Of a stretch of DNA of 64,000 nt, positions 1 to 64,000 are shown in pieces. The stretch is from Geobacteraceae bacterium (lineage in GTDB: Bacteria; Desulfobacterota; Desulfuromonadia; Geobacterales; Pseudopelobacteraceae). Position 1 is the stretch's first letter. The number at the start of each line of letters is the position of its first letter. Location of the stretch: assembly GCA_013336525.1 (NCBI GenBank), contig JAAXTM010000006.1, positions 1 through 64,000 on the forward strand, written 5' to 3'. The position numbers were made by a program, and so were the translations under genes. The notes under the pieces are model-generated. The model saw only the letters and a list, made by a program, of their open reading frames with translations, had not been told where the DNA came from and searched no databases.

Positions 1-2
1 CT

Positions 3-110
3 GCCGATGGTTCCACCAGGGAAAAATATCGGATCAACAACAAAAGAGTCAGTCGTATAAGCTATTCGGCCAGGGACGGCATCCAGCAGGGCAGCATCAT
101 TCTGGTCTGA
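3..110 (+). CDS. C-terminal end of an unidentified protein (partial)
   Basis: This frame is open from the left edge of the window and ends at a TGA at 108-110. The 35 visible residues, ending YSARDGIQQGSIILV, look like a genuine protein tail, but I do not recognise the family. The same frame stays open beyond the TGA with protein-like composition (about 117-245) before running into a terminator hairpin, so a nonsense-mutated gene, a recoded UGA or chance openness are all possible. The start lies outside the window. Confidence 0.35.
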   Translation, partial: ADGSTREKYRINNKRVSRISYSARDGIQQGSIILV

Positions 111-258
111 AGAGGCTATGCCGCTGATGATCGGTATGATCAACTCATCGAGCAGTTGGTGCGAAAGCCGGCCACCACTGCCGTGGCCGAGAAGGATAAG
201 GTCATTATTCACGCAAAGGGTTCTCCTGAAATAGTTCTACACTTTAACACTAATTTGC

Positions 259-280
259 CTGCTGTCACAGCAGCTTTTTG
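259..280 (+). terminator. Rho-independent terminator of the upstream gene
   Basis: A 6-bp stem (CTGCTG/CAGCAG) with a TCA loop is followed by CTTTTTG on the plus strand. It closes the transcription unit entering from the left edge of the window. Confidence 0.6.
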
Positions 281-527
281 TTTCGCCTGAGCAGAGCCAT
301 TAAAATAAACCATAACCGTTTTTTAAACCCTGTGTGCTGAAAATTTCCATATCGAGTAATTTTATAGACGCCAAGATGCGTAAAATTATATAATAGTTTT
401 AAGCACATGTAATCCCTCCAAGAGACTATGGTTTTAATACATGTCGGCTCTTCAATGAATACCTGGCAAATTATAAGTCGGAGCAAATCGGCCAGTAATT
501 TACTGAATATGAGTGCAAGAGGTAGCT
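281..527. other. AT-rich intergenic region upstream of the first hybrid kinase
   Basis: I see no convincing gene here. The only open frame is on the minus strand and has neither a ribosome-binding site nor protein-like composition. The promoter of the following kinase gene should lie here, but no clear -35/-10 pair stands out. Confidence 0.4.
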
Positions 528-2678
528 ATGTCAAATAATACTCCAGAATCTTCGAAATCTGAAATATTAAGAATCGTAGTAATTTATTCAGTTTTCGGTG
601 GCCTCTGGATCTACCTTTCAGACACTTTTCTCGGCTTATTTATCAGTAATCCCCAGATCATTACCCGTATATCAATGTACAAGGGCTTATTGTTTATCCT
701 CCTGACGGCATCACTTCTCTATGTTCTTATTGCCCGTTATATACAGCGCATCAACATTTACATAGCGGAACTCAAGCAGGCAGAAAAAAAACTGCAGGCC
801 AGCGAAGAGATGTTTAAATCTATGGTGGAGACAATCCCGCTGGCCATATACCTGACGGAAGGAATTGAGCAGACATCCAAATACATAAACCCCACAATGG
901 TCAAAATGTTTGGATATACCAAAGAGGACATTCCCTCCGTCAAACAGTGGTGGCCACTGGCCTATCCAGACGAAGTGTACCGCAGGGAAATTTTGGCGGA
1001 GTGGGACCGGAGAGTAAAACTCGCGATTGAGACTCAAACACCCATAGAACCAATGGAAACTGTGGTAAATTGCAAGGACGGGTCCAAGAAGAATATCTCG
1101 TGGGGGTTTATCACCCTTGGAGATATAAATTACGCTTTTGGCCTTGATCTGACTGAACGCAAAAAAGCCGAATTAGAACTGCAAGAGAAGCAAAGTGATT
1201 ACAGGAACCTTATAGCGACGACCTCTGATGGTTTCTGGCATGTTGACAGCGCAGGCAACGTGCTTGACGTCAACGATGCCTACCTCCGACAATCAGGGTA
1301 TTCGCGTGAAGAACTGCTCAAAATGAATTTATGTGATCTGGAAGGACAAGAATCGCAAGCAGAAACAGCAGGTCACATTCGTCGCATCATAATGACAGGA
1401 AGCGAACTATTCGAATCCACTCACCGACGCAAGGACGGGTCGACGTGGCATGTCGAGGTCAGCACCACATACAATCCGTTTAGTGGAGGGCATTTTATCG
1501 CGTTTCTGCGCAATATAACTGACCGCAAAGAACACGAGAAAGAGCAGTTAAAAATTGAAAAACTTGAATCTCTGGGTGTTCTGGCCGGAGGGATTGCTCA
1601 TGATTTCAATAATATTTTGACTGGAATTATGGGCAACATCTCCTTTGCACAAAAATTTATTGATATTAGCCACAAATCATACAAACCATTAGCTGAAGCC
1701 GAAAAAGCATCGGTCAGGGCCAGTGAGTTGGCACACCAGCTTCTTACCTTTGCACGAGGTGGTGAGCCGATCAAGAAGCTGGTTTCAATCCAACATCTTG
1801 TAAACGAAACAGCCTCTCTGGTACTGAGCGGCTCAAACATCAAGGGAATTGTCGACATCCCGGACTCAATCCACGCGATCAAAGCTGACGAAGGACAGAT
1901 GAGCCAGGTCTTCAGCAATATCATCATCAATGCGGCACAGGCAATGCCGGGAGGAGGGAAGCTATCTGTTTCCGCACATAACGTGACACTAGCCCCTGAC
2001 AATGCATTGTCGCTTTCTCCGGGCACGTATATCCGTTTAACATTCACTGATCAGGGGTGCGGAATACCAGAAAACGACCTGAAAAAGATATTTGATCCCT
2101 ACTTCACCACCAAGCCGGCCGGAAATGGGCTTGGACTCGCTTCGGTTCATTCAATTATATACCGGCATGGTGGGCATATCGGTGCCATTTCCGTAATAGG
2201 CAGTGGAACGACATTTACAATACACCTTCCATCAATTGGCGAGACATACTCAAGGCACCAGGCCGAATCCGCTGCAGAGTCAATCGGTGAGCATATTGGC
2301 GGTTATATTCTTGTTATGGATGATGAAAAGCTGATTCGGGATATGTCGACTGAAATGCTGGATTATCTTGGCTATAAAGTAACAACCTGTGAAGATGGCA
2401 ATAGGGCGATTACATTGTACAAAACTGCGATAGAGTCAGGGACACCCTTTTCTGCGGTTATCATGGATCTGACAATTCCCGGCGGCATGGGGGGCAAAGA
2501 AACGGCACAACAGATACTTGCAATTGATCCGAAGGCTTGCCTGATCGTATCGAGCGGCTATTCAAATGATCCGGTATTATCTGACTACAACAGCTATGGT
2601 TTTACCGGTGCAGTGTCAAAACCTTACAGCTTGAATGAATTAGGTAAACAATTAAGCTTGATACTATCAAAGAGATAG
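528..2678 (+). CDS. Membrane-bound PAS hybrid histidine kinase
   Basis: Sensor kinase of 716 residues. It has two N-terminal membrane helices (about 13-31 and 50-71), two PAS domains (about 91-205 and 223-340), a HisKA domain with the phospho-acceptor His358 in GGIAHDFNN, and an HATPase domain with N-box, DQGCGIP and GNGLGLA motifs. A C-terminal receiver domain carries the acceptor Asp647 in MDLTIPGG. The ATG at 528 is preferred over the in-frame GTG at 513 because AGAGGT lies just upstream of the ATG. No DNA-binding output domain is present, so the phosphate must go to another protein. The ligand cannot be inferred. It converges on the diguanylate cyclase that follows. Confidence 0.9.
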   Translation: MSNNTPESSKSEILRIVVIYSVFGGLWIYLSDTFLGLFISNPQIITRISMYKGLLFILLTASLLYVLIARYIQRINIYIAELKQAEKKLQASEEMFKSMVETIPLAIYLTEGIEQTSKYINPTMVKMFGYTKEDIPSVKQWWPLAYPDEVYRREILAEWDRRVKLAIETQTPIEPMETVVNCKDGSKKNISWGFITLGDINYAFGLDLTERKKAELELQEKQSDYRNLIATTSDGFWHVDSAGNVLDVNDAYLRQSGYSREELLKMNLCDLEGQESQAETAGHIRRIIMTGSELFESTHRRKDGSTWHVEVSTTYNPFSGGHFIAFLRNITDRKEHEKEQLKIEKLESLGVLAGGIAHDFNNILTGIMGNISFAQKFIDISHKSYKPLAEAEKASVRASELAHQLLTFARGGEPIKKLVSIQHLVNETASLVLSGSNIKGIVDIPDSIHAIKADEGQMSQVFSNIIINAAQAMPGGGKLSVSAHNVTLAPDNALSLSPGTYIRLTFTDQGCGIPENDLKKIFDPYFTTKPAGNGLGLASVHSIIYRHGGHIGAISVIGSGTTFTIHLPSIGETYSRHQAESAAESIGEHIGGYILVMDDEKLIRDMSTEMLDYLGYKVTTCEDGNRAITLYKTAIESGTPFSAVIMDLTIPGGMGGKETAQQILAIDPKACLIVSSGYSNDPVLSDYNSYGFTGAVSKPYSLNELGKQLSLILSKR

Positions 2679-2690
2679 ACGGAGTTCAGG

Positions 2691-3935
2691 TTAGCACTGA
2701 GCGTCATTATCACAGAAAACACGATCCCTGCCGCTTCGCTTGGCCTGATACAGGTTATCGTCAGCACGCTTCAGCAACTCTTCCAGCTGGCTATCCTCAC
2801 CGATACTGGTGCTTGCTCCGGCGCTTGCCGTCACAGAGATAAAACCTGCAGTCGTTTCAAATGGCTTTTCTCTTACGGCACCCAACATCCGAACCGCAAC
2901 AGAACAGGTCTCTTCAGAAGATGTTTCAGGCAACAGCACCACAAATTCTTCTCCGCCGTATCGCCCCAAAAGATCGTAGGGACGGTCGAGACTCTGGACT
3001 CTTTTGACGAATTCAAGCAGTACTTGATCGCCTACCAGATGTCCATAATTGTCATTTACCTTCTTAAAATTATCCAGATCAAGAATTATGCAGCCCAGTC
3101 CACGGCCTCCTGTCTTCCCGCAACTTCGCCTGACACGATCAAGTTCCTCTTTTCCCCGTATAAACAGGTGCCTGCGATTTGCGACTCCGGTCAGCGCATC
3201 GGTGATGGCCACCTGCTGCAACAATCCGTGGGCATCCTGAACTTGTCGCACGCTCTGGCCGATAACACCGTATGACACAGCAAAAGTGCCTAAAAGAACC
3301 GTCGCCATAATCAACGTAATCAACACCAGTCCCCTCCGGTTGGCCTGATCGTACCTGTCCACCAGCAGATAAATTTCAAAACTCCCGACAACCAGGCCAA
3401 GATCGTTTTTGATCGGCACATATGTTTCGACTATTTTTTGAATAATTATCTTTTCTTCACGCAGATCCGGCGTTTTTTTCTCTTTCATTTTAGTATCGAC
3501 TGAACCGTTCAGAGCCCGCAACAACCTGGGGTTTTCTTTATCCAACTTGCCGATAATAGACTTATCCGTGCTGTATACAACTCTGGAATTGCGGTCAAAT
3601 ATCTTGATCTTGATGACATTCAGATGATCAACAAAAGGGGATACTCCGTGGTCAAGACGAACAATGTCATCCGGAGTGACGACCACGTACTTTGATGCGT
3701 CACCCTTCATAATATCGTCCTTTGCAAAATCGAGTAACAGTTCGCAGAATGAGACCGCATCAGCTTCTGCCATCTTTACGATACTATCCGTAAATACAGA
3801 TTTGAATCCCCATGTTGAACCAAACAGAATAATAGCTATTGAGAATACCCCGACAACCATGAACAGCTTTTGCAAGGATTTAATATTTGCAACGTTTTTC
3901 GTTCCTTGCTGCTTTTCAAACATGTCAGAACTCAT
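2691..3935 (-). CDS. Membrane diguanylate cyclase (GGDEF)
   Basis: Protein of 414 residues with an N-terminal membrane helix, a periplasmic sensor segment, a second helix (about residues 205-225) and a C-terminal GGDEF domain. The active-site motif is GGEEF at 327-331, preceded by an RxxD inhibitory site (RPYD), so it should make c-di-GMP and be feedback-inhibited. The GHLVGD motif keeps the Asp expected of a c-di-GMP-specific rather than a Hypr (cGAMP) cyclase. The ATG at 3935 is preferred over the GTG at 3944 because GGAAGG is well spaced from it. It lies 33 bp downstream of the CHASE-domain kinase on the same strand and probably shares its operon. Confidence 0.88.
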   Translation of the reverse strand: MSSDMFEKQQGTKNVANIKSLQKLFMVVGVFSIAIILFGSTWGFKSVFTDSIVKMAEADAVSFCELLLDFAKDDIMKGDASKYVVVTPDDIVRLDHGVSPFVDHLNVIKIKIFDRNSRVVYSTDKSIIGKLDKENPRLLRALNGSVDTKMKEKKTPDLREEKIIIQKIVETYVPIKNDLGLVVGSFEIYLLVDRYDQANRRGLVLITLIMATVLLGTFAVSYGVIGQSVRQVQDAHGLLQQVAITDALTGVANRRHLFIRGKEELDRVRRSCGKTGGRGLGCIILDLDNFKKVNDNYGHLVGDQVLLEFVKRVQSLDRPYDLLGRYGGEEFVVLLPETSSEETCSVAVRMLGAVREKPFETTAGFISVTASAGASTSIGEDSQLEELLKRADDNLYQAKRSGRDRVFCDNDAQC

Positions 3936-3968
3936 GAAAAACACCTTCCTTTCGGGTTGTTTGAAATA

Positions 3969-6900
3969 TCATAGCGCCTCAGGACATCCGGGGTGACTCA
4001 AAACACCTTGGATCTTGCGGTGCAGGGTTATCCTGTCAAACGGCTTCTGGATGAAGTGCAGCCCATCGGCAAGAATACCCTTCTGATTGATAACCTCTGC
4101 TGTGTAGCCGGACATGAACAGCACCTTTATATCAGAGCGAAGCTCTGTGATCCGCTGAGACAGTTCTCTGCCATTCATGCCCGGCATGATGACATCGGTC
4201 AACAACAGGTCAATATGCTCCTTGTTTTTACAGAGCTCAATCGCGCTCTGCGGTGTTGCTGCGATCAGAATGCTGTAACCGATTTCCTTTAGTATTTCAG
4301 CAGTAATATTGCGTACAGCTTCGTCGTCCTCAACGAGAAGAATCGTGGCTGGATGAGACAGCACCATTGTCTCTTCGACCAACTCCTCAGAGTGAGACGG
4401 TTCATCGCAACGTGCAAAATATATTTTGAAGGTGGTGCCGATTCCCGGTTCGCTGTAGACAGATACAAAACCGTTGTTCTGGGAGACGATACCGTAGATG
4501 GTTGCCAGTCCGAGTCCGGTCCCCTTGCCAACCTCTTTGGTTGTATAGAAGGGTTCGAATATATGCTGCAGCGTTTCCTTGTCCATGCCGCAACCTGAAT
4601 CACTCACTGACAGTTGCACGTAATTACCGGCCGTCATCTCGGAATGCAGGGCCGAATAGGCACTGTCGATACGGATGTTCTGGGTTTCAATTACCAGAAG
4701 GCCGCCATCTTCCATGGCATCTCTGGCGTTAACCACCAGATTCATGATGATCTGATCGATCTGGGTCGGATCGATGTTGATAGGCCATAACTTTTCGGTC
4801 AGCTTGATCTCAAAGCGTATATCTTCACCGATGAAACGACATAAACCATTTTTGGAGTTCCTAACCACATCATTCAGGTCAATGACACGGGGAGAGATCA
4901 CCTCCTGTCTGGAGAAAGTCAGCAATTGGCGGGTGATTTCCCGTGACTGTTCGGCAGCTTTGATGATCTGGGCCAGATAATCTCGATAGCGATCTGATGA
5001 AATTCCTGCCCGGTTCGCCATCTCGCCATAACCAAGAATGACAGCCAGTTTGTTATTGAAATCATGGGCGACACCACCAGCCAAGCGGCCAACAGCCTCC
5101 ATCTTCTGAGCCTGGCGCAGTTGCCCCTCCAGTTTCAGTTTCTCCGCTTCTTCACGTTTTTTGGCGGTTGTGTCGACCATAATACCGCGCAGCCATCGAG
5201 GCTGCTCATTTTCTTCGACAACTGTGACGATATCGTGTAGCCAGACTTCATGGCCATCACTGGCAATGAAGCGGTATTCGAAATCATGATCCTGACGCTG
5301 TGCGGTTTGTTCCTTACAGTATTCCGGCGCCCACACCTTGTCATCAGGATGGAGGCGATCAACCCAGAAACCGGGTTGATACCAGGCCTCCACCGGATAG
5401 CCCAACAAGCGCTCCGCCTGCTGGCTCACATAGGTAAAGATGTAAGTTTCGGCATCCACCTCCCAGACTATACCATCGACTGAATCAACAAGGTTACTGA
5501 AGCGCAGCCGTTCGTTTTTAAGTTCATCCTCGATCCTGCGATGCTCGGTGATGTCGCGAGCAATTCCCAGAACTCCGATTAGATTACCTTGCGAGTCGCG
5601 TACCGGACTCTTGATGGTTTCCAACAGTTCCCGGTGACCGTCATCGGCGTAGGTCACCCACTCCTCGTTGACGCTCGGCCTGTCGGCGGCAATTGCCTTC
5701 AGGTCGTTTTCGTGAAAGAAGTCGGCCAGTTCGGCATCGACAAAGTCATAATCAGTTTTACCGAGAATCTCAGGTTCACTGGTACCGAAGAAACGTTCAA
5801 AACGGGAGTTGCAGGCGAGGTATATACCGACGGGATCCTTCATCCAGACCAGGGCCGGGATGGTCTGCAGCAGGATGCGCAACCTGCTGCGCTCTTTCTC
5901 CAGGATATCATTAGCCTGTTTCAGTGGGGTAATATCCTGAGCCATGAAATATAGACCTTTCTCCCCGTTAACATCAATTGTGGTCAGGTACATCAGAGCA
6001 TCTCGTTTTTCTCCAGACTTGGTCCCCAATACAAACTCAAAATTTTCCAGCCGACCTTTTTCTATAACGATCGCAACAGCCCTGGCACGTGTTTCTGCAT
6101 CCCACAACCCAAGTTCAAGAGATGTGTGTCCAATAGCTTCTGCTGCACTCCAACCGGTCCATTCCTCGAACCCCCTGTTTACCTCTATCAGCTTGCCATC
6201 GGCCATCCGGGTGATTCCCACCATATCCGGCATCAGGTGAAATATATTCTGATACTTCTGCTCGGAAAGGCGCATTTCTGCTTCAGCCTTATCTCTTTCC
6301 TTTATTCTCTCAGTCAGCTCAAGATTTTCTTTCCGCATTCGATAATGTCGTGAAGACATATTCCAGACAAACCAGGCCAGAAGAACGCTACTGAGCAGGC
6401 CAAGATAGAAAACAAGGGACGTGCCGACTGATGACCTCGGCCAGCCACCTCTACGCACGGCGGCAATCTGCCAACTCCCGCCTGGAATTGTTACAGCCAT
6501 CTGTTCAGGTTGACGATTGAAAACGGATTCATCGCCCCAGATCAACTGTTTCGGATTGGTGCCGGCGATATCCTGGCGCAATCCGATTTCCAGATTTGGA
6601 GAAGATGAAACCCCACCGGCAGTCATGACATCGGAAACATTCACTACTATTGAGGCGAGGCCCCAGTAACGAGGAGCAGTTCCTGATGGTACGTTCCTAC
6701 TGGTGAAGACAGGTGAACGGAGAATAAGTCCTTCGCCCCCCTGAACAAGCCTGTGAGGCCCTGAAAGGACAGGGGCACCACTCTGCATCGCCTTTTCAAC
6801 TGTTCTATATTGTTCCGGAATGGTTGAATACTTGAGTCCGATCACCCGCTCGTTTCCGGTAAATGGGTAAACCATCGAAATGGTATTGTCAGGTGCAATG

Positions 6901-7226
6901 ACAATATTGCGTATATGTGGGTGAGTTTTGATCGCCTCTGAGGCAAGCGCGTTAAAGAGATCAGGGGTGATTTGACCCTGGTAGCTGATGACACTCACCA
7001 GGCCGGATGTGGCGCTGAAAACTGAATTGGTAACGGATTCAAGCCTGGCCCGAACGGTGGACAGCTCACTGATTACCCGGCTTTTTGCATCAGTCAGCTT
7101 ATGTTCAGCCTCAATCATTGCCATCCTGACACTCAGTACTGATCCAAGAAGCAGAGTTACACAGGCCAGAACAAATGGCTTGCGCCATAGTCGAGAGGTG
7201 TTGTCACCCGTTTTGCCGGTTTCCAA
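3969..7226 (-). CDS. CHASE-domain multi-PAS hybrid histidine kinase
   Basis: Protein of 1085 residues. An N-terminal helix, an extracytoplasmic CHASE-type sensor (about 40-260) and a second helix (about 270-290) precede three PAS/PAC domains (about 325-680). HisKA follows with His721 in GGVAHDFNN, then HATPase motifs (NLVVNARDAM, DSGCGMD, GKGTGLGLATIYG) and a C-terminal receiver with Asp1011 in LTDVIMPGMNG. The start is a TTG at 7226 with GGAGG six bases upstream; the nearby ATG is out of frame. It probably forms an operon with the downstream diguanylate cyclase, which would link an external signal to c-di-GMP. The signal is unknown. Confidence 0.9.
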   Translation of the reverse strand: METGKTGDNTSRLWRKPFVLACVTLLLGSVLSVRMAMIEAEHKLTDAKSRVISELSTVRARLESVTNSVFSATSGLVSVISYQGQITPDLFNALASEAIKTHPHIRNIVIAPDNTISMVYPFTGNERVIGLKYSTIPEQYRTVEKAMQSGAPVLSGPHRLVQGGEGLILRSPVFTSRNVPSGTAPRYWGLASIVVNVSDVMTAGGVSSSPNLEIGLRQDIAGTNPKQLIWGDESVFNRQPEQMAVTIPGGSWQIAAVRRGGWPRSSVGTSLVFYLGLLSSVLLAWFVWNMSSRHYRMRKENLELTERIKERDKAEAEMRLSEQKYQNIFHLMPDMVGITRMADGKLIEVNRGFEEWTGWSAAEAIGHTSLELGLWDAETRARAVAIVIEKGRLENFEFVLGTKSGEKRDALMYLTTIDVNGEKGLYFMAQDITPLKQANDILEKERSRLRILLQTIPALVWMKDPVGIYLACNSRFERFFGTSEPEILGKTDYDFVDAELADFFHENDLKAIAADRPSVNEEWVTYADDGHRELLETIKSPVRDSQGNLIGVLGIARDITEHRRIEDELKNERLRFSNLVDSVDGIVWEVDAETYIFTYVSQQAERLLGYPVEAWYQPGFWVDRLHPDDKVWAPEYCKEQTAQRQDHDFEYRFIASDGHEVWLHDIVTVVEENEQPRWLRGIMVDTTAKKREEAEKLKLEGQLRQAQKMEAVGRLAGGVAHDFNNKLAVILGYGEMANRAGISSDRYRDYLAQIIKAAEQSREITRQLLTFSRQEVISPRVIDLNDVVRNSKNGLCRFIGEDIRFEIKLTEKLWPINIDPTQIDQIIMNLVVNARDAMEDGGLLVIETQNIRIDSAYSALHSEMTAGNYVQLSVSDSGCGMDKETLQHIFEPFYTTKEVGKGTGLGLATIYGIVSQNNGFVSVYSEPGIGTTFKIYFARCDEPSHSEELVEETMVLSHPATILLVEDDEAVRNITAEILKEIGYSILIAATPQSAIELCKNKEHIDLLLTDVIMPGMNGRELSQRITELRSDIKVLFMSGYTAEVINQKGILADGLHFIQKPFDRITLHRKIQGVLSHPGCPEAL

Positions 7227-7383
7227 AGGAACCTCCAGGTTTTGAACATAATAATGCGACCTGTATTAGGTTTTTACAGCACTACAGAATGTTGTCAAGG
7301 TGATTCAGCCAATCCAGTCCCAAGCCTTAAGTCACGGCAGCTTTTTATGTTCACATGAGCGGGCTGTTTATGCTAAAAAGGTT

Positions 7384-7399
7384 GCTTATTTTTATAAGC
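7384..7399. promoter_or_regulatory. Perfect inverted repeat just upstream of the 7413 gene
   Basis: GCTTAT-TTTT-ATAAGC lies immediately before the GGAGGAG ribosome-binding site of the 7413 gene. It could be an operator or a small mRNA hairpin, or overlap the -10 element. Low certainty. Confidence 0.25.
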
Positions 7400-7412
7400 T
7401 CTGGAGGAGTAC

Positions 7413-8741
7413 ATGACGGAATACAAACCACTGCAGCAGCTGCCTGATCCGGCCGGGTACAAAGCCGGCGACGTTCTGGTATTGGTAGGGGAACTGTTTG
7501 GACGCGGCTATGCCAACGGTCTGATCGACGAAGCCAGAAGAATCGGCATGACCGTGATAGGCACAACAGTCGGACGCAGGGGAAGCGATGGCTTACTGAG
7601 GCCGCTTAATGACGAAGAGCTGACTGAAGCTGAAGCACTTCTGGGCGGATCGATCATCAACATTCCGCTCGAGGCAGGCTTTGACATGGAGAGCGTCGAT
7701 GGCGTCCCTTCAATATCTGAACAGCTGAAAAAAGCCCGACCTGATGATTTGGCCACCATCAGTTTTATCGACGGGAGTGTCGAAAAAGCTTGTGCAGCCG
7801 GAACGGCACGCTTCCGCTCTCATATCGCACAGCTGGAGGCTGAACTGATCCGGCGCATACCGGAGAATGCCAATATTCTTCTTGCCCATTCCATGGCAGG
7901 CGGCATCCCGCGTGCCCGCGTCTTCATGCCACTCTTAAACCGGATTTTCAAAGGGACAGGCGACAAATATCTGTCATCGGAAGTGTTCTGGAACAGCCCG
8001 CTTGGAGAGCTTTGCAACACCAGCTTCAACGAGGTCACAGCGGACACCTTCCGCTATCTGATTGAAGGTACCAGCGCCCTGCGCAAGCGGAACACAGACA
8101 GCGGAACGCGGGTCTGTTACTCGGCGTACGGATACCACGGCACCGGAGTGCTGGTAAACGGCCAGTATCGCTGGCAGTCTTATACGCCGTATGTTCAAGG
8201 TATCGCCAAGATGCGGCTTGAAGATATCGCCACGGAGGCTGCGGCCAAAGGCATCTCGGCGGCTGTTTACAACTGCCCTGAAATCCAGACCAATTCGAGT
8301 GCGCTTTTTCTGGGGGTCGAAATTTCTCTTTACCCGCTTCTTAGCGCTATTCGTCGAGAAGCAGGTGAGCAGATTGCCGCTCCCATTGAAGCCCGCTGCC
8401 AGGCCATGCTGAAGGAGGGGGAAACCCTGGCCCATCTGCTGGAGCGTGCTAACAGCTATCTTTCCTCCCCGGTCCTCGACAAGATCGTGGATTTCCCAAC
8501 CTGGCCTCAGCATAACACTCTTGAACAGGCCGAACTGATGCTTGCCGCTTCTGCCGAGCTGATGGAGATGCATGCCGATCAGAAACAGTTAGTCTGCGCC
8601 GAACTGTCAAGAATAGTGTTCCTTGCCACCGGCAGATTGATACTGCACAGCTCCTGGAATCCTGTTTCACCGGTCGTATGGCTAAATCACGACATAATTG
8701 GCTGGTTGCTGGCGGACAAATCAGGCACGGGAATAGTATAA
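7413..8741 (+). CDS. Conserved protein with Rossmann-like N-terminus (possibly FabMG-type enoyl-ACP reductase)
   Basis: Soluble protein of 442 residues starting at an ATG with a strong GGAGGAG site. The N-terminal segment GDVLVLVGELFGRGYANGL, followed by an IGMTVIGTTVGRR strand, resembles a nucleotide-binding beta-alpha-beta unit. I see no membrane helix or signal peptide. From memory this resembles proteins labelled 'enoyl-ACP reductase FabMG family' in Geobacter genomes, but I cannot verify that and the catalytic residues are not obvious. It is followed by bamD and plsY on the same strand, so a role in envelope or lipid synthesis would fit the context. Confidence 0.6.
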   Translation: MTEYKPLQQLPDPAGYKAGDVLVLVGELFGRGYANGLIDEARRIGMTVIGTTVGRRGSDGLLRPLNDEELTEAEALLGGSIINIPLEAGFDMESVDGVPSISEQLKKARPDDLATISFIDGSVEKACAAGTARFRSHIAQLEAELIRRIPENANILLAHSMAGGIPRARVFMPLLNRIFKGTGDKYLSSEVFWNSPLGELCNTSFNEVTADTFRYLIEGTSALRKRNTDSGTRVCYSAYGYHGTGVLVNGQYRWQSYTPYVQGIAKMRLEDIATEAAAKGISAAVYNCPEIQTNSSALFLGVEISLYPLLSAIRREAGEQIAAPIEARCQAMLKEGETLAHLLERANSYLSSPVLDKIVDFPTWPQHNTLEQAELMLAASAELMEMHADQKQLVCAELSRIVFLATGRLILHSSWNPVSPVVWLNHDIIGWLLADKSGTGIV

Positions 8742-8796
8742 TACTTGGGCAAAGGAAACACCCGGATCGACAACACTTGATTCAAAAAGGATATGT

Positions 8797-9534
8797 ATGA
8801 AAACAGCTGCAAAACTAATCACTTTCTTCATTCTTACCGCAGCCATTTTCCAGGGATGCGCCACCCCGCTGGTAAACAAATCGGCTGATGTTCTCTATAA
8901 AGAAGGTGAACAGTTCTACAAGGACGGAAGGTATGAAGATGCCATCTCCTCGTGGAAAAAGGTTAAGGAGACCTTCCAGTCCCCTGAAATTTCCACAAAG
9001 GCTGAACTTAGCATTGCAGATGCATACTTCCTGAACAAAGATTACATAGAAGCTTCAGCCAGTTATGAGGATTTTCGCAAACTGCACCCCAAACACCCGC
9101 AAGCCGGATTTGCCCTATATAGACAAGGAATGAGTCATTTTAACCAGATCCACAGCATCGACACTGATCAAACCCCGGTGAAGAATGCGCTGACAACCTT
9201 TGAGTCTTATCTTGGACTCTACCCTGACGGCCCCCAGCTGGCTGAGGTTAAAGAGAAGTATCGTGAGTGCCGTGACAAACAGATGCAGTACGAACTGTAT
9301 GTCGGCCGTTTTTACTTGAGGACAGATGCCTATAAAGCAGCAATTGCCCGTTTCGAGGAATCTCTCAAAATGTTCTCCGACACGACACGCCGCGATGAAG
9401 TGCTATTTTACCTGGGAAAAACATATATGGAGGACGGTCAGAAAGAGAAAGGGCTTGAGGTCCTTGGCCAACTGATCAAGGAATTCCCCGGCAGCTCATT
9501 CATAGCTGATGCCAAAAAGGTAATGAATAAGTGA
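8797..9534 (+). CDS. bamD: Outer-membrane assembly lipoprotein BamD
   Basis: Lipoprotein of 245 residues with a signal peptide and lipobox FQGC, followed by tetratricopeptide-like repeats (YKEGEQFYKDGRYEDAI, then several alpha-helical pairs including YLGKTYMEDGQKEKGLEVL). BamD is the essential lipoprotein partner of BamA in inserting beta-barrel proteins into the outer membrane. Length and repeat layout fit the family. Its stop codon overlaps the plsY start by 4 bp, so the two are co-translated. Confidence 0.85.
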   Translation: MKTAAKLITFFILTAAIFQGCATPLVNKSADVLYKEGEQFYKDGRYEDAISSWKKVKETFQSPEISTKAELSIADAYFLNKDYIEASASYEDFRKLHPKHPQAGFALYRQGMSHFNQIHSIDTDQTPVKNALTTFESYLGLYPDGPQLAEVKEKYRECRDKQMQYELYVGRFYLRTDAYKAAIARFEESLKMFSDTTRRDEVLFYLGKTYMEDGQKEKGLEVLGQLIKEFPGSSFIADAKKVMNK

Positions 9535-10136
9535 CAGAGTACGAAACTACAATACTTGCGTTGTCTATAATTATTGCAGCAGCATATCTGATCGGATCTA
9601 TCCCCACCGGACTTCTGCTCGGGAAGGCGTATGGAATAGATGTCCGCAAGGAGGGGAGCGGCAATATCGGCGCCACCAACCTGTACCGGACTGTCGGGCG
9701 CAAGGTCGGCATCATTACGCTGATCGGCGACTGCCTGAAAGGGTTACTCCCGGTCGTGCTGGTCAAATTCAGCTCCCTCCCGCCTGAATTTGCCGCCTGG
9801 GTCGGACTGGCCGCTTTTTGCGGTCACGTTTTTTCTGTTTTTCTCAAATTCAAAGGGGGAAAGGGTGTCGCCACCGCGTTGGGAGTTTTTCTGGCGTTGG
9901 CACCTCTGGCCGTTGCCATTGCCATAGCGCTGTTTGCCGTATTAATGCTTTTCTGGCGTTATGTGTCACTCGGATCGATCGCAGCGGCGGCTATCATGCC
10001 GCTGGCGGTCTTTCTGTTGGGAGAGAACAGAACCGTCACAACGGTGACTTTTATTATCGCCATGATCGTCATATGGCGGCATCATGAAAATATCAAACGC
10101 CTGCTTTCCGGCAGCGAAAATAAATTTAAAGCGTAA
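9531..10136 (+). CDS. plsY: Glycerol-3-phosphate acyltransferase PlsY
   Basis: Integral membrane protein of 201 residues with about five helices. It transfers the acyl group from acyl-phosphate to glycerol-3-phosphate, the first step of phospholipid synthesis. Family motifs are visible: SIPTGLLLGK, GSGNIGATNLYR, and KGGKGVATALG. The GTG start overlaps the bamD stop (GTGA), and a strong hairpin follows the stop codon. Confidence 0.93.
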   Translation: MTEYETTILALSIIIAAAYLIGSIPTGLLLGKAYGIDVRKEGSGNIGATNLYRTVGRKVGIITLIGDCLKGLLPVVLVKFSSLPPEFAAWVGLAAFCGHVFSVFLKFKGGKGVATALGVFLALAPLAVAIAIALFAVLMLFWRYVSLGSIAAAAIMPLAVFLLGENRTVTTVTFIIAMIVIWRHHENIKRLLSGSENKFKA

Positions 10137-10172
10137 TAAGTAAAGGCGGCCATTAGGCCGCCTTTACTTATT
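10135..10172. terminator. Bidirectional terminator between plsY and the DTW gene
   Basis: A perfect 17-bp inverted repeat with an ATTA loop; the inner arms are AAAGGCGGCC/GGCCGCCTTT. It begins at the plsY stop codon and serves the convergent DTW gene as well. Confidence 0.9.
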
Positions 10173-10193
10173 GTAATATCACACCTCACACCG

Positions 10194-10700
10194 CTAATGC
10201 CCCTGAACCCCGCCACGCATAACTCCCGGCGGTCTGATAAACGCCAGAAACTGCTCATGCAGTCGCTCTGCCTCTGCAATATTACCCGACAATCGCAGTA
10301 CTTCAATGACGCATTCAGCTGTACACAAACCGAATTCCTTCTGATTTTTCCTGAGGTTGTATACTGATTTTGCTCCTGTGGCCAGACAGATACGGCGAAT
10401 ATTCTGCAGATAGGGACTTCTTTGGTGGATTTTACGGGCTTCATGCCAGGTTCCATCGATCAGGACGACCTGGCGTATTCCGGTCATGTCATCTCCAGCT
10501 TCATCATTGGATCCGGGATAGATCAGAGCAACGCCTCCTCCGGCAATTTCCTCAAGCAATTTAACCGGTGGATTCAACCTGTCCCAGCGGACCTGCTCGG
10601 CAGACTCACCCAGAACATCCAGGACAACCCGACCGGTATTGGATCTTTTGGCAAACTCTTTTTCATGTGTTAGCAGTGTGATTTTCATATCATGCACCAT
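10194..10700 (-). CDS. DTW-domain protein, tRNA-uridine aminocarboxypropyltransferase-like
   Basis: Protein of 168 residues with the DTW-family core: SNTGRVVLDVL near the N-terminus, the signature DGTWHEARK, SPYLQNI, YNLRKNQ and a C-terminal LCTAECVIEVL. Family members (TapT/TuaA) add an acp group from SAM to U47 or U20 in tRNA. This version is short: it lacks the N-terminal cysteine-rich zinc-binding segment of E. coli TapT. The start is uncertain (ATG at 10700 or 10688). It lies 6 bp downstream of the Gre-like gene. Confidence 0.8.
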   Translation of the reverse strand: MVHDMKITLLTHEKEFAKRSNTGRVVLDVLGESAEQVRWDRLNPPVKLLEEIAGGGVALIYPGSNDEAGDDMTGIRQVVLIDGTWHEARKIHQRSPYLQNIRRICLATGAKSVYNLRKNQKEFGLCTAECVIEVLRLSGNIAEAERLHEQFLAFIRPPGVMRGGVQGH

Positions 10701-10706
10701 TCGCCC

Positions 10707-11177
10707 TTAACAGATCGCAACGATGGTAAACGATACTGCTCCGGCCTTCACCTCATCACCGCACCGCAGCCCAAGCAAAGAGCGGCCCAGCGGCGAACCG
10801 GGGGTAATTACCACAACCTCCCCACCTTCATCACCAATCTTCATACCACCGGACTGTGGGCCAAGAAAAAAACGTCTCACATCCCCGCCCGCATCTGCAA
10901 GGTCAACCAGAGCCGTCAGCCGGATCGGCGTTTCATCGTCAAAATCATGGGGTGTCAGGGTACGGTAGCATTCCAGAGCGATCCTGATCTCCTGGGCGCG
11001 GTTGGCCTGTCCCTGGGCTATATAAGAAGCCTCCAGCGCAGTTGTGTCATACTTATTATCAGGCAGACATTCCGCATGGGTAGCGGCCGCATGGGACGCT
11101 CTTGACGCAGTGGAAAGCACTGTCAGGTTTGCAGAGAGGATCCTGATTATTTCTTTAATTATTAGCTCTTTGGACAT
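10707..11177 (-). CDS. GreA/GreB-family transcription factor
   Basis: Protein of 156 residues. The N-terminal half is a helical hairpin with an acidic tip (ECLPDNKYDTTALEASY), comparable to the GreA coiled coil that enters the RNA polymerase secondary channel. The C-terminal half has the Gre FKBP-like signature, including VITPGSPLGRSLLGLRCGDEV. It probably interacts with RNA polymerase, but the tip differs from GreA (DLSENAEY), so RNA-cleavage stimulation is not assured. Probably co-transcribed with the DTW gene. Confidence 0.75.
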   Translation of the reverse strand: MSKELIIKEIIRILSANLTVLSTASRASHAAATHAECLPDNKYDTTALEASYIAQGQANRAQEIRIALECYRTLTPHDFDDETPIRLTALVDLADAGGDVRRFFLGPQSGGMKIGDEGGEVVVITPGSPLGRSLLGLRCGDEVKAGAVSFTIVAIC

Positions 11178-11485
11178 GTGGGCAAAAGACTCTTTACTTC
11201 AATAAAAATGCTTTGAAAAGGATGGGCTTTCCGATAAAACACAAACGGGACTGGAAACTAGCAGAACTTTACGGGATCGTCAATCGCCCTTTGAAGGCAG
11301 AGTAGCTGAACATCAGATAATTATCGAGGATGCATAACTACCGCGAAAAAAATGGAATCATGGAGCCTCTCTTGTGTTAGGGTATCACACAATCCTGAGA
11401 GCCGAACCTGTTGAATGTTCACCAAGCTTACGGGTTACAAGGAAATGAATCAAGCGACATCAAGCTATATAGTATGGGAGGACGT
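11178..11485. other. Intergenic region without recognisable content
   Basis: About 300 bp between the divergent Gre-like gene and the small membrane protein. I see no structured RNA, repeat or clear promoter. Confidence 0.4.
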
Positions 11486-11866
11486 ATGACTGGTGAAGAA
11501 ATAGGAAAAAAAGCGGTAAAAATATTTGTATTGCTGATTGCAGTCGTGGCAGTTCTGTTTACAGGCTATGTCTTTATCGTCCTTAACTGGAGTTATTCCA
11601 AAGGCGAGAGAATCGGTTATGTCCAAAAGTTTTCAGAAAAAGGATGGCTCTGCAAAACCTGGGAAGGGGAGTTACAGATGCTGCCGGTACCGGGGGCTAT
11701 TCCGGAAAAATTCGTTTTTTCAGTGCGTGACAAGACGGTAATCGGCAAGATCAATTCCTCTATGGGCAAAAAAGTGTCACTATCCTATGAACAGCACAAA
11801 GGTATCCCCACTAACTGTTTTGGTGAATCGGAATACTTTGCCGCTGATGCCAAGGTGCTGGAATAG
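11486..11866 (+). CDS. Small membrane-anchored protein of unknown function
   Basis: Protein of 126 residues with one N-terminal membrane helix (about 12-34) and an extracytoplasmic domain that begins YSKGERIGYVQKFSEKGWL and contains CKTWEGELQML. Similar proteins occur in many proteobacteria and are sometimes mislabelled 6-phosphogluconate dehydrogenase; the sequence shows no such enzyme. The ATG at 11486 follows GGGAGG, so the upstream in-frame extension is rejected. Confidence 0.7.
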   Translation: MTGEEIGKKAVKIFVLLIAVVAVLFTGYVFIVLNWSYSKGERIGYVQKFSEKGWLCKTWEGELQMLPVPGAIPEKFVFSVRDKTVIGKINSSMGKKVSLSYEQHKGIPTNCFGESEYFAADAKVLE

Positions 11867-11936
11867 AGTAGGGAAACCCTTGACCGGCAACATATAAAAT
11901 CTATCGGGATTTCGGTCCGACTCCAGAGGATTATCA

Positions 11937-12926
11937 ATGCAGAGACACACCACTATCAGTTATCTGCTGGCTGTCACCGCAGTTTTCATCGTTCTGCGGT
12001 TTCATCTGTTACCGGCGGTATTCGCCGGACTGGCCGTGTATGTGCTGACACTGAAGCTCGCCTTCCATCTCCCCAAAAACATGAACCGGGTGGCACATAA
12101 GGTGGCCCTGGCGGTCGTTGTGTTCTGCGTCATAACCTGCCTGACAAGTGCGGGTGCCGCCATCTGGTCATTCATAGGCAGCAGCCACGGCATCGCCGCC
12201 CTGATGACGACAGTTGTTGACACACTCGGAAAACTGCGCGGCACCCTGCCTGATTCGGTTACCGAGGTCCTGCCAACGACAATTGAGGGGCTGCGCCAGC
12301 AGCTTGTTGAAATGCTGGGTGATCATGTTCAGAAGATATCGGTTGTCGGCATGGAAGGGATAAAGGTATTTGCCCATATTCTGCTCGGCATGGTCGTCGG
12401 CGGAATGGCGGCCGTGCACCATTTCAAGGAGCATGACACGGCACCGCCATTTATTGGCGCGATGCGTTCCCGGTTACGAAACCTTACCTTGTCCTTCGAT
12501 AAGGTGGTTTTTGCGCAGGTAAAGATATCCGCCCTCAATACCGTGCTGACCGCAATTTATCTGCTGATCGCACTGCCGCTCTTCGGTGTAAATCTTCCTA
12601 TGGCATCACTTTTGGTGCTGCTGACGTTTGCGGTCGGTATGCTTCCGGTAGTTGGAAACCTCTTATCAAACACCCTGATCGTCGTAATCAGCCTTGGCGT
12701 CTCTGCCGGGATTGGTGTTGCGTCACTGCTGTTTCTGGTGTTGATCCATAAGGCAGAGTATTTCATGAACGCGAGGATAGTCGGCCATGAAGTGCAGGCA
12801 ACAGCATGGGAGCTGCTAAGCGCCATGCTGCTGCTGGAGACGGTCTTCGGTGTTGCCGGACTGGTGGCGGCGCCGGTTGTGTATGCGTGGCTCAAGGCCG
12901 AAGTCAAGGAGCAGGGATTAATCTGA
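11937..12926 (+). CDS. AI-2E-family (PerM-like) permease
   Basis: Integral membrane protein of 329 residues with about seven helices arranged as in the AI-2E transporter/DUF20 family, including the conserved C-terminal block GVNLPMASLLVLLTFAVG and MLPVVGN. Family members export autoinducer-2 or act as ion antiporters; the substrate here cannot be told. The start has AGAGG seven bases upstream. It converges on the ABC transporter genes. Confidence 0.8.
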   Translation: MQRHTTISYLLAVTAVFIVLRFHLLPAVFAGLAVYVLTLKLAFHLPKNMNRVAHKVALAVVVFCVITCLTSAGAAIWSFIGSSHGIAALMTTVVDTLGKLRGTLPDSVTEVLPTTIEGLRQQLVEMLGDHVQKISVVGMEGIKVFAHILLGMVVGGMAAVHHFKEHDTAPPFIGAMRSRLRNLTLSFDKVVFAQVKISALNTVLTAIYLLIALPLFGVNLPMASLLVLLTFAVGMLPVVGNLLSNTLIVVISLGVSAGIGVASLLFLVLIHKAEYFMNARIVGHEVQATAWELLSAMLLLETVFGVAGLVAAPVVYAWLKAEVKEQGLI

Positions 12927-12994
12927 TAGTTTCAAGAAGTTTTTTCCACCAGCCCTGCTACTTGACGACAGCTGCTCATAATATCGGAGTTTTT

Positions 12995-13666
12995 TCAGCC
13001 AGCAATCTGCCCGTCCTTCACCCGGATAATCCGTTCTGCCCTCTTTGCCACCTCGTCGCTGTGAGTGACGATAACCACCGTTTTCCCCTGACGGTGCAGC
13101 GCCTGAAGCAGATCCAGCACTTCCGCCTCAGCCGTTGAATCCAGATTCCCGGTTGGTTCGTCCATAAGCAGGATATCGGGATCGTTGGCCAACGCCCGGG
13201 CAATGGCCACCCGCTGCTGCTGTCCACCTGAGAGCTGCCCCGGCTTGGAGCCGGCTTTCTCCGCCAATCCTACCACCGCCAGCAACTCCTCCGCCCGAAC
13301 CCGCTGTTTACTCTCAGGAATACCCGCCAGCATCATGGCAATTTCAATATTTTCGATTGCAGTCAATCCCTGCAGAAGATTGAAAAATTGAAACACAAAG
13401 CCGACCCGCTTGCCCCGCAGGGTGGCCAGTTCACTGTTGGTAATCCGGCTTATCTCGTTGTCGCCGATATAAACCTTGCCGCCGCTTGGGCGGTCAAGAC
13501 CGCCGATCAGATGCATGAGCGTGCTTTTGCCATGTCCGGACGGGCCAACGATGCAGGTGAACGACCCTTGAGGAATCTCCAGGGAGACGTCTTTTAGGGC
13601 GGTGGTGGTGATTTCGCCAATAGTATATGATTTGGCGGCATGCTCCGTACGGATGATATTATTCAT
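12995..13666 (-). CDS. ABC transporter ATP-binding protein (MacB/LolD type)
   Basis: ATPase of 223 residues: Walker [10 protein letters not shown], signature [15 protein letters not shown], Walker [13 protein letters not shown], and the switch His in [10 protein letters not shown]. The preferred start at 13666 overlaps the permease stop by 8 bp (ATGAATAA), showing translational coupling; the longer open frame upstream lies within the permease gene. It powers the FtsX-like permease encoded just before it. Confidence 0.9.
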
Positions 13667-14822
13667 AGCTGATTGCCTCCACCGGCGACAGACGCGCCGC
13701 CCGCCAGGCCGGGTAAAGTCCGGCAAGTACTGCAATGATTGTTGAAAACAGTATTGATGCAGCTATGATCTTCGGATCAAGCAGCGAGCCGCTGCCGGAA
13801 CCTTTGACCATGGTGGTGAAGGCGTTTTGGGTTATGTATGGTGCTGCAACAGAAGCAGCCAAAAGGCCGGTAATTACCCCGCTTACTCCGCCGATAGCCC
13901 CGTATATTCCAGACTCCAGCATGAACAGTCCGAAGATCATTCGCTGGCTCGCACCAAGTGCCTGAAGAATGCCTATTTCACGTTTCCGTTCATAGGCTGC
14001 AGCCATCATCGTGTTGACGATGCCAAAAGCGGCTGCCAGTACCGCTACTGCAGCGATAAGCTGCAAGGTAATGTTGACTGTGCCGACGATACCCAGCACC
14101 GACTTGAGCATCTGCTTGTCGGAGACCACCCCCAATCCTGTTGCTACACGGATCTGTTCGATATACCCCTCTGACTGTTCAAGATTTTCGGTTCGGATTG
14201 CTGCATAGGAAACCTTGTCAGAGGATTTAAACAGCCGCTGGGCAACCGGCAGCGACAGGAATAGAGTGGCATCGTCACGCCCGCCGGTTTCGCCGAGGAT
14301 ACCGAGAACCGTGAGGTTTTCACCACGGACAGTAACGCTTTCACCCGGCTTGAGGTTGAACTGGCTGGCCACCATTGCGCCGATAACTGCGCCGACTTGT
14401 TCGGCAGAGTTAAAGTAGGCACCCTGGCTGACACTCCAGCGTTTAAAAGCCAATGTCGCGGCCGGCTCGATCCCGCTGACCGTAACCGGCTTGTTGTTGA
14501 TGGCGGTCTGCTGAGCCAGAAATGGAACTACAGTCAACCCTTTGATGGCCCGGATACTGGCTATCTCCGCAGCTGAAATATTGGTCGGCATCTGGTCGCC
14601 GGTCAGAATCGAAAGCTGTTCGTAGCCGCACGATCCTTTTGGAATCACCAGCAGGTTGGCACCAAGCGCAGCCGTCTCACGATGAATTTCGCGTTTGAGA
14701 TTTCCACCCATAGCCATGAAAGTAACGAAAGAGGCTATGCCGATGGTTATCCCGAGTAGCGTGAAGACAAACCGCCCCTTGCGGCGCGTTATATTTTTGA
14801 AGACCAGCTTGACCGGTGTCAT
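13659..14822 (-). CDS. MacB/FtsX-family ABC permease
   Basis: Protein of 387 residues with the MacB layout: one N-terminal helix (after NITRRKGRFVFTLLGI), a large periplasmic domain (about 45-255) and three C-terminal helices forming the FtsX domain, ending [17 protein letters not shown]. Such mechanotransmission systems move lipoproteins, peptides or drugs or drive periplasmic processes; the cargo is unknown. Coupled to the ATPase gene and directly adjacent to the CcmE-like gene (TAAATG junction). Confidence 0.88.
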   Translation of the reverse strand: MTPVKLVFKNITRRKGRFVFTLLGITIGIASFVTFMAMGGNLKREIHRETAALGANLLVIPKGSCGYEQLSILTGDQMPTNISAAEIASIRAIKGLTVVPFLAQQTAINNKPVTVSGIEPAATLAFKRWSVSQGAYFNSAEQVGAVIGAMVASQFNLKPGESVTVRGENLTVLGILGETGGRDDATLFLSLPVAQRLFKSSDKVSYAAIRTENLEQSEGYIEQIRVATGLGVVSDKQMLKSVLGIVGTVNITLQLIAAVAVLAAAFGIVNTMMAAAYERKREIGILQALGASQRMIFGLFMLESGIYGAIGGVSGVITGLLAASVAAPYITQNAFTTMVKGSGSGSLLDPKIIAASILFSTIIAVLAGLYPAWRAARLSPVEAISYE

Positions 14823-15209
14823 TTAGCCCCCGATCTTGTGGTTTCGTACCACCTTGACGTTTGCGGCAGAAAACAGGAAACCACCCGGCATCTTTATTAA
14901 ACTGCCGGTGACCCTTAGCTCATCACCCAATTTCGGCATGACACCCTGATGTTTGACCGGCAGATAGAGCTTGTTGCAGTTGGGGGTTGTGCATTGAAGC
15001 TCTTTCAGGTCAAACATGCCGAACACGCTTGGATCCTTGGGAGACGTCCCACCCATGATGCCTGCGACCGTTATCGTACCGCTATAGGCAGAAGGGTCAG
15101 AACCAACCTGATTTACCTGAAGTGCATTGGCGTCCCCCCTGAAGAAAAGTACATATGACATGGCGATGCCGACCGCAATGGCGACGGCGATAATGATATT
15201 TTTTTTCAT
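14823..15209 (-). CDS. CcmE/OB-fold-like periplasmic protein
   Basis: Protein of 128 residues with one N-terminal membrane helix and a periplasmic beta-rich domain (GTITVAGIMGG, then VFGMFDLKEL, LPVKHQGVMPKLGDELRVTG) that resembles the CcmE OB fold. The CcmE heme-binding histidine motif is not seen, although two cysteines (CTTPNC) could bind a metal. The stop abuts the permease start, so the three genes form one unit; it may be a periplasmic partner of the MacB-like pump. Confidence 0.7.
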   Translation of the reverse strand: MKKNIIIAVAIAVGIAMSYVLFFRGDANALQVNQVGSDPSAYSGTITVAGIMGGTSPKDPSVFGMFDLKELQCTTPNCNKLYLPVKHQGVMPKLGDELRVTGSLIKMPGGFLFSAANVKVVRNHKIGG

Positions 15210-15303
15210 TGTTTCTCCTGTATTATGAATGAATTAGCGCTGCCGCGTAGATACACACGACATGACATCGTAATGGATATTTTAGATAATCAGAGTGCTT
15301 CCG

Positions 15304-15636
15304 TCAGGATAATTCGGGGGGGTAATCTATGGCCTTGAAATATTCAATAGGGGGTGTTTTGACAAGAGTGTTGAATGATGAAGTGGCGTGAAAATTATTA
15401 TTAGCTGGTTGGCGTGAATATAGGGGCATAACAAAGGCAAGACAGAAAATACATTGGCAGTCGGGATCTGAGCAGGGGACTTCAAGCGGCGAGTCCGACC
15501 TCTCAGTATCGGCTACGCAACAAGGGGAGGCGGCTTCTTCCTGAAGAAGCAACTCGACTGTCGCGCCGGCGCCGTTTGTCAGCGCAAGCGAAATAACGAG
15601 CAGTATGAGCGCAAAAAGATTTCTATACTGGATCAT
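15304..15636 (-). CDS. Small secreted cysteine-rich protein
   Basis: Protein of 110 residues with a signal peptide (LFALILLVISLALTNGAGA), a cysteine-rich middle (SPCCVAD, CSDPDCQCIFC) and a proline-containing tail (DYPPELS). The layout resembles the products at 18058 and 28861 in this window. The ATG at 15636 coincides with the predicted transcription start of a good sigma-70 promoter, so the mRNA may be leaderless. Similar small proteins accompany heavy-metal efflux genes in related bacteria; a metal or redox role is only a guess. Confidence 0.55.
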   Translation of the reverse strand: MIQYRNLFALILLVISLALTNGAGATVELLLQEEAASPCCVADTERSDSPLEVPCSDPDCQCIFCLAFVMPLYSRQPANNNFHATSSFNTLVKTPPIEYFKAIDYPPELS

Positions 15637-15642
15637 TGTTCG

Positions 15643-15672
15643 ATCATACTTAAATTGGTTCTGTCGTGTCAA
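15643..15672 (-). promoter_or_regulatory. Sigma-70 promoter of the 15304 gene
   Basis: Read on the minus strand, TTGACA (15667-15672) and TATGAT (15643-15648) are separated by 18 bp. The expected start of transcription is at about 15636, the A of the proposed start codon. Confidence 0.65.
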
Positions 15673-15730
15673 GATTCTTGACTGACTGCTGCAGAATGCG
15701 AGCGTTATCCGAGCTGCTTACAACAGCTGG

Positions 15731-15763
15731 TGCGCAGACACCCTTTGCCAAGGTGCCTGCGCA
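15731..15763 (-). terminator. Hairpin at the end of the long minus-strand run
   Basis: TGCGCAG and CACC pair with GGTG and CTGCGCA around a short loop, giving a strong imperfect stem. There is no U-tract, so it may be a 3'-end stabiliser or weak terminator after the Tim44-like gene. Confidence 0.45.
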
Positions 15764-15803
15764 GCCGGTACAAATACCACTAAACCACTATTATTTCTTG
15801 TTG

Positions 15804-16754
15804 TTATTTCTGGCCGATACCCGACAGTAGCCACGGATTGTTGCCGACCGGCCTGGTAAATGTCCAGAATTCCTCAAATTTAACCGGCTCGCTCTTGCTG
15901 CCTGACACGACCGTTCCGCTCAGCTCATCGGTCGTATAGTCAAGCAGGTTTGCATAGATAGAAGCGGTGATATAATCCTGACCGGTCTCCTGCCACACCT
16001 CCGCTATCTCAACATTCCTGACGGCAATATTTTCCAGCCTGTTGATCTGTTTATCTCTCAGCAACAGGTCCAGGTCCGTCTGGAATATCCGCTTCATCTC
16101 ATCGGTCAGAATACCCGAGACCGGCGACAGGTCGCGATTCATCCAGGCCCCCTGAATTTTGAAGAAGTTGTCCATTACCAGGTCATTGAAACGGCTTTCA
16201 TCAAAGGAGTGATCCATTTGACGGATGTGGGCTAGACCTGTCTCGACATCATCGGTTACCGGTTCTACATACTGCGGCACACCGGAAATGGGAATAACCG
16301 CTCCGCGCTGATATGCTCCCTGTCCGTAAGCGGCAGTTTCACTTTCAGCCCGCTTTTTCTTGATATAACGGTAGATGAGATAGCCGCCGCCAGCCAGTAA
16401 AATTATGCCGAACAGGCCGATGCCTCCGCCGCCCGCGCCGCCGGTCGCACCTGCACCTGCTCCGGCAAAACTGCTGAACAGCATGCTTCCCAGCATACCA
16501 CCTGCTATCCCGCCGGCCATACTCCGCATAAAACCGCCACCGGGCTGTTGCATCTGGCCTGGCGCCGGCGCGGCCTGCTGCCGTGGCTGGCTGGACTGCG
16601 GGGACGAGCTTGCGGGCCTGGAATAGCTGCGTGAGCCGCCGCCGGAAGAGCGGCTGCCTCCCGCCCGGGCGTGGGCATTCAGCTCCAGCACGGTGATGCT
16701 TACAAACAGTACTGCCGCCATTATTGTTACTACTTTGACTACGTATTTTTTCAT
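15804..16754 (-). CDS. Tim44-like domain membrane protein
   Basis: Protein of 316 residues: an N-terminal signal/anchor, a low-complexity Gly/Ser/Pro/Gln-rich region (about 30-85), Gly-rich helices (FMRSMAGGIAGGMLGSMLF and GLFGIILLAGGGYLIYRYIKK), and a C-terminal Tim44-like domain (about 165-316, e.g. FNDLVMDNFFKIQGAWMNRD and EFWTFTRP). The ATG at 16754 has AAGGAG five bases upstream. A shorter relative without the Tim44-like domain lies at 23809. The function in bacteria is unknown. Confidence 0.82.
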   Translation of the reverse strand: MKKYVVKVVTIMAAVLFVSITVLELNAHARAGGSRSSGGGSRSYSRPASSSPQSSQPRQQAAPAPGQMQQPGGGFMRSMAGGIAGGMLGSMLFSSFAGAGAGATGGAGGGGIGLFGIILLAGGGYLIYRYIKKKRAESETAAYGQGAYQRGAVIPISGVPQYVEPVTDDVETGLAHIRQMDHSFDESRFNDLVMDNFFKIQGAWMNRDLSPVSGILTDEMKRIFQTDLDLLLRDKQINRLENIAVRNVEIAEVWQETGQDYITASIYANLLDYTTDELSGTVVSGSKSEPVKFEEFWTFTRPVGNNPWLLSGIGQK

Positions 16755-16809
16755 TTTAACTCCTTGAGGTTTTTCTGAGTGCCAAGGCAGGAATTGACGT
16801 AATATCCCG

Positions 16810-17442
16810 TCATCCGAGCGGTTCGAAACCTGCCGTTTCGGGGGCATAACTGTACAGCTGTCCGATGCTTATATCAAAATACCAGCCATGCAGAAGTAAG
16901 GAACCTGACTCAACACGTTCGCTGATCCAGGGGAAGGTGAGCAGATTTTCCAGCGATACCAGAATCGCCGCCTGTTCGCAGGCCCGGCTCTGCGTGGCCG
17001 GATCCTTGTCCGGCAGTTCCAGCAGTACCTGCTGCCTGGCCCTTTCGGCGATATTCACCCAGGGGCCGATAAACTCGGCTGGACGGCCATTGGAAATACC
17101 GTGCATAAGGGCGCCGATGCCGCCGCACCCGGAGTGCCCAAGGATGATGATGCGCTCGACCTCCAGATGGCAGACCGCATATTCCAGGGCGGCACTGACC
17201 CCGTGATGTTGGTTGTCGTACTCGCACGGGGGCACAAGGTTGGCCACATTGCGCACCACGAACAGTTCACCCGGGGCACAGCCGGTGAGTATGGCCGGGT
17301 CAACACGCGAATCACTGCAGCCGATAACCAGAACTTTCGGGTTTTGTCCCTGCTGCAGGGCGGCAAAGCGCTGTTCATGCGGATCGAAATAGTGCTGTCG
17401 AAACCGATTGAAGCCGGCTATAAAATGGGCGATATCCTTCAT
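16810..17442 (-). CDS. can: Beta-class carbonic anhydrase
   Basis: Enzyme of 210 residues interconverting CO2 and bicarbonate. Zinc ligands are visible as the Cys of IGCSDSRVDP and the His and Cys of GHSGCGGIGALM; the Asp-Arg dyad is in CSDSR. VRNVANLVPP is also typical. The ATG overlaps the purE stop by 4 bp, so both are translated together, consistent with CO2/bicarbonate use around the PurE carboxyaminoimidazole step, though that link is inference. Confidence 0.93.
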   Translation of the reverse strand: MKDIAHFIAGFNRFRQHYFDPHEQRFAALQQGQNPKVLVIGCSDSRVDPAILTGCAPGELFVVRNVANLVPPCEYDNQHHGVSAALEYAVCHLEVERIIILGHSGCGGIGALMHGISNGRPAEFIGPWVNIAERARQQVLLELPDKDPATQSRACEQAAILVSLENLLTFPWISERVESGSLLLHGWYFDISIGQLYSYAPETAGFEPLG

Positions 17443-17945
17443 TGTTCTTTTTTGAGCTGTTTTTGCAGAGATTCAGACTTGGCCAGAAGACTCTTCCGGG
17501 TTTTCTGTCGGAAATCTTCCAATCTTTGCGCAATTTCCGGGTGTTTAATGGAGAGTATTGAACAGGCCAGGTAGGCTGCATTCTTGGAACCATCCACTGC
17601 AACGGTGGCCACTGGAATGCCGGGCGGCATCTGTACCGTGGAATAGAGGGCGTCAACCCCGCCTATTGCTCCTGAAGCGAGCGGCACACCGATAACCGGC
17701 AAGGTAGTGTGGGAAGCGATCACTCCTGCCAGATGGGCCGCCATACCGGCACCGGCAATCAGCACCTCGATGCCACGCTCCCTGGCGGAGCGGGCATATT
17801 CGGCGGTCTTGTCCGGCAGCCGGTGCGCGGAGCAGATATCCATCTCGCAGGCAACTCCCATTTCTTTCAACACTTCCGCCGCTTTGCGCATCACCGGCAA
17901 ATCACTGTCACTTCCCATTAAAATACCAACCAGAGGTTTTTTCAT
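17439..17945 (-). CDS. purE: N5-carboxyaminoimidazole ribonucleotide mutase PurE
   Basis: Protein of 168 residues in de novo purine synthesis. Motifs: GILMGSDSDLPVM, CSAHRLPD (usually SAHRTP), and GAGMAAHLAGVIASHTTLPV. The ATG at 17945 has AGGAG five bases upstream. No purK is seen nearby, so it must be encoded elsewhere if this is a class I enzyme. Confidence 0.93.
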   Translation of the reverse strand: MKKPLVGILMGSDSDLPVMRKAAEVLKEMGVACEMDICSAHRLPDKTAEYARSARERGIEVLIAGAGMAAHLAGVIASHTTLPVIGVPLASGAIGGVDALYSTVQMPPGIPVATVAVDGSKNAAYLACSILSIKHPEIAQRLEDFRQKTRKSLLAKSESLQKQLKKEQ

Positions 17946-18057
17946 ATCATCTCCTTTTATAATTGTTGTTGTGTTGCCCACAAACACGCAGGCCAAGGCA
18001 AACGTGCCGAATAGAGGGACAAGGGTGAGGCGCTTTTATGCAACGGCCTTTAAAGTT

Positions 18058-18402
18058 TTAGCGTTCCGGGGGGACAAAAATAGCGAGATATACCGTGGGA
18101 ATCTGGTTGTGGGAATCAGGATATACTAGTTGCTTTACGGAAGAATTTACTTTCACATCACAGGCAAACGGAGGCTCCGTGGCTTCCTGACCGCATTCCT
18201 CGCTGTCGCAACAGTCGCCGGCGTTATTGCCCGGACATTGGTCCGGCTGTTGTCCGGAATTATTCACACGACCGTCGGCTGCCACCATCTGACAGGCGCA
18301 GGTATCCTGCGCTGCAGCTGAAGCAACAGAGTGAAGCGGCACCAAAAGCACCGCAACAACAAGTAAAAAGGCCATAAGCCGTTTATGAATAAACAGGGGC
18401 AT
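18058..18402 (-). CDS. Small secreted cysteine-rich protein with FVPP tail
   Basis: Protein of 114 residues with a signal peptide (MAFLLVVAVLLVPLHSVASA), then a cysteine-rich segment (DTCACQM, QCPGNNAGDCCDSEECG) and a tail ending IFVPPER. The product at 28861 has the same order of parts and a PIFVPPQNLA tail. It starts 9 bp after the UPF0016 stop, so it belongs to the manganese-linked run. Cysteine content suggests metal binding or disulfides; the function is unknown. Confidence 0.6.
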   Translation of the reverse strand: MPLFIHKRLMAFLLVVAVLLVPLHSVASAAAQDTCACQMVAADGRVNNSGQQPDQCPGNNAGDCCDSEECGQEATEPPFACDVKVNSSVKQLVYPDSHNQIPTVYLAIFVPPER

Positions 18403-18411
18403 AATAATTAG

Positions 18412-19002
18412 CTACATCCCCCTGAGTTTCAGGAGTGCGGCGACACCGAACACCAGAAACATGAATCCGGCGGTGCGATGAATCCAGCAGAGCGGAATGA
18501 AACGAACGAGCTGTTTGCCGGCAAATATCCCCAGCAGTGCTACACACCACAACGCCAGGGTGGATGACAAAAAGACCATACTCATCCCGGCCAGGCTGTC
18601 GGAATGCTGGGCCGCCTGACTGGCGGTCACCAGCTGGGTTTTGTCACCCAGCTCCGCCATGAAGATCATGATGAAGGCGGTGCGGGCGGCAGTGGCAGCA
18701 GTGGGTGGCGGCCCGTCTTCTTCCTCCTGGCTGTCACAGGCGTGCCGTAGGGTGGTATAGCCGAAATAGAGAAAAAGTAATGCCGAAACGAGTGTCACCC
18801 AGAATATCGGCAGCAGCAGGAACAGCACCTTGCCAACCACGACCGCCGCCAGATTTAGCACGAAAAAAGCAGCCGCTATACCGACAAAGATCTTCTGCCA
18901 CGGATAGCGCAACGCCAGGGCAATAGCGGTCAGCTGGGTCTTGTCACCCAGCTCCGCCAGAAAAATCAATCCAAAAGTGCTGATAAAAATTGTTTGTTCC
19001 AT
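18412..19002 (-). CDS. UPF0016/Gdt1 (MneA-like) manganese exporter
   Basis: Integral membrane protein of 196 residues made of two related halves, each with the family motif ELGDKTQL (near the start and near residue 117) in a three-helix unit. UPF0016 proteins such as MneA and TMEM165 export or exchange Mn2+ or Ca2+. The family is a classic member of yybP-ykoY riboswitch regulons, and this window has that riboswitch upstream on the same strand at 26284. Confidence 0.9.
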   Translation of the reverse strand: MEQTIFISTFGLIFLAELGDKTQLTAIALALRYPWQKIFVGIAAAFFVLNLAAVVVGKVLFLLLPIFWVTLVSALLFLYFGYTTLRHACDSQEEEDGPPPTAATAARTAFIMIFMAELGDKTQLVTASQAAQHSDSLAGMSMVFLSSTLALWCVALLGIFAGKQLVRFIPLCWIHRTAGFMFLVFGVAALLKLRGM

Positions 19003-19041
19003 GATAAATTCCGTTGTTTTAATTCTGCCTGTTTTTTATTA

Positions 19042-19371
19042 TCAAAAATCGAACAGTTCGCTCAACAGCGACTTTTTCTTGTGCTGGCCGTAATGACCGC
19101 CGCCGTGCTGTTGCTGCTTGTAGCCATGATGGCCATCGTGACCCTGCCTCACGTGCGATGGCTGATATTCCGGTTCGCGGTAGCGCGGCTGGGCAACATC
19201 AGGTGCCTGCTGCACCGGCTGTGCAGCAGGTATTACGGCAGTGCGCTCGATAATTTTATCAAGTTCCCCCCGATCCAGCCATACTCCACGGCATTGCGGA
19301 CAGTAGTCGATTTCGATTCCCTGGCGATCTGACATTACAAGATTTTCGGTTGTGCATACGGGACATTTCAT
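19042..19371 (-). CDS. Zinc-ribbon (TFIIB-type) protein with His/Gln-rich tail
   Basis: Protein of 109 residues. The N-terminus has a four-cysteine zinc ribbon (CPVC, then DYCPQCRGVWLDRGEL), followed by a Pro/Gln/His-rich linker (HDGHHGYKQQQHGGGHYG) and the tail SLLSELFDF. This layout is common in a bacterial family of unknown function. It lies between the Alx and UPF0016 genes in the same run. Confidence 0.75.
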   Translation of the reverse strand: MKCPVCTTENLVMSDRQGIEIDYCPQCRGVWLDRGELDKIIERTAVIPAAQPVQQAPDVAQPRYREPEYQPSHVRQGHDGHHGYKQQQHGGGHYGQHKKKSLLSELFDF

Positions 19372-19402
19372 GGGTGCTTCCTCCTTGTATATTATGAATA
19401 CG

Positions 19403-20347
19403 CTAAACGTTTTTCACTGTAGCGGCTTTCTTCTCATGTTTCTTTCCTATTGTCAGCGAAGCGAGGACCGACATCGAAAGGCAGGTAAATATCACCAGTA
19501 ATGATGCCTGAATCGGGATGTGGAACCCCATGGCCGTCGCGATCATCTTGCCACCCACGAAGGCCAGGATCGATGATATCCCCAGATTAAGGTAGACAAA
19601 CATCCCCATGACGCTGGCGAGCAGGAAATAAAGGGCTCGCAATCCCATGATGGCGAAGATGTTGGAGGTGAAGACGATGAACGGGTCAAGGGTCACCGCG
19701 AAGATGGCCGGGATCGAGTCGATGGCAAACAGCACATCGCTGCTTTCCACCATCACCAGCGCGAGAAACAACGGGCTGGCTACCCACAAACCATTCCGGC
19801 GTTTGAAGAACCAGTCGCCGCGCACCCGCTTCGTAAAGGGAAACAACTTCCGGGCCAGCTTCACCAGAAGGTTATGCTCCGGATCCACCTCTTCTTCCCC
19901 GCCAAAGGCCATTTTCCAGGCGGTAAAGAGCAGCAGCGCGCCGAACAGGTAGAACATCCAGTGAAAGTGTGACAAAAGTTCGATGCCGGTAAAGATAAAG
20001 AGGGCCCGCAACACCAGCGCACCGATGATGCCCCATTTAAGGATCCGCGCCTGATGCTCGCCACGGATTTTGAAATAGCTGAAGATCATGATGAAAACGA
20101 ACAGGTTATCAACCGACAGTGACTTTTCGATGATATAGCCGGCGAAAAATTCCAGCGCTTTTATTTTACCAAGAAAAACATATATCCCGGCATTGAATGC
20201 CAAGGCGAGCGACACCCAGATAATACTCCAGGTAAGCGCCTGACGAAATGAGACCTCGTGGGCTTTGCGGTTCATGCCGAGATCAATGGCCAGCATAACT
20301 ACCATCAGCACTCCGAAGCCCATCCACATCATTGATTGTTCTGACAT
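19403..20347 (-). CDS. alx: TerC/Alx-family membrane protein (manganese-linked)
   Basis: Integral membrane protein of 314 residues with about nine helices. It has the TerC-family motifs EKSLSVDNLFVF and VESSDVLFAIDSIPAIFAVT, whose acidic residues are thought to bind metal. E. coli Alx is controlled by a manganese riboswitch and affects Mn2+ export. Its start overlaps the upstream small gene by 19 bp. The symbol reflects family resemblance. Confidence 0.85.
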   Translation of the reverse strand: MSEQSMMWMGFGVLMVVMLAIDLGMNRKAHEVSFRQALTWSIIWVSLALAFNAGIYVFLGKIKALEFFAGYIIEKSLSVDNLFVFIMIFSYFKIRGEHQARILKWGIIGALVLRALFIFTGIELLSHFHWMFYLFGALLLFTAWKMAFGGEEEVDPEHNLLVKLARKLFPFTKRVRGDWFFKRRNGLWVASPLFLALVMVESSDVLFAIDSIPAIFAVTLDPFIVFTSNIFAIMGLRALYFLLASVMGMFVYLNLGISSILAFVGGKMIATAMGFHIPIQASLLVIFTCLSMSVLASLTIGKKHEKKAATVKNV

Positions 20348-20571
20348 CCGTTCGATTTCCTCATATGCTCAATGCGTTCTTTTACCGTAATCAGCAGTTT
20401 TCTGGCCCAAATGAATTCGGTCGCCAGTACAGCCAGACCAACCGGAATAACGATAATCGCCGGCCCCGGCAGCACGATCATGGCAACACCCGCAGCCAGG
20501 ATCGTGAAGCCGATCACTATAATAACTAGGCGCTTGGCCTGTCCCAATGTCCTTAATACAAAATGCTTCAT
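20329..20571 (-). CDS. PGPGW-family small transmembrane protein
   Basis: Protein of 80 residues with two hydrophobic helices and the motif VLPGPAIIVIPVGLAVLATEF near the middle, which matches the small PGPGW membrane family. The function is unknown. It overlaps the alx gene and is probably translationally coupled to it. Confidence 0.7.
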   Translation of the reverse strand: MKHFVLRTLGQAKRLVIIVIGFTILAAGVAMIVLPGPAIIVIPVGLAVLATEFIWARKLLITVKERIEHMRKSNGCQNNQ

Positions 20572-20597
20572 GATGTGATACTTTATGGAACGTTAAC

Positions 20598-21047
20598 TCA
20601 GTACTTCACTTTAAGGGAGTTCAACTCTTCCTTGGTGACGTCCTTGCCACGCTTCAGATTCCAGTTGCCGATCCAGCCCTTGAATATTTCCAGGTTGGCC
20701 TTACGCTCGACTTCCGTTGCTCCGAGGTGTTCGTACATGTTACCCGCTTTTTTATCTGGTTTGCCACTGCCGTCATCCAGACGCCGCATCATGGCACCGG
20801 TGTAAGGCCAGCCAACGTATGTGATCAGGTGGCTGTAGGTATCCATCCGCATGCCGATCCCTTTGTCAGTGAATCCTTTTTTGTCTTTGGCAAACGCATC
20901 ATGCTCCGGAGAATCGGCGCCGTGGCACCCAACACACTGTTTGTCAAAGATCGGCTTGATATCCTTCTGCCAGGTAACCTCCGCCTGGGCCTGCACAGCA
21001 AACACGAATACCATCGCTGCCAATAATCCTGCCGCTAATTTTTTCAT
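20598..21047 (-). CDS. Periplasmic monoheme cytochrome c family protein
   Basis: Protein of 149 residues with a cleavable signal peptide (KLAAGLLAAMVFVFAVQAQA) and one heme site CVGCH preceded by DIKPIFDKQ. A methionine in GAMMRRLDDG may be the axial ligand. The ATG at 21047 is preferred because AGGAG is eight bases upstream; a GTG two codons earlier is too close. It sits between UPF0182 and the PGPGW gene; its redox partner is unknown. Confidence 0.85.
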   Translation of the reverse strand: MKKLAAGLLAAMVFVFAVQAQAEVTWQKDIKPIFDKQCVGCHGADSPEHDAFAKDKKGFTDKGIGMRMDTYSHLITYVGWPYTGAMMRRLDDGSGKPDKKAGNMYEHLGATEVERKANLEIFKGWIGNWNLKRGKDVTKEELNSLKVKY

Positions 21048-21096
21048 AATCACTTCTCCTGTGTAATGTTCGACCTGAGGCCGCCTAGTTGCAAAG

Positions 21097-23778
21097 TTAC
21101 TTCGCCATCCGCTTCAGCACCTGCTCAAGCTTACGCAGTTCCTCGCCGTAACCGGACCAATTCCCTTGGCGCTGCAAGGTGATCGCCTTCTCATACAGGC
21201 TCATCGCTTCTTTGGCCAGCGCGGCCGGCGATGCTTTCGAATCTGTCGTTACCGACGGTATTGTTCCGGTAACAACGGCGGCGGTTTTTTTACCTCCGAA
21301 GAGACGCTGCAGCGCCAGCTCCAGGTTTTCCTCCATGACCACCTGATCGTCGAAGGCAACTATTACCCGTTTCAGCTCCGGCAGCCCGGCCTTGTCTGCG
21401 GCAAGAAACAGCGGCTGGACGTAGAGCAGTGACTTTTCGATCGGTATCACGAGCAGGCTCCCCCGGATGACCTCTGAGCCCCGCTGATTCCATAGTGACA
21501 ACTGCTGGGATATGAATGAATCCTGGTTGATACGGGCGTCGATCTGTTTCGGCCCGTAGATCAACCGGTCACGCGGGAAGGTATAGGCCATGATTTTACC
21601 GTAATTATCCCCGTCGCAGCGTGCCGTCAGCCAGGCGGCCAGGTTGTCCCGTTTGGAAGGGGTAAACGGCAGCAGCAGGATGTATTCTTCGACCTTTTCA
21701 CCCGGCAGTTTCATGATCGTGTAATACGGCTCCATAGGTTTGTCACCAAGGGCAGGAATCTCCCAGAGATTTTCCTTATTGTAGAAGACCTTCGGGTCGG
21801 TCATGTGGTAGGCGGCAAACATAGCAGCCTGAACCTGGAGGAACTGATGAGGGTAGCGGACATGCGCGCGCAGGTCGTCCGGCATTGCAGAAATCGGTTT
21901 TAAAAGACCCGGGAATATCTGACTGTAGACCTTTACCAGCACATCATTCGGATCGCTAACGTAGAAATTGACCGAACCGTCATAGGCATCGACAACCGTC
22001 TTGACGGAATTTCTCATGTAGTTTATTCCCCCCTTGAGCGGCTTGGAATAGGGGAGACGGTTCGAATAGGTGTAGGCATCGACGATCCATTTGAGCTTTC
22101 CTTGCGAATCCACCACCATGTACGGGTCGCCGTCGAAGCGGAGAAACGGCGCAATCGCTCTGATCCGCTCGTTGATGTTGCGGTTGTAGATGATGCGGCT
22201 CTCGGAGGTAATATCCGACGATAGCAGGATTTTTTCCGTCTTGAACATCGCGGCGAACAGTGCCTTTTTGAGCAGCGAATCGATCGGCACTCCCCCCTTC
22301 CCGGCGTAGGTCGTATTAACATTGCCGGTGGCGGTCGGATAACTGAATTCCGGCACCTTGGTCTTAACGACCACATAATCATTGGAAAGCTCACCAAAAT
22401 AGATTTCGGGTCTGGTCACCTTGATGTCGGCCAGACTGACGGCCGGGATATCCTTGACGAAAAACTCCGGAAGCCCTTCCTTGCTGATCCGGCTGACCGG
22501 GCCAAAGGTAATGCCGTTTCCGTGGGTGAATATGAGGCGTTCGTTTATCCAGTTCTTGCTCGGAAGATCGGCGTAGGAAAGCTCACGCGGGGACAGCATG
22601 ACCTGGGAATACTGGCCATTCACCTTGTAGCGGTCATTGTCTACATCGAAAAATTTGTAATAGGTCCTGATCTGCTGCAACTGGCTGTACGTCTTGAGCA
22701 GCGGTGCATGATCCCATAAGCGAATGTTTTTAATAGTGGCATCATTGTTGGCAATGTCGGCGGCGGAAAGTTTCGTATCGACATCAAATGGTACCGTTTC
22801 AATTTTTTCCAGATCGTAGCCGAAACGGGTAAATTTAAGATTATTTTCGATATATGGTGTTTCAAGGGCCAGTTCGTTGGGTGCAACCTTGAATTTCTGC
22901 AGCACTCCAGGATAGACCCTGATGCCGATGACATACAGCGCGACAACGACGATCGGCGGCAGCAGCGCCATGCGCCAGACCCCTTTCCATATCCCGATCG
23001 CCAGCATGATCCCTGACAACGGAGTCAGGAATGTGAGGACCCGGTAAGTCAGAAGTCGCGAGTTGACATCCACATACCCGGCACCGTAAAAGGCACCGTT
23101 ATTGGAGTAGAGCAGCCTGAAGCTGTCCAGATAGAAGCCGGCAGCGATCACGCAGGCAAAGATCCCGACCAGCACCGCCAGATGGCGGCGGACCTTTTCG
23201 TCAACCGCTGCACCCCGCTCCGTAAGAATGATGCCGCCGCGTACAAAGTAGACAGCCCCGGCCAAAGCAGCCGACGCCAGCAGCACGAAACCGGCAAAAC
23301 CTTTGAGCATTTCCAATAGCGGCAGGCTGAACAGGTAAAAGCCGATATCCTTGCCGATAATTGGATCAACGGTGCCGACATTCACCCTGTTCGTAAACAG
23401 AAGAATCTCTTCCCAACGCAGGGCGCCCCAGTTACCGGCAAACAGCGCCAGCAGCAGAGTGGCAAGGAGGGCCAAAGGCTTCACAAAATGGGCGATATCT
23501 TCTCTTTGTACACGGATGCTGCCCCCCACCATAAAAACACCGCTGGCGGGGAAGTGGGCCCGGTTGGCGTACAAGACATTGATCAGAAGAACGACAAAAA
23601 GAACCGCGCCGGAGAGCACCCCCGCCACTAGCTTAGCCGTCAGCGTCGTGGTAAAGACAGAGGAGAAGCCGGTCTCAACGAAAAAGAGCCAATCTGCATA
23701 AAATGTGACCAGTGATGAAGCAAAAGGCAATATTACCGATACCAGAATCAGAATGAGAATAAACTTGTTTCTAAACAT
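21097..23778 (-). CDS. UPF0182 family membrane protein
   Basis: Large protein of 893 residues: about seven membrane helices in the first 290 residues, followed by a long extracytoplasmic domain with conserved blocks (FTRFGYDLEKIE, LIFTHGNGITFGPV, RIIYNRNINERIRAIAPFL, YMRNSVKTVVDAYDG, YPHQFLQVQA). This is the typical UPF0182 layout. No biochemical function is established. It belongs to the minus-strand run behind the manganese riboswitch. Confidence 0.9.
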   Translation of the reverse strand: MFRNKFILILILVSVILPFASSLVTFYADWLFFVETGFSSVFTTTLTAKLVAGVLSGAVLFVVLLINVLYANRAHFPASGVFMVGGSIRVQREDIAHFVKPLALLATLLLALFAGNWGALRWEEILLFTNRVNVGTVDPIIGKDIGFYLFSLPLLEMLKGFAGFVLLASAALAGAVYFVRGGIILTERGAAVDEKVRRHLAVLVGIFACVIAAGFYLDSFRLLYSNNGAFYGAGYVDVNSRLLTYRVLTFLTPLSGIMLAIGIWKGVWRMALLPPIVVVALYVIGIRVYPGVLQKFKVAPNELALETPYIENNLKFTRFGYDLEKIETVPFDVDTKLSAADIANNDATIKNIRLWDHAPLLKTYSQLQQIRTYYKFFDVDNDRYKVNGQYSQVMLSPRELSYADLPSKNWINERLIFTHGNGITFGPVSRISKEGLPEFFVKDIPAVSLADIKVTRPEIYFGELSNDYVVVKTKVPEFSYPTATGNVNTTYAGKGGVPIDSLLKKALFAAMFKTEKILLSSDITSESRIIYNRNINERIRAIAPFLRFDGDPYMVVDSQGKLKWIVDAYTYSNRLPYSKPLKGGINYMRNSVKTVVDAYDGSVNFYVSDPNDVLVKVYSQIFPGLLKPISAMPDDLRAHVRYPHQFLQVQAAMFAAYHMTDPKVFYNKENLWEIPALGDKPMEPYYTIMKLPGEKVEEYILLLPFTPSKRDNLAAWLTARCDGDNYGKIMAYTFPRDRLIYGPKQIDARINQDSFISQQLSLWNQRGSEVIRGSLLVIPIEKSLLYVQPLFLAADKAGLPELKRVIVAFDDQVVMEENLELALQRLFGGKKTAAVVTGTIPSVTTDSKASPAALAKEAMSLYEKAITLQRQGNWSGYGEELRKLEQVLKRMAK

Positions 23779-23808
23779 TGCCGCCCCCCTTATGCTTTCG
23801 ATTTACGG

Positions 23809-24246
23809 TCACCGACGATACTGATCAGAGGCACTTTCTGCCCTTTTCTTTTTCATGTAGCGGTACAGAAGATAGCCGCCACCAGCCAGAAGAATTATTT
23901 CAAACAGGCCGATGCCTCCACCGCCCATACCGCTCCCCATACCACCACCGGCTCCGGCCATGCCGCTAAAGAGCATGCTGCCCAGCATTCCGCCTGCGAG
24001 CCCGCCCGCCATGCTCCTCATGAATCCGCCGCCGGCCGGCTGCTGGAAGGCACCCGGTGCTGCCTGCTGGCGTGGCGGAGGCTGGTATGATGGAGATGCT
24101 GCAGGACGTGAATAGCTTCGTGAACCACGGCTGCCGGAGGAGCGGCTGCCGCCGGCCCTCGCTTCGGCATTAAGCTCCATGACGGTGATACTCATAAACA
24201 GTACGGCGGCCAGAACGGTAAAGACTTTAACAACCCGATTTTTCAT
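23809..24246 (-). CDS. Gly-rich membrane protein, short paralogue of the Tim44-like protein
   Basis: Protein of 145 residues closely related to the N-terminal half of the product at 15804: shared blocks include AVLFMSITVMELNAEARAGG, FMRSMAGGLAGGMLGSMLF and ILLAGGGYLLYRYMKKKRAE. It stops shortly after the last membrane helix, so the whole C-terminal Tim44-like domain is absent. The next gene starts 31 bp later, leaving no room for a remnant. It could be a partner of the long form or a truncated duplicate. Confidence 0.75.
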   Translation of the reverse strand: MKNRVVKVFTVLAAVLFMSITVMELNAEARAGGSRSSGSRGSRSYSRPAASPSYQPPPRQQAAPGAFQQPAGGGFMRSMAGGLAGGMLGSMLFSGMAGAGGGMGSGMGGGGIGLFEIILLAGGGYLLYRYMKKKRAESASDQYRR

Positions 24247-24315
24247 GTAGTGACTCCTTGTGCATCGTATCCGGCAGAGCCGGTTGTGATTGATTTGATT
24301 TACGTATCCTCTGTT

Positions 24316-25065
24316 TCAGGGTTCGGAGGACTCTGCCAGATGCGGCTGATGCAGCTTTACCGGCGTGCCGCGCCTGAGTCTCAGGTTGAGCATTTCGACC
24401 AGCACCGAAAAGGCCATGGCGAAATAGATGTATCCCTTGGGTATATGCATATCGAAACCATCACCGATCAATGCTACGCCGATCAGGATCAGAAAGCTGA
24501 GCGCCAGCATCTTGATGGTCGGGTGTTTCTCGACGAAGGCGCTGATTTTCCCCGAGAACAGCATCATGAAACCAACCGCTATAACAACCGCAGCGACCAT
24601 GATTGCGAGCTGGCTGGCCATCCCGAGTGCGGTGATGATCGAATCGAGTGAAAAGACAATGTCCAACAGCAGGATTTGCACAATAGCGGCTCCGAACGTT
24701 GTCCCGACATGAGCCGCCGAGATCTCCTCTTCACCCTCGAGCTTCTCGTGGATTTCCATCGTACTTTTCCAGAGCAGAAACAGACCGCCGGAGATAAGGA
24801 TCAGGTCTCGACCGGAAATTTCGTTGCCCAGCACGCTAAACAGCGGCGCGGTGAGCCCCATCAGCCAGGTCAGCGAGAAGAGCAGCGCGATGCGAATGAA
24901 CATCGCCAACCCGAGTCCGACAAGTCGGGCCTTCTCCTGCTGATGCACAGGGAGCTTGCTCGCCTGAATTGAGATGAAGATAATGTTGTCAATGCCGAGT
25001 ACTATTTCCAGTGCGCTCAGTGTGACCAGTGCCATCCAGACCTGCGGGTCAGTCAGCCATTCCAT
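24316..25065 (-). CDS. TerC-family membrane protein (YkoY/YgaD-like)
   Basis: Integral membrane protein of 249 residues with about seven helices and the TerC motifs ALEIVLGIDNIIFISI and LLLDIVFSLDSIITALGM, each with acidic residues inside a membrane segment. TerC-family genes are frequent targets of yybP-ykoY manganese riboswitches, in line with the riboswitch two genes upstream. Related proteins help metalate exported proteins with Mn2+; that role is inferred here. Confidence 0.88.
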   Translation of the reverse strand: MEWLTDPQVWMALVTLSALEIVLGIDNIIFISIQASKLPVHQQEKARLVGLGLAMFIRIALLFSLTWLMGLTAPLFSVLGNEISGRDLILISGGLFLLWKSTMEIHEKLEGEEEISAAHVGTTFGAAIVQILLLDIVFSLDSIITALGMASQLAIMVAAVVIAVGFMMLFSGKISAFVEKHPTIKMLALSFLILIGVALIGDGFDMHIPKGYIYFAMAFSVLVEMLNLRLRRGTPVKLHQPHLAESSEP

Positions 25066-25101
25066 GTGTACTGCCTCCTTGATTTAATGACATTTTTACA
25101 G

Positions 25102-25323
25102 TTAATCCATGCACAGCTTGCGGCGTTTGGTACTCCAGAGATCGATAGCCTCTCTCATTATCTCGGTGATGCTTTTGGATGTAGACTTTGTCAGCTTTTC
25201 CAGCGCCCTCTTTTCATCATCATTTATGCGCAGTGAGATGACATTCTGCAGCTGTTCTGCCTTTTCTCTTTTCTTTTTTGATGACTTCGGTTCCCTGATA
25301 AAAATATTTTTACTGTATGACAT
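25102..25323 (-). CDS. Ribbon-helix-helix (CopG-like) DNA-binding protein
   Basis: Protein of 73 residues with a basic N-terminus (KSSKKKREKAEQ) and a ribbon-helix-helix fold: strand NVISLRINDD, helix EKRALEKLTKST, turn and helix SITEIMREAIDLWSTKRR. It probably binds DNA as a dimer. It lies between htpX and a terC-type gene and may regulate the run, but no matching operator was recognised. Confidence 0.7.
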   Translation of the reverse strand: MSYSKNIFIREPKSSKKKREKAEQLQNVISLRINDDEKRALEKLTKSTSKSITEIMREAIDLWSTKRRKLCMD

Positions 25324-25379
25324 GGTTTCCTCCTTTGCTTGTATGCGGAGCTTTGTTGCCCCGCAGTTATGGTTATCTG

Positions 25380-26246
25380 TTAATGCGTTCTGTTTGCCAT
25401 AGACTGGAGGCGCGCGATACGCTCCTCCATTGGTGGATGGGTCGAGAATAGCGACATCATGCCTCCCCCTGTCAGCGGATTGACGATAAACATATGGGCA
25501 GTTGCAGGTTTGGCATCATGCATCGGAATTGCCTGACTGGCGTTGTGCAATTTACTCAGGGCTCCCGCAAGAGCGAGCGGCCTGCCGCAGATTTCCGCAC
25601 CGGAGGCATCCGCCATATATTCGCGTGAGCGGGATACCGCCATCTGGATCAGCATCGCCGCGATCGGCGCAATAATCGCCATCGCCAGTGAGCCTACCAT
25701 ACCGCCGATTCCGCCCCCTTCTTCATCGTCACTCCGACCGGCGCCAAACATCGCGCCCCATTGCAGCATATTGCCGATCATTGAGATGGCTCCGGCAAAA
25801 GTAGCGGCAATGGTCGAGATCAGTATATCACGATTTTTCACGTGAGCCAGTTCATGGGCCATGACCCCTTCCAGCTCATCCGGCGTGAGAATGCGCAGGA
25901 TTCCCTGTGTGGCAGCGACAGCGGCATTATCAGGATTGCGGCCTGTGGCGAAGGCATTGGGGGAGTCGTCCGGAATGATGTAGACCTTCGGCATCGGCAG
26001 CCCGGCCCGAGCGGCAAGACGTTCAATCATCCCGTAAAATGACGGATGAACCTCACGGGTAATCTCCTGGGCATTGTACATTTTGAGGACAATCTTGTCG
26101 GAAAACCAGTAGGAACCGAAGTTCATGGCAGCAGCAATCAGGAAGGCGAACATCATGCCCCCCTTTCCGCCAACTGCGCCGCCCATGACGACCAGTAGAA
26201 TAGTCAGCAGGGAAAGAAGAAAGGTGGTTTTGAATATGTTGTTCAT
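25380..26246 (-). CDS. htpX: HtpX-family membrane metalloprotease
   Basis: Zinc metalloprotease of 288 residues. Two N-terminal membrane helices precede the catalytic HELAH of [10 protein letters not shown]; two further helices follow, and [12 protein letters not shown] provides the third zinc ligand. HtpX degrades damaged membrane proteins. The start at 26246 follows GGAGG; the longer open frame extends back into the riboswitch leader. The mRNA begins with a manganese riboswitch, linking envelope proteolysis to Mn2+ status, an unusual association. Confidence 0.92.
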
Positions 26247-26283
26247 TTTATTTACCTCCGACATTGTGGTTTTCGTCGTGGGT

Positions 26284-26432
26284 AAATAAAAAAGACCTTT
26301 ACCCACGGCGTATTACGCATTGGATAAAGGTCTTGCTTGCGATGGTTATCGTTCCCGGTCCGAGTCTTACGACTGTGTTGACGGACGCGGGATCAGCCAT
26401 GTCTCCGGCTGATAGCTACTCCCCTTCATTGA
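26284..26432 (-). promoter_or_regulatory. yybP-ykoY manganese riboswitch with overlapping terminator
   Basis: Read on the minus strand, the leader contains the aptamer hallmarks AAGGGGAGTAGC, GTCAACA and GCAAGACC. The outer stem ATGAAGG/CCTTTAT closes the aptamer. The 3' part of that stem is also the 5' arm of a terminator (AAGACCTTTA at 26325-26334 pairing with TAAAGGTCTT at 26292-26301, then a U-tract). The two folds exclude each other, so Mn2+ binding should prevent termination and turn on htpX and following genes. Confidence 0.9.
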
Positions 26433-26438
26433 GAGTTG

Positions 26439-26467
26439 ATTCTAAAAGACTGATCTGTTCTTGTCAA
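26439..26467 (-). promoter_or_regulatory. Sigma-70 promoter of the manganese riboswitch/htpX unit
   Basis: On the minus strand a consensus TTGACA (26462-26467) is 17 bp from TAGAAT (26439-26444). Transcription should start near 26432, just ahead of the aptamer. Confidence 0.8.
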
Positions 26468-26476
26468 GCAGTAATT

Positions 26477-27331
26477 TTATTTTCCGCCGCCATAGCTGTG
26501 CAGTCCTGACAGGAAAAGATTGACTCCCAGGTAGCAGAAGATTGTAGCGGCAAAGCCGATGATCGAGAGCCAGGCAGCGCGCTTGCCAACCCACCCCTTC
26601 GTAATACGTGCGTGCAGAAACGCCGCATACACAAACCAGACGATCAGCGACCAGGTCTCTTTCGGGTCCCAGCTCCAGTAGGTTCCCCAGGCGTAGTTAG
26701 CCCAGGCCGCACCGGTAATAATCCCGAGTGTCAGCAGAGGGAAGCCGATCATGATCGCCTGATAATTCAGGTCATCAAGCACCCTGGCAGGAGGAAACAT
26801 ACTCATAACACTTGCTTCACCTGTCTTTTGGTCGTTTGCATCATGATTTGCCTTGATCAGATACATGATTGAGATACCGCAGGCCACTGCGAAAGCAGCG
26901 TAACCGAGGAAACAGGTAATAACGTGATATAGCAGCCAATTACTCTGGAGGGCAGGGACAAGCGGCTCTATTCCTGTGTTCAGTCCAAGTTGCGCCCAGG
27001 CCATGCCGAGCAGGGCGAATGGCATGACAAAGGCTCCGATCACACGGTACTTGTACTTGATATCAAGCAGGGCATAGATCAGTACAATCGTCCAGGCAAA
27101 GAAGACAACCGACTCGTACAGGTTTGAAAGCGGGGCATGCCCCACACCGATGTCATATGATTCCTTCCAGCGCAGACCTATTGCAACGGTCTGAGCCAGA
27201 AGCCCAAAGTACGCAGTTAACATGCCTGCTGTACCAAATGCCTTGGTACGAGCGGCAAGAAAGACAAAAAAGAGTAACATTGAGGCCAGATAAGCGAAGG
27301 TTGTTATATTAAAAAGCAGTGAACTGGTCAT
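26477..27331 (-). CDS. ccsB: System II cytochrome c biogenesis protein CcsB (ResC/CcsA type)
   Basis: Integral membrane protein of 284 residues with about eight helices and the heme-handling WWD motif GTYWSWDPKETWSLIVWF. Together with ResB it forms the synthase that delivers heme to apocytochromes in the periplasm. It is 2 bp downstream of resB. This system fits the several c-type cytochromes in the window. Confidence 0.92.
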   Translation of the reverse strand: MTSSLLFNITTFAYLASMLLFFVFLAARTKAFGTAGMLTAYFGLLAQTVAIGLRWKESYDIGVGHAPLSNLYESVVFFAWTIVLIYALLDIKYKYRVIGAFVMPFALLGMAWAQLGLNTGIEPLVPALQSNWLLYHVITCFLGYAAFAVACGISIMYLIKANHDANDQKTGEASVMSMFPPARVLDDLNYQAIMIGFPLLTLGIITGAAWANYAWGTYWSWDPKETWSLIVWFVYAAFLHARITKGWVGKRAAWLSIIGFAATIFCYLGVNLFLSGLHSYGGGK

Positions 27332-27333
27332 GT

Positions 27334-28710
27334 TTATTTCTCCTTAGTGAGATCTGATTTAAGACGTTCGACAAGCCCTTCGAAGTTCTGCTGGAAACCA
27401 CCCGGGTTTTTGCTGGCATTACCGCCGATGGTGACGGAACCATCCTGGATACGCACCCAGATGCGGCGATGCGACATGAAGAACGCGGCATAAATGCCGA
27501 TAACCATCAGGATACACCCCAGCCACACGACCTCAACGCCGGGATCCTTGGCCACCTGCAGTCCTGTGTACATAAGTTCTTCAGCACCTTTGTAGTGGAT
27601 AACCGGCCCAGAACCATTCTGTTTGGCGTGCTGAATGTTCAGCTCCGGATGGTTGGCATAAATGACAAAACTTTCCGCTTTCCCGTCTGCAGTGCGCCGT
27701 TCAACTTGAGCAGCCGGTCCGGAAAGCCCGGGTGAAAATTGAGCGACATCATTAGTTGCCTCCACAACATGCATGCTGCTGCCGTCAGGAAAATTAACTG
27801 CTGATTGGCCCGGTATTGTCACTGATACAGGATTCTTACCATCCAGTTCGCTGAAGGTGAAAAAGTAATTGCCGGCATTACCGTAACTGGATTGATAGAA
27901 GGTAATCCCCTTATAAGTAAGCGGGTCGTTGACGATAACGCGAACATTGGTGTAGTCGGGCACCGGCTTGCCATTTTCCAGCACCGTCAGGATGCTCTTG
28001 AACTCTTTCGGGGCGCCGTTATCATATTTGGCCACGCTAAACTTCTCCAGGCGCAGTTCGAAACCGAGATCAAGCTCTTTTTCCGAGCGTAGCATTATTT
28101 TGGAGACGCTCCCTCCTTCAGGAATATTTGCGAAGCTCTTGAACCCAAAAATCGAGCCGATCATGGCACCGATAAAGATGACGATGACACTCAGATGAAC
28201 AAAATAGACCGACAGGCGGCACCATGGAGATTTTTGGGCGAAGAGATGCCAGGCACCATCAACCTCGGTCACTATCGGCTTGGCAAATTCTGCACTCAGG
28301 AAGGCGACAACCTGTTCTTTGACTGCCGTCGGCTCGTCCGAGCTTTTTATAGAGGAAAGATTGGCAAGTGACTTTTCCAAACCGTCATTCATTATTGTTA
28401 CCGGAAGGGTGATAATCTTCCAGATATGGGGCAGTCGCTTGATGGAACAGGATATCAGATTGGCGGTAAGCATCGTGAGCATCATGATGAACCACCACGA
28501 ATGGTACATGTCGAAAAAGCCCAGTGATTTGTAAAGCTTTAATTTGTTGGGAGTGATCTGGGCAAGGTATTGCTCTGGAGGTGTCCCTTGCGGTATGACT
28601 GTCCCGATGATCGAGAGGACGGCTAGAGAGATCAACAAAAACATGGTCAGCTTAAGTGAACAGAAAAAATCCCAGAGGGAATGCAGAAAATTACGATTTG
28701 GGGTTGTCAC
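27334..28710 (-). CDS. resB: System II cytochrome c biogenesis protein ResB
   Basis: Protein of 458 residues: three N-terminal membrane helices (starting FCSLKLTMFLLISLAVLSII and including YHSWWFIMML), a large periplasmic domain (about 215-410) and a last helix near 415. It is the partner of CcsB in heme export and attachment. The start is a GTG at 28710 with AAGGAG nine bases upstream. Confidence 0.92.
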   Translation of the reverse strand: MTTPNRNFLHSLWDFFCSLKLTMFLLISLAVLSIIGTVIPQGTPPEQYLAQITPNKLKLYKSLGFFDMYHSWWFIMMLTMLTANLISCSIKRLPHIWKIITLPVTIMNDGLEKSLANLSSIKSSDEPTAVKEQVVAFLSAEFAKPIVTEVDGAWHLFAQKSPWCRLSVYFVHLSVIVIFIGAMIGSIFGFKSFANIPEGGSVSKIMLRSEKELDLGFELRLEKFSVAKYDNGAPKEFKSILTVLENGKPVPDYTNVRVIVNDPLTYKGITFYQSSYGNAGNYFFTFSELDGKNPVSVTIPGQSAVNFPDGSSMHVVEATNDVAQFSPGLSGPAAQVERRTADGKAESFVIYANHPELNIQHAKQNGSGPVIHYKGAEELMYTGLQVAKDPGVEVVWLGCILMVIGIYAAFFMSHRRIWVRIQDGSVTIGGNASKNPGGFQQNFEGLVERLKSDLTKEK

Positions 28711-28729
28711 GGGTTAGTTCTCCTTAAAA

Positions 28730-28772
28730 AGTATTCCGACACCCCTTTTCTTACCGGGGTTTATCGGAGTGT
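28730..28772 (-). other. Imperfect hairpin in the resB leader
   Basis: TCCGA and CCCC segments pair with GGGG and TCGGA, giving a stem-loop directly upstream of the resB ribosome-binding site. There is no U-tract; it may attenuate read-through from the upstream gene or be an mRNA leader structure. Confidence 0.3.
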
Positions 28773-28860
28773 CTCCTGGTAAAATAGCTGGCTAGCCGTT
28801 GATTTAAATACCGTATGCTGCTCTGACCGGCCATATGGACATTGCTTGTTATAAAGTGAA

Positions 28861-29217
28861 TCAGGCAAGATTTTGAGGGGGAACAAAGATAGGGCGATAG
28901 ACATTGGGTAATACCCAGCATGGTTCTCGAAAGCTTTGAAAAGAAATCACCGGTGCATAATTTATCAATAAACCCTGACTAAGCGGGGCGTGGCATGCAC
29001 AACTGCAGAAGGTCTTGCTGCAGCAGCCTGACCCTTGTTTGTCGGTACAGGGACAATCTTCATCTGGAACATTAATTGCCATACAGTAGGGGGACTGCGC
29101 CGAGGCCAGTCCCGACTCCAGAGTGGTAGTGCGGGCTAAGTTGGTTGCAGGAAGAGTAAGGTAGACGGCGACTAGTAGAGTAGCAATCAGATATTTGTAT
29201 GCTCGCGCAAAGTTCAT
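28861..29217 (-). CDS. Small secreted cysteine-rich protein with FVPP tail
   Basis: Protein of 118 residues with a signal peptide (YLIATLLVAVYLTLPATNLA), a dense cysteine cluster (DCPCTDKQGSGCCSKTFCSC, then CHAP) and the tail YRPIFVPPQNLA. The cluster and tail mirror the product at 18058. The ATG at 29217 leaves a short leader after a TTGACA-type promoter at about 29270. The cysteine spacing suggests metal binding; the function is unknown. Confidence 0.6.
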   Translation of the reverse strand: MNFARAYKYLIATLLVAVYLTLPATNLARTTTLESGLASAQSPYCMAINVPDEDCPCTDKQGSGCCSKTFCSCACHAPLSQGLLINYAPVISFQSFREPCWVLPNVYRPIFVPPQNLA

Positions 29218-29373
29218 AGGTAACCCGAAATACACATGTTAATTAAACTATTCAATTCATAAAGAAATGTCAACCGTGTAAATGCGGTTCATAATATACC
29301 TGTATACAAGCTAGAATATCGTGATATATTACCTCGGCTTAAACAGCGGATCAACTGACAATAGGTATTGAGA

Positions 29374-30594
29374 ATGAGTGATAACTGCATAATCGGCCGG
29401 CAACCAATTCTGGATCGGAGTGAGCGTATTTATGGCTACGAACTCCTCTTTCGCTCCACCGAAGTTAATGCAGCAGACATACTGGATGCAGGCAAAGCCA
29501 CAGCCAATGTAATTATCAATACAATTACATCGTTCGGTGTTACTGAGCTCCTCGGTGCACACAGGGGCTTCATAAATGTCGACCTGGACATGCTGATGGA
29601 CGAAGCCCTGGAATTGCTGCCCAGAGAAAATATCGTCATAGAGCTACTTGAAACTATTCAGCCGTCACCAGCCTTGACAGAACGCTGCCTGGCACTCAAA
29701 GAAGCCGGTTTCAGTTTGGCCCTGGATGACCATGAGTACAGCCCGGACTTTGACGAATTATATGCCATCGTAGACATTATCAAAATTGACCTTCTACTGA
29801 CACCACTTGAATCACTGCCTGATATAATTGAGCGCCTGCGCCCTTATCCATGCAAGCTGCTGGCTGAAAAGGTCGAGAACATTGAGCTGTTCACAGCCTG
29901 CCACGCCCTCGGTTTCGACTACTTTCAGGGATATTATTTTGCGCGTCCGGACATCCTAAAAAAGAAAAAAATGGACGCCAATACAGCATCTCTCCTCAAG
30001 CTGGTACGTCTTTTGGCAGAAGATGCCAGCATCGAGGATATTGAACAGGCATTTCGTGTAAGTCCGGCTCTGGCATATAAACTGTTGATGATCGTCAACT
30101 CAGTCGGATTCGGGAATCGCAATAAGATTCAGGGTGTACGCCATGCTATCGCAATGACAGGGAGACTGCAGATTAAACGCTGGTTACAACTGGCACTTTT
30201 TGCCGCAGACGGCGATGATGCCTTTGAACACCCTCTTCTTGATATGGCCGCTACCAGAGCCGGCCTTATGGAACAACTGGCTATGGTTCATCCTGAACTG
30301 CTGGGCGACCGTGAATCATCTGAACGGGCATTTATGACCGGAATCCTCTCACTGATGGAGAGGATCTATAATATTTCCACCGAAGAACTCATCATAAACC
30401 TCAACCTTAACGAAGAAGTTGCCTCAGCACTGATGAATCGCACAGGGCACTTCGGTGGACTTCTTCGGATAATGGAACATATTGAAGAGCTTGACATGTC
30501 ATCTGCATCAGCTGAACTCACGTCTATAGGCATCAATCCCAACACCATACTGGATCTTCAAATGCGCGCATTTAACTGGCGTAAAGCTGCTTAA
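29374..30594 (+). CDS. EAL-HDOD (YuxH-type) signalling protein
   Basis: Protein of 406 residues: an EAL-like domain (about 1-200) followed by an HDOD domain (about 200-400). The EAL signature is altered to YGYELLFRS, and the usual DDFGTG loop is LDDHEYSP, so c-di-GMP hydrolysis is unlikely; it probably acts as a binding or scaffold protein. HDOD proteins take part in signalling in Geobacter relatives. The ATG at 29374 is chosen over a TTG two codons upstream. It overlaps the convergent MFS gene by 23 bp. Confidence 0.85.
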   Translation: MSDNCIIGRQPILDRSERIYGYELLFRSTEVNAADILDAGKATANVIINTITSFGVTELLGAHRGFINVDLDMLMDEALELLPRENIVIELLETIQPSPALTERCLALKEAGFSLALDDHEYSPDFDELYAIVDIIKIDLLLTPLESLPDIIERLRPYPCKLLAEKVENIELFTACHALGFDYFQGYYFARPDILKKKKMDANTASLLKLVRLLAEDASIEDIEQAFRVSPALAYKLLMIVNSVGFGNRNKIQGVRHAIAMTGRLQIKRWLQLALFAADGDDAFEHPLLDMAATRAGLMEQLAMVHPELLGDRESSERAFMTGILSLMERIYNISTEELIINLNLNEEVASALMNRTGHFGGLLRIMEHIEELDMSSASAELTSIGINPNTILDLQMRAFNWRKAA

Positions 30595-31768
30595 CCACAC
30601 TCTCTTTTCCCGAAATACTAACCACAAACAGCGCCACCGCCCCAAGCCCCAATATCCCTGCCGCATAGAAGACCGCCGTCAGCCCAAGAGTACTTTGCAC
30701 CCCCGCCCCAAGAAGAGGCCCTGATACAAATCCCAGGTTGAGCACGGAATTGAACGTCCCGATCGTCACCCCCATGCCGTGCCGGGCCCCCTCTTCCACC
30801 AGCAGCGCCGTGCTGGCTGGTTGGGATAATACGCTGAACAGCCCGATCCCTATCCCGAGGAGCAGTATCTGATGAAATCCCCCCATCGCCGGTATCAGGA
30901 AGTAAAGGAGTGACACTATCGTACCCCCGGCAACCACGAGTGACCTGCGCGGGGCCTTGTCGGAGAGAATGCCGACCGGTCGGAGCATGAGGGTGATGAC
31001 CAGGGTGCTGGAAGCCATCACCAGGCCGGTCTCTGTGCCGTTCAGCCCCAGCCTGGTGACGAGCATGATCGGCAGATAGGCGCCGAGCAGGGATATGCCG
31101 CAGGCGCGACCGAAGATAAAGGCGAGCAGTCCGCGCACGTTGCTGTTACGGGTTACCCGCAGCAGATTTTTGAACTGCTCTGTTTCGTGCTCTTTTGTAT
31201 CGAGGTGCGGTTTACTGTTTTGTGTGGGGATGCAGAGTGAGGCGACCATCAGGGCCAGTATGCAGAGCAGCGTCAGGGTGGCAAAGATCCCCTTGAATCC
31301 CCAGAGGTCTTTGAGGATGCCGCCGATGACCGGCCCTATGCTCAATGCACCGTAGAAGGAGATGTCAAAGGTCCCCATGACGGTGGCCCGTTTCTCGTTC
31401 GAGGTGCATTCACTTACCAGAGAGACAACGACCGGGCGGAACATGACGCAGCTTATCCCCTGGAGAAGGCGGAGTATGGTGATGACAGCAAGGCTGGTGG
31501 TGAAGAAGTAGCAGACCGAGACGAACAGGTAGAGGCCAAGGCTTATGGCGACAATCTTTCTCTGTCCGATCCGGTCGGCCCACCGTCCCATAAAGGGTCC
31601 GAAGATGATCTTGGAGAGAGAGTAGAGCACGAGCGGCAGCGCCAGCAGAAGCCCCCGCGCACCGAGACTGAAGACGTACATGGAGAAGAAGGCATCGGCG
31701 ATGCCGAAGCCGAGCGTTATGGCGAAGTTGATCAGGAACAGGCCACGGAACAGGCTGCGTGTTTCCAT
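30572..31768 (-). CDS. Major facilitator superfamily transporter
   Basis: Membrane protein of 398 residues with 12 predicted helices. The MFS loop motif between helices 2 and 3 is GRWADRIGQRKI, and RLLQGISCVMFRP lies in helix 4. It resembles drug/metabolite proton antiporters, but the substrate cannot be read from the sequence. The ATG at 31768 has AGAGGTGG six bases upstream. It probably shares a unit with the hemerythrin-like gene and ribBA upstream on the same strand. Confidence 0.87.
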   Translation of the reverse strand: METRSLFRGLFLINFAITLGFGIADAFFSMYVFSLGARGLLLALPLVLYSLSKIIFGPFMGRWADRIGQRKIVAISLGLYLFVSVCYFFTTSLAVITILRLLQGISCVMFRPVVVSLVSECTSNEKRATVMGTFDISFYGALSIGPVIGGILKDLWGFKGIFATLTLLCILALMVASLCIPTQNSKPHLDTKEHETEQFKNLLRVTRNSNVRGLLAFIFGRACGISLLGAYLPIMLVTRLGLNGTETGLVMASSTLVITLMLRPVGILSDKAPRRSLVVAGGTIVSLLYFLIPAMGGFHQILLLGIGIGLFSVLSQPASTALLVEEGARHGMGVTIGTFNSVLNLGFVSGPLLGAGVQSTLGLTAVFYAAGILGLGAVALFVVSISGKESVVKQLYAS

Positions 31769-31779
31769 AGGTACCACCT

Positions 31780-32208
31780 CTAAAATTCGAGGAATTCCTC
31801 GAAGGCTCGGTCATGCCTTTGGATATGCGTCAACCAGAGAAAACGGATATTATCCAACTCTTCAGGCGTCACATTTTCGCCCATCCTGAAGTGCAGGTTC
31901 AGGTCTTCGGTGATTTCAAAAATGCAATAATGGTGGTTTCGGTGTTTTACAGCTTGAGGATAGCCCACCAGCTCCATAAAGCGATTCTCAGAACCAATGT
32001 GATGGATCATGTCGTCCAAAAGGTTGTCCAATTCCTTAGTCAGCTTGCTGCCTGGTTGTATCCGGAGCAATTCTGTCATGTCGTCCAGTTGGGTGATAAT
32101 GCTGCGATAGCGACTGTCATAGTTCATCTTTTTCTCGACAACCTGCAGGGATTCATTCATCACGCCAGGGATATGTTCGTTATGTTGTCTGTATGTCTGT
32201 AGTTCCAT
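31780..32208 (-). CDS. Hemerythrin-like protein
   Basis: Protein of 142 residues, all alpha-helical, with histidines placed as in hemerythrins: HNEHIPGVMNE, DMIHHIGSENRFME, KHRNHHYCIFE and WLTHIQRHDRAFEEFL. It probably carries a diiron site that binds O2 or NO. The gene is 11 bp upstream of the MFS start and 16 bp downstream of ribBA. Confidence 0.75.
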   Translation of the reverse strand: MELQTYRQHNEHIPGVMNESLQVVEKKMNYDSRYRSIITQLDDMTELLRIQPGSKLTKELDNLLDDMIHHIGSENRFMELVGYPQAVKHRNHHYCIFEITEDLNLHFRMGENVTPEELDNIRFLWLTHIQRHDRAFEEFLEF

Positions 32209-32224
32209 GACAATGTCCTTTGTG

Positions 32225-33427
32225 TCAGCAGCACGCCAGCAGGTGTCCCATTTTCTTCTGCTTGGTCAGGAGGTAGCGGATGTTGGTGCGGGTGGCGGCT
32301 GTTTCCAGCGGAAGCCGCTCCACTATTTCAAGGCCGTGCCCTTGCAGACCGATTACTTTGCTCGGGTTGTTGGTCAGTAGTTTTATTTTGCGGGCACCGA
32401 GGTCTCTTAATATCTGGGCGCCGATGCCGTAGTCGCGGAGGTCGGCTTTGAAGCCGAGGGCTTCGTTGGCTTCGACGGTGTCTTTGCCGCAGTCCTGGAG
32501 GGCATAGGCTTTGAGTTTATTGACGAGGCCGATGCCGCGCCCTTCCTGACGGAGGTAGAGAATAATGCCGCTGCCATTGTCGCTGATGGCTTTCATGGCG
32601 AGTTCAAGCTGACTGCCGCAGTCGCAGCGCTGGCTGCCGAATACGTCGCCGGTCATGCATTCGGAGTGGACCCGTACCAGGGTCGGTTGGTCACTGGTAA
32701 TGTCCCCTTTGACAAGTGCGAGGTGTTCACAGCCGTCGACGTCGTTGGCAAAGGAGATGATGCGGAAGTCGCCGTGGCGGGTCGGCAAGACAGTCTGGGC
32801 GGTGCGGCGGACGAGGGTTTCGTGTGTGAGGCGGTAGGCGACGAGGTCAGCGACGGTGCAGATTTTTATGCCATGTTCAAGGGCAAAGCGTTTGAGTTGC
32901 GGCATGCGCGACATGGTGCCGTCGTCGTTCATGATTTCGCAGATGACGCCGGCAGGTTTGAGTCCGGCGAGGCGCGCGAGGTCTACTGAGCCTTCGGTCT
33001 GGCCGGTGCGGACGAGTACGCCTCCGTCTTTGGCCCGCAAGGGAAAGATGTGACCGGGGCGGGAGAGGTCGGCTGGTGTGCTCTCTTCAGCTATGGCTAC
33101 CTGGATGGTGCGTGCCCGGTCGGCAGCGGAGATGCCGGTGGTGACGCCGGTTCTGGCTTCGATGGAGACGGTGAAGCCGGTGCCGAAGGATGAGGTGTTG
33201 TGGGCAACCATCATCGGGAGGCCGAGCTTGTCGCAACTTTCTCCGGTGAGGGTGAGGCAGACCAGGCCACGGCCAAAGCGGGCCATGAAGTTGACCGCTT
33301 CGGGGGTGGCAAATTCGGCGGCCATGGTGAGGTCACCTTCGTTTTCCCGATCTTCGTCATCGACAAGGATGACCATCTTGCCGTTGCGGATGTCTTCGAT
33401 TGCTGCTTCTATGCTGCATGGTGCCAT
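32225..33427 (-). CDS. ribBA: Bifunctional RibBA (DHBP synthase/GTP cyclohydrolase II)
   Basis: Protein of 400 residues. The N-terminal half is 3,4-dihydroxy-2-butanone-4-phosphate synthase ([37 protein letters not shown]). The C-terminal half is GTP cyclohydrolase II with zinc-binding cysteines in HSECMTGD and RCDCGSQ. Both feed riboflavin synthesis. No FMN riboswitch is seen upstream. The ATG at 33427 follows AGGAG. Confidence 0.95.
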
Positions 33428-33473
33428 GATGAGCTCCTGTGACTGACTGTACTGATCAATCCTCTTCGTGGTG

Positions 33474-33513
33474 AAAAGGCCCGTGGAGGGAGGAGGGTGA
33501 CCTCCACGGGCTT
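33474..33513 (-). terminator. Terminator of the porin gene
   Basis: On the minus strand GCCCGTGGAG pairs with CTCCACGGGC across a 13-nt loop, followed by CTTTTC. It separates the porin/flavocytochrome unit from ribBA. Confidence 0.8.
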
Positions 33514-33562
33514 GACTACACAGTCTTGGGACAGGCCGGCCCCGAATTCTGCGCAGGACAAT

Positions 33563-34711
33563 TTAGAAGCTCATTTCCCATTTTGCACCGGCGGCATAAA
33601 CTCGTGGCTCCTTGGTGCCGGTGCTGCTTTCAAGATCATTCAGAAAGGACACTTCAGGTACTATCTTGAAGTTTTTGGTTACTATGTACTGCAGGTTGGC
33701 AAATGCGGCCATTTTGTTGTCATCTTTTATATAGGTGTCGTTCTTGTTTGCCTCGTAGGAGACACCGGAATAGATCTTGACCTTGTCGCTTACGATGTAG
33801 CCGACCTGACCAAAACCGCCATAAGTATAGGAATTTTTCTTCCCGGAGTAATATGAACCAGCTGTGGCAGCACCGTTACTCATCAAGTCACCTAGGTTTT
33901 GGCCGCCATAAACGTGGAACTTCAGCTCGACCGGCTTCAGGTCAATCGTCGTGTGGGCATAACCCATGAGGGAGAAGATATCGTCACTGGAGGTCTCAAC
34001 ATTGGCAACAGTATTGGTCACCTTGTAGAAGTTGCCGGCGACCCCGCCACCATAGCTGGCAAAACCGGACTTTCCCTCATAGCCGGCGACAGTCTTAGGC
34101 ATGAAAGTATCGTAGTCCGTGTTGGTTGCGGCATATGTAGTTGCCGTGCCGTTATATGGGGTGTTTGCATAAGCTCCACCAGCATTGGTGGTACTGTTAA
34201 CTACACCTTTAGTTAACCCGGGTGCCTGTTTCATAAGCGCTACATAGAAACCGTTGTTCATGCTAACCTTGATCTGGGCATAGCGACCATCAAAAAGGGA
34301 GCCGTAGCCGTTGAAACCGCCATCGGCGTCAAATGCTTGTTCTGAACGGAAGACATAAGGGCTGGGGAGGTAGCCGACTCGCAGCTTACCTTCACCGAAA
34401 TTCCAGTCACCGAACAGCATGCGCAGTTCCACACCGGCTCCGCGATTTTTTGGGTTGTAGGCGCCCAGTTCTGCAACGCCTGAGTATTCTCCTTCTTTAA
34501 CCCGTATTCCGATCAGGCTGTCTCCCTGCAGATCGAGGCTAAAATCGGAATCATGGAGGGACGCTCCGGTAGTTGGATTATAGTATGTGCTTGCGGTGTA
34601 CCAGGTGCCGACCCGGATCGCTCCATACGGCGTGACATCTATGGCCATGGCGGGAATTGCAAGCGCTACGGTTGCACCTAAAACAACTGCTCCGATTATA
34701 CTTTTCTTCAT
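33563..34711 (-). CDS. Outer-membrane beta-barrel porin
   Basis: Protein of 382 residues with a signal peptide (KKSIIGAVVLGATVALAIPAMA) and alternating amphipathic strands rich in Gly, Tyr and Asn, ending in the typical outer-membrane C-terminus AAGAKWEMSF. It probably forms a channel. It lies downstream of the flavoprotein and tetraheme cytochrome genes and may admit their substrate. The ATG at 34711 is placed six bases after GGAGG. Confidence 0.78.
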   Translation of the reverse strand: MKKSIIGAVVLGATVALAIPAMAIDVTPYGAIRVGTWYTASTYYNPTTGASLHDSDFSLDLQGDSLIGIRVKEGEYSGVAELGAYNPKNRGAGVELRMLFGDWNFGEGKLRVGYLPSPYVFRSEQAFDADGGFNGYGSLFDGRYAQIKVSMNNGFYVALMKQAPGLTKGVVNSTTNAGGAYANTPYNGTATTYAATNTDYDTFMPKTVAGYEGKSGFASYGGGVAGNFYKVTNTVANVETSSDDIFSLMGYAHTTIDLKPVELKFHVYGGQNLGDLMSNGAATAGSYYSGKKNSYTYGGFGQVGYIVSDKVKIYSGVSYEANKNDTYIKDDNKMAAFANLQYIVTKNFKIVPEVSFLNDLESSTGTKEPRVYAAGAKWEMSF

Positions 34712-34788
34712 TTTCATCCTCCTCATGTTGTTTTTTCGCTTGCCTAAAACCAAGCGGTTACTCGTAAACAATTGGCAATGCGACGATG

Positions 34789-36327
34789 CTATTTTGTTAT
34801 CCCTGCATTTTTCAGTGCATTTTCCGCTGCAATACGGCCGGAGTTAACGGCATAGCCTGCGGTTCCACCACCTAAAAGCAGATCATAACTGTCGCCGTAC
34901 ATGCCGCCTGAATCTGTACCGACAGCATAAAGGCCAGGGATAGGATCACCATGCGTATTCAGCGCTTCACCCTTTGCACTGACTTTCACACCACCAAGAG
35001 TTCCAAGATGACGCGGCAGCAATTTGGTCGCATAGAACGGAGCGGTGGCAACAGGGCGGAGAAACTTGGACTTTTTGCCAAACAGAGCATCCTCACGCAC
35101 TGCTGCTGCTGTGTTCATCTTTTCTACACTTGCTTTAAGGATCTTAGGGTCCATACCAAGCTGTTTTGCGAGACCTTCAATCGTGTCGGCCTTGTATACG
35201 TTGCCCCTCTTTTTTGCCAGTTCCTTGTTAAAGGACTCTTCCCATTTTACAAGTTTGGTCCCCTGGAGTACCCATTCACCCAGAGGCATTTCGATTCCTT
35301 TTTCTACGGTCATCTTTCTTGTTTCATCGTCATAGATTGAATACGCTGTGCCGCCGATCCTTGTTATTGCGTTACCGGAGTATGGCCATAATTGAATGTT
35401 CGACTCGTCCGTATAACGTTCACCACGTGGATCGACCCAAAAATAAGGCTGTACTGCAAGAGCGATCATCTGGTCGGCAGGGTGGAAACCGGCGAGCCCC
35501 GGTCGATATGCCTGGACTGTAGCCATTCCTTCCAAACCTGCGCCAGCTGCTTCTGCCATCCTGATGCCGTCGCCGTCTTTACCGATCTGGCCTACCGGGA
35601 TAACATCCGGATAATCCTTTACATACTTCTTCATCATCTCCTTGTTGTTGGCAAAACCACCGGTAGCTATGATGACCGATTTGGCTTTGATGTTAATCTT
35701 CTCACCGGATTTGTCTTTTGCAGTTACGCCGACGACTTTACCGTTTTCAGTAATGAGACCGGTTCCTGGTGTTTCCAGAAGGATTTTGCCGCCATGGTCA
35801 AGCACGTATTTGTTAAATACGTTAATCATCCGTTCACAGTGGAAATCACGTGGGTTTTTTGCAGGATAGTCCGGGCCTGGAGCAATTACGTGCCAGGTCA
35901 GCGGGCCGCCAAAACCGCCAACGCCGACATACTCGATCTTGACCCCAAGGGCATCAAGCCAATCAATTGTTTCAGCGGACTTGTCAACGAAAGCCTTTGC
36001 CAAAGCGCCGTTAGCCTTCCAGTGGCTGTAGTCCATAATCAGTTTATAGGCAAAGTCCTTGCTGACATCGATACCGATACGTTTCTGGATCTTACTCTCA
36101 GCGGCAAATACCCCCTCACAGAAGTTGCCGGTACCGCCTACTTTTGCCTGTTTTTCAAGGACAATAACCTTAGCCCCACCCTGTAAAGCCTCGACGCCTG
36201 CTGCCAATCCTGATGTACCGGCACCAACAATAACAACATCGGTGTCCAATTCCTTGTCAGCTAATGCAGGCGCTGCAAAAGCCAGCATGGCAATCAATGC
36301 CGTCGCAATACTCCGGATTTTTCTCAT
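34789..36327 (-). CDS. Periplasmic flavoprotein reductase (fumarate-reductase/flavocytochrome c type)
   Basis: Protein of 512 residues with a signal peptide (ATALIAMLAFAAPALA) and an FAD-binding fold: DVVIVGAGTSGLAAG near the N-terminus, VIIATGGFANN, and a C-terminal FAD segment GLYAVGTDSGGMYGDSYDL. It resembles the flavin domain of Fcc3, urocanate reductase and methacrylate reductase, which reduce C=C bonds with electrons from a tetraheme cytochrome; the cytochrome is encoded next door as a separate protein. The usual fumarate-binding ITE and NRLGG motifs are not seen (IALAVQP and LLLGGG instead), so the substrate is probably not fumarate. Confidence 0.85.
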   Translation of the reverse strand: MRKIRSIATALIAMLAFAAPALADKELDTDVVIVGAGTSGLAAGVEALQGGAKVIVLEKQAKVGGTGNFCEGVFAAESKIQKRIGIDVSKDFAYKLIMDYSHWKANGALAKAFVDKSAETIDWLDALGVKIEYVGVGGFGGPLTWHVIAPGPDYPAKNPRDFHCERMINVFNKYVLDHGGKILLETPGTGLITENGKVVGVTAKDKSGEKINIKAKSVIIATGGFANNKEMMKKYVKDYPDVIPVGQIGKDGDGIRMAEAAGAGLEGMATVQAYRPGLAGFHPADQMIALAVQPYFWVDPRGERYTDESNIQLWPYSGNAITRIGGTAYSIYDDETRKMTVEKGIEMPLGEWVLQGTKLVKWEESFNKELAKKRGNVYKADTIEGLAKQLGMDPKILKASVEKMNTAAAVREDALFGKKSKFLRPVATAPFYATKLLPRHLGTLGGVKVSAKGEALNTHGDPIPGLYAVGTDSGGMYGDSYDLLLGGGTAGYAVNSGRIAAENALKNAGITK

Positions 36328-36396
36328 CATCTTCCTCCCTTTTCCCTGTGTTACCCTTTCGGGTTGGTTTCAGACGCTTACAAAACCGCGTCAATA

Positions 36397-36768
36397 CTAT
36401 TTTTCTTTAAAATCAAAATCACTGTGGCACTCAAGACAGATAATTTCCGATGGCCGGTGAACCCGATGGCATTTCAGGCATTGCATCTTGCCGAGATGTG
36501 AGTCATGCGGATTGCCATGAAGTGACTTCGTCAGTTCAGCAACCTTGTCAAAACCACCGTGACATTCAAGACAGACTTTTACAGAAGCCTCAGCCACCGG
36601 CTTGTCAACCTGGTGACAGTCAATGCACTTCAAACCTTCTGAAGCATGTTTCCCCCTGATCTCTACCGCACCCGCTGCAACTGACAATCCCGCTACAACA
36701 GCACACAGGACAAAAAATCGCACCATCGTCACACTAATTTTACCTTTCAACTCCACACCCCCTCTCAC
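36397..36768 (-). CDS. Periplasmic tetraheme cytochrome c (Fcc3 heme-domain type)
   Basis: Protein of 123 residues with an N-terminal signal sequence and four heme sites: CIDCH, CLECH, CLKCH and CLECH. The spacing and the flanking LHGNPHDSHLGKMQ and final CHSDFDF match the heme domain of Shewanella Fcc3. It should pass electrons from the quinol pool to the flavoprotein encoded 69 bp downstream. The start is uncertain: GTG at 36768 or internal starts down to the ATG at 36726. Confidence 0.85.
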   Translation of the reverse strand: MRGGVELKGKISVTMVRFFVLCAVVAGLSVAAGAVEIRGKHASEGLKCIDCHQVDKPVAEASVKVCLECHGGFDKVAELTKSLHGNPHDSHLGKMQCLKCHRVHRPSEIICLECHSDFDFKEK

Positions 36769-36861
36769 CTGTAATTATTACTGATACTGCAGTGCAATAA
36801 GCCTGGACCAGACCAGAAACCGGACTCGTTCTCGCGTCTTTCGCAACACACTGAGTACATA

Positions 36862-36876
36862 GCAGGGACCATGCCA
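36862..36876 (-). promoter_or_regulatory. Sigma-54 (-24/-12) promoter of the tetraheme cytochrome operon
   Basis: Read on the minus strand, TGGCATGGTCCCTGC matches the consensus TGGCAC-N5-TTGC at 8 of 10 positions, with GG and GC spaced by 10 bp. It lies about 95 bp upstream of the cytochrome start and fits control by the divergent sigma-54 activator. Confidence 0.65.
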
Positions 36877-36927
36877 GCGCCTAACATGCTTGAATTACAG
36901 AGTATTTATTAATGTACATTTTTAGCC

Positions 36928-36952
36928 ATTGATTTTTACTATCAAATTGATA
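36928..36952. promoter_or_regulatory. Probable upstream activator site for the XylR/DmpR-type regulator
   Basis: Overlapping inverted half-sites: ATTGAT at 36928, then a perfect TATCAA-A-TTGATA palindrome at 36940-36952. TTGAT/ATCAA half-sites resemble XylR-type enhancers. It lies 50-75 bp upstream of the -24 element and just before the regulator gene, so autoregulation is possible. Confidence 0.5.
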
Positions 36953-36986
36953 ATATTATTATTGTTTTGAAAGGGGGGTGTACATC

Positions 36987-38618
36987 ATGCAGGCAAAAGA
37001 TTTGGACTTGAGAGAACTGCTTTCGTTTAACCCGGAGGGTGGCGTAATGCACTTCATGGGACAACGGGTGATACTGTTCGACGCTGTTGCAATGGGGCTG
37101 TTGCGTAAAGAGCTTATTGAATCGCTGGGGGTATCTGCAGCCCGCAGTGTCCTGACCCGCTTCGGCTATGCACACGGCAGACGAACGGCCGAAAGCTTGA
37201 AGACCGAGTTCCCTAAACTGTTTGCTGATAGCTGGACAGGCCCGAAGCTGCACATGCTGTACGGCATGATGGTTGCCGAAGGGAACAAGCGAAGCGACGG
37301 CAGCGGGACGGCCCCGCTGGTTGAATCCTTCTGGCACGAATCGTACGAAGCTGAACAACATCTGCTGCATTTAGGACAGTCAGATGAACCGGTATGCTGG
37401 ACATTAACCGGCTTCGCGAGCGGATATGTTTCATTCTGGGCAGGGCAGGAAATTTATTTCATTGAAGACCGCTGCTGCGGAAAAGGGGATGCTGTCTGCC
37501 ATGTTGAAGGGCGCTCCAGGGAAAAATGGGGGACGGCACTTGAACCGCATCTGCCCTACTTCCACTCAGAGTCGGGAGATGAGATGTTCAGGAAACTGAC
37601 CGATGCTCTGCGAGAAACAGAGAAACGTCTCAAAAAACGTCAGCGGCAACTGTCATGCCTTGACAACAGACATGATGATACACCATGTATCACGGCCCGG
37701 AGCGAAGCAATGCGCCGTGTCATCGACCTGACCAGACGCTTCGCTAAAGTTGAGTCTTCAGTTATTGTAACCGGCGAGAGTGGCGCTGGAAAAGAGCGGA
37801 TAGCACGGCTCATCCATGAAGAGTCAGCACGCGCGGGGCGGCCATTTGTCGCTGTGAACTGCGGGGCATTAACTGAAACTTTATTGGAGAGTGAACTCTT
37901 CGGCTACGCCAAAGGCTCATTCACAGGTGCTGATAAAGATAATATGGGACTGCTGGAGGCCGCCAATGGGGGGACACTGTTCCTCGATGAGATTGGTGAG
38001 ATGTCTCTCGGCATGCAGGTAAAGCTCCTGCGCGCCCTGCAGGAGCGAGAGGTTCGCCGGGTGGGGGAGCAAAAGATACGCGCCGTGGACATTAGAGTCG
38101 TTGCCGCTACAAATCGTAACCTGGCTGAAGAAGTCACGGCCGGGCGATTCCGGCAGGATCTTTATTATCGTCTGCGCGTAATTGAGCTGAGGGTACCGCC
38201 CCTTCGTGAAAGGGCCGAAGACATCCTGCCCCTTGCCCGCATCTTCCTGGAAGAAGCGTCCAAGCGGGCAGGCCGCACAGTAACCGGGTTTACACATCAG
38301 GCCGCAGACCAGTTATTGCGCTACGAGTGGCCTGGTAACATCCGGGAACTCAGCAATGTTGTCGAGTATTCCGTGGCCCTCTGCAATGGCACCCGTGTAG
38401 ATCTTGAAGACCTGCCTGAAGAGTTGCGGGCGGCACTGCCAAAACCAACCGTATCAGGCTCGATTCGGCCGCTCGATGAGGTTGAAAGGGATTACATTAT
38501 AGCCGCCCTGCGCGCCACTGGAGACAACAAGGCACGCACTGCAGCCGAACTGAACATAGGGATTGCCACACTGTATCGAAAGCTCAAGGAATACGAAAAT
38601 CAGGGACAAGTGGTTTGA
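36987..38618 (+). CDS. XylR/DmpR-type sigma-54-dependent activator
   Basis: Protein of 543 residues. The N-terminal XylR_N and V4R (4-vinyl-reductase) sensor domains (about 1-200) include [37 protein letters not shown] and the V4R cysteines of [15 protein letters not shown]. The central AAA+ domain has GESGAGKE, the sigma-54-contacting [25 protein letters not shown], and [17 protein letters not shown] Fis-type helix-turn-helix ends it. Relatives bind aromatic effectors directly. It faces the tetraheme cytochrome operon and likely activates it. The ATG at 36987 is preferred because AGGGGGG is eight bases upstream. Confidence 0.9.
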
Positions 38619-40575
38619 GCGAAGAAGCAGGCAAATTGGCGGGATCTCCACCATGCTTGGGGCAATATTCGCTTGGCTCACTACCGGCCATATAAAATTC
38701 ATCCCGCTTTACCGGACAGTCTGCAGTCGCCAGATAGCCGGTTGAAGAATCTATGGTAACGGAAACAACCGTATCCGGCGTTGGGAAATCTACGGACGGT
38801 TTTGCGGCCACCGCCTTGCGCATGAAGCGCTCCCAAATCGGGGCAGCTACAGCCCCGCCGGTGAAACCTTTACCGCCTGGACGTGGTTTGTCATAACCAA
38901 CCCAGACCCCGGTTATGACGTTCGGGGTATAGCCTACGAACCAGGCATCCCGACCATCATCTGTAGTGCCGGTTTTCCCGGCGGAGGGATGTGTCTGGCT
39001 GAATCTATTGAGACTCTTGGCCGTACCATAGGTCAGTACGTCTTTCAGCATCTGAGTGGTTATATAGGCAACTGCTGGTGAAAGAACCGAGGTAACTACC
39101 GGAGGATTCTCTGTCCATATGCGACGCTTACTGTCGTATATGCGAATAATAACCCTTGCTTCCGGACGAGTACCACCATTAGCCAATGGGGTGTAAGCAA
39201 GCATCAGGTCATTCAGTGTCACTTCATCCGTTCCCAGCGCCAGGGACAAGCCGCTCTCCCTCCGCAACGACAGCCCCATCTTACCTGCAAAATCTGTAAA
39301 GTAGGGGACTCCAACCGTCTCCAGCAGCTTTACTGCAATAACATTATTAGAGAAAGCCAGGGCCTGTCTGAGGGAAAGATCTCCATAGAGCTCTCGACCA
39401 TAGTTTAGCGGTTTCCAGGTTTCGCCATTTCCTCGATTGTAGGTTGCCGGCGTATCGTCCCAGATGCTCCCGGCCGTAATCCCCTTCTCCACGGCTGCTG
39501 CATAGATCATCGGTTTTATCGCCGAGCCGGGCTGCCGCTTGGCAGAGTAGGCACGGTTATAGCCGCCAGGGAGAGTATCAACGCCACCAACAGCCGCCAA
39601 AACATCTCCTGTATTGGGATCCAGACATAGCAATGCACCCTGCAGCTCGGGGGAAATCCGTTTAACGCCTTCTCTCAATGCCTGCTCGGCCTGTTTCTGA
39701 AGATTAAGGTCCAGGGCTGCAGTCACCTCCAAACCACCCTGTTCAATAACATCAGCTCCATAGCGCTCAATCAATTTACTGCGAACCTGGGCTAAATATT
39801 GCGGAGCCTGCCCCCGCTTGACAACAGAAGGCGGATTAGCTCGTAATGTTTTTCTTTGCTGTTCAGATATCATGCCCAGATCAACCATGCGGCTGAGTAC
39901 AATATCCCGCCTACCGGTTACCTGGGCAGGTTTTCCCAAAGGATTGTAGCGGGACGGATTTTTTTGTACGCCCGCCAGCATGGCACACTCGGCATCACTT
40001 AGCTCCTCCGGATTTTTATCAAAATAGAGCCTTGCCGCCTGGACTATACCCCAGGCACCGTTCCCGTAATAAATTTCGTTAAAATACATCTCCAGAATCT
40101 GCTGTTTGCTGTATTTGGTTTCAAATTCCATAGCCATGCGAGCTTCATCGAGTTTCCTTTCGATGGTTTTAGCGCTGGTCAGATACCTGTTCTTGATCAG
40201 CTGCTGGGTTATGGTCGACCCGCCTTCAGCCAATCGTCGCTTCATCACATCCTTCACCAGGGCACGAGCTATGCCGCGCACATCAATCCCCCCATGCTGG
40301 TAAAAGCGCGCATCTTCAACAGCTACTACAGCCTTTTGCAGGAATGCGGGGATACGATCGATCGAGACCCAGTATCTTTTCTCCGGCAGTATCCGGCCAA
40401 CAAAACGTCTCTGGTTGTCAAAAACCTTGATGGAAGTATAACCTGACAGGAGGTGGGGATAAGTGGCAAAATTATCCTGGGCAAACGTCGAAGCGGAAAG
40501 CAGCAAAACCAGCACTGCCGCCAGCAGAGCAGAATAAAACAATCTACCGATTTGGAAACATATCGTAGAACTCAC
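38584..40575 (-). CDS. Class A penicillin-binding protein (PBP1A family)
   Basis: Bifunctional peptidoglycan synthase of 663 residues: an N-terminal hydrophobic segment, a GT51 glycosyltransferase domain (VEDARFYQHGGID, EGGSTITQQLIKN) and a transpeptidase domain with SxxK (RQPGSAIKP), SNN (FSNNVIAV) and KTG (AGKTGTTDDGRDAWF) motifs. It polymerises and crosslinks peptidoglycan in the periplasm. The start is a GTG; its ribosome-binding site is distant. The 3' end overlaps the convergent regulator gene by 35 bp. Confidence 0.9.
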   Translation of the reverse strand: MSSTICFQIGRLFYSALLAAVLVLLLSASTFAQDNFATYPHLLSGYTSIKVFDNQRRFVGRILPEKRYWVSIDRIPAFLQKAVVAVEDARFYQHGGIDVRGIARALVKDVMKRRLAEGGSTITQQLIKNRYLTSAKTIERKLDEARMAMEFETKYSKQQILEMYFNEIYYGNGAWGIVQAARLYFDKNPEELSDAECAMLAGVQKNPSRYNPLGKPAQVTGRRDIVLSRMVDLGMISEQQRKTLRANPPSVVKRGQAPQYLAQVRSKLIERYGADVIEQGGLEVTAALDLNLQKQAEQALREGVKRISPELQGALLCLDPNTGDVLAAVGGVDTLPGGYNRAYSAKRQPGSAIKPMIYAAAVEKGITAGSIWDDTPATYNRGNGETWKPLNYGRELYGDLSLRQALAFSNNVIAVKLLETVGVPYFTDFAGKMGLSLRRESGLSLALGTDEVTLNDLMLAYTPLANGGTRPEARVIIRIYDSKRRIWTENPPVVTSVLSPAVAYITTQMLKDVLTYGTAKSLNRFSQTHPSAGKTGTTDDGRDAWFVGYTPNVITGVWVGYDKPRPGGKGFTGGAVAAPIWERFMRKAVAAKPSVDFPTPDTVVSVTIDSSTGYLATADCPVKRDEFYMAGSEPSEYCPKHGGDPANLPASSLKPLVPDFRIP

Positions 40576-40780
40576 AGGTATATACTACTCCTTCATTGAA
40601 ATTAGACACCAGTCAAAGGATGCCTTCTCACGCACCCTGTCAAGCACTTTACCCTTATTCCGCTCGTAGCACAACAGCACCGACAGCAAACCGGCACACT
40701 TCAGCTCAAGCCAGCAGTGCAATAGGTCGGTAAACAGCCTGCCGCCCGAAACACGTATACAGTTAACAATTCCCGGATAC

Positions 40781-40809
40781 TTGACCTGCCTGCTGTCGAC
40801 CTGTATTCT
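40781..40809 (+). promoter_or_regulatory. Sigma-70 promoter of upp-uraA
   Basis: TTGACC at 40781-40786 and TATTCT at 40804-40809 are separated by 17 bp, about 40 bp upstream of the upp start. Confidence 0.6.
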
Positions 40810-40850
40810 CAATCAACTATACAAACAATGTAACAATAAAGGAGCCCGAC

Positions 40851-41477
40851 GTGGCCGTCTACGAAGTCAAACACCCCCTCATCCAGCACAAGCTCGGGCT
40901 GATGCGCAAGACAGAGCTGAGTACCAAACAGTTTCGCGAACTCGCATCAGAACTGGCCAGACTGCTGACCTACGAAGCTACCAAGGATCTGGAAACCGAG
41001 ACCATCACAATCAGTGGATGGGCCGGCCCGGTCTCCGTTCAGCAGATCAAGGGAAAGAAAATCACCGTAGTGCCTATTCTGCGGGCCGGCCTGGGTATGA
41101 TGAACGGGGTCCTCGACATGATCCCGAGCGCCAAGGTCAGCGTGGTGGGACTTTACCGCAACGAAGAGACACTGGAACCGGTTGCCTACTATGAAAAACT
41201 GACCAGTGGAATGGAAGAACGCACCGCCCTGATCATTGATCCGATGCTAGCCACCGGCGGATCCTTGCTGGCCACCATTGAGATGCTTAAAAAATCCGGC
41301 TGCCGGCGGATCAAGGGGCTCTTCCTGGTTGCTGTGCCAGAGGGGCTCGAGCGGGTCAGCATAGCCCACCCGGACGTGGAGATTTACGTCGCCTCAATCG
41401 ACGAGCGCCTCAACGAAAACGGCTATATCCTCCCAGGCCTCGGCGACGCCGGGGATAAAATTTTCGGAACAAAATAG
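40851..41477 (+). CDS. upp: Uracil phosphoribosyltransferase
   Basis: Enzyme of 208 residues converting uracil and PRPP to UMP in pyrimidine salvage. The PRPP-binding loop is [30 protein letters not shown] and the C-terminal [17 protein letters not shown] are family signatures. It starts at GTG with AAGGAG upstream and is followed 12 bp later by uraA. Confidence 0.95.
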
Positions 41478-41489
41478 GAGTACACTACC

Positions 41490-42743
41490 ATGGCCACACC
41501 AACTGACCCGGTCTGGCGTACCGCCCTGTCCGGCGCCCAGATCCTTTTTGTAGCCTTCGGCGCTACGGTTCTAGTTCCTCTTTTGACCGGACTCAACCCG
41601 AGCTTGGCATTGCTCGGCGCCGGTATCGGCACCCTTGTCTTTCAGCTCTGCACTAAACGCCAGGTGCCTATCTATCTAGGCTCCTCGTTTGCCTTTATCG
41701 CCCCGGTGATCTACTCGGTCAAAACCTGGGGAATGCCTGCCACCATGGGGGCACTTGCCGCCGCCAGTTTTTTCTATTACGTTGCCGCCGGAACCGTCAA
41801 GTGGCGCGGCGTCGGCTTCATACATCGGATTCTGCCGCCGGTCGTCATCGGCCCGGTCGTCATGGTCATCGGTCTGGGACTGGCCCAGGTGGCGGTCAGC
41901 ATGGCAACCGGCAAGGCCGGCGACGCCCAGGTTGTCCCGTACGGCACCGCCCTGAGCGTCGCCGCCATTTCCCTGACCGCAACCATGCTGACCGCCATCC
42001 ACGCCCGCGGCCTGCTCAAGCTGGTGCCGATCCTCGTCGGCGTTGCGGTCGGCTACATTACTTCGCTTTTCCTTGGTCTGGTCGATTTCAGCAAGGTCAC
42101 CAACGCACCATGGCTGGCTGTCCCGGAATTCGGCCACCCCGAATTCAATCTGGCGGCGATACTCTTCATGATCCCGGTTGCCATCGCCCCGATTGTCGAG
42201 CATGTCGGCGGCATCCTCGCCATAGGATCGGTCGTCGGCCGTGACTACACCGAACAGCCCGGACTGCACCGCACCCTGCTTGGAGACGGCCTGGCCGTCA
42301 ACATTGTCGGCCTTTTCGGCGGCCCGCCAGTCACGACCTATGGTGAAGTGACCGGTGCAGTCATGCTCACCCGCAATTACAATCCGGTGGTGATGACCTG
42401 GGCGGCCGGCTTTGCTATCATGATGGCTTTTGTCGGCAAATTCGGTGCCCTGCTCCAGACGATCCCGATGCCGGTCATGGGCGGAATCATGATTCTGCTC
42501 TTCGGCTCCATCGCCGGCATCGGGTTAAAGACGATCATCGACGGCAAGGTTGACCTGATGAAGCCGCGCAACCTCTGCCTGGTTTCCGTTACCCTGGTTA
42601 CCGGCATCGGCGGCCTGGGCGTAACGATCGGCAGTTTCAGCCTCCAGGGAATCAGCCTCTGCGGAGTCCTAGCGGTGATGCTCAACCTTATCCTCCCCCC
42701 CGGTGAACTGGAAGAGGAGATCAAGCCGGCGGCCTTCCCCTGA
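41490..42743 (+). CDS. uraA: Uracil permease (NCS2 family)
   Basis: Membrane protein of 417 residues with about 14 helices. NCS2 features include the substrate-binding region VAIAPIVEHVGGILAIGSVVG with its conserved glutamate and GLFGGPPVTTYGEVTGAV. It imports uracil by proton symport for Upp, encoded directly upstream. Confidence 0.92.
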   Translation: MATPTDPVWRTALSGAQILFVAFGATVLVPLLTGLNPSLALLGAGIGTLVFQLCTKRQVPIYLGSSFAFIAPVIYSVKTWGMPATMGALAAASFFYYVAAGTVKWRGVGFIHRILPPVVIGPVVMVIGLGLAQVAVSMATGKAGDAQVVPYGTALSVAAISLTATMLTAIHARGLLKLVPILVGVAVGYITSLFLGLVDFSKVTNAPWLAVPEFGHPEFNLAAILFMIPVAIAPIVEHVGGILAIGSVVGRDYTEQPGLHRTLLGDGLAVNIVGLFGGPPVTTYGEVTGAVMLTRNYNPVVMTWAAGFAIMMAFVGKFGALLQTIPMPVMGGIMILLFGSIAGIGLKTIIDGKVDLMKPRNLCLVSVTLVTGIGGLGVTIGSFSLQGISLCGVLAVMLNLILPPGELEEEIKPAAFP

Positions 42744-42772
42744 ACGGGATCTGTTGAACAAAAGTAAGCCAC

Positions 42773-42824
42773 AAAAAGGGGGAGAGGCCGCTGGATCAAA
42801 CAGGCGGCCTCCCCCCTTTTCTTT
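42773..42824. terminator. Bidirectional terminator between uraA and the desaturase gene
   Basis: AAAAGGGGGAGAGGCCGC pairs with GCGGCCTCCCCCCTTTT around a 12-nt loop, with A- and T-rich flanks on both sides, serving the two convergent genes. Confidence 0.9.
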
Positions 42825-42836
42825 GCGTACACGCCC

Positions 42837-43859
42837 CTAAAGGCTTTTCAGCGAACGGAAGCTAACCAGCTGCCGTTTTTCTTCATCATAGAGATTCAAG
42901 CGGAACGACCCCATGCTCTTGCGGATAGTCAGAGGCGTGATTGCCCGCAGTTCCGGAATTGCATCGTAACACTCCTGCAGCCGGTAGTTAGGGATGCCGG
43001 GGCGGGCATGGTGTATGTGATGTATACCGATGTTGCCGGTAGCCCACTGAAGCAGACGCGGCAGCTGATAATACGAAGAGCCGTCCATAGCGGCCCGCCA
43101 GGGATCCCATTCCTCGTGGCGTGCCCAGTAGACTCCTTCGTACTGATGCTGATTATAGAAAAGCCATACGCCGAGTGTAGCGGCCATGATTAGCACCGGC
43201 AGCTGGACCAGGAGATAAGTCCGGAAACCGACTGTCAGGCTTGCCGTAATTACTATAGCGGCAAGTGCCAGATTGGTACAGATCACACTGATAAAATCGA
43301 TTTTTTTCGCCCCAGGCGACGGATAGCGGTTGCGCATCAGGAAGTAATAGAGCGGGCCGATGCCGAACATGATGAACGGATGCCGGTACAACCGGTAGGC
43401 AATCCGCTTCAGTGGCGTTGCTTTCAGATACTCATCCACGGTCATGGTAGTTATATCCCCGATGCCGCGCCGGTCAAGGTCGCCGACGGTAATGTGATGC
43501 CCGGAGTGACTGCGCCGCCAATCGTGAAACGAGGTAAACGTAAGGATGCCGCAGAGATAGCCGATGTTCCTGTTCCAGCGCGGCGAAGGAAAAAATGAAC
43601 CGTGGGTACAATCGTGGAAAAAAATGAAAATGCGTGTAAACAAAACGGTTGCCACCACACCAAGGGTAAGAGTAACACCGTAGGGGTACCCATGGCGGAC
43701 GGTCAGAACCATCAGGCCCATCACGACAAGGTAGGATATGAGCGTGGTGAGGAGTTGCCGGATCGAAATACGGGTATCCGGCTTGGCAAACTGTGCGGTG
43801 TTCTTGTACCACTCCGGTTTTTCCACTTTTGCGGCTATAAAGACTGGATTGAAGGACAT
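42837..43859 (-). CDS. Membrane fatty-acid desaturase
   Basis: Protein of 340 residues with several membrane helices and three histidine boxes typical of diiron membrane desaturases: HDCTHGS, HSGHH and HHIHH. Such enzymes use O2 and electrons from a ferredoxin or cytochrome b5 donor to introduce double bonds in acyl chains. An O2-dependent desaturase in an apparently anaerobic metal reducer is notable. The ATG at 43859 follows GGAG. Confidence 0.87.
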   Translation of the reverse strand: MSFNPVFIAAKVEKPEWYKNTAQFAKPDTRISIRQLLTTLISYLVVMGLMVLTVRHGYPYGVTLTLGVVATVLFTRIFIFFHDCTHGSFFPSPRWNRNIGYLCGILTFTSFHDWRRSHSGHHITVGDLDRRGIGDITTMTVDEYLKATPLKRIAYRLYRHPFIMFGIGPLYYFLMRNRYPSPGAKKIDFISVICTNLALAAIVITASLTVGFRTYLLVQLPVLIMAATLGVWLFYNQHQYEGVYWARHEEWDPWRAAMDGSSYYQLPRLLQWATGNIGIHHIHHARPGIPNYRLQECYDAIPELRAITPLTIRKSMGSFRLNLYDEEKRQLVSFRSLKSL

Positions 43860-43995
43860 ATAAAGCTCCTGCAGTATCTAATCAGATTCCTCCCCAGAGA
43901 TAAAGCGTAGCATAAACATATCGGAGTGCAACTTCGCATGTTATTTATTGAGAATGTAATCACCTCATCCTTTTTTGCTTTACAGCCAGAAAGGT

Positions 43996-44020
43996 AAAAG
44001 CGACCGAATGGTCGCCTTTG
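43996..44020 (-). terminator. Terminator of the small 44050 gene
   Basis: On the minus strand GGCGACC-ATTC-GGTCGC is followed by TTTTACC, just after the stop of the 71-residue gene. Confidence 0.7.
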
Positions 44021-44049
44021 TTAAAAAGGCTTACTCTGTCATGAGTTTG

Positions 44050-44265
44050 CTACCGGCGGGGTGTCTCCAGCAGCGGCAGGAGGAATTTTTCAAAGATAAC
44101 CTTTTGCTTTGCTGTCATCAAATCGATGTCCCCTTCGTTATCGAGCAAAAAGGTACCGACGCCGATGACTGTTTTTGCAATATAACCCGTTCCGGCAACT
44201 TTATTCTCAATCTCGTCGCTTCGTTTGCTTATAAGGTTTTTAAGTAAAGCTATGTCTACGTTCAT
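44050..44265 (-). CDS. Small conserved protein of unknown function
   Basis: Protein of 71 residues beginning MNVDIALLKNLISKRSDEIE and containing GTGYIAKTVIGVGTFLL and MTAKQKVIFEKFLLPLL. From memory similar small proteins occur across Geobacter species. It has a GGAGAG site upstream and its own terminator, which supports a real gene. No function can be assigned. Confidence 0.65.
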   Translation of the reverse strand: MNVDIALLKNLISKRSDEIENKVAGTGYIAKTVIGVGTFLLDNEGDIDLMTAKQKVIFEKFLLPLLETPRR

Positions 44266-44496
44266 AAGATACTCTCCAGCTAAGTCAATAAAGTATTTCT
44301 CGCGCGAGGTCTTCGTTCCGGCTTGGTCACGACATTACACCACTATGCTTGGAACTTCCACCCTCAATCTCCCTGAATTGAATTGACGATCGGATCATTC
44401 GAGTGATATTGTTCCCACTCACAAAATAAATTCCAATTCTTTCAGGATCATAGCTAGTTTTTGATCGCTAACACCTGAACATATCCGGAGATATCC

Positions 44497-45984
44497 GTGG
44501 CGAAGCCCCTCTTTATTCTCTTACTCACCGCAATCATATCAGTGCAGGTTTCAGTAACCGCCTTTGCTGCTGAACCTGAAGCAAAACTTGAACCTAAAGC
44601 AAAACCTGCACCTAAAGCAAAGCCTGCACCTGTCGGCACATTGGGTGGTTTCTCTCTTACTCCTACTGTAGGCGGATATTCATTTGCAGGTTCGGAACAC
44701 CGAGATCCGGTTCAATTGTATGGGCTCAAAATCGGCTATGATAAAATAGGCAAATCTATCGAGGACAGCCTTGGTGTTGAAGCGACATTTAACTACTTCG
44801 CTGCCAAGTCTAAAGCTGACGCGAACTACTCCGCCGGATATCTTGTCCGCCTTGATGCTGTTTACCCCTTTGTTCAGGGTGTGAAATGGATGCCATTTCT
44901 GGCGGCCGGTGTCGGCGGGATTGCCATTGATAACGGTGTTGATTCTGTTTTAGAGAAAAACCTCCTGTTAAATTACGGTCTTGGCCTGAAATATTTCTTT
45001 GAAAATTACTTTGCAGTCAGAGTCGATGGCCGGCATCTGATAGTCTACAGTAAAAACAATGACTCAAGAAACAATTTTGAAATCGGCGCTGGTGTAAGTT
45101 ATTATTTTGGCAAGGAACGCAAGAAAAAATCAGTTCCACCGCTGAAAACCAAACCGGCAGTAAAGAGCGAACCCAAAAAGGAGAGCGATTTGAGCGGAGC
45201 CCAGCTTGAGAAGGTTCTGGAGCCCCTTGCCCCCCTTGCGGTTATTATTCCTCCATCAGATTCTGATGGTGATGGCGTAATCGATACTATGGACAAATGT
45301 CCGGAAACACCGCCAGGTGTGGCTGTTGATAGCAACGGCTGCCCACCGGATTCTGACAAGGACGGCATACGCGACTATCTTGACAAGTGCCCTGGAACTC
45401 CAACCGGTGTAGATGTCGATGACAACGGCTGTCCTCCTGATTCAGACAACGACAGGGTCCCAGACTATCTTGACAAGTGCCCGGGAACTCCAACCGGTGT
45501 AGCTGTTGATGCCAATGGTTGCCCGCTTGATTCAGACAACGACGGAGTCGTAGACTCCTTGGATAAGTGCCCCGCAACACCAGTAGCTGCCTCGGTGGAT
45601 GCTGATGGCTGCACAATAGGAGTAGCTAAAAAATTCTGCAACAAGCCAGCCATTATTGCCATCTCTTTTGACTCTAACAAAGCAGATATTAAGGCTGGTT
45701 ACCATGCTGAGCTTGACAAATTAGGCAATTTTCTAAAAGAGTTCCCAGGTTCAAAAGGGACCATAGACGGATATACAGACACCGATGGCAGCAAGGCAAC
45801 AAATCTGATATTATCACAAGCCAGGGCAGATAGAATCAGAAGCTATCTTGTCAATAAATTCGAAATAGACAGCAAGCGTATTGACACGAAGGGATACGGC
45901 ACAGCAAAACCGATTGCTTCCAATAAAAACGAGGCTGGTAAAGCAAAAAACCGCCGAATAGAGGCAGTTTTCATCTGTGATTAA
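44497..45984 (+). CDS. OmpA-family outer-membrane protein with thrombospondin type 3 repeats
   Basis: Protein of 495 residues: a signal peptide, a Lys/Pro/Ala-rich spacer with repeated PKAKPAP units, an outer-membrane beta-barrel (about 50-210), four 30-residue calcium-binding repeats (pattern DSDNDGVVDSLDKCP...GC, about 253-375) and a C-terminal OmpA peptidoglycan-binding domain (FDSNKADIK, DGYTDTDGS, RADRIRSYLV, KNRRIE). It anchors the outer membrane to peptidoglycan. GTG start with GGAG upstream. Confidence 0.9.
   Translation: MAKPLFILLLTAIISVQVSVTAFAAEPEAKLEPKAKPAPKAKPAPVGTLGGFSLTPTVGGYSFAGSEHRDPVQLYGLKIGYDKIGKSIEDSLGVEATFNYFAAKSKADANYSAGYLVRLDAVYPFVQGVKWMPFLAAGVGGIAIDNGVDSVLEKNLLLNYGLGLKYFFENYFAVRVDGRHLIVYSKNNDSRNNFEIGAGVSYYFGKERKKKSVPPLKTKPAVKSEPKKESDLSGAQLEKVLEPLAPLAVIIPPSDSDGDGVIDTMDKCPETPPGVAVDSNGCPPDSDKDGIRDYLDKCPGTPTGVDVDDNGCPPDSDNDRVPDYLDKCPGTPTGVAVDANGCPLDSDNDGVVDSLDKCPATPVAASVDADGCTIGVAKKFCNKPAIIAISFDSNKADIKAGYHAELDKLGNFLKEFPGSKGTIDGYTDTDGSKATNLILSQARADRIRSYLVNKFEIDSKRIDTKGYGTAKPIASNKNEAGKAKNRRIEAVFICD
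45258..45618 (+). repeat. Four tandem 90-bp repeats coding for TSP3 units
   Basis: Four in-frame copies of about 90 bp each encode DSDxDxxxDxxDKCPxTPxG units ending in GC. The middle copies share long near-identical DNA stretches, so copy number could vary by slippage or recombination. Confidence 0.75.
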
Positions 45985-46002
45985 TCTGTCAGAATATCCT
46001 GA

Positions 46003-46044
46003 AAGTTGATTATTGAGTGACAAGGATCCCTCAATAATCAACTT
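46003..46044. terminator. Bidirectional terminator hairpin
   Basis: A perfect 15-bp inverted repeat (AAGTTGATTATTGAG/CTCAATAATCAACTT) with a 12-nt loop between convergent genes. Confidence 0.75.
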
Positions 46045-46058
46045 GGCACATCACACCT

Positions 46059-47093
46059 TCAAGGTCTTATCTCAACGTTCGTGCCATTTGGCACCAACCT
46101 GTCAATTTCCTCTATCTCTTCGTCGGTAACGGCAATACACCCTTTCGTCCAGTCAACCTCTGTGTGAAGATCACCAGCCCACGAAAATCCATTCTTAATG
46201 CCGTGGATCATAATGTCACCGCCCGGAGAAACACCAAGTTGTTTTGCTCGTTTCTTGTCTTTCTCGTTTGGATAGGAAACATGAAGAGAAAGGTGATAAA
46301 GGCTGCCCCTGTTTCTTGAATCGATAACGTAGGTTCCCTCAGGGGTTTTGTTATCGCCTTGCCTTTCTTTTGGACCATCCGGGTTTCCCCCCAAGGCAAT
46401 TTTATAGGTCCTGATCACCTCGCCCTTTGATAACAACGTCAATCGTCGTTCGTTCTTTTCTATCAGAATCTTGTCTGCAGGCCCCTTCGGTAAGACATAA
46501 ACCTCTTTTTGCAGTTTAATAATCTCATTTTCTTTGTTCCGAACCTCTTGTTCAAGCGCCTCAATCTTATTTTGCAGGGTATTATTATCATTACCCCTAC
46601 TTTGGACATCTTGCCGGAGAGCCTCAATCTGTGTCTGCTGCGCAGCAATCGTCTTGTCTTTAATGATGGCATTATTGATATTAAACATCATCAACTCACT
46701 GTCTTTCCTGTACTCACTCCCAGGGTAATTTTTTGTGAGTTCATGAAAACATTTCAGAGACTTCTGATAATCTTTCTGCTCATTCCCGGGATAGGCATAA
46801 ATAATACCCATCTCAAAAAGGCTCCTGTCTCCCGCCGCAGGATACTTTTCAATAATCTGCTCATATTTTTTCAGAGAGTCCTTGTAGTTTCCCTGGCTGA
46901 AAAAATCATTCGCTTCTATGAAGGTCAACTTGGCCTGAGATCCCTCATTAAAGTGACCGCATCCGCATATCAGCAGGGGCGCAAGTATGATGAAGGCAAA
47001 AAACGAGATTAGATGTTTACCCTTCCTACTTTGTTTTTTACCCATGTTCGACTTCGTGGCCTCTGGTAATATGTTTGATGATCGCAGAACCAT
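46059..47093 (-). CDS. L,D-transpeptidase lipoprotein with TPR and coiled coil
   Basis: Protein of 344 residues: signal with lipobox LLICGC, TPR-like repeats (ANDFFSQGNYKDSLKKYEQI), a coiled coil (about 150-200, repeats of IEALRQDV and IEALEQEV type) and a C-terminal YkuD catalytic domain with HGIKNG and TKGCIAVTDEE carrying the nucleophilic Cys. It forms or remodels 3-3 crosslinks or attaches proteins to peptidoglycan. The ATG at 47093 has AGAGGAAG close by; an internal ATG at 47045 is the alternative. Confidence 0.85.
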   Translation of the reverse strand: MVLRSSNILPEATKSNMGKKQSRKGKHLISFFAFIILAPLLICGCGHFNEGSQAKLTFIEANDFFSQGNYKDSLKKYEQIIEKYPAAGDRSLFEMGIIYAYPGNEQKDYQKSLKCFHELTKNYPGSEYRKDSELMMFNINNAIIKDKTIAAQQTQIEALRQDVQSRGNDNNTLQNKIEALEQEVRNKENEIIKLQKEVYVLPKGPADKILIEKNERRLTLLSKGEVIRTYKIALGGNPDGPKERQGDNKTPEGTYVIDSRNRGSLYHLSLHVSYPNEKDKKRAKQLGVSPGGDIMIHGIKNGFSWAGDLHTEVDWTKGCIAVTDEEIEEIDRLVPNGTNVEIRP

Positions 47094-47146
47094 TCATCTT
47101 CCTCTAGCTTATACATCTTAAATTTTCACCGAACGGTGGAAGCAGA

Positions 47147-47181
47147 AGGAAGCGACAGAGTATAAGACCCTGCCGCTTCCT
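47147..47181 (-). terminator. Imperfect terminator after the Lpp-like gene
   Basis: On the minus strand AGGAAGCG-CAG-GT pairs with AC-CTG-CGCTTCCT with single mismatches, followed by a pyrimidine stretch. Confidence 0.5.
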
Positions 47182-47224
47182 TTCCGGAGCACTGACTGAA
47201 AAGCCAACAGCTCCCCAAACAGAC

Positions 47225-47569
47225 TTACTTCTTCATTGATTTGCGAAAAACTTCGTCAGCCTTCTTCGCTTTTTCGTCTGCGATAATCATCTTTTCATCT
47301 GCGATTTTCGCCTTCTCATCTGCGATCTTAGCTCTTTCCTCTGCCATCTTTAAAGCATTTTCTGCGCGGGTTGCAGCAGCATCAGCCCTTAACGTGGCCG
47401 CATCAGCTGCCGCCTTGGCAGACTGCGCATCCTGCGCTGCCTGATCAGCTTTTGCACCTGTCAGCATCTGCTGCGACTGAACTTTCTCAAGGTCACCTGT
47501 TGTTGCACAACCACCCAAAGCAGCAGCAAAAACAAGTAGTATTGAGATCACTAAAAGATTCCTATTCAT
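47225..47569 (-). CDS. Lpp-like alanine-rich coiled-coil lipoprotein
   Basis: Protein of 114 residues. The lipid anchor would be Cys21 of the lipobox LGGC. The rest is an uninterrupted alanine-rich heptad coil with repeats of AKIADEK, ending in lysines (KSMKK). This matches Braun-type Lpp/OprI proteins, whose C-terminal lysine is joined to peptidoglycan by L,D-transpeptidases. Its start overlaps the stop of an L,D-transpeptidase gene by 4 bp, so the enzyme and a likely substrate are made together. Confidence 0.78.
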   Translation of the reverse strand: MNRNLLVISILLVFAAALGGCATTGDLEKVQSQQMLTGAKADQAAQDAQSAKAAADAATLRADAAATRAENALKMAEERAKIADEKAKIADEKMIIADEKAKKADEVFRKSMKK

Positions 47570-48903
47570 AGTTTTTCACCTCCTCTCTCTCTCTTGATAG
47601 GTTCAATCAATTTACCATCCAGCTCCAAATCTATTTTCAAACGCTTTATTGCATCTCTGGCCTCTCTGATATCACTGAAAGGGCCAGCAACAACACTATA
47701 GTTACCGTTCTCCGCTATCACCCTTGCCGGGATATGTGGACCCTGATGGTTGACAATGGCGGTGAGCCTCAGAGCATCAACCTCATCACGTACAGCAGCA
47801 GCCAAAACAGACCACGCATCTGTTTTCAGTTCCGGTATTTCCGGGCTGCCATATAATTTGCCCGGGTGCTTGACTTCTATAGGCTCTGCAACGCCTTTTC
47901 CATTTCCCTGCCTGATCTCGAATATGGGGACAGGAATCCCTCGGGCCTCGGCCAATACGTTCTTAACTTTACTCCAGTCAAGCGTGCGTCCTGATTCCTT
48001 TTCAATAGCTTTCAATTTTGCGTATACTTTATCAAATTCAGCGGCGTCCGACTTTTCCGTGGACGCATGAACTTCCATGTAAACGACTCCATCACTTTGG
48101 CCGAGGAGATATGGCTGGTTAACGATGCTGACCGGTGTCTTAACCGGAGTGTTCTCATAGAGTTTTTTCACGCTTTCCGGATATAGCCTTATGCACCCAT
48201 TGGATGCCCTAAGACCAACGCTGGCCGGTTTATTGGTGCCATGGATCAAATAGCTCGGCGCACTTAAATAGAGCGCGTATTCTCCCAAGGGATTTTGAGG
48301 CCCCGGCAGAACTGCAGCGGGCAGAGGATCTCCTTTTTTCAGATGATCCTTGGCAATTGAGGCCGGTACATACCAGGTCGGCCGGGTCACCTTGCGATCA
48401 ACGCGCATTTGGCCCGTGGGAGTGGGGCGTTCTTCGGTACCGACACCGGCCGGAAAGGTCAACACTTCAAGAGTCTCACTATTCCCTTTAAATTCAAAAA
48501 GCCTCATTGTGGCCAGATTGATCACGATTCCTTTTCTCGGGGCGTCCGGCAGAACGAAACTCAGAGGCAGCATGATGCGTTTTCCAGCCTCAGGCACCCA
48601 TATATCTACCCCTGGATTAGCTGCACTGACTCCATTGAGTCCCAGACTAAAGTGCCTTGCAATATCCGGTAGAGTATCCCCCTTTTCAAGGTTCATGTAT
48701 CTCAACCGGCCAATGACATCCTCTCCTTTTGCAACAGCAAACTCGTTTTGCACGATATATTCTTCAAGATATCTTGGAATAAGCTGTTCTTCCTCATGAG
48801 CTCTTATCATTGCAGTACATCCCTGAAGAGATGAGATAACGACAAAAAGAGCTATGAGTCGGAGCGTATTAGTTAAAGAGAACAGCTCAATGATTCGGTA
48901 CAT
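47566..48903 (-). CDS. LysM-YkuD L,D-transpeptidase lipoprotein with SPOR-like domain
   Basis: Protein of 445 residues: lipobox SSLQGC, a LysM-like segment (LEKGDTLPDIARHF), a YkuD catalytic domain with HGTNKPASVGLRASNGCIRL, and a C-terminal SPOR-like domain (YSVVAGPFSDIREARDAI). The LysM-YkuD order resembles the E. coli enzymes ErfK, YbiS and YcfS that tether Lpp to peptidoglycan. The start at 48903 is inferred from the signal peptide. The mRNA begins with a GEMM riboswitch. Confidence 0.85.
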   Translation of the reverse strand: MYRIIELFSLTNTLRLIALFVVISSLQGCTAMIRAHEEEQLIPRYLEEYIVQNEFAVAKGEDVIGRLRYMNLEKGDTLPDIARHFSLGLNGVSAANPGVDIWVPEAGKRIMLPLSFVLPDAPRKGIVINLATMRLFEFKGNSETLEVLTFPAGVGTEERPTPTGQMRVDRKVTRPTWYVPASIAKDHLKKGDPLPAAVLPGPQNPLGEYALYLSAPSYLIHGTNKPASVGLRASNGCIRLYPESVKKLYENTPVKTPVSIVNQPYLLGQSDGVVYMEVHASTEKSDAAEFDKVYAKLKAIEKESGRTLDWSKVKNVLAEARGIPVPIFEIRQGNGKGVAEPIEVKHPGKLYGSPEIPELKTDAWSVLAAAVRDEVDALRLTAIVNHQGPHIPARVIAENGNYSVVAGPFSDIREARDAIKRLKIDLELDGKLIEPIKRERGGEKL

Positions 48904-49055
48904 GGCAATTAAGGCCCTTTTAATATATAATACTTGCCTACGTTGAAAGTTCGGCCCGGATCTGGAAATCACTCACCGCTGCTGCAGCCAGCTCTGTACT
49001 TTTCTGATTATCATCATGCAGCCTGCATTCTTACTCTGGCCTGATTTAATTGCAC

Positions 49056-49168
49056 AAAAAAACCGGGTCACCAAATATCTTCAGGATATTTCGGCGACCC
49101 GGCTGTCTCTGTGAGACCCTGTAGGCTTTCCGTCCCATTCTCGCGAATGGTTTAGTATTATCGTCTAA
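49056..49168 (-). promoter_or_regulatory. GEMM-Ib (cGAMP-type) riboswitch with overlapping terminator
   Basis: Read on the minus strand: AATACTAAACC, a CCATTC-GCGA-GAATGG stem with a GNRA loop, GACGGAAAGCC, a GTCTC-ACA-GAGAC stem and AGCCGGGTCGCCGAAA. These are the ordered parts of the GEMM-I aptamer; the AATACTAAACC variant is typical of Geobacter cGAMP-responsive members. The 3' end also forms a terminator with 49063-49079 (CCGGGTCGCC pairing with GGTGACCCGG, then seven U). Ligand binding should prevent termination and turn on the L,D-transpeptidase gene. Confidence 0.88.
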
Positions 49169-49200
49169 CCAATATATTGAACTCTGCATTGTTCGCGGGC

Positions 49201-49228
49201 ATCTTAACTCAACTGGGAAGCTTGTCAA
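49201..49228 (-). promoter_or_regulatory. Promoter of the GEMM riboswitch transcript
   Basis: On the minus strand TTGACA (49223-49228) and TAAGAT (49201-49206) are 16 bp apart, placing the start about 25 bp before the aptamer. Confidence 0.55.
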
Positions 49229-49460
49229 GAAAAATTGAATACATTGCAGGGTCAAGCCTCCAAGCAGATCAAGCTGTCAAGGCATACAACCAATTCCCAC
49301 GTACGTGGACTACCTTTCAAAAAAGAAGTCTGTCCCCTTCCAACCCAAGAGAGATGTTGCGCCACGACGGTCTAAAATGCTAATAGTTATGCAACCTCTT
49401 CACGTTACCCTGATTGTATCCGGGAATAAGGGGTCATATCAAATTTGTGAGGTTGAAAGA
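49229..49460. other. Intergenic region before the decarboxylase gene
   Basis: No gene is supported; the open frame upstream of 49461 lacks a ribosome-binding site. It contains an isolated AAAAAAGAAGTCTGTCCCC stretch that resembles one arm of a hairpin repeat. Confidence 0.35.
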
Positions 49461-50780
49461 ATGACAATGAAACACTTTGGTCCAACCAAACTGGACGCAA
49501 CGCTCATCCCGAAAATAGCTCAGCAGTGGGGAACACCGGTATATCTGCATGATCAGGAATACATAGAAAACAGCTGTGAACAGTTGCTGAACATGCCGAA
49601 TGCGTACGGCCTTCATGTACGCTACGCCATGAAGGCAAACTCGGATCGCACCGTACTGCGTGTCGTCACCAACAAAGGGCTGGATCTGGATTGCTCGTCA
49701 ATCAATGAAGCGGCCCGGGCCTTTGCCGCAGGGATCCCCTATACCCGGATGATGCTGACGACCCAGGAGGTTCCATCCGGTGAGGAGCGTACCGAACTGG
49801 AGGAGATGATCCGGGCCGGCCTTAAGTACAACGTCTGCTCCATGACACAGTTTCAATTGATTGCCGACTTCGCCAAAAGCATCAACCTGGACCTCTCCAT
49901 GAGGGTCCATCCGGGGGCCACCGGCGGCGGAGAAAGCGCTACCCGCGATACCGGAAGTGAATATTCCTGCTTCGGCGTACACCTGAACGATGTCCCCACA
50001 GTGAAGGGCCAGGCTGACAAACTGGGACTGCGCTTTACACAGGTCCATGTCCATATCGGCTCAGGTGGCGACCCGGAAAAATGGCGCCAGAACATCGACC
50101 GTGAGCTGGGCTTTGTGAAAACCTATTTTCCGGATGCCACCACGGTCAGCTTCGGTGGTGGGCTTAAAGTGGCCAGGATGCCGGGGGAAAAACAGGCCGA
50201 TATCTCGGCGCTGGGTGCCTATGCCAAACAGCGGATAACGGAGTTCAAGGAGGCAACCGGACGTGAACTACAGATGGAGATCGAGCCGGGAACCTATGTA
50301 GTGGCCAACTCGGGGCATATTATCACCCGGATTATCGACAAGAAGCTGACCAACGAACTGAACTTCCTGATCGTTGACGGCGGAATGGAATTGCTGACGC
50401 GCCCGCTGTTGTACGGCTCCGAACATCCCATTGCTATCGTGCGCCAGGACGGCACGCTGCTCTCCAGCGAATATGACAGCAAGCCTACGGCAACTTTAAA
50501 GTCGTTCGGGATTGTGGGACGCTGTTGCGAAAGCGGCGATTCGGTGCGTCTGGACAACGACGGCAACATTGTGCCGGTGCTGATTGCCGAACCGGAAATC
50601 GGTGACTATGTCGTCATCGGCGGCACCGGAGCCTATTCCGAGAGCATGTCGCCGGAAAACTACAACTCGCACCGCAAGCCGCCAGCCGTCATGAAAACAC
50701 GTAGTTCCGAACTGGTTCTTATCAGGAAGAAGCAGGATCGTGAGCAGATTGTCCAGAATGAGCTGGATGTAAAACTGTAA
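49461..50780 (+). CDS. PLP-dependent amino-acid decarboxylase, diaminopimelate decarboxylase-like
   Basis: Protein of 439 residues with fold-type III decarboxylase features: the PLP lysine in RYAMKANSD, HVHIGSGGD, SFGGGLKV, EIEPGTYVVANSG, CCESGDSV and GAYSESM. The CESGD motif favours diaminopimelate decarboxylase, the last step of lysine synthesis, but the RVHPGATGGGESATRDTG region differs from standard LysA, so substrate specificity is not certain. The ATG at 49461 has GAGG eight bases upstream. The rest of the lysine pathway is 8 kb away. Confidence 0.8.
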   Translation: MTMKHFGPTKLDATLIPKIAQQWGTPVYLHDQEYIENSCEQLLNMPNAYGLHVRYAMKANSDRTVLRVVTNKGLDLDCSSINEAARAFAAGIPYTRMMLTTQEVPSGEERTELEEMIRAGLKYNVCSMTQFQLIADFAKSINLDLSMRVHPGATGGGESATRDTGSEYSCFGVHLNDVPTVKGQADKLGLRFTQVHVHIGSGGDPEKWRQNIDRELGFVKTYFPDATTVSFGGGLKVARMPGEKQADISALGAYAKQRITEFKEATGRELQMEIEPGTYVVANSGHIITRIIDKKLTNELNFLIVDGGMELLTRPLLYGSEHPIAIVRQDGTLLSSEYDSKPTATLKSFGIVGRCCESGDSVRLDNDGNIVPVLIAEPEIGDYVVIGGTGAYSESMSPENYNSHRKPPAVMKTRSSELVLIRKKQDREQIVQNELDVKL

Positions 50781-50810
50781 TTGACCAATCAGGTATAAAC
50801 CTATAAACGG

Positions 50811-50954
50811 CAGTTAACCGCCGAGAAAAAACGGATGCACGCCGATAAAACCAAGCTTTAGACTGAAATAACGACTAACCTTTTTGGTTAAACCAAGATT
50901 TGTCCCAAGCACTTGATTTATCTGCGTGTATCGGCGTTCATCGGCGGTTAACTG
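50811..50954. repeat. Intergenic inverted-repeat element
   Basis: Arms starting CAGTTAACCGCCGA and ending TCGGCGGTTAACTG are imperfectly complementary for about 40 bp each and contain periodic GCCGATaCACGC-GATAAA units. The form resembles a small non-coding repeat or MITE. Confidence 0.6.
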
Positions 50955-50975
50955 TTTTTTTTAGGATAAATGATT

Positions 50976-51011
50976 AGAGGCCAAGGGGCATACGCCCCTT
51001 GGCCTCTTTTT
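50976..51011. terminator. Bidirectional terminator between decarboxylase and dus
   Basis: AGAGGCCAAGGGGC-ATAC-GCCCCTTGGCCTCT is a perfect 14-bp stem followed by TTTT; it serves both convergent genes. Confidence 0.9.
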
Positions 51012-51033
51012 ATATGAGGCAGAACTCAGAGTA

Positions 51034-51993
51034 TCAGCAGAAACCGTTCAGAGCAGCTTCGAACGCCCGCACGGTTTTGGCCCGCCGCAGTTCCTTGAGC
51101 GGTTTTGCCAGTTCCGGATCATCCAGATACGCGACAATCTCCTTGACCTTTTTCAGCACCTGCGTATCGCCGCAGAACAGCTGCCCATAGCGGACCAGCA
51201 TCTCCCGCAGATAGCGCCCAAGCTCCGTTCTCCGCTCTTCCCGGCCGGTCTCGGAGTTCATCAGTCCACGCAAACGCAGGAACAGCGACGGGTCGGAAAT
51301 AGCCCCCCGCCCCAGCATCAGCCCGGCAGCGCAGGTCTCGCCCAGCAGCCGTCCGCCAGCGGCAGCGTTCCGGATATCCCCGTTGGCAATGACCGGCAGC
51401 CGTGTACTCCGTACCACCCGGGCGGTCACTTCATGGTCGGCAATTCCTTCGTACTTCTGGATCACGGTACGTGGGTGCAGCACCAGAAAATCCACCCCGC
51501 TCGACTCGAAGAGCGGCAGCAGCGACAGAATCTGCTCCGGATCATCGTACCCGGCCCGGATCTTTACGGAGAAGGAGCCGTTGACAACCTCCCGCAAGGC
51601 GGGGATGACCTCTGCAAGATTGTCCGGACAGCGGAGCATCCCCCCACCGGTCTGCCCCCCGCCCATACGCCCATAGGGACACCCCATATTGAGATTGATA
51701 TGTGCAGCACCGACACCCTGTGCGACCCGGGCCGCCAGAACCAGCGCCTCTCGCTCATGCCCCACCAACTGCACCACCAGCGGCACACCATCCTGCTCAG
51801 CGGCGACATCCCGCAGGTCGGCAGCGGTAAGTCCGGCTCCTGCCGGCGCAGTATTGACGCGCATGAATTCGGTAAAGATGACGTCGGGCCGGACATGCTC
51901 GATGAAATAGGCGCGCAGGGCCCGGTTGGTCAACCCCTGCATCGGCGCCAGCATCAAGGGTGTATCTCCAGGTTGCCATGGGAGCACCGTCAT
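51034..51993 (-). CDS. tRNA-dihydrouridine synthase (Dus family)
   Basis: Protein of 319 residues with an FMN-binding TIM barrel: MLAPMQGLTNRALR, the catalytic Cys in NMGCPYGRMGGGQTGGGM, VKIRAGYDD, LHPRTVIQKYEG and NGDIRNAAAGG, then GLMLGRGAISDP. It reduces uridine to dihydrouridine in tRNA. Motifs are closer to DusC/DusB than DusA, but the subtype is uncertain. Confidence 0.9.
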   Translation of the reverse strand: MTVLPWQPGDTPLMLAPMQGLTNRALRAYFIEHVRPDVIFTEFMRVNTAPAGAGLTAADLRDVAAEQDGVPLVVQLVGHEREALVLAARVAQGVGAAHINLNMGCPYGRMGGGQTGGGMLRCPDNLAEVIPALREVVNGSFSVKIRAGYDDPEQILSLLPLFESSGVDFLVLHPRTVIQKYEGIADHEVTARVVRSTRLPVIANGDIRNAAAGGRLLGETCAAGLMLGRGAISDPSLFLRLRGLMNSETGREERRTELGRYLREMLVRYGQLFCGDTQVLKKVKEIVAYLDDPELAKPLKELRRAKTVRAFEAALNGFC

Positions 51994-52140
51994 ATTGTGC
52001 TCACCGTTCCCGGTGTTTTCTGAAGTGCGCAGCGGACGGTAGTGTTGTTATGGGAGGAAAGGATATTCATGCCTTCTATTGTGGCTCAGCTGGTCGGGAA
52101 ATTACAAGCATAGAAATAGCAAAGTGGTTCCAAACGCCAA

Positions 52141-52162
52141 GGCGGCCGACTGACCGCTTTTG
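52141..52162. repeat. Degenerate GGCGGCC hairpin, related to 55987
   Basis: GCGG-CCGACTGA-CCGC followed by TTTTGAATAAA and, further on, GTGTCCC matches the hairpin and tail at 55987-56030 with a few changes. It may be a decayed terminator copy. Confidence 0.35.
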
Positions 52163-52198
52163 AATAAACATTGGGAGTGTCCCTAATTATCCCTTTCA

Positions 52199-53089
52199 TT
52201 ATTTGCTGCGGCTTGCTGTGGTCAGATATATCCCGAGAGAGATCAGGCATATTCCCGCCACATGGAAAAGCTGAAGCGATTCTCCCAGAAACACGATTGA
52301 CAGGATAGTCCCGAAGACCGGCATCAGATGAATGAACAGTCCCGCCTTGTTTGGTCCCAGTTCGACAACGGCATGATTCCAGAAGAGATATGCCAGCAGC
52401 GATGGGAAAACCGCAACGTAAAGCATGCTTCCACAGGAAACAAGATCAAGGGTAACCCGGCCGCCACGGCTGATTTCCCAAAGATAGAACGGAAAAATGA
52501 ATGCAAGCCCGATAGCAATGATGGCGGAGAGAAAGCTCAACGGATGGAGTTCTGCAGGACGGAGTCGAAGCCGGAAGCTGTGAATGGCCCAGCAGACAAC
52601 CGCCAGAAGCACCCACAAATCCCCTCCGTTGACCCGTAATGCCAGCAAGCGACCTATATCGGCGCGGCATATAATGGTAACGACTCCCGCGAGAGACATC
52701 AGTATCCCGGCGATTTGAGATCGTGAAACCGGTACCTTCGCGAATATCCACGAGATGATTACGATCAGCACCGGAATTATTGAGTTCAGCAGCAACGCAT
52801 TGGTAGCGGTCGTGGAGTGGAGGCCGATGTAGACGAAGGTGTTGAAGCAGGAAACTCCCAATATCCCGAAATAAATCAGACTTTTCCAGTTCTTTTGGAT
52901 CAGGGACCATTGGGAAATCAGGTGCCGTATGGAAAACGGTAGAAGAATGAGAAGTGCAAGCGCCCATCGCCAGAACGACAGGGTGATTGGCGGAATAACC
53001 GTATTCATCGCCCGGCCCAGCACAAAATTGCCGGCCCAGAACAGAGTGGTAAGAATCAGGAGAATATACGGAGACACATTGACGCGCAT
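52199..53089 (-). CDS. EamA/DMT-family transporter
   Basis: Membrane protein of 296 residues with ten helices in two related halves; the first starts ILLILTTLFWAGNFVLGRA and the second VLLAVVCWAIHSFRLRL, followed by the EamA signature ELGPNKAGLFIHLMPVFGTI. It probably exports amino acids or small metabolites; the substrate is unknown. Confidence 0.85.
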   Translation of the reverse strand: MRVNVSPYILLILTTLFWAGNFVLGRAMNTVIPPITLSFWRWALALLILLPFSIRHLISQWSLIQKNWKSLIYFGILGVSCFNTFVYIGLHSTTATNALLLNSIIPVLIVIISWIFAKVPVSRSQIAGILMSLAGVVTIICRADIGRLLALRVNGGDLWVLLAVVCWAIHSFRLRLRPAELHPLSFLSAIIAIGLAFIFPFYLWEISRGGRVTLDLVSCGSMLYVAVFPSLLAYLFWNHAVVELGPNKAGLFIHLMPVFGTILSIVFLGESLQLFHVAGICLISLGIYLTTASRSK

Positions 53090-53173
53090 GGCTTCAATCT
53101 TTACCCGACCATATCAGCACATGGCAAGCAAAAACCCATGCTACACGATTACCATCTTCACCGGGTTCAATCC

Positions 53174-53218
53174 AAAAAGGGACAGGCAACTTTTCAAAAA
53201 GTAGCCTGTCCCTTTTTT
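53174..53218. repeat. REP-like palindrome
   Basis: AAAAAGGGACAGGC and ACTTTT form one arm; AAAAGT and GCCTGTCCCTTTTTT form the other, with one mismatch and a single-base centre. It resembles the GGGACAGGCT-type palindromes often found near REP-associated transposases; no transposase is present here. It could also act as a bidirectional terminator. Confidence 0.65.
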
Positions 53219-53325
53219 ACGCTTCGAAAAATTGCCCCTATCGCTTGACTGCACCAGAGAATGTGGCAAGCTTAACAAATGTTCAAGCTTACTGCCAAAC
53301 CCCGTGGAAACTGGGAGCCGCAACC

Positions 53326-54567
53326 ATGAAAGCCATCATGATACTCAGTATTGCCGTGCTGATGGCAGTCGCGCTGCCTGCGGCGGATGGTCTCTGCGAC
53401 AGCGATGCAAGACCTTTCCCACAGTCGCCGTCCCGGTCGGGGGACGAACCGCGGCTGACCCGTACGGTTTTCCTGTCAGGGCTTAGCGATCCATGGGACC
53501 TGGCGTTCACTCCTGATGGGGCGATGCTGTTCACCGAGAAGTGCCGCGGACTGTCGGTTCGCCGCGCAGACGGCAGTGTCCATCGATTGTTCGGCACAAA
53601 AGGTTCCTCCGTGGTTGCCGGGGATTTTTTCTGCCGGGGGCAGAGCGGCATGCACGGAGTTGCCGTTGATCCTGATTTCGTGCACAACCGCTTCATATAC
53701 GTCTACATGCCGTCGAAACTCGGCAGCCCGGCAACCAATCGGGTCATCCGCCTGACCGTCGACACGGGATATTCAATAGTGAGCAACCGCAGAGACATCG
53801 TGACCGATATTCCTTTCAAAAACAGCTTCAATCGCTGGGGCGGAGAGGGAGCGCATAGCGGCGGCCGCATCCGCTTTGGTCCATCCGACGGGTTCCTCTA
53901 CGTCACCACCGGCGACAACCATAACGGACCGCTGCCCCAGGACCTGAAGAGCCTCGGGGGGAAGATTCTCCGCATCGACCGCAACGGGGCGGCCGCGCCG
54001 GGCAACAAAACCCCGTCGGGCGGTGATCCGCGGATCTTTACCTACGGGCATCGCAACGTCCAGGGCATTGCCTTCCATCCCGGATCCGGCCGTCCCTATT
54101 CATGCGAGCATGGACCGGGGCGTGACGATGAAGTGACTCCGCTTTTCTCCGGAGGAAACGGCGGCTGGGATCCGAAACCAGAGCCGGGAGTCGACTGCGC
54201 AAGCAACTATTGCGGCTATATCTCGAACAAGCGGGACGGCACGCCGACGCCAATGACCGACTCTGGCAAGTTCCCCGGTGCGATGCGACCTTCCTGGAAC
54301 AACAACGGAGTGTCAGAAGGCATGTCCCCGTGCGTTTTTCTCAGCGGAGCGAAATGGAAAGGATGGGAGGGCCGCCTGGCGGTGGGGTTCCTGCGCGGCC
54401 AGCGCATTGATATTCTGAAGCTGAACCAGGTCGGGGTGACGACCGGGAGATTGAAGATGCCCGACATACCGTCGGAACGCATTCGAACCCTCGTCCTCGG
54501 TCCCGACCAGGCAATTTTTGTCTCCACCGATGACGGCGAAATATGGCGGATAACCGCAAGTCCCTAG
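53326..54567 (+). CDS. Secreted PQQ-type glucose/sorbosone dehydrogenase family protein
   Basis: Protein of 413 residues with a signal peptide (IMILSIAVLMAVALPAADG) and a six-bladed beta-propeller with GSDH-family signatures: LSGLSDPWDLAFTPDG, GMHGVAVDPDF, GAHSGGRIRFGPSDGFLYV, SLGGKILRIDRNG and GHRNVQGIAFHP. Relatives oxidise sugars using PQQ, or are PQQ-free. It acts outside the cytoplasm. The ATG at 53326 follows GGGAG. It heads a three-gene run with the DJ-1 and DsbA-like genes. Confidence 0.8.
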   Translation: MKAIMILSIAVLMAVALPAADGLCDSDARPFPQSPSRSGDEPRLTRTVFLSGLSDPWDLAFTPDGAMLFTEKCRGLSVRRADGSVHRLFGTKGSSVVAGDFFCRGQSGMHGVAVDPDFVHNRFIYVYMPSKLGSPATNRVIRLTVDTGYSIVSNRRDIVTDIPFKNSFNRWGGEGAHSGGRIRFGPSDGFLYVTTGDNHNGPLPQDLKSLGGKILRIDRNGAAAPGNKTPSGGDPRIFTYGHRNVQGIAFHPGSGRPYSCEHGPGRDDEVTPLFSGGNGGWDPKPEPGVDCASNYCGYISNKRDGTPTPMTDSGKFPGAMRPSWNNNGVSEGMSPCVFLSGAKWKGWEGRLAVGFLRGQRIDILKLNQVGVTTGRLKMPDIPSERIRTLVLGPDQAIFVSTDDGEIWRITASP

Positions 54568-54631
54568 CTTTTGTTTCCGATTGGAAAGCGGAGGTAATTC
54601 CGGGGACATCACTTTCAAAGGAGATACGTTC

Positions 54632-55306
54632 ATGAAAATACTGATTGTACTGACGTCGCACGACGAGCTCGGAAACACCGGCCGAAAGACCGGTTTCTGG
54701 TTGGAGGAGTTTGCCGCTCCCTATTATGTCTTCAAGGATGCAGGGGCCGAGATCACCATGGCCTCCCCCAAGGGGGGACAACCACCGCTGGACCCCAAGA
54801 GCGCGGAAAAAGATTTCCAGACCCCGGCCACCGGGCGTTTCAACAACGATGCCGAGGCCCGGGCGGCCCTGGCGCATAGCGTACAGCTGAAGACGGTTGC
54901 AGCGGATGATTACGATGCGATTTTTTATTCCGGCGGCCATGGCCCCTTGTGGGACCTGGCCGAGGACAAGGATTCCATCGCCCTGATCGAAGCCATGCAC
55001 AGAAAAGGGAAACCGGTCGCCGCCGTCTGTCACGCGCCCGGGGTGCTGCGCCATGCGCGGGCTGCGGATGGCACTCCGCTGGTTCAGGGGAAAGGGGTCA
55101 CCGGTTTTTCCAACTCCGAGGAAGCCGCGGTCGGCCTGACCGAAGTCGTGCCGTTCCTGGTGGAGGATGAACTGCGCAAGGCCGGCGGGAAATACAGCAA
55201 AGGGGCGGACTGGCAATCACATGTCATCAGCACCGACAATCTGATTACCGGCCAGAACCCGGCCTCATCGGAACCAACGGCTCGGGCACTGTTGAAGCTG
55301 CTCTGA
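54632..55306 (+). CDS. DJ-1/PfpI (Hsp31-like) family protein
   Basis: Protein of 224 residues with the class I glutamine amidotransferase-like fold. The nucleophile elbow is AVCHAPGVL with the reactive Cys and adjacent His; GGHGPLWDL and TGFWLEEFAAPYY provide the other active-site residues. Relatives act as glyoxalases, deglycases or chaperones under carbonyl or oxidative stress. The ATG at 54632 has AAGGAG eight bases upstream. The selenoprotein gene follows 23 bp later. Confidence 0.85.
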   Translation: MKILIVLTSHDELGNTGRKTGFWLEEFAAPYYVFKDAGAEITMASPKGGQPPLDPKSAEKDFQTPATGRFNNDAEARAALAHSVQLKTVAADDYDAIFYSGGHGPLWDLAEDKDSIALIEAMHRKGKPVAAVCHAPGVLRHARAADGTPLVQGKGVTGFSNSEEAAVGLTEVVPFLVEDELRKAGGKYSKGADWQSHVISTDNLITGQNPASSEPTARALLKLL

Positions 55307-55329
55307 CTGGCCGCTGCAAAGGGGACACC

Positions 55330-55935
55330 ATGAACAGTACACCCGTAGTAGAGGTTTTTTTCGATTATATCTGACCCTGGTGCTACCTCGGTACCGTGCG
55401 TACCGACCGCCTGCAGCAGGAATTCGGAATCAAGCTGCGCTGGAGCGTCTTCCCGCTTCACCCCGAAACCCCAGCCGGGGGGATGGAGCTTGCCGAGCTC
55501 TTTGCGGGACGGGAGGCGATGATCCGCGACATGCAGGCCCGTCTGCTGCAGGTTGCAGCGGCAGAAGGGTTGCCGCTGACCGAGCGGAGCCGCACTTACA
55601 ACAGCCGGCTCGCCCAGGAACTTGGGAAATGGGCGGAGGAGCAGGGACAGGGGGATCAGTTCCGCCATGCCGTCTACCGGGCCTACTTTGTAGACGGGGT
55701 AAATATCGCTTTGGTGGATGAGTTACAGCGCATCGCCGCAGCCGCGGGGCTGTCGGCGGATGAGGCGCAGGCGGTGTTGGCAGAGCGGACTTTTGCCGAG
55801 GCTGTGGATGAAGACTGGCAGCGGGCCATGGATATGCGCATCACCGCCGTCCCCACCCATCTCTGCGACGGCAGGCGGCTTGCCGGTTTTGCCGGCTATG
55901 ATGATTTTGTACGGCTTATCGGAGAGAATGGGTGA
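55330..55935 (+). CDS. DsbA-family (FrnE-like) selenoprotein with UPWC active site
   Basis: Thioredoxin-fold oxidoreductase of 201 residues. The reading frame from ATG 55330 (AGGGG upstream) gives VVEVFFDYI, then TGA at 55372-55374, then PWCYLGTVRTDRLQ. In cysteine relatives this is DYICPWCYLG, so the UGA falls at the first active-site Cys: Sec15-Pro-Trp-Cys18. The remainder matches FrnE/DsbA proteins (YRAYFVDGVNIALVDEL, GLSADEAQAVL, ITAVPTHLCDGRRLAGF with the cis-Pro TAVPT). An automatic caller would start it at 55396 and lose the active site. A SECIS-like hairpin follows the UGA. Confidence 0.88.
55388..55406 (+). promoter_or_regulatory. Putative bacterial SECIS element
   Basis: TCGGTAC-CGTGC-GTACCGA is a perfect 7-bp stem with a 5-nt loop starting 13 nt after the UGA. 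The loop lies 21-25 nt downstream and has G as its second base, as expected for SelB-binding bacterial SECIS hairpins. Confidence 0.7.
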
Positions 55936-55986
55936 GATTTTGAATTAAGTGCGCCATGCCATACATTCTCTGGCAGTAGCAACAGC

Positions 55987-56011
55987 AAAGGCGGCCGATT
56001 GGCCGCCTTTT
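55987..56011. terminator. Terminator after the selenoprotein gene
   Basis: AAAGGCGGCC-GATT-GGCCGCCTTT is a perfect 10-bp stem followed by TTG; it also serves the convergent PIN gene. Confidence 0.85.
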
Positions 56012-56053
56012 GAATTAAGTATTGTGTCCCAGAAATACTAAAATAAGCTTACC

Positions 56054-56587
56054 TTAGTTTTCATATCCAATCATCATTTTCTTTTCAGCCTTAGCTCCAG
56101 CTTTCAACCAAGAAATGACAACATCATGATCCTCACATGGGTTGACCCATACAATAGTTTTTAAATTTCCGCTTGTTACCGCAGCGTCACAAAACAGCTT
56201 TTTTACAGTGTTGTCTAGTGAAGCGATAATTTTATCATGTTCGTGAGCAGCATTAATCAATAATAAATCTTTTTTCATTGCTTGTAGATCACACTCTCGC
56301 TTGCTACTTTTGCAGATAGCTTCCTGCAGTTTAGGGATCTGACAAGCTTTTTTTATAATTAGTTTTTTCCTTGAAATCATGGCTAAACGCCATGTTCTGG
56401 TAAAATTTGATTGGTGGTTTTTCCACTCCACATCAATTTCATCCGTCAGAACAACCTTGTGGCATATGGTCAATATATTTCTTAAAAAATCGCGACATTG
56501 TTTTGCCATGGGGTGTACTGCATTTTCACCACCAGCAGCTTTTGCAATCGAAGTGTCCACCACAATACATTTTGACTTACTTTTCAT
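56054..56587 (-). CDS. PIN-domain nuclease-like protein coupled to the AAA ATPase
   Basis: Protein of 177 residues with acidic residues placed as in PIN ribonucleases: VVDTSIAKAAGG at the N-terminus, VLTDEIDVEWKNH, KDLLLINAAHEH and IIASLDNTVKKLF. It is not a standard VapC. The ATG at 56587 lies inside the end of the ATPase gene (11-bp overlap), so the two are translationally coupled. The gene is AT-rich compared with its surroundings, a sign of transfer. It may be the effector of an ATPase-controlled defence module; this is inference. Confidence 0.75.
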   Translation of the reverse strand: MKSKSKCIVVDTSIAKAAGGENAVHPMAKQCRDFLRNILTICHKVVLTDEIDVEWKNHQSNFTRTWRLAMISRKKLIIKKACQIPKLQEAICKSSKRECDLQAMKKDLLLINAAHEHDKIIASLDNTVKKLFCDAAVTSGNLKTIVWVNPCEDHDVVISWLKAGAKAEKKMMIGYEN

Positions 56588-57935
56588 TACAAGCGCCTTC
56601 TTGATTATAAGCATCGACTGCATCTAAATAACGACTTTGCGCCTCCAGTACAACATCATCAAAATCTTCTGGCCACTTACCAAATGCTCCTATCATATCA
56701 AATTCTGTACTGCTTACCTTTGTAACACCATGTTTGTAGCTCCTATTAAACCAGTGTAGTTTAATATTTTCAGGAGATATTTTTTTCTCAGCAACGAGTG
56801 CCTGCATTCCTAATAATAATAACGAGCTCTGTGTCTCAACAACTAGTTTTATTCCTCTATTAATAGCATTGACAAATACTGTAGCGAGTAATGTCTGCGC
56901 CTTTGGATGTAAGTGAATTTCAGGCTGTTCAACATAAACCAACTGGCCAGGAATTGCTGCATGCAGTGCGACAAGAATGGGTAAAACCTGTGACAAACCA
57001 AAACCAACGTCAGCGATATTAACCAAGTCATCGTTATTACCTTTTTGGTAGTGATTAAGTCTGCCAACTTTTAACTCTACCTGCGTATCATTAATCCTAG
57101 TTGCTGCAATTTTCCATGTGAGGCCTAAGAACTTTAGATCTCTACACATTGCATCAAGCTTTGCACTATTATTGTGCTGCCACTGCGCAATAACACTTGC
57201 AGTATATTTTTCAAAGGTACCAGGGAAGGTATTACCAACTGCTGTTACAGGATATGTTCTTTCTGGGTTGCCTCTTAATCCTGGTATATGGATAATTTGT
57301 TTGATATCAGATATAAATTCATCAGACGGAGACATAGCAGGCAATGAGCGAAAAGCTCTGCCCTGTTTGATTAATGGCAAAAATTCGAGAAAGCATCTAT
57401 TTCTAACGACCTTCCAGTCTATTTTTATGCCATCTTTACTAGATGATAACTTACTGAATATATTTTGAATTTCATTAGGTACTAATTTTCTTATTTCATC
57501 CCGATGCATTTTGCTAATTATAGTAATATCTTCTGTTTTTGACTTATATTTCATGGTTGCAATGCATATACTGTTATTTTCCTTATTAAATTCAAGCCTA
57601 AGGGTTCTTGAATTACCAATCGATATTGAAACAGAGAAACTCTCTTTTATTGCTTTATTAATTACTGATGATAAACATTGTTCAAATGTAGTTGCCCTAA
57701 CATTTGGACCATTTAACAACAGAGGACCAGGATCATAGCTAGAATCAAGAGTTTGTTTAATCATAAGTATTGGTTGCATAATACTAGATTTTCCAGAACT
57801 ATTAGCACCAGCTATTATTGTCAATGGCTTAATGTCTATGATTTGTTTATCATAAATAGATTTATAGCCTTCAACTGAAATTTGAGTAATGCCTCTATTG
57901 GTTGAGATCTTTACTTTTTTATCAGCTAATTTCAT
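56577..57935 (-). CDS. AAA/ABC-type ATPase of the OLD-like (DUF3696-related) group
   Basis: Protein of 452 residues. Walker A is AGANSSGKSS, preceded by ISVEGYKSIYDKQIIDIKPL; the ABC-like signature is DVGFGLSQVLPILVAL; Walker B is LVYVEQPEIHLHPKAQ. The usual ETHS switch motif reads ETQSSLLLLG, with Gln in place of His. No TOPRIM domain is present. Such ATPases pair with nucleases in several phage-defence systems (Septu, OLD/Gabija-like); here the partner is a PIN protein. AT-rich, with AGGAG before the start and 54 bp after the vapC stop. Confidence 0.8.
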   Translation of the reverse strand: MKLADKKVKISTNRGITQISVEGYKSIYDKQIIDIKPLTIIAGANSSGKSSIMQPILMIKQTLDSSYDPGPLLLNGPNVRATTFEQCLSSVINKAIKESFSVSISIGNSRTLRLEFNKENNSICIATMKYKSKTEDITIISKMHRDEIRKLVPNEIQNIFSKLSSSKDGIKIDWKVVRNRCFLEFLPLIKQGRAFRSLPAMSPSDEFISDIKQIIHIPGLRGNPERTYPVTAVGNTFPGTFEKYTASVIAQWQHNNSAKLDAMCRDLKFLGLTWKIAATRINDTQVELKVGRLNHYQKGNNDDLVNIADVGFGLSQVLPILVALHAAIPGQLVYVEQPEIHLHPKAQTLLATVFVNAINRGIKLVVETQSSLLLLGMQALVAEKKISPENIKLHWFNRSYKHGVTKVSSTEFDMIGAFGKWPEDFDDVVLEAQSRYLDAVDAYNQEGACNEK

Positions 57936-57989
57936 AATATTTCTCCTAAAATTTTTTACATGTGTAATTCCGGGAACAATATATTTAAT

Positions 57990-58409
57990 TCACCCCCACG
58001 GATTACACACTCGCACCCTGCATCTCTCAATATCCCTGACATTCCGCGTAACCACAATCAAGCCATGCGCCGCAGCGGTTGCGGCGATAAGCGAATCCAT
58101 TACCGGCAACTTTTCACCCGCCTGTTCCGCCTCCCCCTGAAGCCTTCCCCAGCAGAGCGATGTGTCCAGATCTATCTCAAGAATCCGACCGGTGAACCTT
58201 TCAACCAGATCAAGCTCAACCCACGCCTGCAGTTCGCTTTTCCTCGTGCCATCCGGGAGCTTGCTGATCCCTTTCTGCAACTCACCCAGATTCAGAACAC
58301 TTAGAAACAGTTTCTGTTCATCCTGTTCGTCCAACCAACTCACCACAGCCGGATTCGGCTCTTTCTTTACCAGTTCGGAAATCAGACAGGTATCGAGCAG
58401 ATACTTCAC
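57990..58409 (-). CDS. vapC: VapC-type PIN-domain toxin
   Basis: Protein of 139 residues with the VapC acidic motif: LLDTCLISELVKKEPNP, NLGELQKGI, PVMDSLIAATAAAHGL and VTRNVRDIERC. VapC toxins are RNases that cut tRNA or rRNA when freed from the antitoxin. It overlaps the antitoxin stop by 4 bp. Its base composition is like the chromosome, unlike the two AT-rich genes that follow. Confidence 0.88.
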   Translation of the reverse strand: MKYLLDTCLISELVKKEPNPAVVSWLDEQDEQKLFLSVLNLGELQKGISKLPDGTRKSELQAWVELDLVERFTGRILEIDLDTSLCWGRLQGEAEQAGEKLPVMDSLIAATAAAHGLIVVTRNVRDIERCRVRVCNPWG

Positions 58410-58687
58410 AACTCCACCTCGCGGGGTAGGTCGGCACTGCGGCTAAGGTCAAGTTCAACGTCACGCAGAGGAGATTGCCTGAAAAACTGCGATAAACCGG
58501 TGCGCGGCTGAGTGAGCCTCCGGTATTCATCGAAAGAAACAACCACCGCGGAAGGCTTGCCCCGCAAGGTTATGGTCTGTGGGCCGTCATGCAGGGCCAG
58601 ATCAACAACCCGGCTCAAACGGTTCTTGGCTTCCTGAAGCTGCCATTCCCGGTCATGGGGAAATCGATCAATTTTATTGGTCTTCAT
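58406..58687 (-). CDS. Phd/YefM-family antitoxin
   Basis: Protein of 93 residues with the Phd/YefM N-terminal DNA-binding fold (WQLQEAKNRLSRVVDLAL, ITLRGKPSAVVVSFDEYRRL) and an Arg/Leu-rich tail expected to wrap the toxin. The ATG at 58687 follows AGGAGG; the longer frame is rejected. A 17-bp palindrome sits just upstream as a likely operator. Confidence 0.87.
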   Translation of the reverse strand: MKTNKIDRFPHDREWQLQEAKNRLSRVVDLALHDGPQTITLRGKPSAVVVSFDEYRRLTQPRTGLSQFFRQSPLRDVELDLSRSADLPREVEL

Positions 58688-58704
58688 ACAAACCTCCTCT
58701 GTCA

Positions 58705-58721
58705 AGCTAGACAGTCTAGCT
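58705..58721. promoter_or_regulatory. Palindromic operator of the toxin-antitoxin operon
   Basis: AGCTAGAC-A-GTCTAGCT is a perfect 8+1+8 palindrome just upstream of the antitoxin ribosome-binding site, where Phd-type antitoxins bind for autorepression. Confidence 0.7.
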
Positions 58722-58777
58722 ATCAAAGAATAGCACGGTGCCGATATAAATCAAATATAAATTATAGCACCAAAACA

Positions 58778-58801
58778 AAGGGCGCCTCGATGGGCGCCCT
58801 T
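58778..58801 (-). terminator. Terminator of dapL
   Basis: On the minus strand AAGGGCGCC-CATCGA-GGCGCCCTT is followed by TGTTTTGG, just after the dapL stop. Confidence 0.8.
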
Positions 58802-58806
58802 CTAAT

Positions 58807-60039
58807 CTACTTCAAATTCTTCTTAATCCTCTCAACGGCCTCAATCACATTATCCCGATTCCCAAACGCCGACAACCGGAAGTACCCTTCCCCGCTCGGG
58901 CCGAAACCACTCCCCGGCGTCCCGACCACATTACATTCGTTCAGCAGCTTGTCGAAGAACTCCCAACTGGTCATGTTGCCCGGAGTTTTCAGCCAGATAT
59001 ACGGGGCATCCACGCCGCCGAAGATCGTCACGCCGGCTTCCGTCAAACCTTCGCGGATGATGCGGGCGTTCTCCATGTAATAATCAATGACCTCCTTGGT
59101 CTGCTTCCACCCCTCTTCGGAGTAGACCGCAGCGGCGGCGCGCTGGACCGGGTAGGAAGCGCCGTTGAACTTGGTGGTGGTGCGGCGCAGCCAGAGCTTG
59201 TTGAAACTGTATTTCTCGCCGGACGCCGTCGTCCCCATGACCTCTTCCGGCACTACCACCAGGCCGCAGCGGACGCCGGTGAATCCTGCTGTCTTGGAGA
59301 AGGAGCGGAACTCAATAGCGCACTTCTTGGCCCCTTCGATCTCGTAGATGGAGTGCGGAACATCCGGGTTGGTGATGAACGCCTCGTAAGCGGCGTCGAA
59401 GAAGATCACGCAGTCGTTGGCGTTAGCGTAATCGACCCATTTTTTCAGCTCGCCCTTGGAGGCCACAGTGCCGGTCGGGTTGTTGGGGAAGCAGAGATAG
59501 ATGATGTCTACCTTCTGAGTCGGCAGCGCCGGGATGAAATTGTTGGCCTCGTTGCACGGCATGTAGACGATGTTCTCGTAATACCCCTTCTCGTCCGCTT
59601 CACCGGTGCGGCCGATCATGACGTTGGTGTCGTTATAGACCGGATAGACAGGGTCGCCGATTGCCACAACGTTGTCCAGGGCAAAGATATCCAGAATATT
59701 GGCGCAGTCGCACTTGGAACCGTCGGAGATGAACATCTCCTCAGTCTTGAGGGAAACTCCCAGCGGCTTGTAGGACTTCTCGATGATAGCGTTGATCAGC
59801 CAGTCATATCCCTGCTCCGGACCGTAGCCGGCGAAGTTGTCGGTGGTGCCGAGATCGTCTACGGCGTCATGGAACGCCTTCAGCACAGCGGGGGCCAGCG
59901 GGCGGGTGACATCGCCGATACCGAGACGGATAACCTTGGCGTCAGGGTTGGCTGCTGAGAATTCGCGCACGCGGCGGCCGATTTCGGGAAAGAGGTAGCC
60001 AGCTTTAAGCTTCAGATAGTTGTCGTTAATTTTTGCCAT
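58807..60039 (-). CDS. dapL: LL-diaminopimelate aminotransferase
   Basis: PLP enzyme of 410 residues (aminotransferase class I/II) that converts tetrahydrodipicolinate directly to LL-diaminopimelate. Visible features: [34 protein letters not shown], and the PLP lysine in [17 protein letters not shown]. The direct pathway replaces dapD/C/E. It is the third gene of the dapA-dapB-dapL cluster. Confidence 0.95.
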
Positions 60040-60092
60040 TTCGGTGGATCCTCCACATGTATTTAATTGCCTAAAAAAATAAAAAAACTGGT

Positions 60093-60184
60093 CTCACGCA
60101 ACGACGCGACGGCGCAACGAAAATCTTAATACCTGTTTTTGGTTCAGGCTTTTAAAACGTTGCGTCGTTGCGGCGTCGCGTGAG
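60093..60184. repeat. Inverted-repeat element between dapL and dapB
   Basis: CTCACGC and GCGACG/GCAACG units form one arm and CGTTGCGTCGTTGCGGCG with GCGTGAG the other, around an inner CCTG...CAGG. A non-coding palindromic repeat that may fold in the dap transcript. Confidence 0.6.
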
Positions 60185-60210
60185 GCATGGGTTTTGGTTG
60201 CACCTTGGAA

Positions 60211-61014
60211 TTATTTGAGACCCAATACGTCCTGCATATCATACAGCCCCGGTTGTTTGCCAACCACCCACTTGGCGGCGCGAACAGAGCCACGTGAAAA
60301 CATGTCGCGGGTCATGGCGCGGTGGGAGATCTCGATCCGTTCTCCCATGCCGATGAAATAGACGGTGTGTTCGCCGATGATATCACCGCCGCGCACGGTC
60401 TGCATGCCGATCTCTTCTTTCGTACGCTCGCCGCAGATTCCCTCGCGGTGATAGTTGGCAACTTTGTTGTAGTCACGCCCCAACGCTTCAGCGACGACTT
60501 CCCCCATCCGCACAGCGGTTCCTGACGGTGAGTCTTTTTTCTTGTTGTGGTGCAATTCGACGATTTCGACATCAAAATCATCGCCGAGGGTTTTGGCGAC
60601 ATCCTTCAACACCTTGAAGCAGACGTTGACGCCGACCGACATGTTCGGTGCCAGTACCGCAGGGATATCTTTGGCCAGTTCGGCTGCCAGGGCACGCTCT
60701 TCCGGGGTGAAACCGGTGGAGCCAATGACAATGGACTTCCTGTGCAGGGCGCAGATTTCAAGATTTTTGAGAGAGACCTTGGGTGAGGTGAAATCTATCA
60801 GCACATCACAGGCGGAGACGACTGCATTAAGGCTGTCGGTGATATGGACATCTGTTTTACCGCATCCGGCCAATAATCCGGCATCCTCGCCGATTTGTGG
60901 ATGACCGGGGCGCTCCAGTGCACCGCAAAACTCGACGCCTTCGGCTTCAATAATGGAAGTGATAATGCGCTGTCCCATCCGTCCTGCAGCGCCGCATACG
61001 GCTATTTTAATCAT
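60211..61014 (-). CDS. dapB: 4-hydroxy-tetrahydrodipicolinate reductase
   Basis: Enzyme of 267 residues: the NAD(P)H-binding AVCGAAGRMGQRII at the N-terminus, DFTSPKVSL, GSTGFTPEE, the catalytic ELHHNKKKDSPSGTA and SHRAMTRDMFSRG. It reduces the DapA product in lysine and peptidoglycan synthesis. Complete and intact. Confidence 0.95.
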   Translation of the reverse strand: MIKIAVCGAAGRMGQRIITSIIEAEGVEFCGALERPGHPQIGEDAGLLAGCGKTDVHITDSLNAVVSACDVLIDFTSPKVSLKNLEICALHRKSIVIGSTGFTPEERALAAELAKDIPAVLAPNMSVGVNVCFKVLKDVAKTLGDDFDVEIVELHHNKKKDSPSGTAVRMGEVVAEALGRDYNKVANYHREGICGERTKEEIGMQTVRGGDIIGEHTVYFIGMGERIEISHRAMTRDMFSRGSVRAAKWVVGKQPGLYDMQDVLGLK

Positions 61015-61030
61015 AAAACACCTCTTGTCT

Positions 61031-61175
61031 CACCGCAGAGTACGCAAAGTAACGCAACCAAAAGTAGGCGCTTCTAAGCGAGGAAAGCTAAAATCTTATA
61101 GAACAGGAAAATCAAAATCTGCTTGTTTTTACCCGTTCTGCTTTCCCTCTGCGTTCCTCTGCGCCCTTTGCGGTA
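61031..61175. repeat. Inverted-repeat element between dapB and dapA
   Basis: The left arm ACCGCAGAGTACGCAAAG and the right arm CTTTGCGGT, with CTCTGCG units, form a long imperfect stem with inner pairs GAGGAAAGC/GCTTTCCCTC and AGAAC/GTTCT. It belongs to the CGCAGAG-CGCAAAG class of periodic intergenic repeats. Confidence 0.6.
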
Positions 61176-61182
61176 AAATGAA

Positions 61183-62055
61183 TTATATAAGTTTGTATTC
61201 TTTCATAATCGCTTCCAGCTTCGCCTTGTTCGCTGCACTCATTTCGCAGAGCGGCAGCCTGACTTCGTCGGAGCATTTTCCCATCATCCCCAGGGCGGTC
61301 TTGACCGGGATCGGATTGCTTTCAATAAACATGGCGTTACCGATTTTGAGCGTGTCAAGATGCAGCTGACGGGCCTTGGCCATGTCACCGGCAAAGAAGG
61401 CGTCGGTCAGGTCCCCGACAACCTTCGGCATGATGTTGGCTAATACGGATATAACACCCACGGCGCCGCAGGCCATCATCGGGAAGGTGATGAAGTCGTC
61501 GCCGGAGAAGACGTCTATCTGGCCACCGCAGAGGGCCATCACTTCGGAGGCCTGCTGCAGGGAGCCGGTAGCTTCCTTAATCGCAACGATGTTCTTGTGC
61601 GGAGCCAGACGGGCCACCGTCTCGGGAAGCAGGTTGACACCGGTGCGGCCCGGCACGTTGTAGAGTATTTGCGGGATGTCAACGGCATCGGCAATGGCGG
61701 TGTAGTGACGGTAGAGCCCTTCCTGGGTTGGTTTGTTGTAGTATGGGGTCACCAGCAGCACGCCGGCCACACCCATCTCTTTGGCCTCGCGGGTCAGATG
61801 GATGGCTTCGGCGGTAGAGTTGGAGCCGGTGCCTGCGATAACCGGGACACGCCCTTTGGCCTGTTCGAAGACAATCCGGATTACATTCAGGTGCTCTACG
61901 TTATCAAGGGTGGACGACTCACCGGTGGTGCCGCAGGCAACGATTGCATCGGTGCCGTTTTCAATCTGAAAATCAACCAGTGCGCGCAGTTTCTGCTCGT
62001 CAACCGCGCCGTTGTTGAATGGGGTGACTATTGCGACAATGCTTCCTTTGAACAT
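61183..62055 (-). CDS. dapA: 4-hydroxy-tetrahydrodipicolinate synthase
   Basis: TIM-barrel aldolase of 290 residues condensing pyruvate and aspartate semialdehyde. Features: VTPFNNGAVDEQKL, CGTTGESSTL, the catalytic Tyr in YNVPGRTGVNL and the Schiff-base Lys in VAIKEATGSLQQ; GDDFITFPMMACG is also typical. First gene of the dapA-dapB-dapL cluster. No lysA adjoins it. Confidence 0.95.
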   Translation of the reverse strand: MFKGSIVAIVTPFNNGAVDEQKLRALVDFQIENGTDAIVACGTTGESSTLDNVEHLNVIRIVFEQAKGRVPVIAGTGSNSTAEAIHLTREAKEMGVAGVLLVTPYYNKPTQEGLYRHYTAIADAVDIPQILYNVPGRTGVNLLPETVARLAPHKNIVAIKEATGSLQQASEVMALCGGQIDVFSGDDFITFPMMACGAVGVISVLANIMPKVVGDLTDAFFAGDMAKARQLHLDTLKIGNAMFIESNPIPVKTALGMMGKCSDEVRLPLCEMSAANKAKLEAIMKEYKLI

Positions 62056-62204
62056 AATGAGAATACCTCCTGGTTGAATTTACAGAAAACGGCGACGTTT
62101 TGCTGCCTTTTGGCAGAAAAACGGCACAAATTTATGAAAAAGTGGACATTCATAGCACAGATTAACGCGGGAAGTCAAAAACTATGGAGAACTTTTTTCC
62201 TCTT

Positions 62205-63209
62205 TTACCCTGCCTCGGCGACGGAAACGCCGTTGCGGCCGGCAGCCTTAGCGCGGTACAGAGCCGCATCGGCCCGCTTCAGCAGTGCCTCATCGCTATC
62301 ATCACTGCAAGCTTCGGCAACCCCGATTGAAAGCGTCATGGAAAGCGTAGTAGAATCAAGAATAAAGCGGCTTGCCCGCACCTCTTCACAAAGTTTCCAG
62401 GCAACTTCCGTTGCCGCCTTAGCGTCAGTCTTGATCAGGATAACCGCATATTCATCGCCACCAAACCGCGCAAGAAAATCACTGCCACGCAAAGAAGCTT
62501 TTATCTTCAGAGCAACCCCTTTTAAAACCCGGTCACCGGCCGGATGCCCGTAAGAATCATTGATAATCTTAAAATCATCAAGATCGATCATCATAAGAGA
62601 AAAAGGGTCACCGTACCTTTTACGTAGAGCTATCATCTCATTGAGTTTTTCATCGAAATAGCTTCGGTTTGCAAGTTGGGTCAAGCCATCAATCCGCACT
62701 GCTGTGCGAAGGTCCTCAATCTGGAGCTGCTGTTCTGTCAGTACCGTACGGGAAATGGCCAGTTCGCTCTTCAAAACAGCATTGCTTAAAATCACACGAT
62801 CAATTTCCGCCATTAAAAGTGAGTGAGCATCCCTTAAATCCGCCGGCAACTCCAGGGTGTTTATTGTACTTTTCACATCAACAAGCACAAGAGAAGAATC
62901 ACTGGCAGCTTTTTCAGTCCGCTGAATATTTGTCGCCATAATCAGCATGACATTCCTGATCGCTTGTGCAGAATCGTACAAACTCTGTTCGCGTGGATCT
63001 ACCGGCGGCTGAGCGGCCTCGCTCTCATCCATCTCTTCGTCTGTCTCTGAAGACCTGCGGAGAACCCTTGGCAACATTGAAAACAATCGCCCTACCCCGC
63101 TAAAGAGGTTAAACTCTTCACCGGAGTTGATTTTACCGACAACAAAAAGAATCAGCATGCCGGCTATCAGGCCGGATCCAAACACAAGGAGATATGCTGT
63201 AATGCTCAC
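62205..63209 (-). CDS. Membrane-anchored diguanylate cyclase
   Basis: Protein of 334 residues with one N-terminal helix (LLVFGSGLIAGMLILFVVG), an acidic linker, a helical segment (about 85-165) and a GGDEF domain with active site FGGDEYAVIL and an RxxD inhibitory site (RGSD). GHPAGD keeps the Asp of c-di-GMP-specific cyclases. The start is a GTG at 63209 with AGGAGG eight bases upstream; the longer frame would overlap tag and is rejected. Confidence 0.88.
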   Translation of the reverse strand: MSITAYLLVFGSGLIAGMLILFVVGKINSGEEFNLFSGVGRLFSMLPRVLRRSSETDEEMDESEAAQPPVDPREQSLYDSAQAIRNVMLIMATNIQRTEKAASDSSLVLVDVKSTINTLELPADLRDAHSLLMAEIDRVILSNAVLKSELAISRTVLTEQQLQIEDLRTAVRIDGLTQLANRSYFDEKLNEMIALRKRYGDPFSLMMIDLDDFKIINDSYGHPAGDRVLKGVALKIKASLRGSDFLARFGGDEYAVILIKTDAKAATEVAWKLCEEVRASRFILDSTTLSMTLSIGVAEACSDDSDEALLKRADAALYRAKAAGRNGVSVAEAG

Positions 63210-63313
63210 TATAAAGACCTCCTGAACTAAAAACTTTTGGCAATCTATTGTAATCGTTCTTGTCAGAGTATCAAGAACTTTGTACAACACAAGTGAAAAC
63301 AAAGGAGTAACTG

Positions 63314-63883
63314 ATGACTGAAGAACTGAACCGCTGTCCATGGTGCGGTAACGATACACTTTACCGCGACTATCACGATCATGAATGGGGGGTGCCGCTT
63401 CATGACGACACACGCCTGTTTGAGATGCTGACTCTTGAGGGGGCGCAAGCCGGGTTGTCCTGGCTTACTGTCCTGAGAAAACGGGAGGGTTACCGCCGTG
63501 CCTTTGCAGGATTTGACATTCAAACAGTCGCGAATTTCAGTGATGAGGACGTCGCCAGACTTCTGGCTGATTCCTCTATTATCCGTAACCGCCTTAAAAT
63601 TGCTTCAACCATTAGCAATGCCAAGGCAGTGATGGAGGTGCAGAATCACCACGGAAGTTTTAACAGTTATCTCTGGAGTTTTGTAGACGGAGTACCGATC
63701 GTCAACCAACGGAAAACAATGGGTGAAGTCCCTGCCAGCACACCGCTTTCAGATACCATGAGCAGGGAGTTGAAGCGCATCGGCTTCCGCTTTGTCGGGA
63801 CAACCATCTGTTATGCCTTCATGCAGGCAACCGGAATGGTCAATGACCACCTTACCGGCTGTTTCTGCCATGGCAGAAACTAA
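63314..63883 (+). CDS. tag: DNA-3-methyladenine glycosylase I
   Basis: Protein of 189 residues removing 3-methyladenine from DNA. Family features: RCPWCGNDTLYRDYHDHEWG with the zinc Cys and His ligands, LFEMLTLEGAQAGLSW with the catalytic Glu, and the C-terminal MVNDHLTGCFCH with the remaining zinc ligands. AAGGAG upstream of the ATG; divergent from the diguanylate cyclase gene. Confidence 0.95.
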   Translation: MTEELNRCPWCGNDTLYRDYHDHEWGVPLHDDTRLFEMLTLEGAQAGLSWLTVLRKREGYRRAFAGFDIQTVANFSDEDVARLLADSSIIRNRLKIASTISNAKAVMEVQNHHGSFNSYLWSFVDGVPIVNQRKTMGEVPASTPLSDTMSRELKRIGFRFVGTTICYAFMQATGMVNDHLTGCFCHGRN

Positions 63884-64000
63884 TGAGTTTACGCCCATAA
63901 GCTCCGGACGTGAAACTGTTGGTTTCCGTTCTGGAAAGCGGGGATTTTTTCTCCTGGCAAGGAAATCCAGAGTTTGCGCGGAGGCGTACATTGGTACGCC

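Follow-up and report, generated by a model that had tools for sequence, protein, structure and literature searches.

The window, a 64-kb stretch (64,000 nucleotides) of DNA from a Geobacteraceae bacterium, contained an operon of three genes on its reverse strand, headed by a riboswitch leader. In order, the genes encode an L,D-transpeptidase (LDT1; 48903-47566), an alanine-zipper lipoprotein (47569-47225), and a second YkuD protein (LDT2; 47093-46059), with the LDT1 stop and the lipoprotein start sharing an ATGA (47569-47566). By inspection, all three proteins carry lipoprotein signal sequences. The first-pass annotation had described an operon of a YkuD enzyme and a lipoprotein; both of these were recovered, while the third gene (46059-47093) had been missed, so that the operon comprises three genes and not two. 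Two of the four YkuD proteins encoded by the genome lie in this operon. The features of the locus are the following:

49201..49228, (-) strand: promoter-like site TTGACA-16-TAAGAT, upstream of the riboswitch (consensus scan, 10/12 matches)
49090..49166, (-) strand: GEMM-I aptamer, GEMM-Ib/cGAMP type (RF01051; A at position 20; AATACTAAACC)
49056..49102, (-) strand: intrinsic terminator, hairpin CCGGGUCGCC..GGUGACCCGG followed by a U7 tail
47566..48903, (-) strand: LDT1, predicted lipoprotein L,D-transpeptidase (LysM-like, YkuD with SNGCIR, weak Ldt_C, SPOR; Pfam)
47225..47569, (-) strand: Lpp/OprI-family alanine-zipper lipoprotein, overlapping LDT1 by ATGA (NF040598, PF11839)
46059..47093, (-) strand: LDT2, predicted lipoprotein with BamD-like TPR, coiled coil, and YkuD with TKGCIA (Pfam YkuD, 65.5 bits)

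A convergent gene adjoining the operon (44497-45984) encodes an OmpA-family protein with TSP3 repeats, likely another, non-covalent link between the outer membrane and the wall.

The covariance-model search that the first-pass annotation had proposed returned c-di-GMP-I (RF01051) as the single Rfam match in the whole window, at full length and above the GA cutoff (cmscan; 44.2 bits versus 35, E=2.2e-5). RF03167 (c-di-GMP-I-GGC) overlaps the aptamer, scored 47.7 bits, under its cutoff of 59, and was left unassigned. Position 20 of the aptamer (Vc2 numbering; position 11 of the model), which touches the ligand at its variable nucleobase, is A, the mark of GEMM-Ib, in keeping with the class previously assigned to this leader. 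With an A20G exchange, a GEMM-Ib switch becomes selective for c-di-GMP instead of cGAMP (PMC6456294), and the window switch is predicted to sense cGAMP. Covariation among 26 aptamers supports the helices, with 6 pairs altered on both sides versus 2.1 in shuffles. A second, degenerate riboswitch was sought in the window's leader and none was found.

The terminator hairpin (49102-49056) folds at -26.0 kcal/mol, and its 5' arm, CCGGGTCGCC, doubles as the 3' strand of helix P3 in the aptamer, which upholds the overlapping terminator described earlier. Because of this shared strand, terminator and aptamer are mutually exclusive; ligand binding that holds P3 should thus prevent termination. Sequence overlap and folding both fit an ON-type transcription terminator overlapping the aptamer, and we infer that the aptamer binds its ligand and that this copy acts as an ON switch. 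Compared with shuffles, the entire leader has a fold that is better by 5.4 sd, and the leaders of relatives have the same arrangement of terminator and aptamer. The predicted ON direction agrees with that reported for Geobacter sulfurreducens, in which the anti-terminator is described as being stabilised when cGAMP binds (PMC6456294). The promoter-like site (49228-49201) is weak alone, as such sites turn up near chance rate in the consensus scan.

LDT1 matched YkuD at 81.7 bits, SPOR at 36.9, and Ldt_C at 17.8, the last under cutoff. Of the LysM-YkuD architecture first proposed, the YkuD half was thus confirmed in Pfam; the LysM half fell under Pfam reporting and emerged from the family profile, which matches the LysM structure 4b8v over residues 73-121 (E=5e-4). 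The conserved start is ATG 48903 rather than GTG 48972. The lipobox (L-x-G-C) is conserved, with G31 and C32 invariant, and the catalytic motif, SNGCIR in the window copy, is kept as (S/T)xGCxR among relatives. By NCBIfam, LDT1 is closest to LdtE (E=6e-52; 176.8 bits versus an equivalog cutoff of 480) and lies far under the cutoff of every LdtA/B/C/E equivalog. The domain, the SNGCIR motif, and this likeness to LdtA/B/C/E agree with the original call of an L,D-transpeptidase; the particular function of such an enzyme is not readable from its LDT lineage (PMC10434034).

The lipoprotein scored 63.5 bits against NF040598, "Lpp/OprI family alanine-zipper" (cutoff, 43), and 37 bits against Alanine_zipper (PF11839). 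It has the lipobox LGGC, a mature length of 94 aa, and the C terminus ...FRKSMKK, and so is, as the first reading had it, a lipoprotein ending in Lys. That final residue is Lys in all 68 distinct sequences compared (68/68), and in 63 of the 68 the mature length is 73, 80, 87, 94, or 101, i.e., whole heptad steps, with the lipid end and the SMxK end both held constant. It is the only Lpp/OprI-family protein in its genome, in which no second alanine-zipper match was found. In some relatives, a second, more distant LDT adjoins an alanine-zipper protein that is under cutoff (G047:C26:9906-11077, G031:C27:105863-107170, and similar cases elsewhere); the G047 copy (L039) lacks an Rfam riboswitch.

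The solved structure closest to LDT2 by profile is 8IKR (E=2.6e-12), assigned to DpaA, whose structure paper contains this code; among YkuD proteins of solved structure, its nearest matches are DpaA and two LD-carboxypeptidases, Bd1075 and Pgp2, none of them transpeptidases. TxGCIA (TKGCIA in the window), GPK, and the equivalents of DpaA Lys83 and Ala145 were present in 35/35 relatives, giving LDT2 the SXGChA-type catalytic motif together with Lys83. Of the DpaA-specific cleft residues Gln86/Arg108/Lys130/Tyr131, the full set is absent: equivalents of Gln86 occurred in 32/35 relatives and of Arg108 in 21/35 (Leu in the window copy), and those of Lys130 and Tyr131 in 0/35. Against the DpaA/LdtF (YafK) equivalog NF040599, LDT2 scored 37.7 bits, far from the cutoff of 365. 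An AlphaFold model of LDT2 had low confidence across the YkuD domain and was set aside as a basis for fold comparison. From these comparisons, LDT2 appears to be a hydrolase of the YkuD type that acts either as an amidase or as an LD-carboxypeptidase; both readings remain because the Lys130 and Tyr131 equivalents are lacking, and in either case its predicted direction of catalysis would oppose LDT1. Given its resemblance to Lpp-releasing or LD-carboxypeptidase-type hydrolases, the operon may control attachment as well as its opposite.

Gene set and switch are closely associated among relatives. Full-length LDT1 was encoded by 27 of the 58 genomes surveyed, the window's own included, and an over-cutoff Lpp accompanied it in 26 of these 27; in the remaining one (G028), the lipoprotein is a fragment at a contig edge. 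None of the 58 genomes had an over-cutoff Lpp without LDT1. The order LDT1-lipoprotein-LDT2 recurs among relatives; for L116 and L061, the pattern search gave no clean Lpp or LDT2 row. All 26 other LDT1 genomes had a leader with GEMM-I, one switch in 9 and two in 17, and all 43 orthologous copies in these 26 relatives were A20 (43/43). A second cmscan set, mostly from a neighbouring family, had GEMM-I switches at 20/20 loci, and in this set plus named public genomes, with some genomes counted twice, A20 was found in 71/74 copies. Within the window's own genome, 9/10 GEMM-I switches are A20; by inspection, switches other than that of the operon lie before genes such as pilM and a multiheme cytochrome.

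Several divergent copies were observed. The top-scoring GEMM-I switch of the genome (L001:1501-1582, at C12:117796-117877) is G20, with U in place of the expected C92 by column reading. The gene-nearest copy at L074:4833-4910 (= L168:2905-2982) and at L165:4-80 is G20 and otherwise of GEMM-Ib sequence, and at L074 the distal copy retains A20. A further GEMM-I switch, G-type by inspection, lies ~1.8 kb downstream of LDT1 at L070:5211-5291. In CSP1-8, an apparent decayed GEMM-Ib switch lies upstream of the LDT (L062:825-911), its P3 arm intact and its AATACTAAACC core lost; no GacA match was found in that genome.

The genome also encodes a Hypr GGDEF cGAMP synthase, a full-length GacA orthologue located elsewhere (L144; REC-GGDEF, Ser at the Hypr position, GGDEY), whose best PDB match was the Geobacter GacA domain 6d9m at 196 bits (next, 102). 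Among 32 named genomes sampled, full-length GacA with the Hypr Ser was present in all 13 that bear the switch and GacA in 0/19 that have an LDT and no recognisable switch, a co-occurrence whose weight is limited by relatedness and by possible mis-binning of metagenome genomes: it is confounded by phylogeny, since as few as 3 changes on the LDT tree account for the switch label. Genomes labelled Nitrospirota are nested in the switch-bearing clade of that tree and have neither switch nor GacA. Across the survey, GacA was found in 52/58 relatives, many of them without the operon, so that the dependence runs one way. In G. sulfurreducens, deletion of gacA lowers a GEMM-Ib operon, GSU0181-0183, described as "uncharacterized lipoprotein transpeptidases," 16-fold (eLife 2019, PMC6456294).

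Together, these features suggest that a cGAMP-sensing GEMM-Ib ON-riboswitch probably controls a three-gene envelope-tethering operon in which LDT2 limits or reverses the tether. GacA-made cGAMP would bind the nascent leader and keep P3 in the aptamer; with P3 so held, the terminator could not form and the operon would be transcribed. LDT1 would transfer tripeptide stems of peptidoglycan to the C-terminal Lys of the lipoprotein, by which the outer membrane would become covalently tethered to the wall. LDT2 might then cut the bond, in the manner of DpaA and probably of LdtPae3, or alternatively trim the donor stems, as LD-carboxypeptidases do. That the operon covalently tethers the outer membrane is what we infer with good support. 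The fuller proposition, that cGAMP switches on a complete tether cassette of attaching enzyme, heptad-adjustable lipoprotein staple, and releasing enzyme, is put forward tentatively, as a possibility that falls somewhat short of even.

Other readings of the same genes were considered. With LdtE, a 3-3 cross-linking enzyme in Escherichia coli, as its best NCBIfam match, and with LDT lineage a poor predictor of function (PMC10434034), LDT1 might mainly make 3-3 cross-links under a cGAMP-responsive switch, the lipoprotein serving as a non-covalent coiled-coil spacer in a wall that is stiffened and not tethered. Such a spacer would have no use for an invariant C-terminal Lys, however, and LDT1 is strictly paired with an Lpp in which that residue is constant; we regard this reading as unlikely. 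Somewhat unlikelier still is an operon that only builds, LDT2 being an ordinary transpeptidase: it is, after all, a YkuD protein whose hydrolase direction is predicted from sequence, but its TxGCIA motif and Lys83 equivalent recur in every relative compared, and transpeptidases are missing from its nearest solved YkuD structures.

The identity of the ligand raises a separate question, as RF01051 carries the Rfam name c-di-GMP-I, and some GEMM-Ib copies are dual, such as the G. sulfurreducens OmcST switch, which answers to both cGAMP and c-di-GMP (PMC6456294). The gene-proximal copy of two relatives is, moreover, G20. An aptamer that senses c-di-GMP, or both dinucleotides, instead of cGAMP is nevertheless improbable for the window, where the base is A20 and A20G is the change that shifts selectivity toward c-di-GMP, and it sits poorly with the 16-fold lower expression of GSU0181-0183 without gacA (PMC6456294). 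Under the more tentative reading of a complete tether cassette, some relatives, in which the switch nearer the genes of a pair carries A20G, would have a cassette that responds to cGAMP and c-di-GMP together; two such switches in series, each for its own messenger, would form an AND gate.

Geobacter cGAMP signalling is known through cytochromes and pili. If the operon is a tether cassette, second-messenger control would link extracellular electron transfer to envelope mechanics; anchoring of the outer membrane, and perhaps the width of the periplasm too, would come under messenger control.

The nearest known system is GSU0181-0183, which resembles the window operon in its GEMM-Ib control, its lipoprotein transpeptidases, and a middle locus tag, GSU0182, listed elsewhere in the literature as "murein lipoprotein." The probable orthology between the two operons is based on the naming of the genes, the order in which they stand, and their control by a riboswitch. 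The first-pass annotation knew of no description of a cGAMP link of this kind, but the gacA dependence of GSU0181-0183, the probable orthologue, is already published (PMC6456294). Among open-licence papers, we found no function put forward for GSU0181-0183, and none that suggests or examines a role for it in tethering the outer membrane. The window has a single riboswitch, and tandem arrangements are common in its relatives.

For the proteins, the roles proposed here, namely, attaching, tethering, and detaching, are the same three as those of LdtA/B/C, Lpp, and DpaA in E. coli, where DpaA detaches Lpp and mature Lpp, at 58 aa, is shorter than the 94 aa of the window lipoprotein; the sequences of LDT1 and LDT2 are far under the E. 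coli equivalog cutoffs. In Pseudomonas aeruginosa, OprI, an alanine-zipper lipoprotein, owes its anchoring to peptidoglycan to LdtPae2, and the role assigned to LdtPae3 is to release it; LDTs usually have the motif SXGChR, and SXGChA has been proposed as specific to releasing enzymes (PMC10434034). The likeness extends to an LDT of the ErfK/YbiS/YcfS/YnhG lineage, an alanine-zipper lipoprotein with a C-terminal Lys, and a releasing-type YkuD protein with the SXGChA motif, LDT1 having the SXGChR-type and LDT2 the SXGChA-type motif as in the P. aeruginosa pair. Unlike LdtPae2, LDT1 combines a SPOR domain with a lipobox, and unlike LdtPae3, LDT2 carries fused BamD-like TPRs and a coiled coil. In contrast to P. 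aeruginosa, moreover, the three genes of the window stand in one operon under a cGAMP-type riboswitch. The regulon itself is already known, and to it the window operon adds a member and a model of attachment and detachment.
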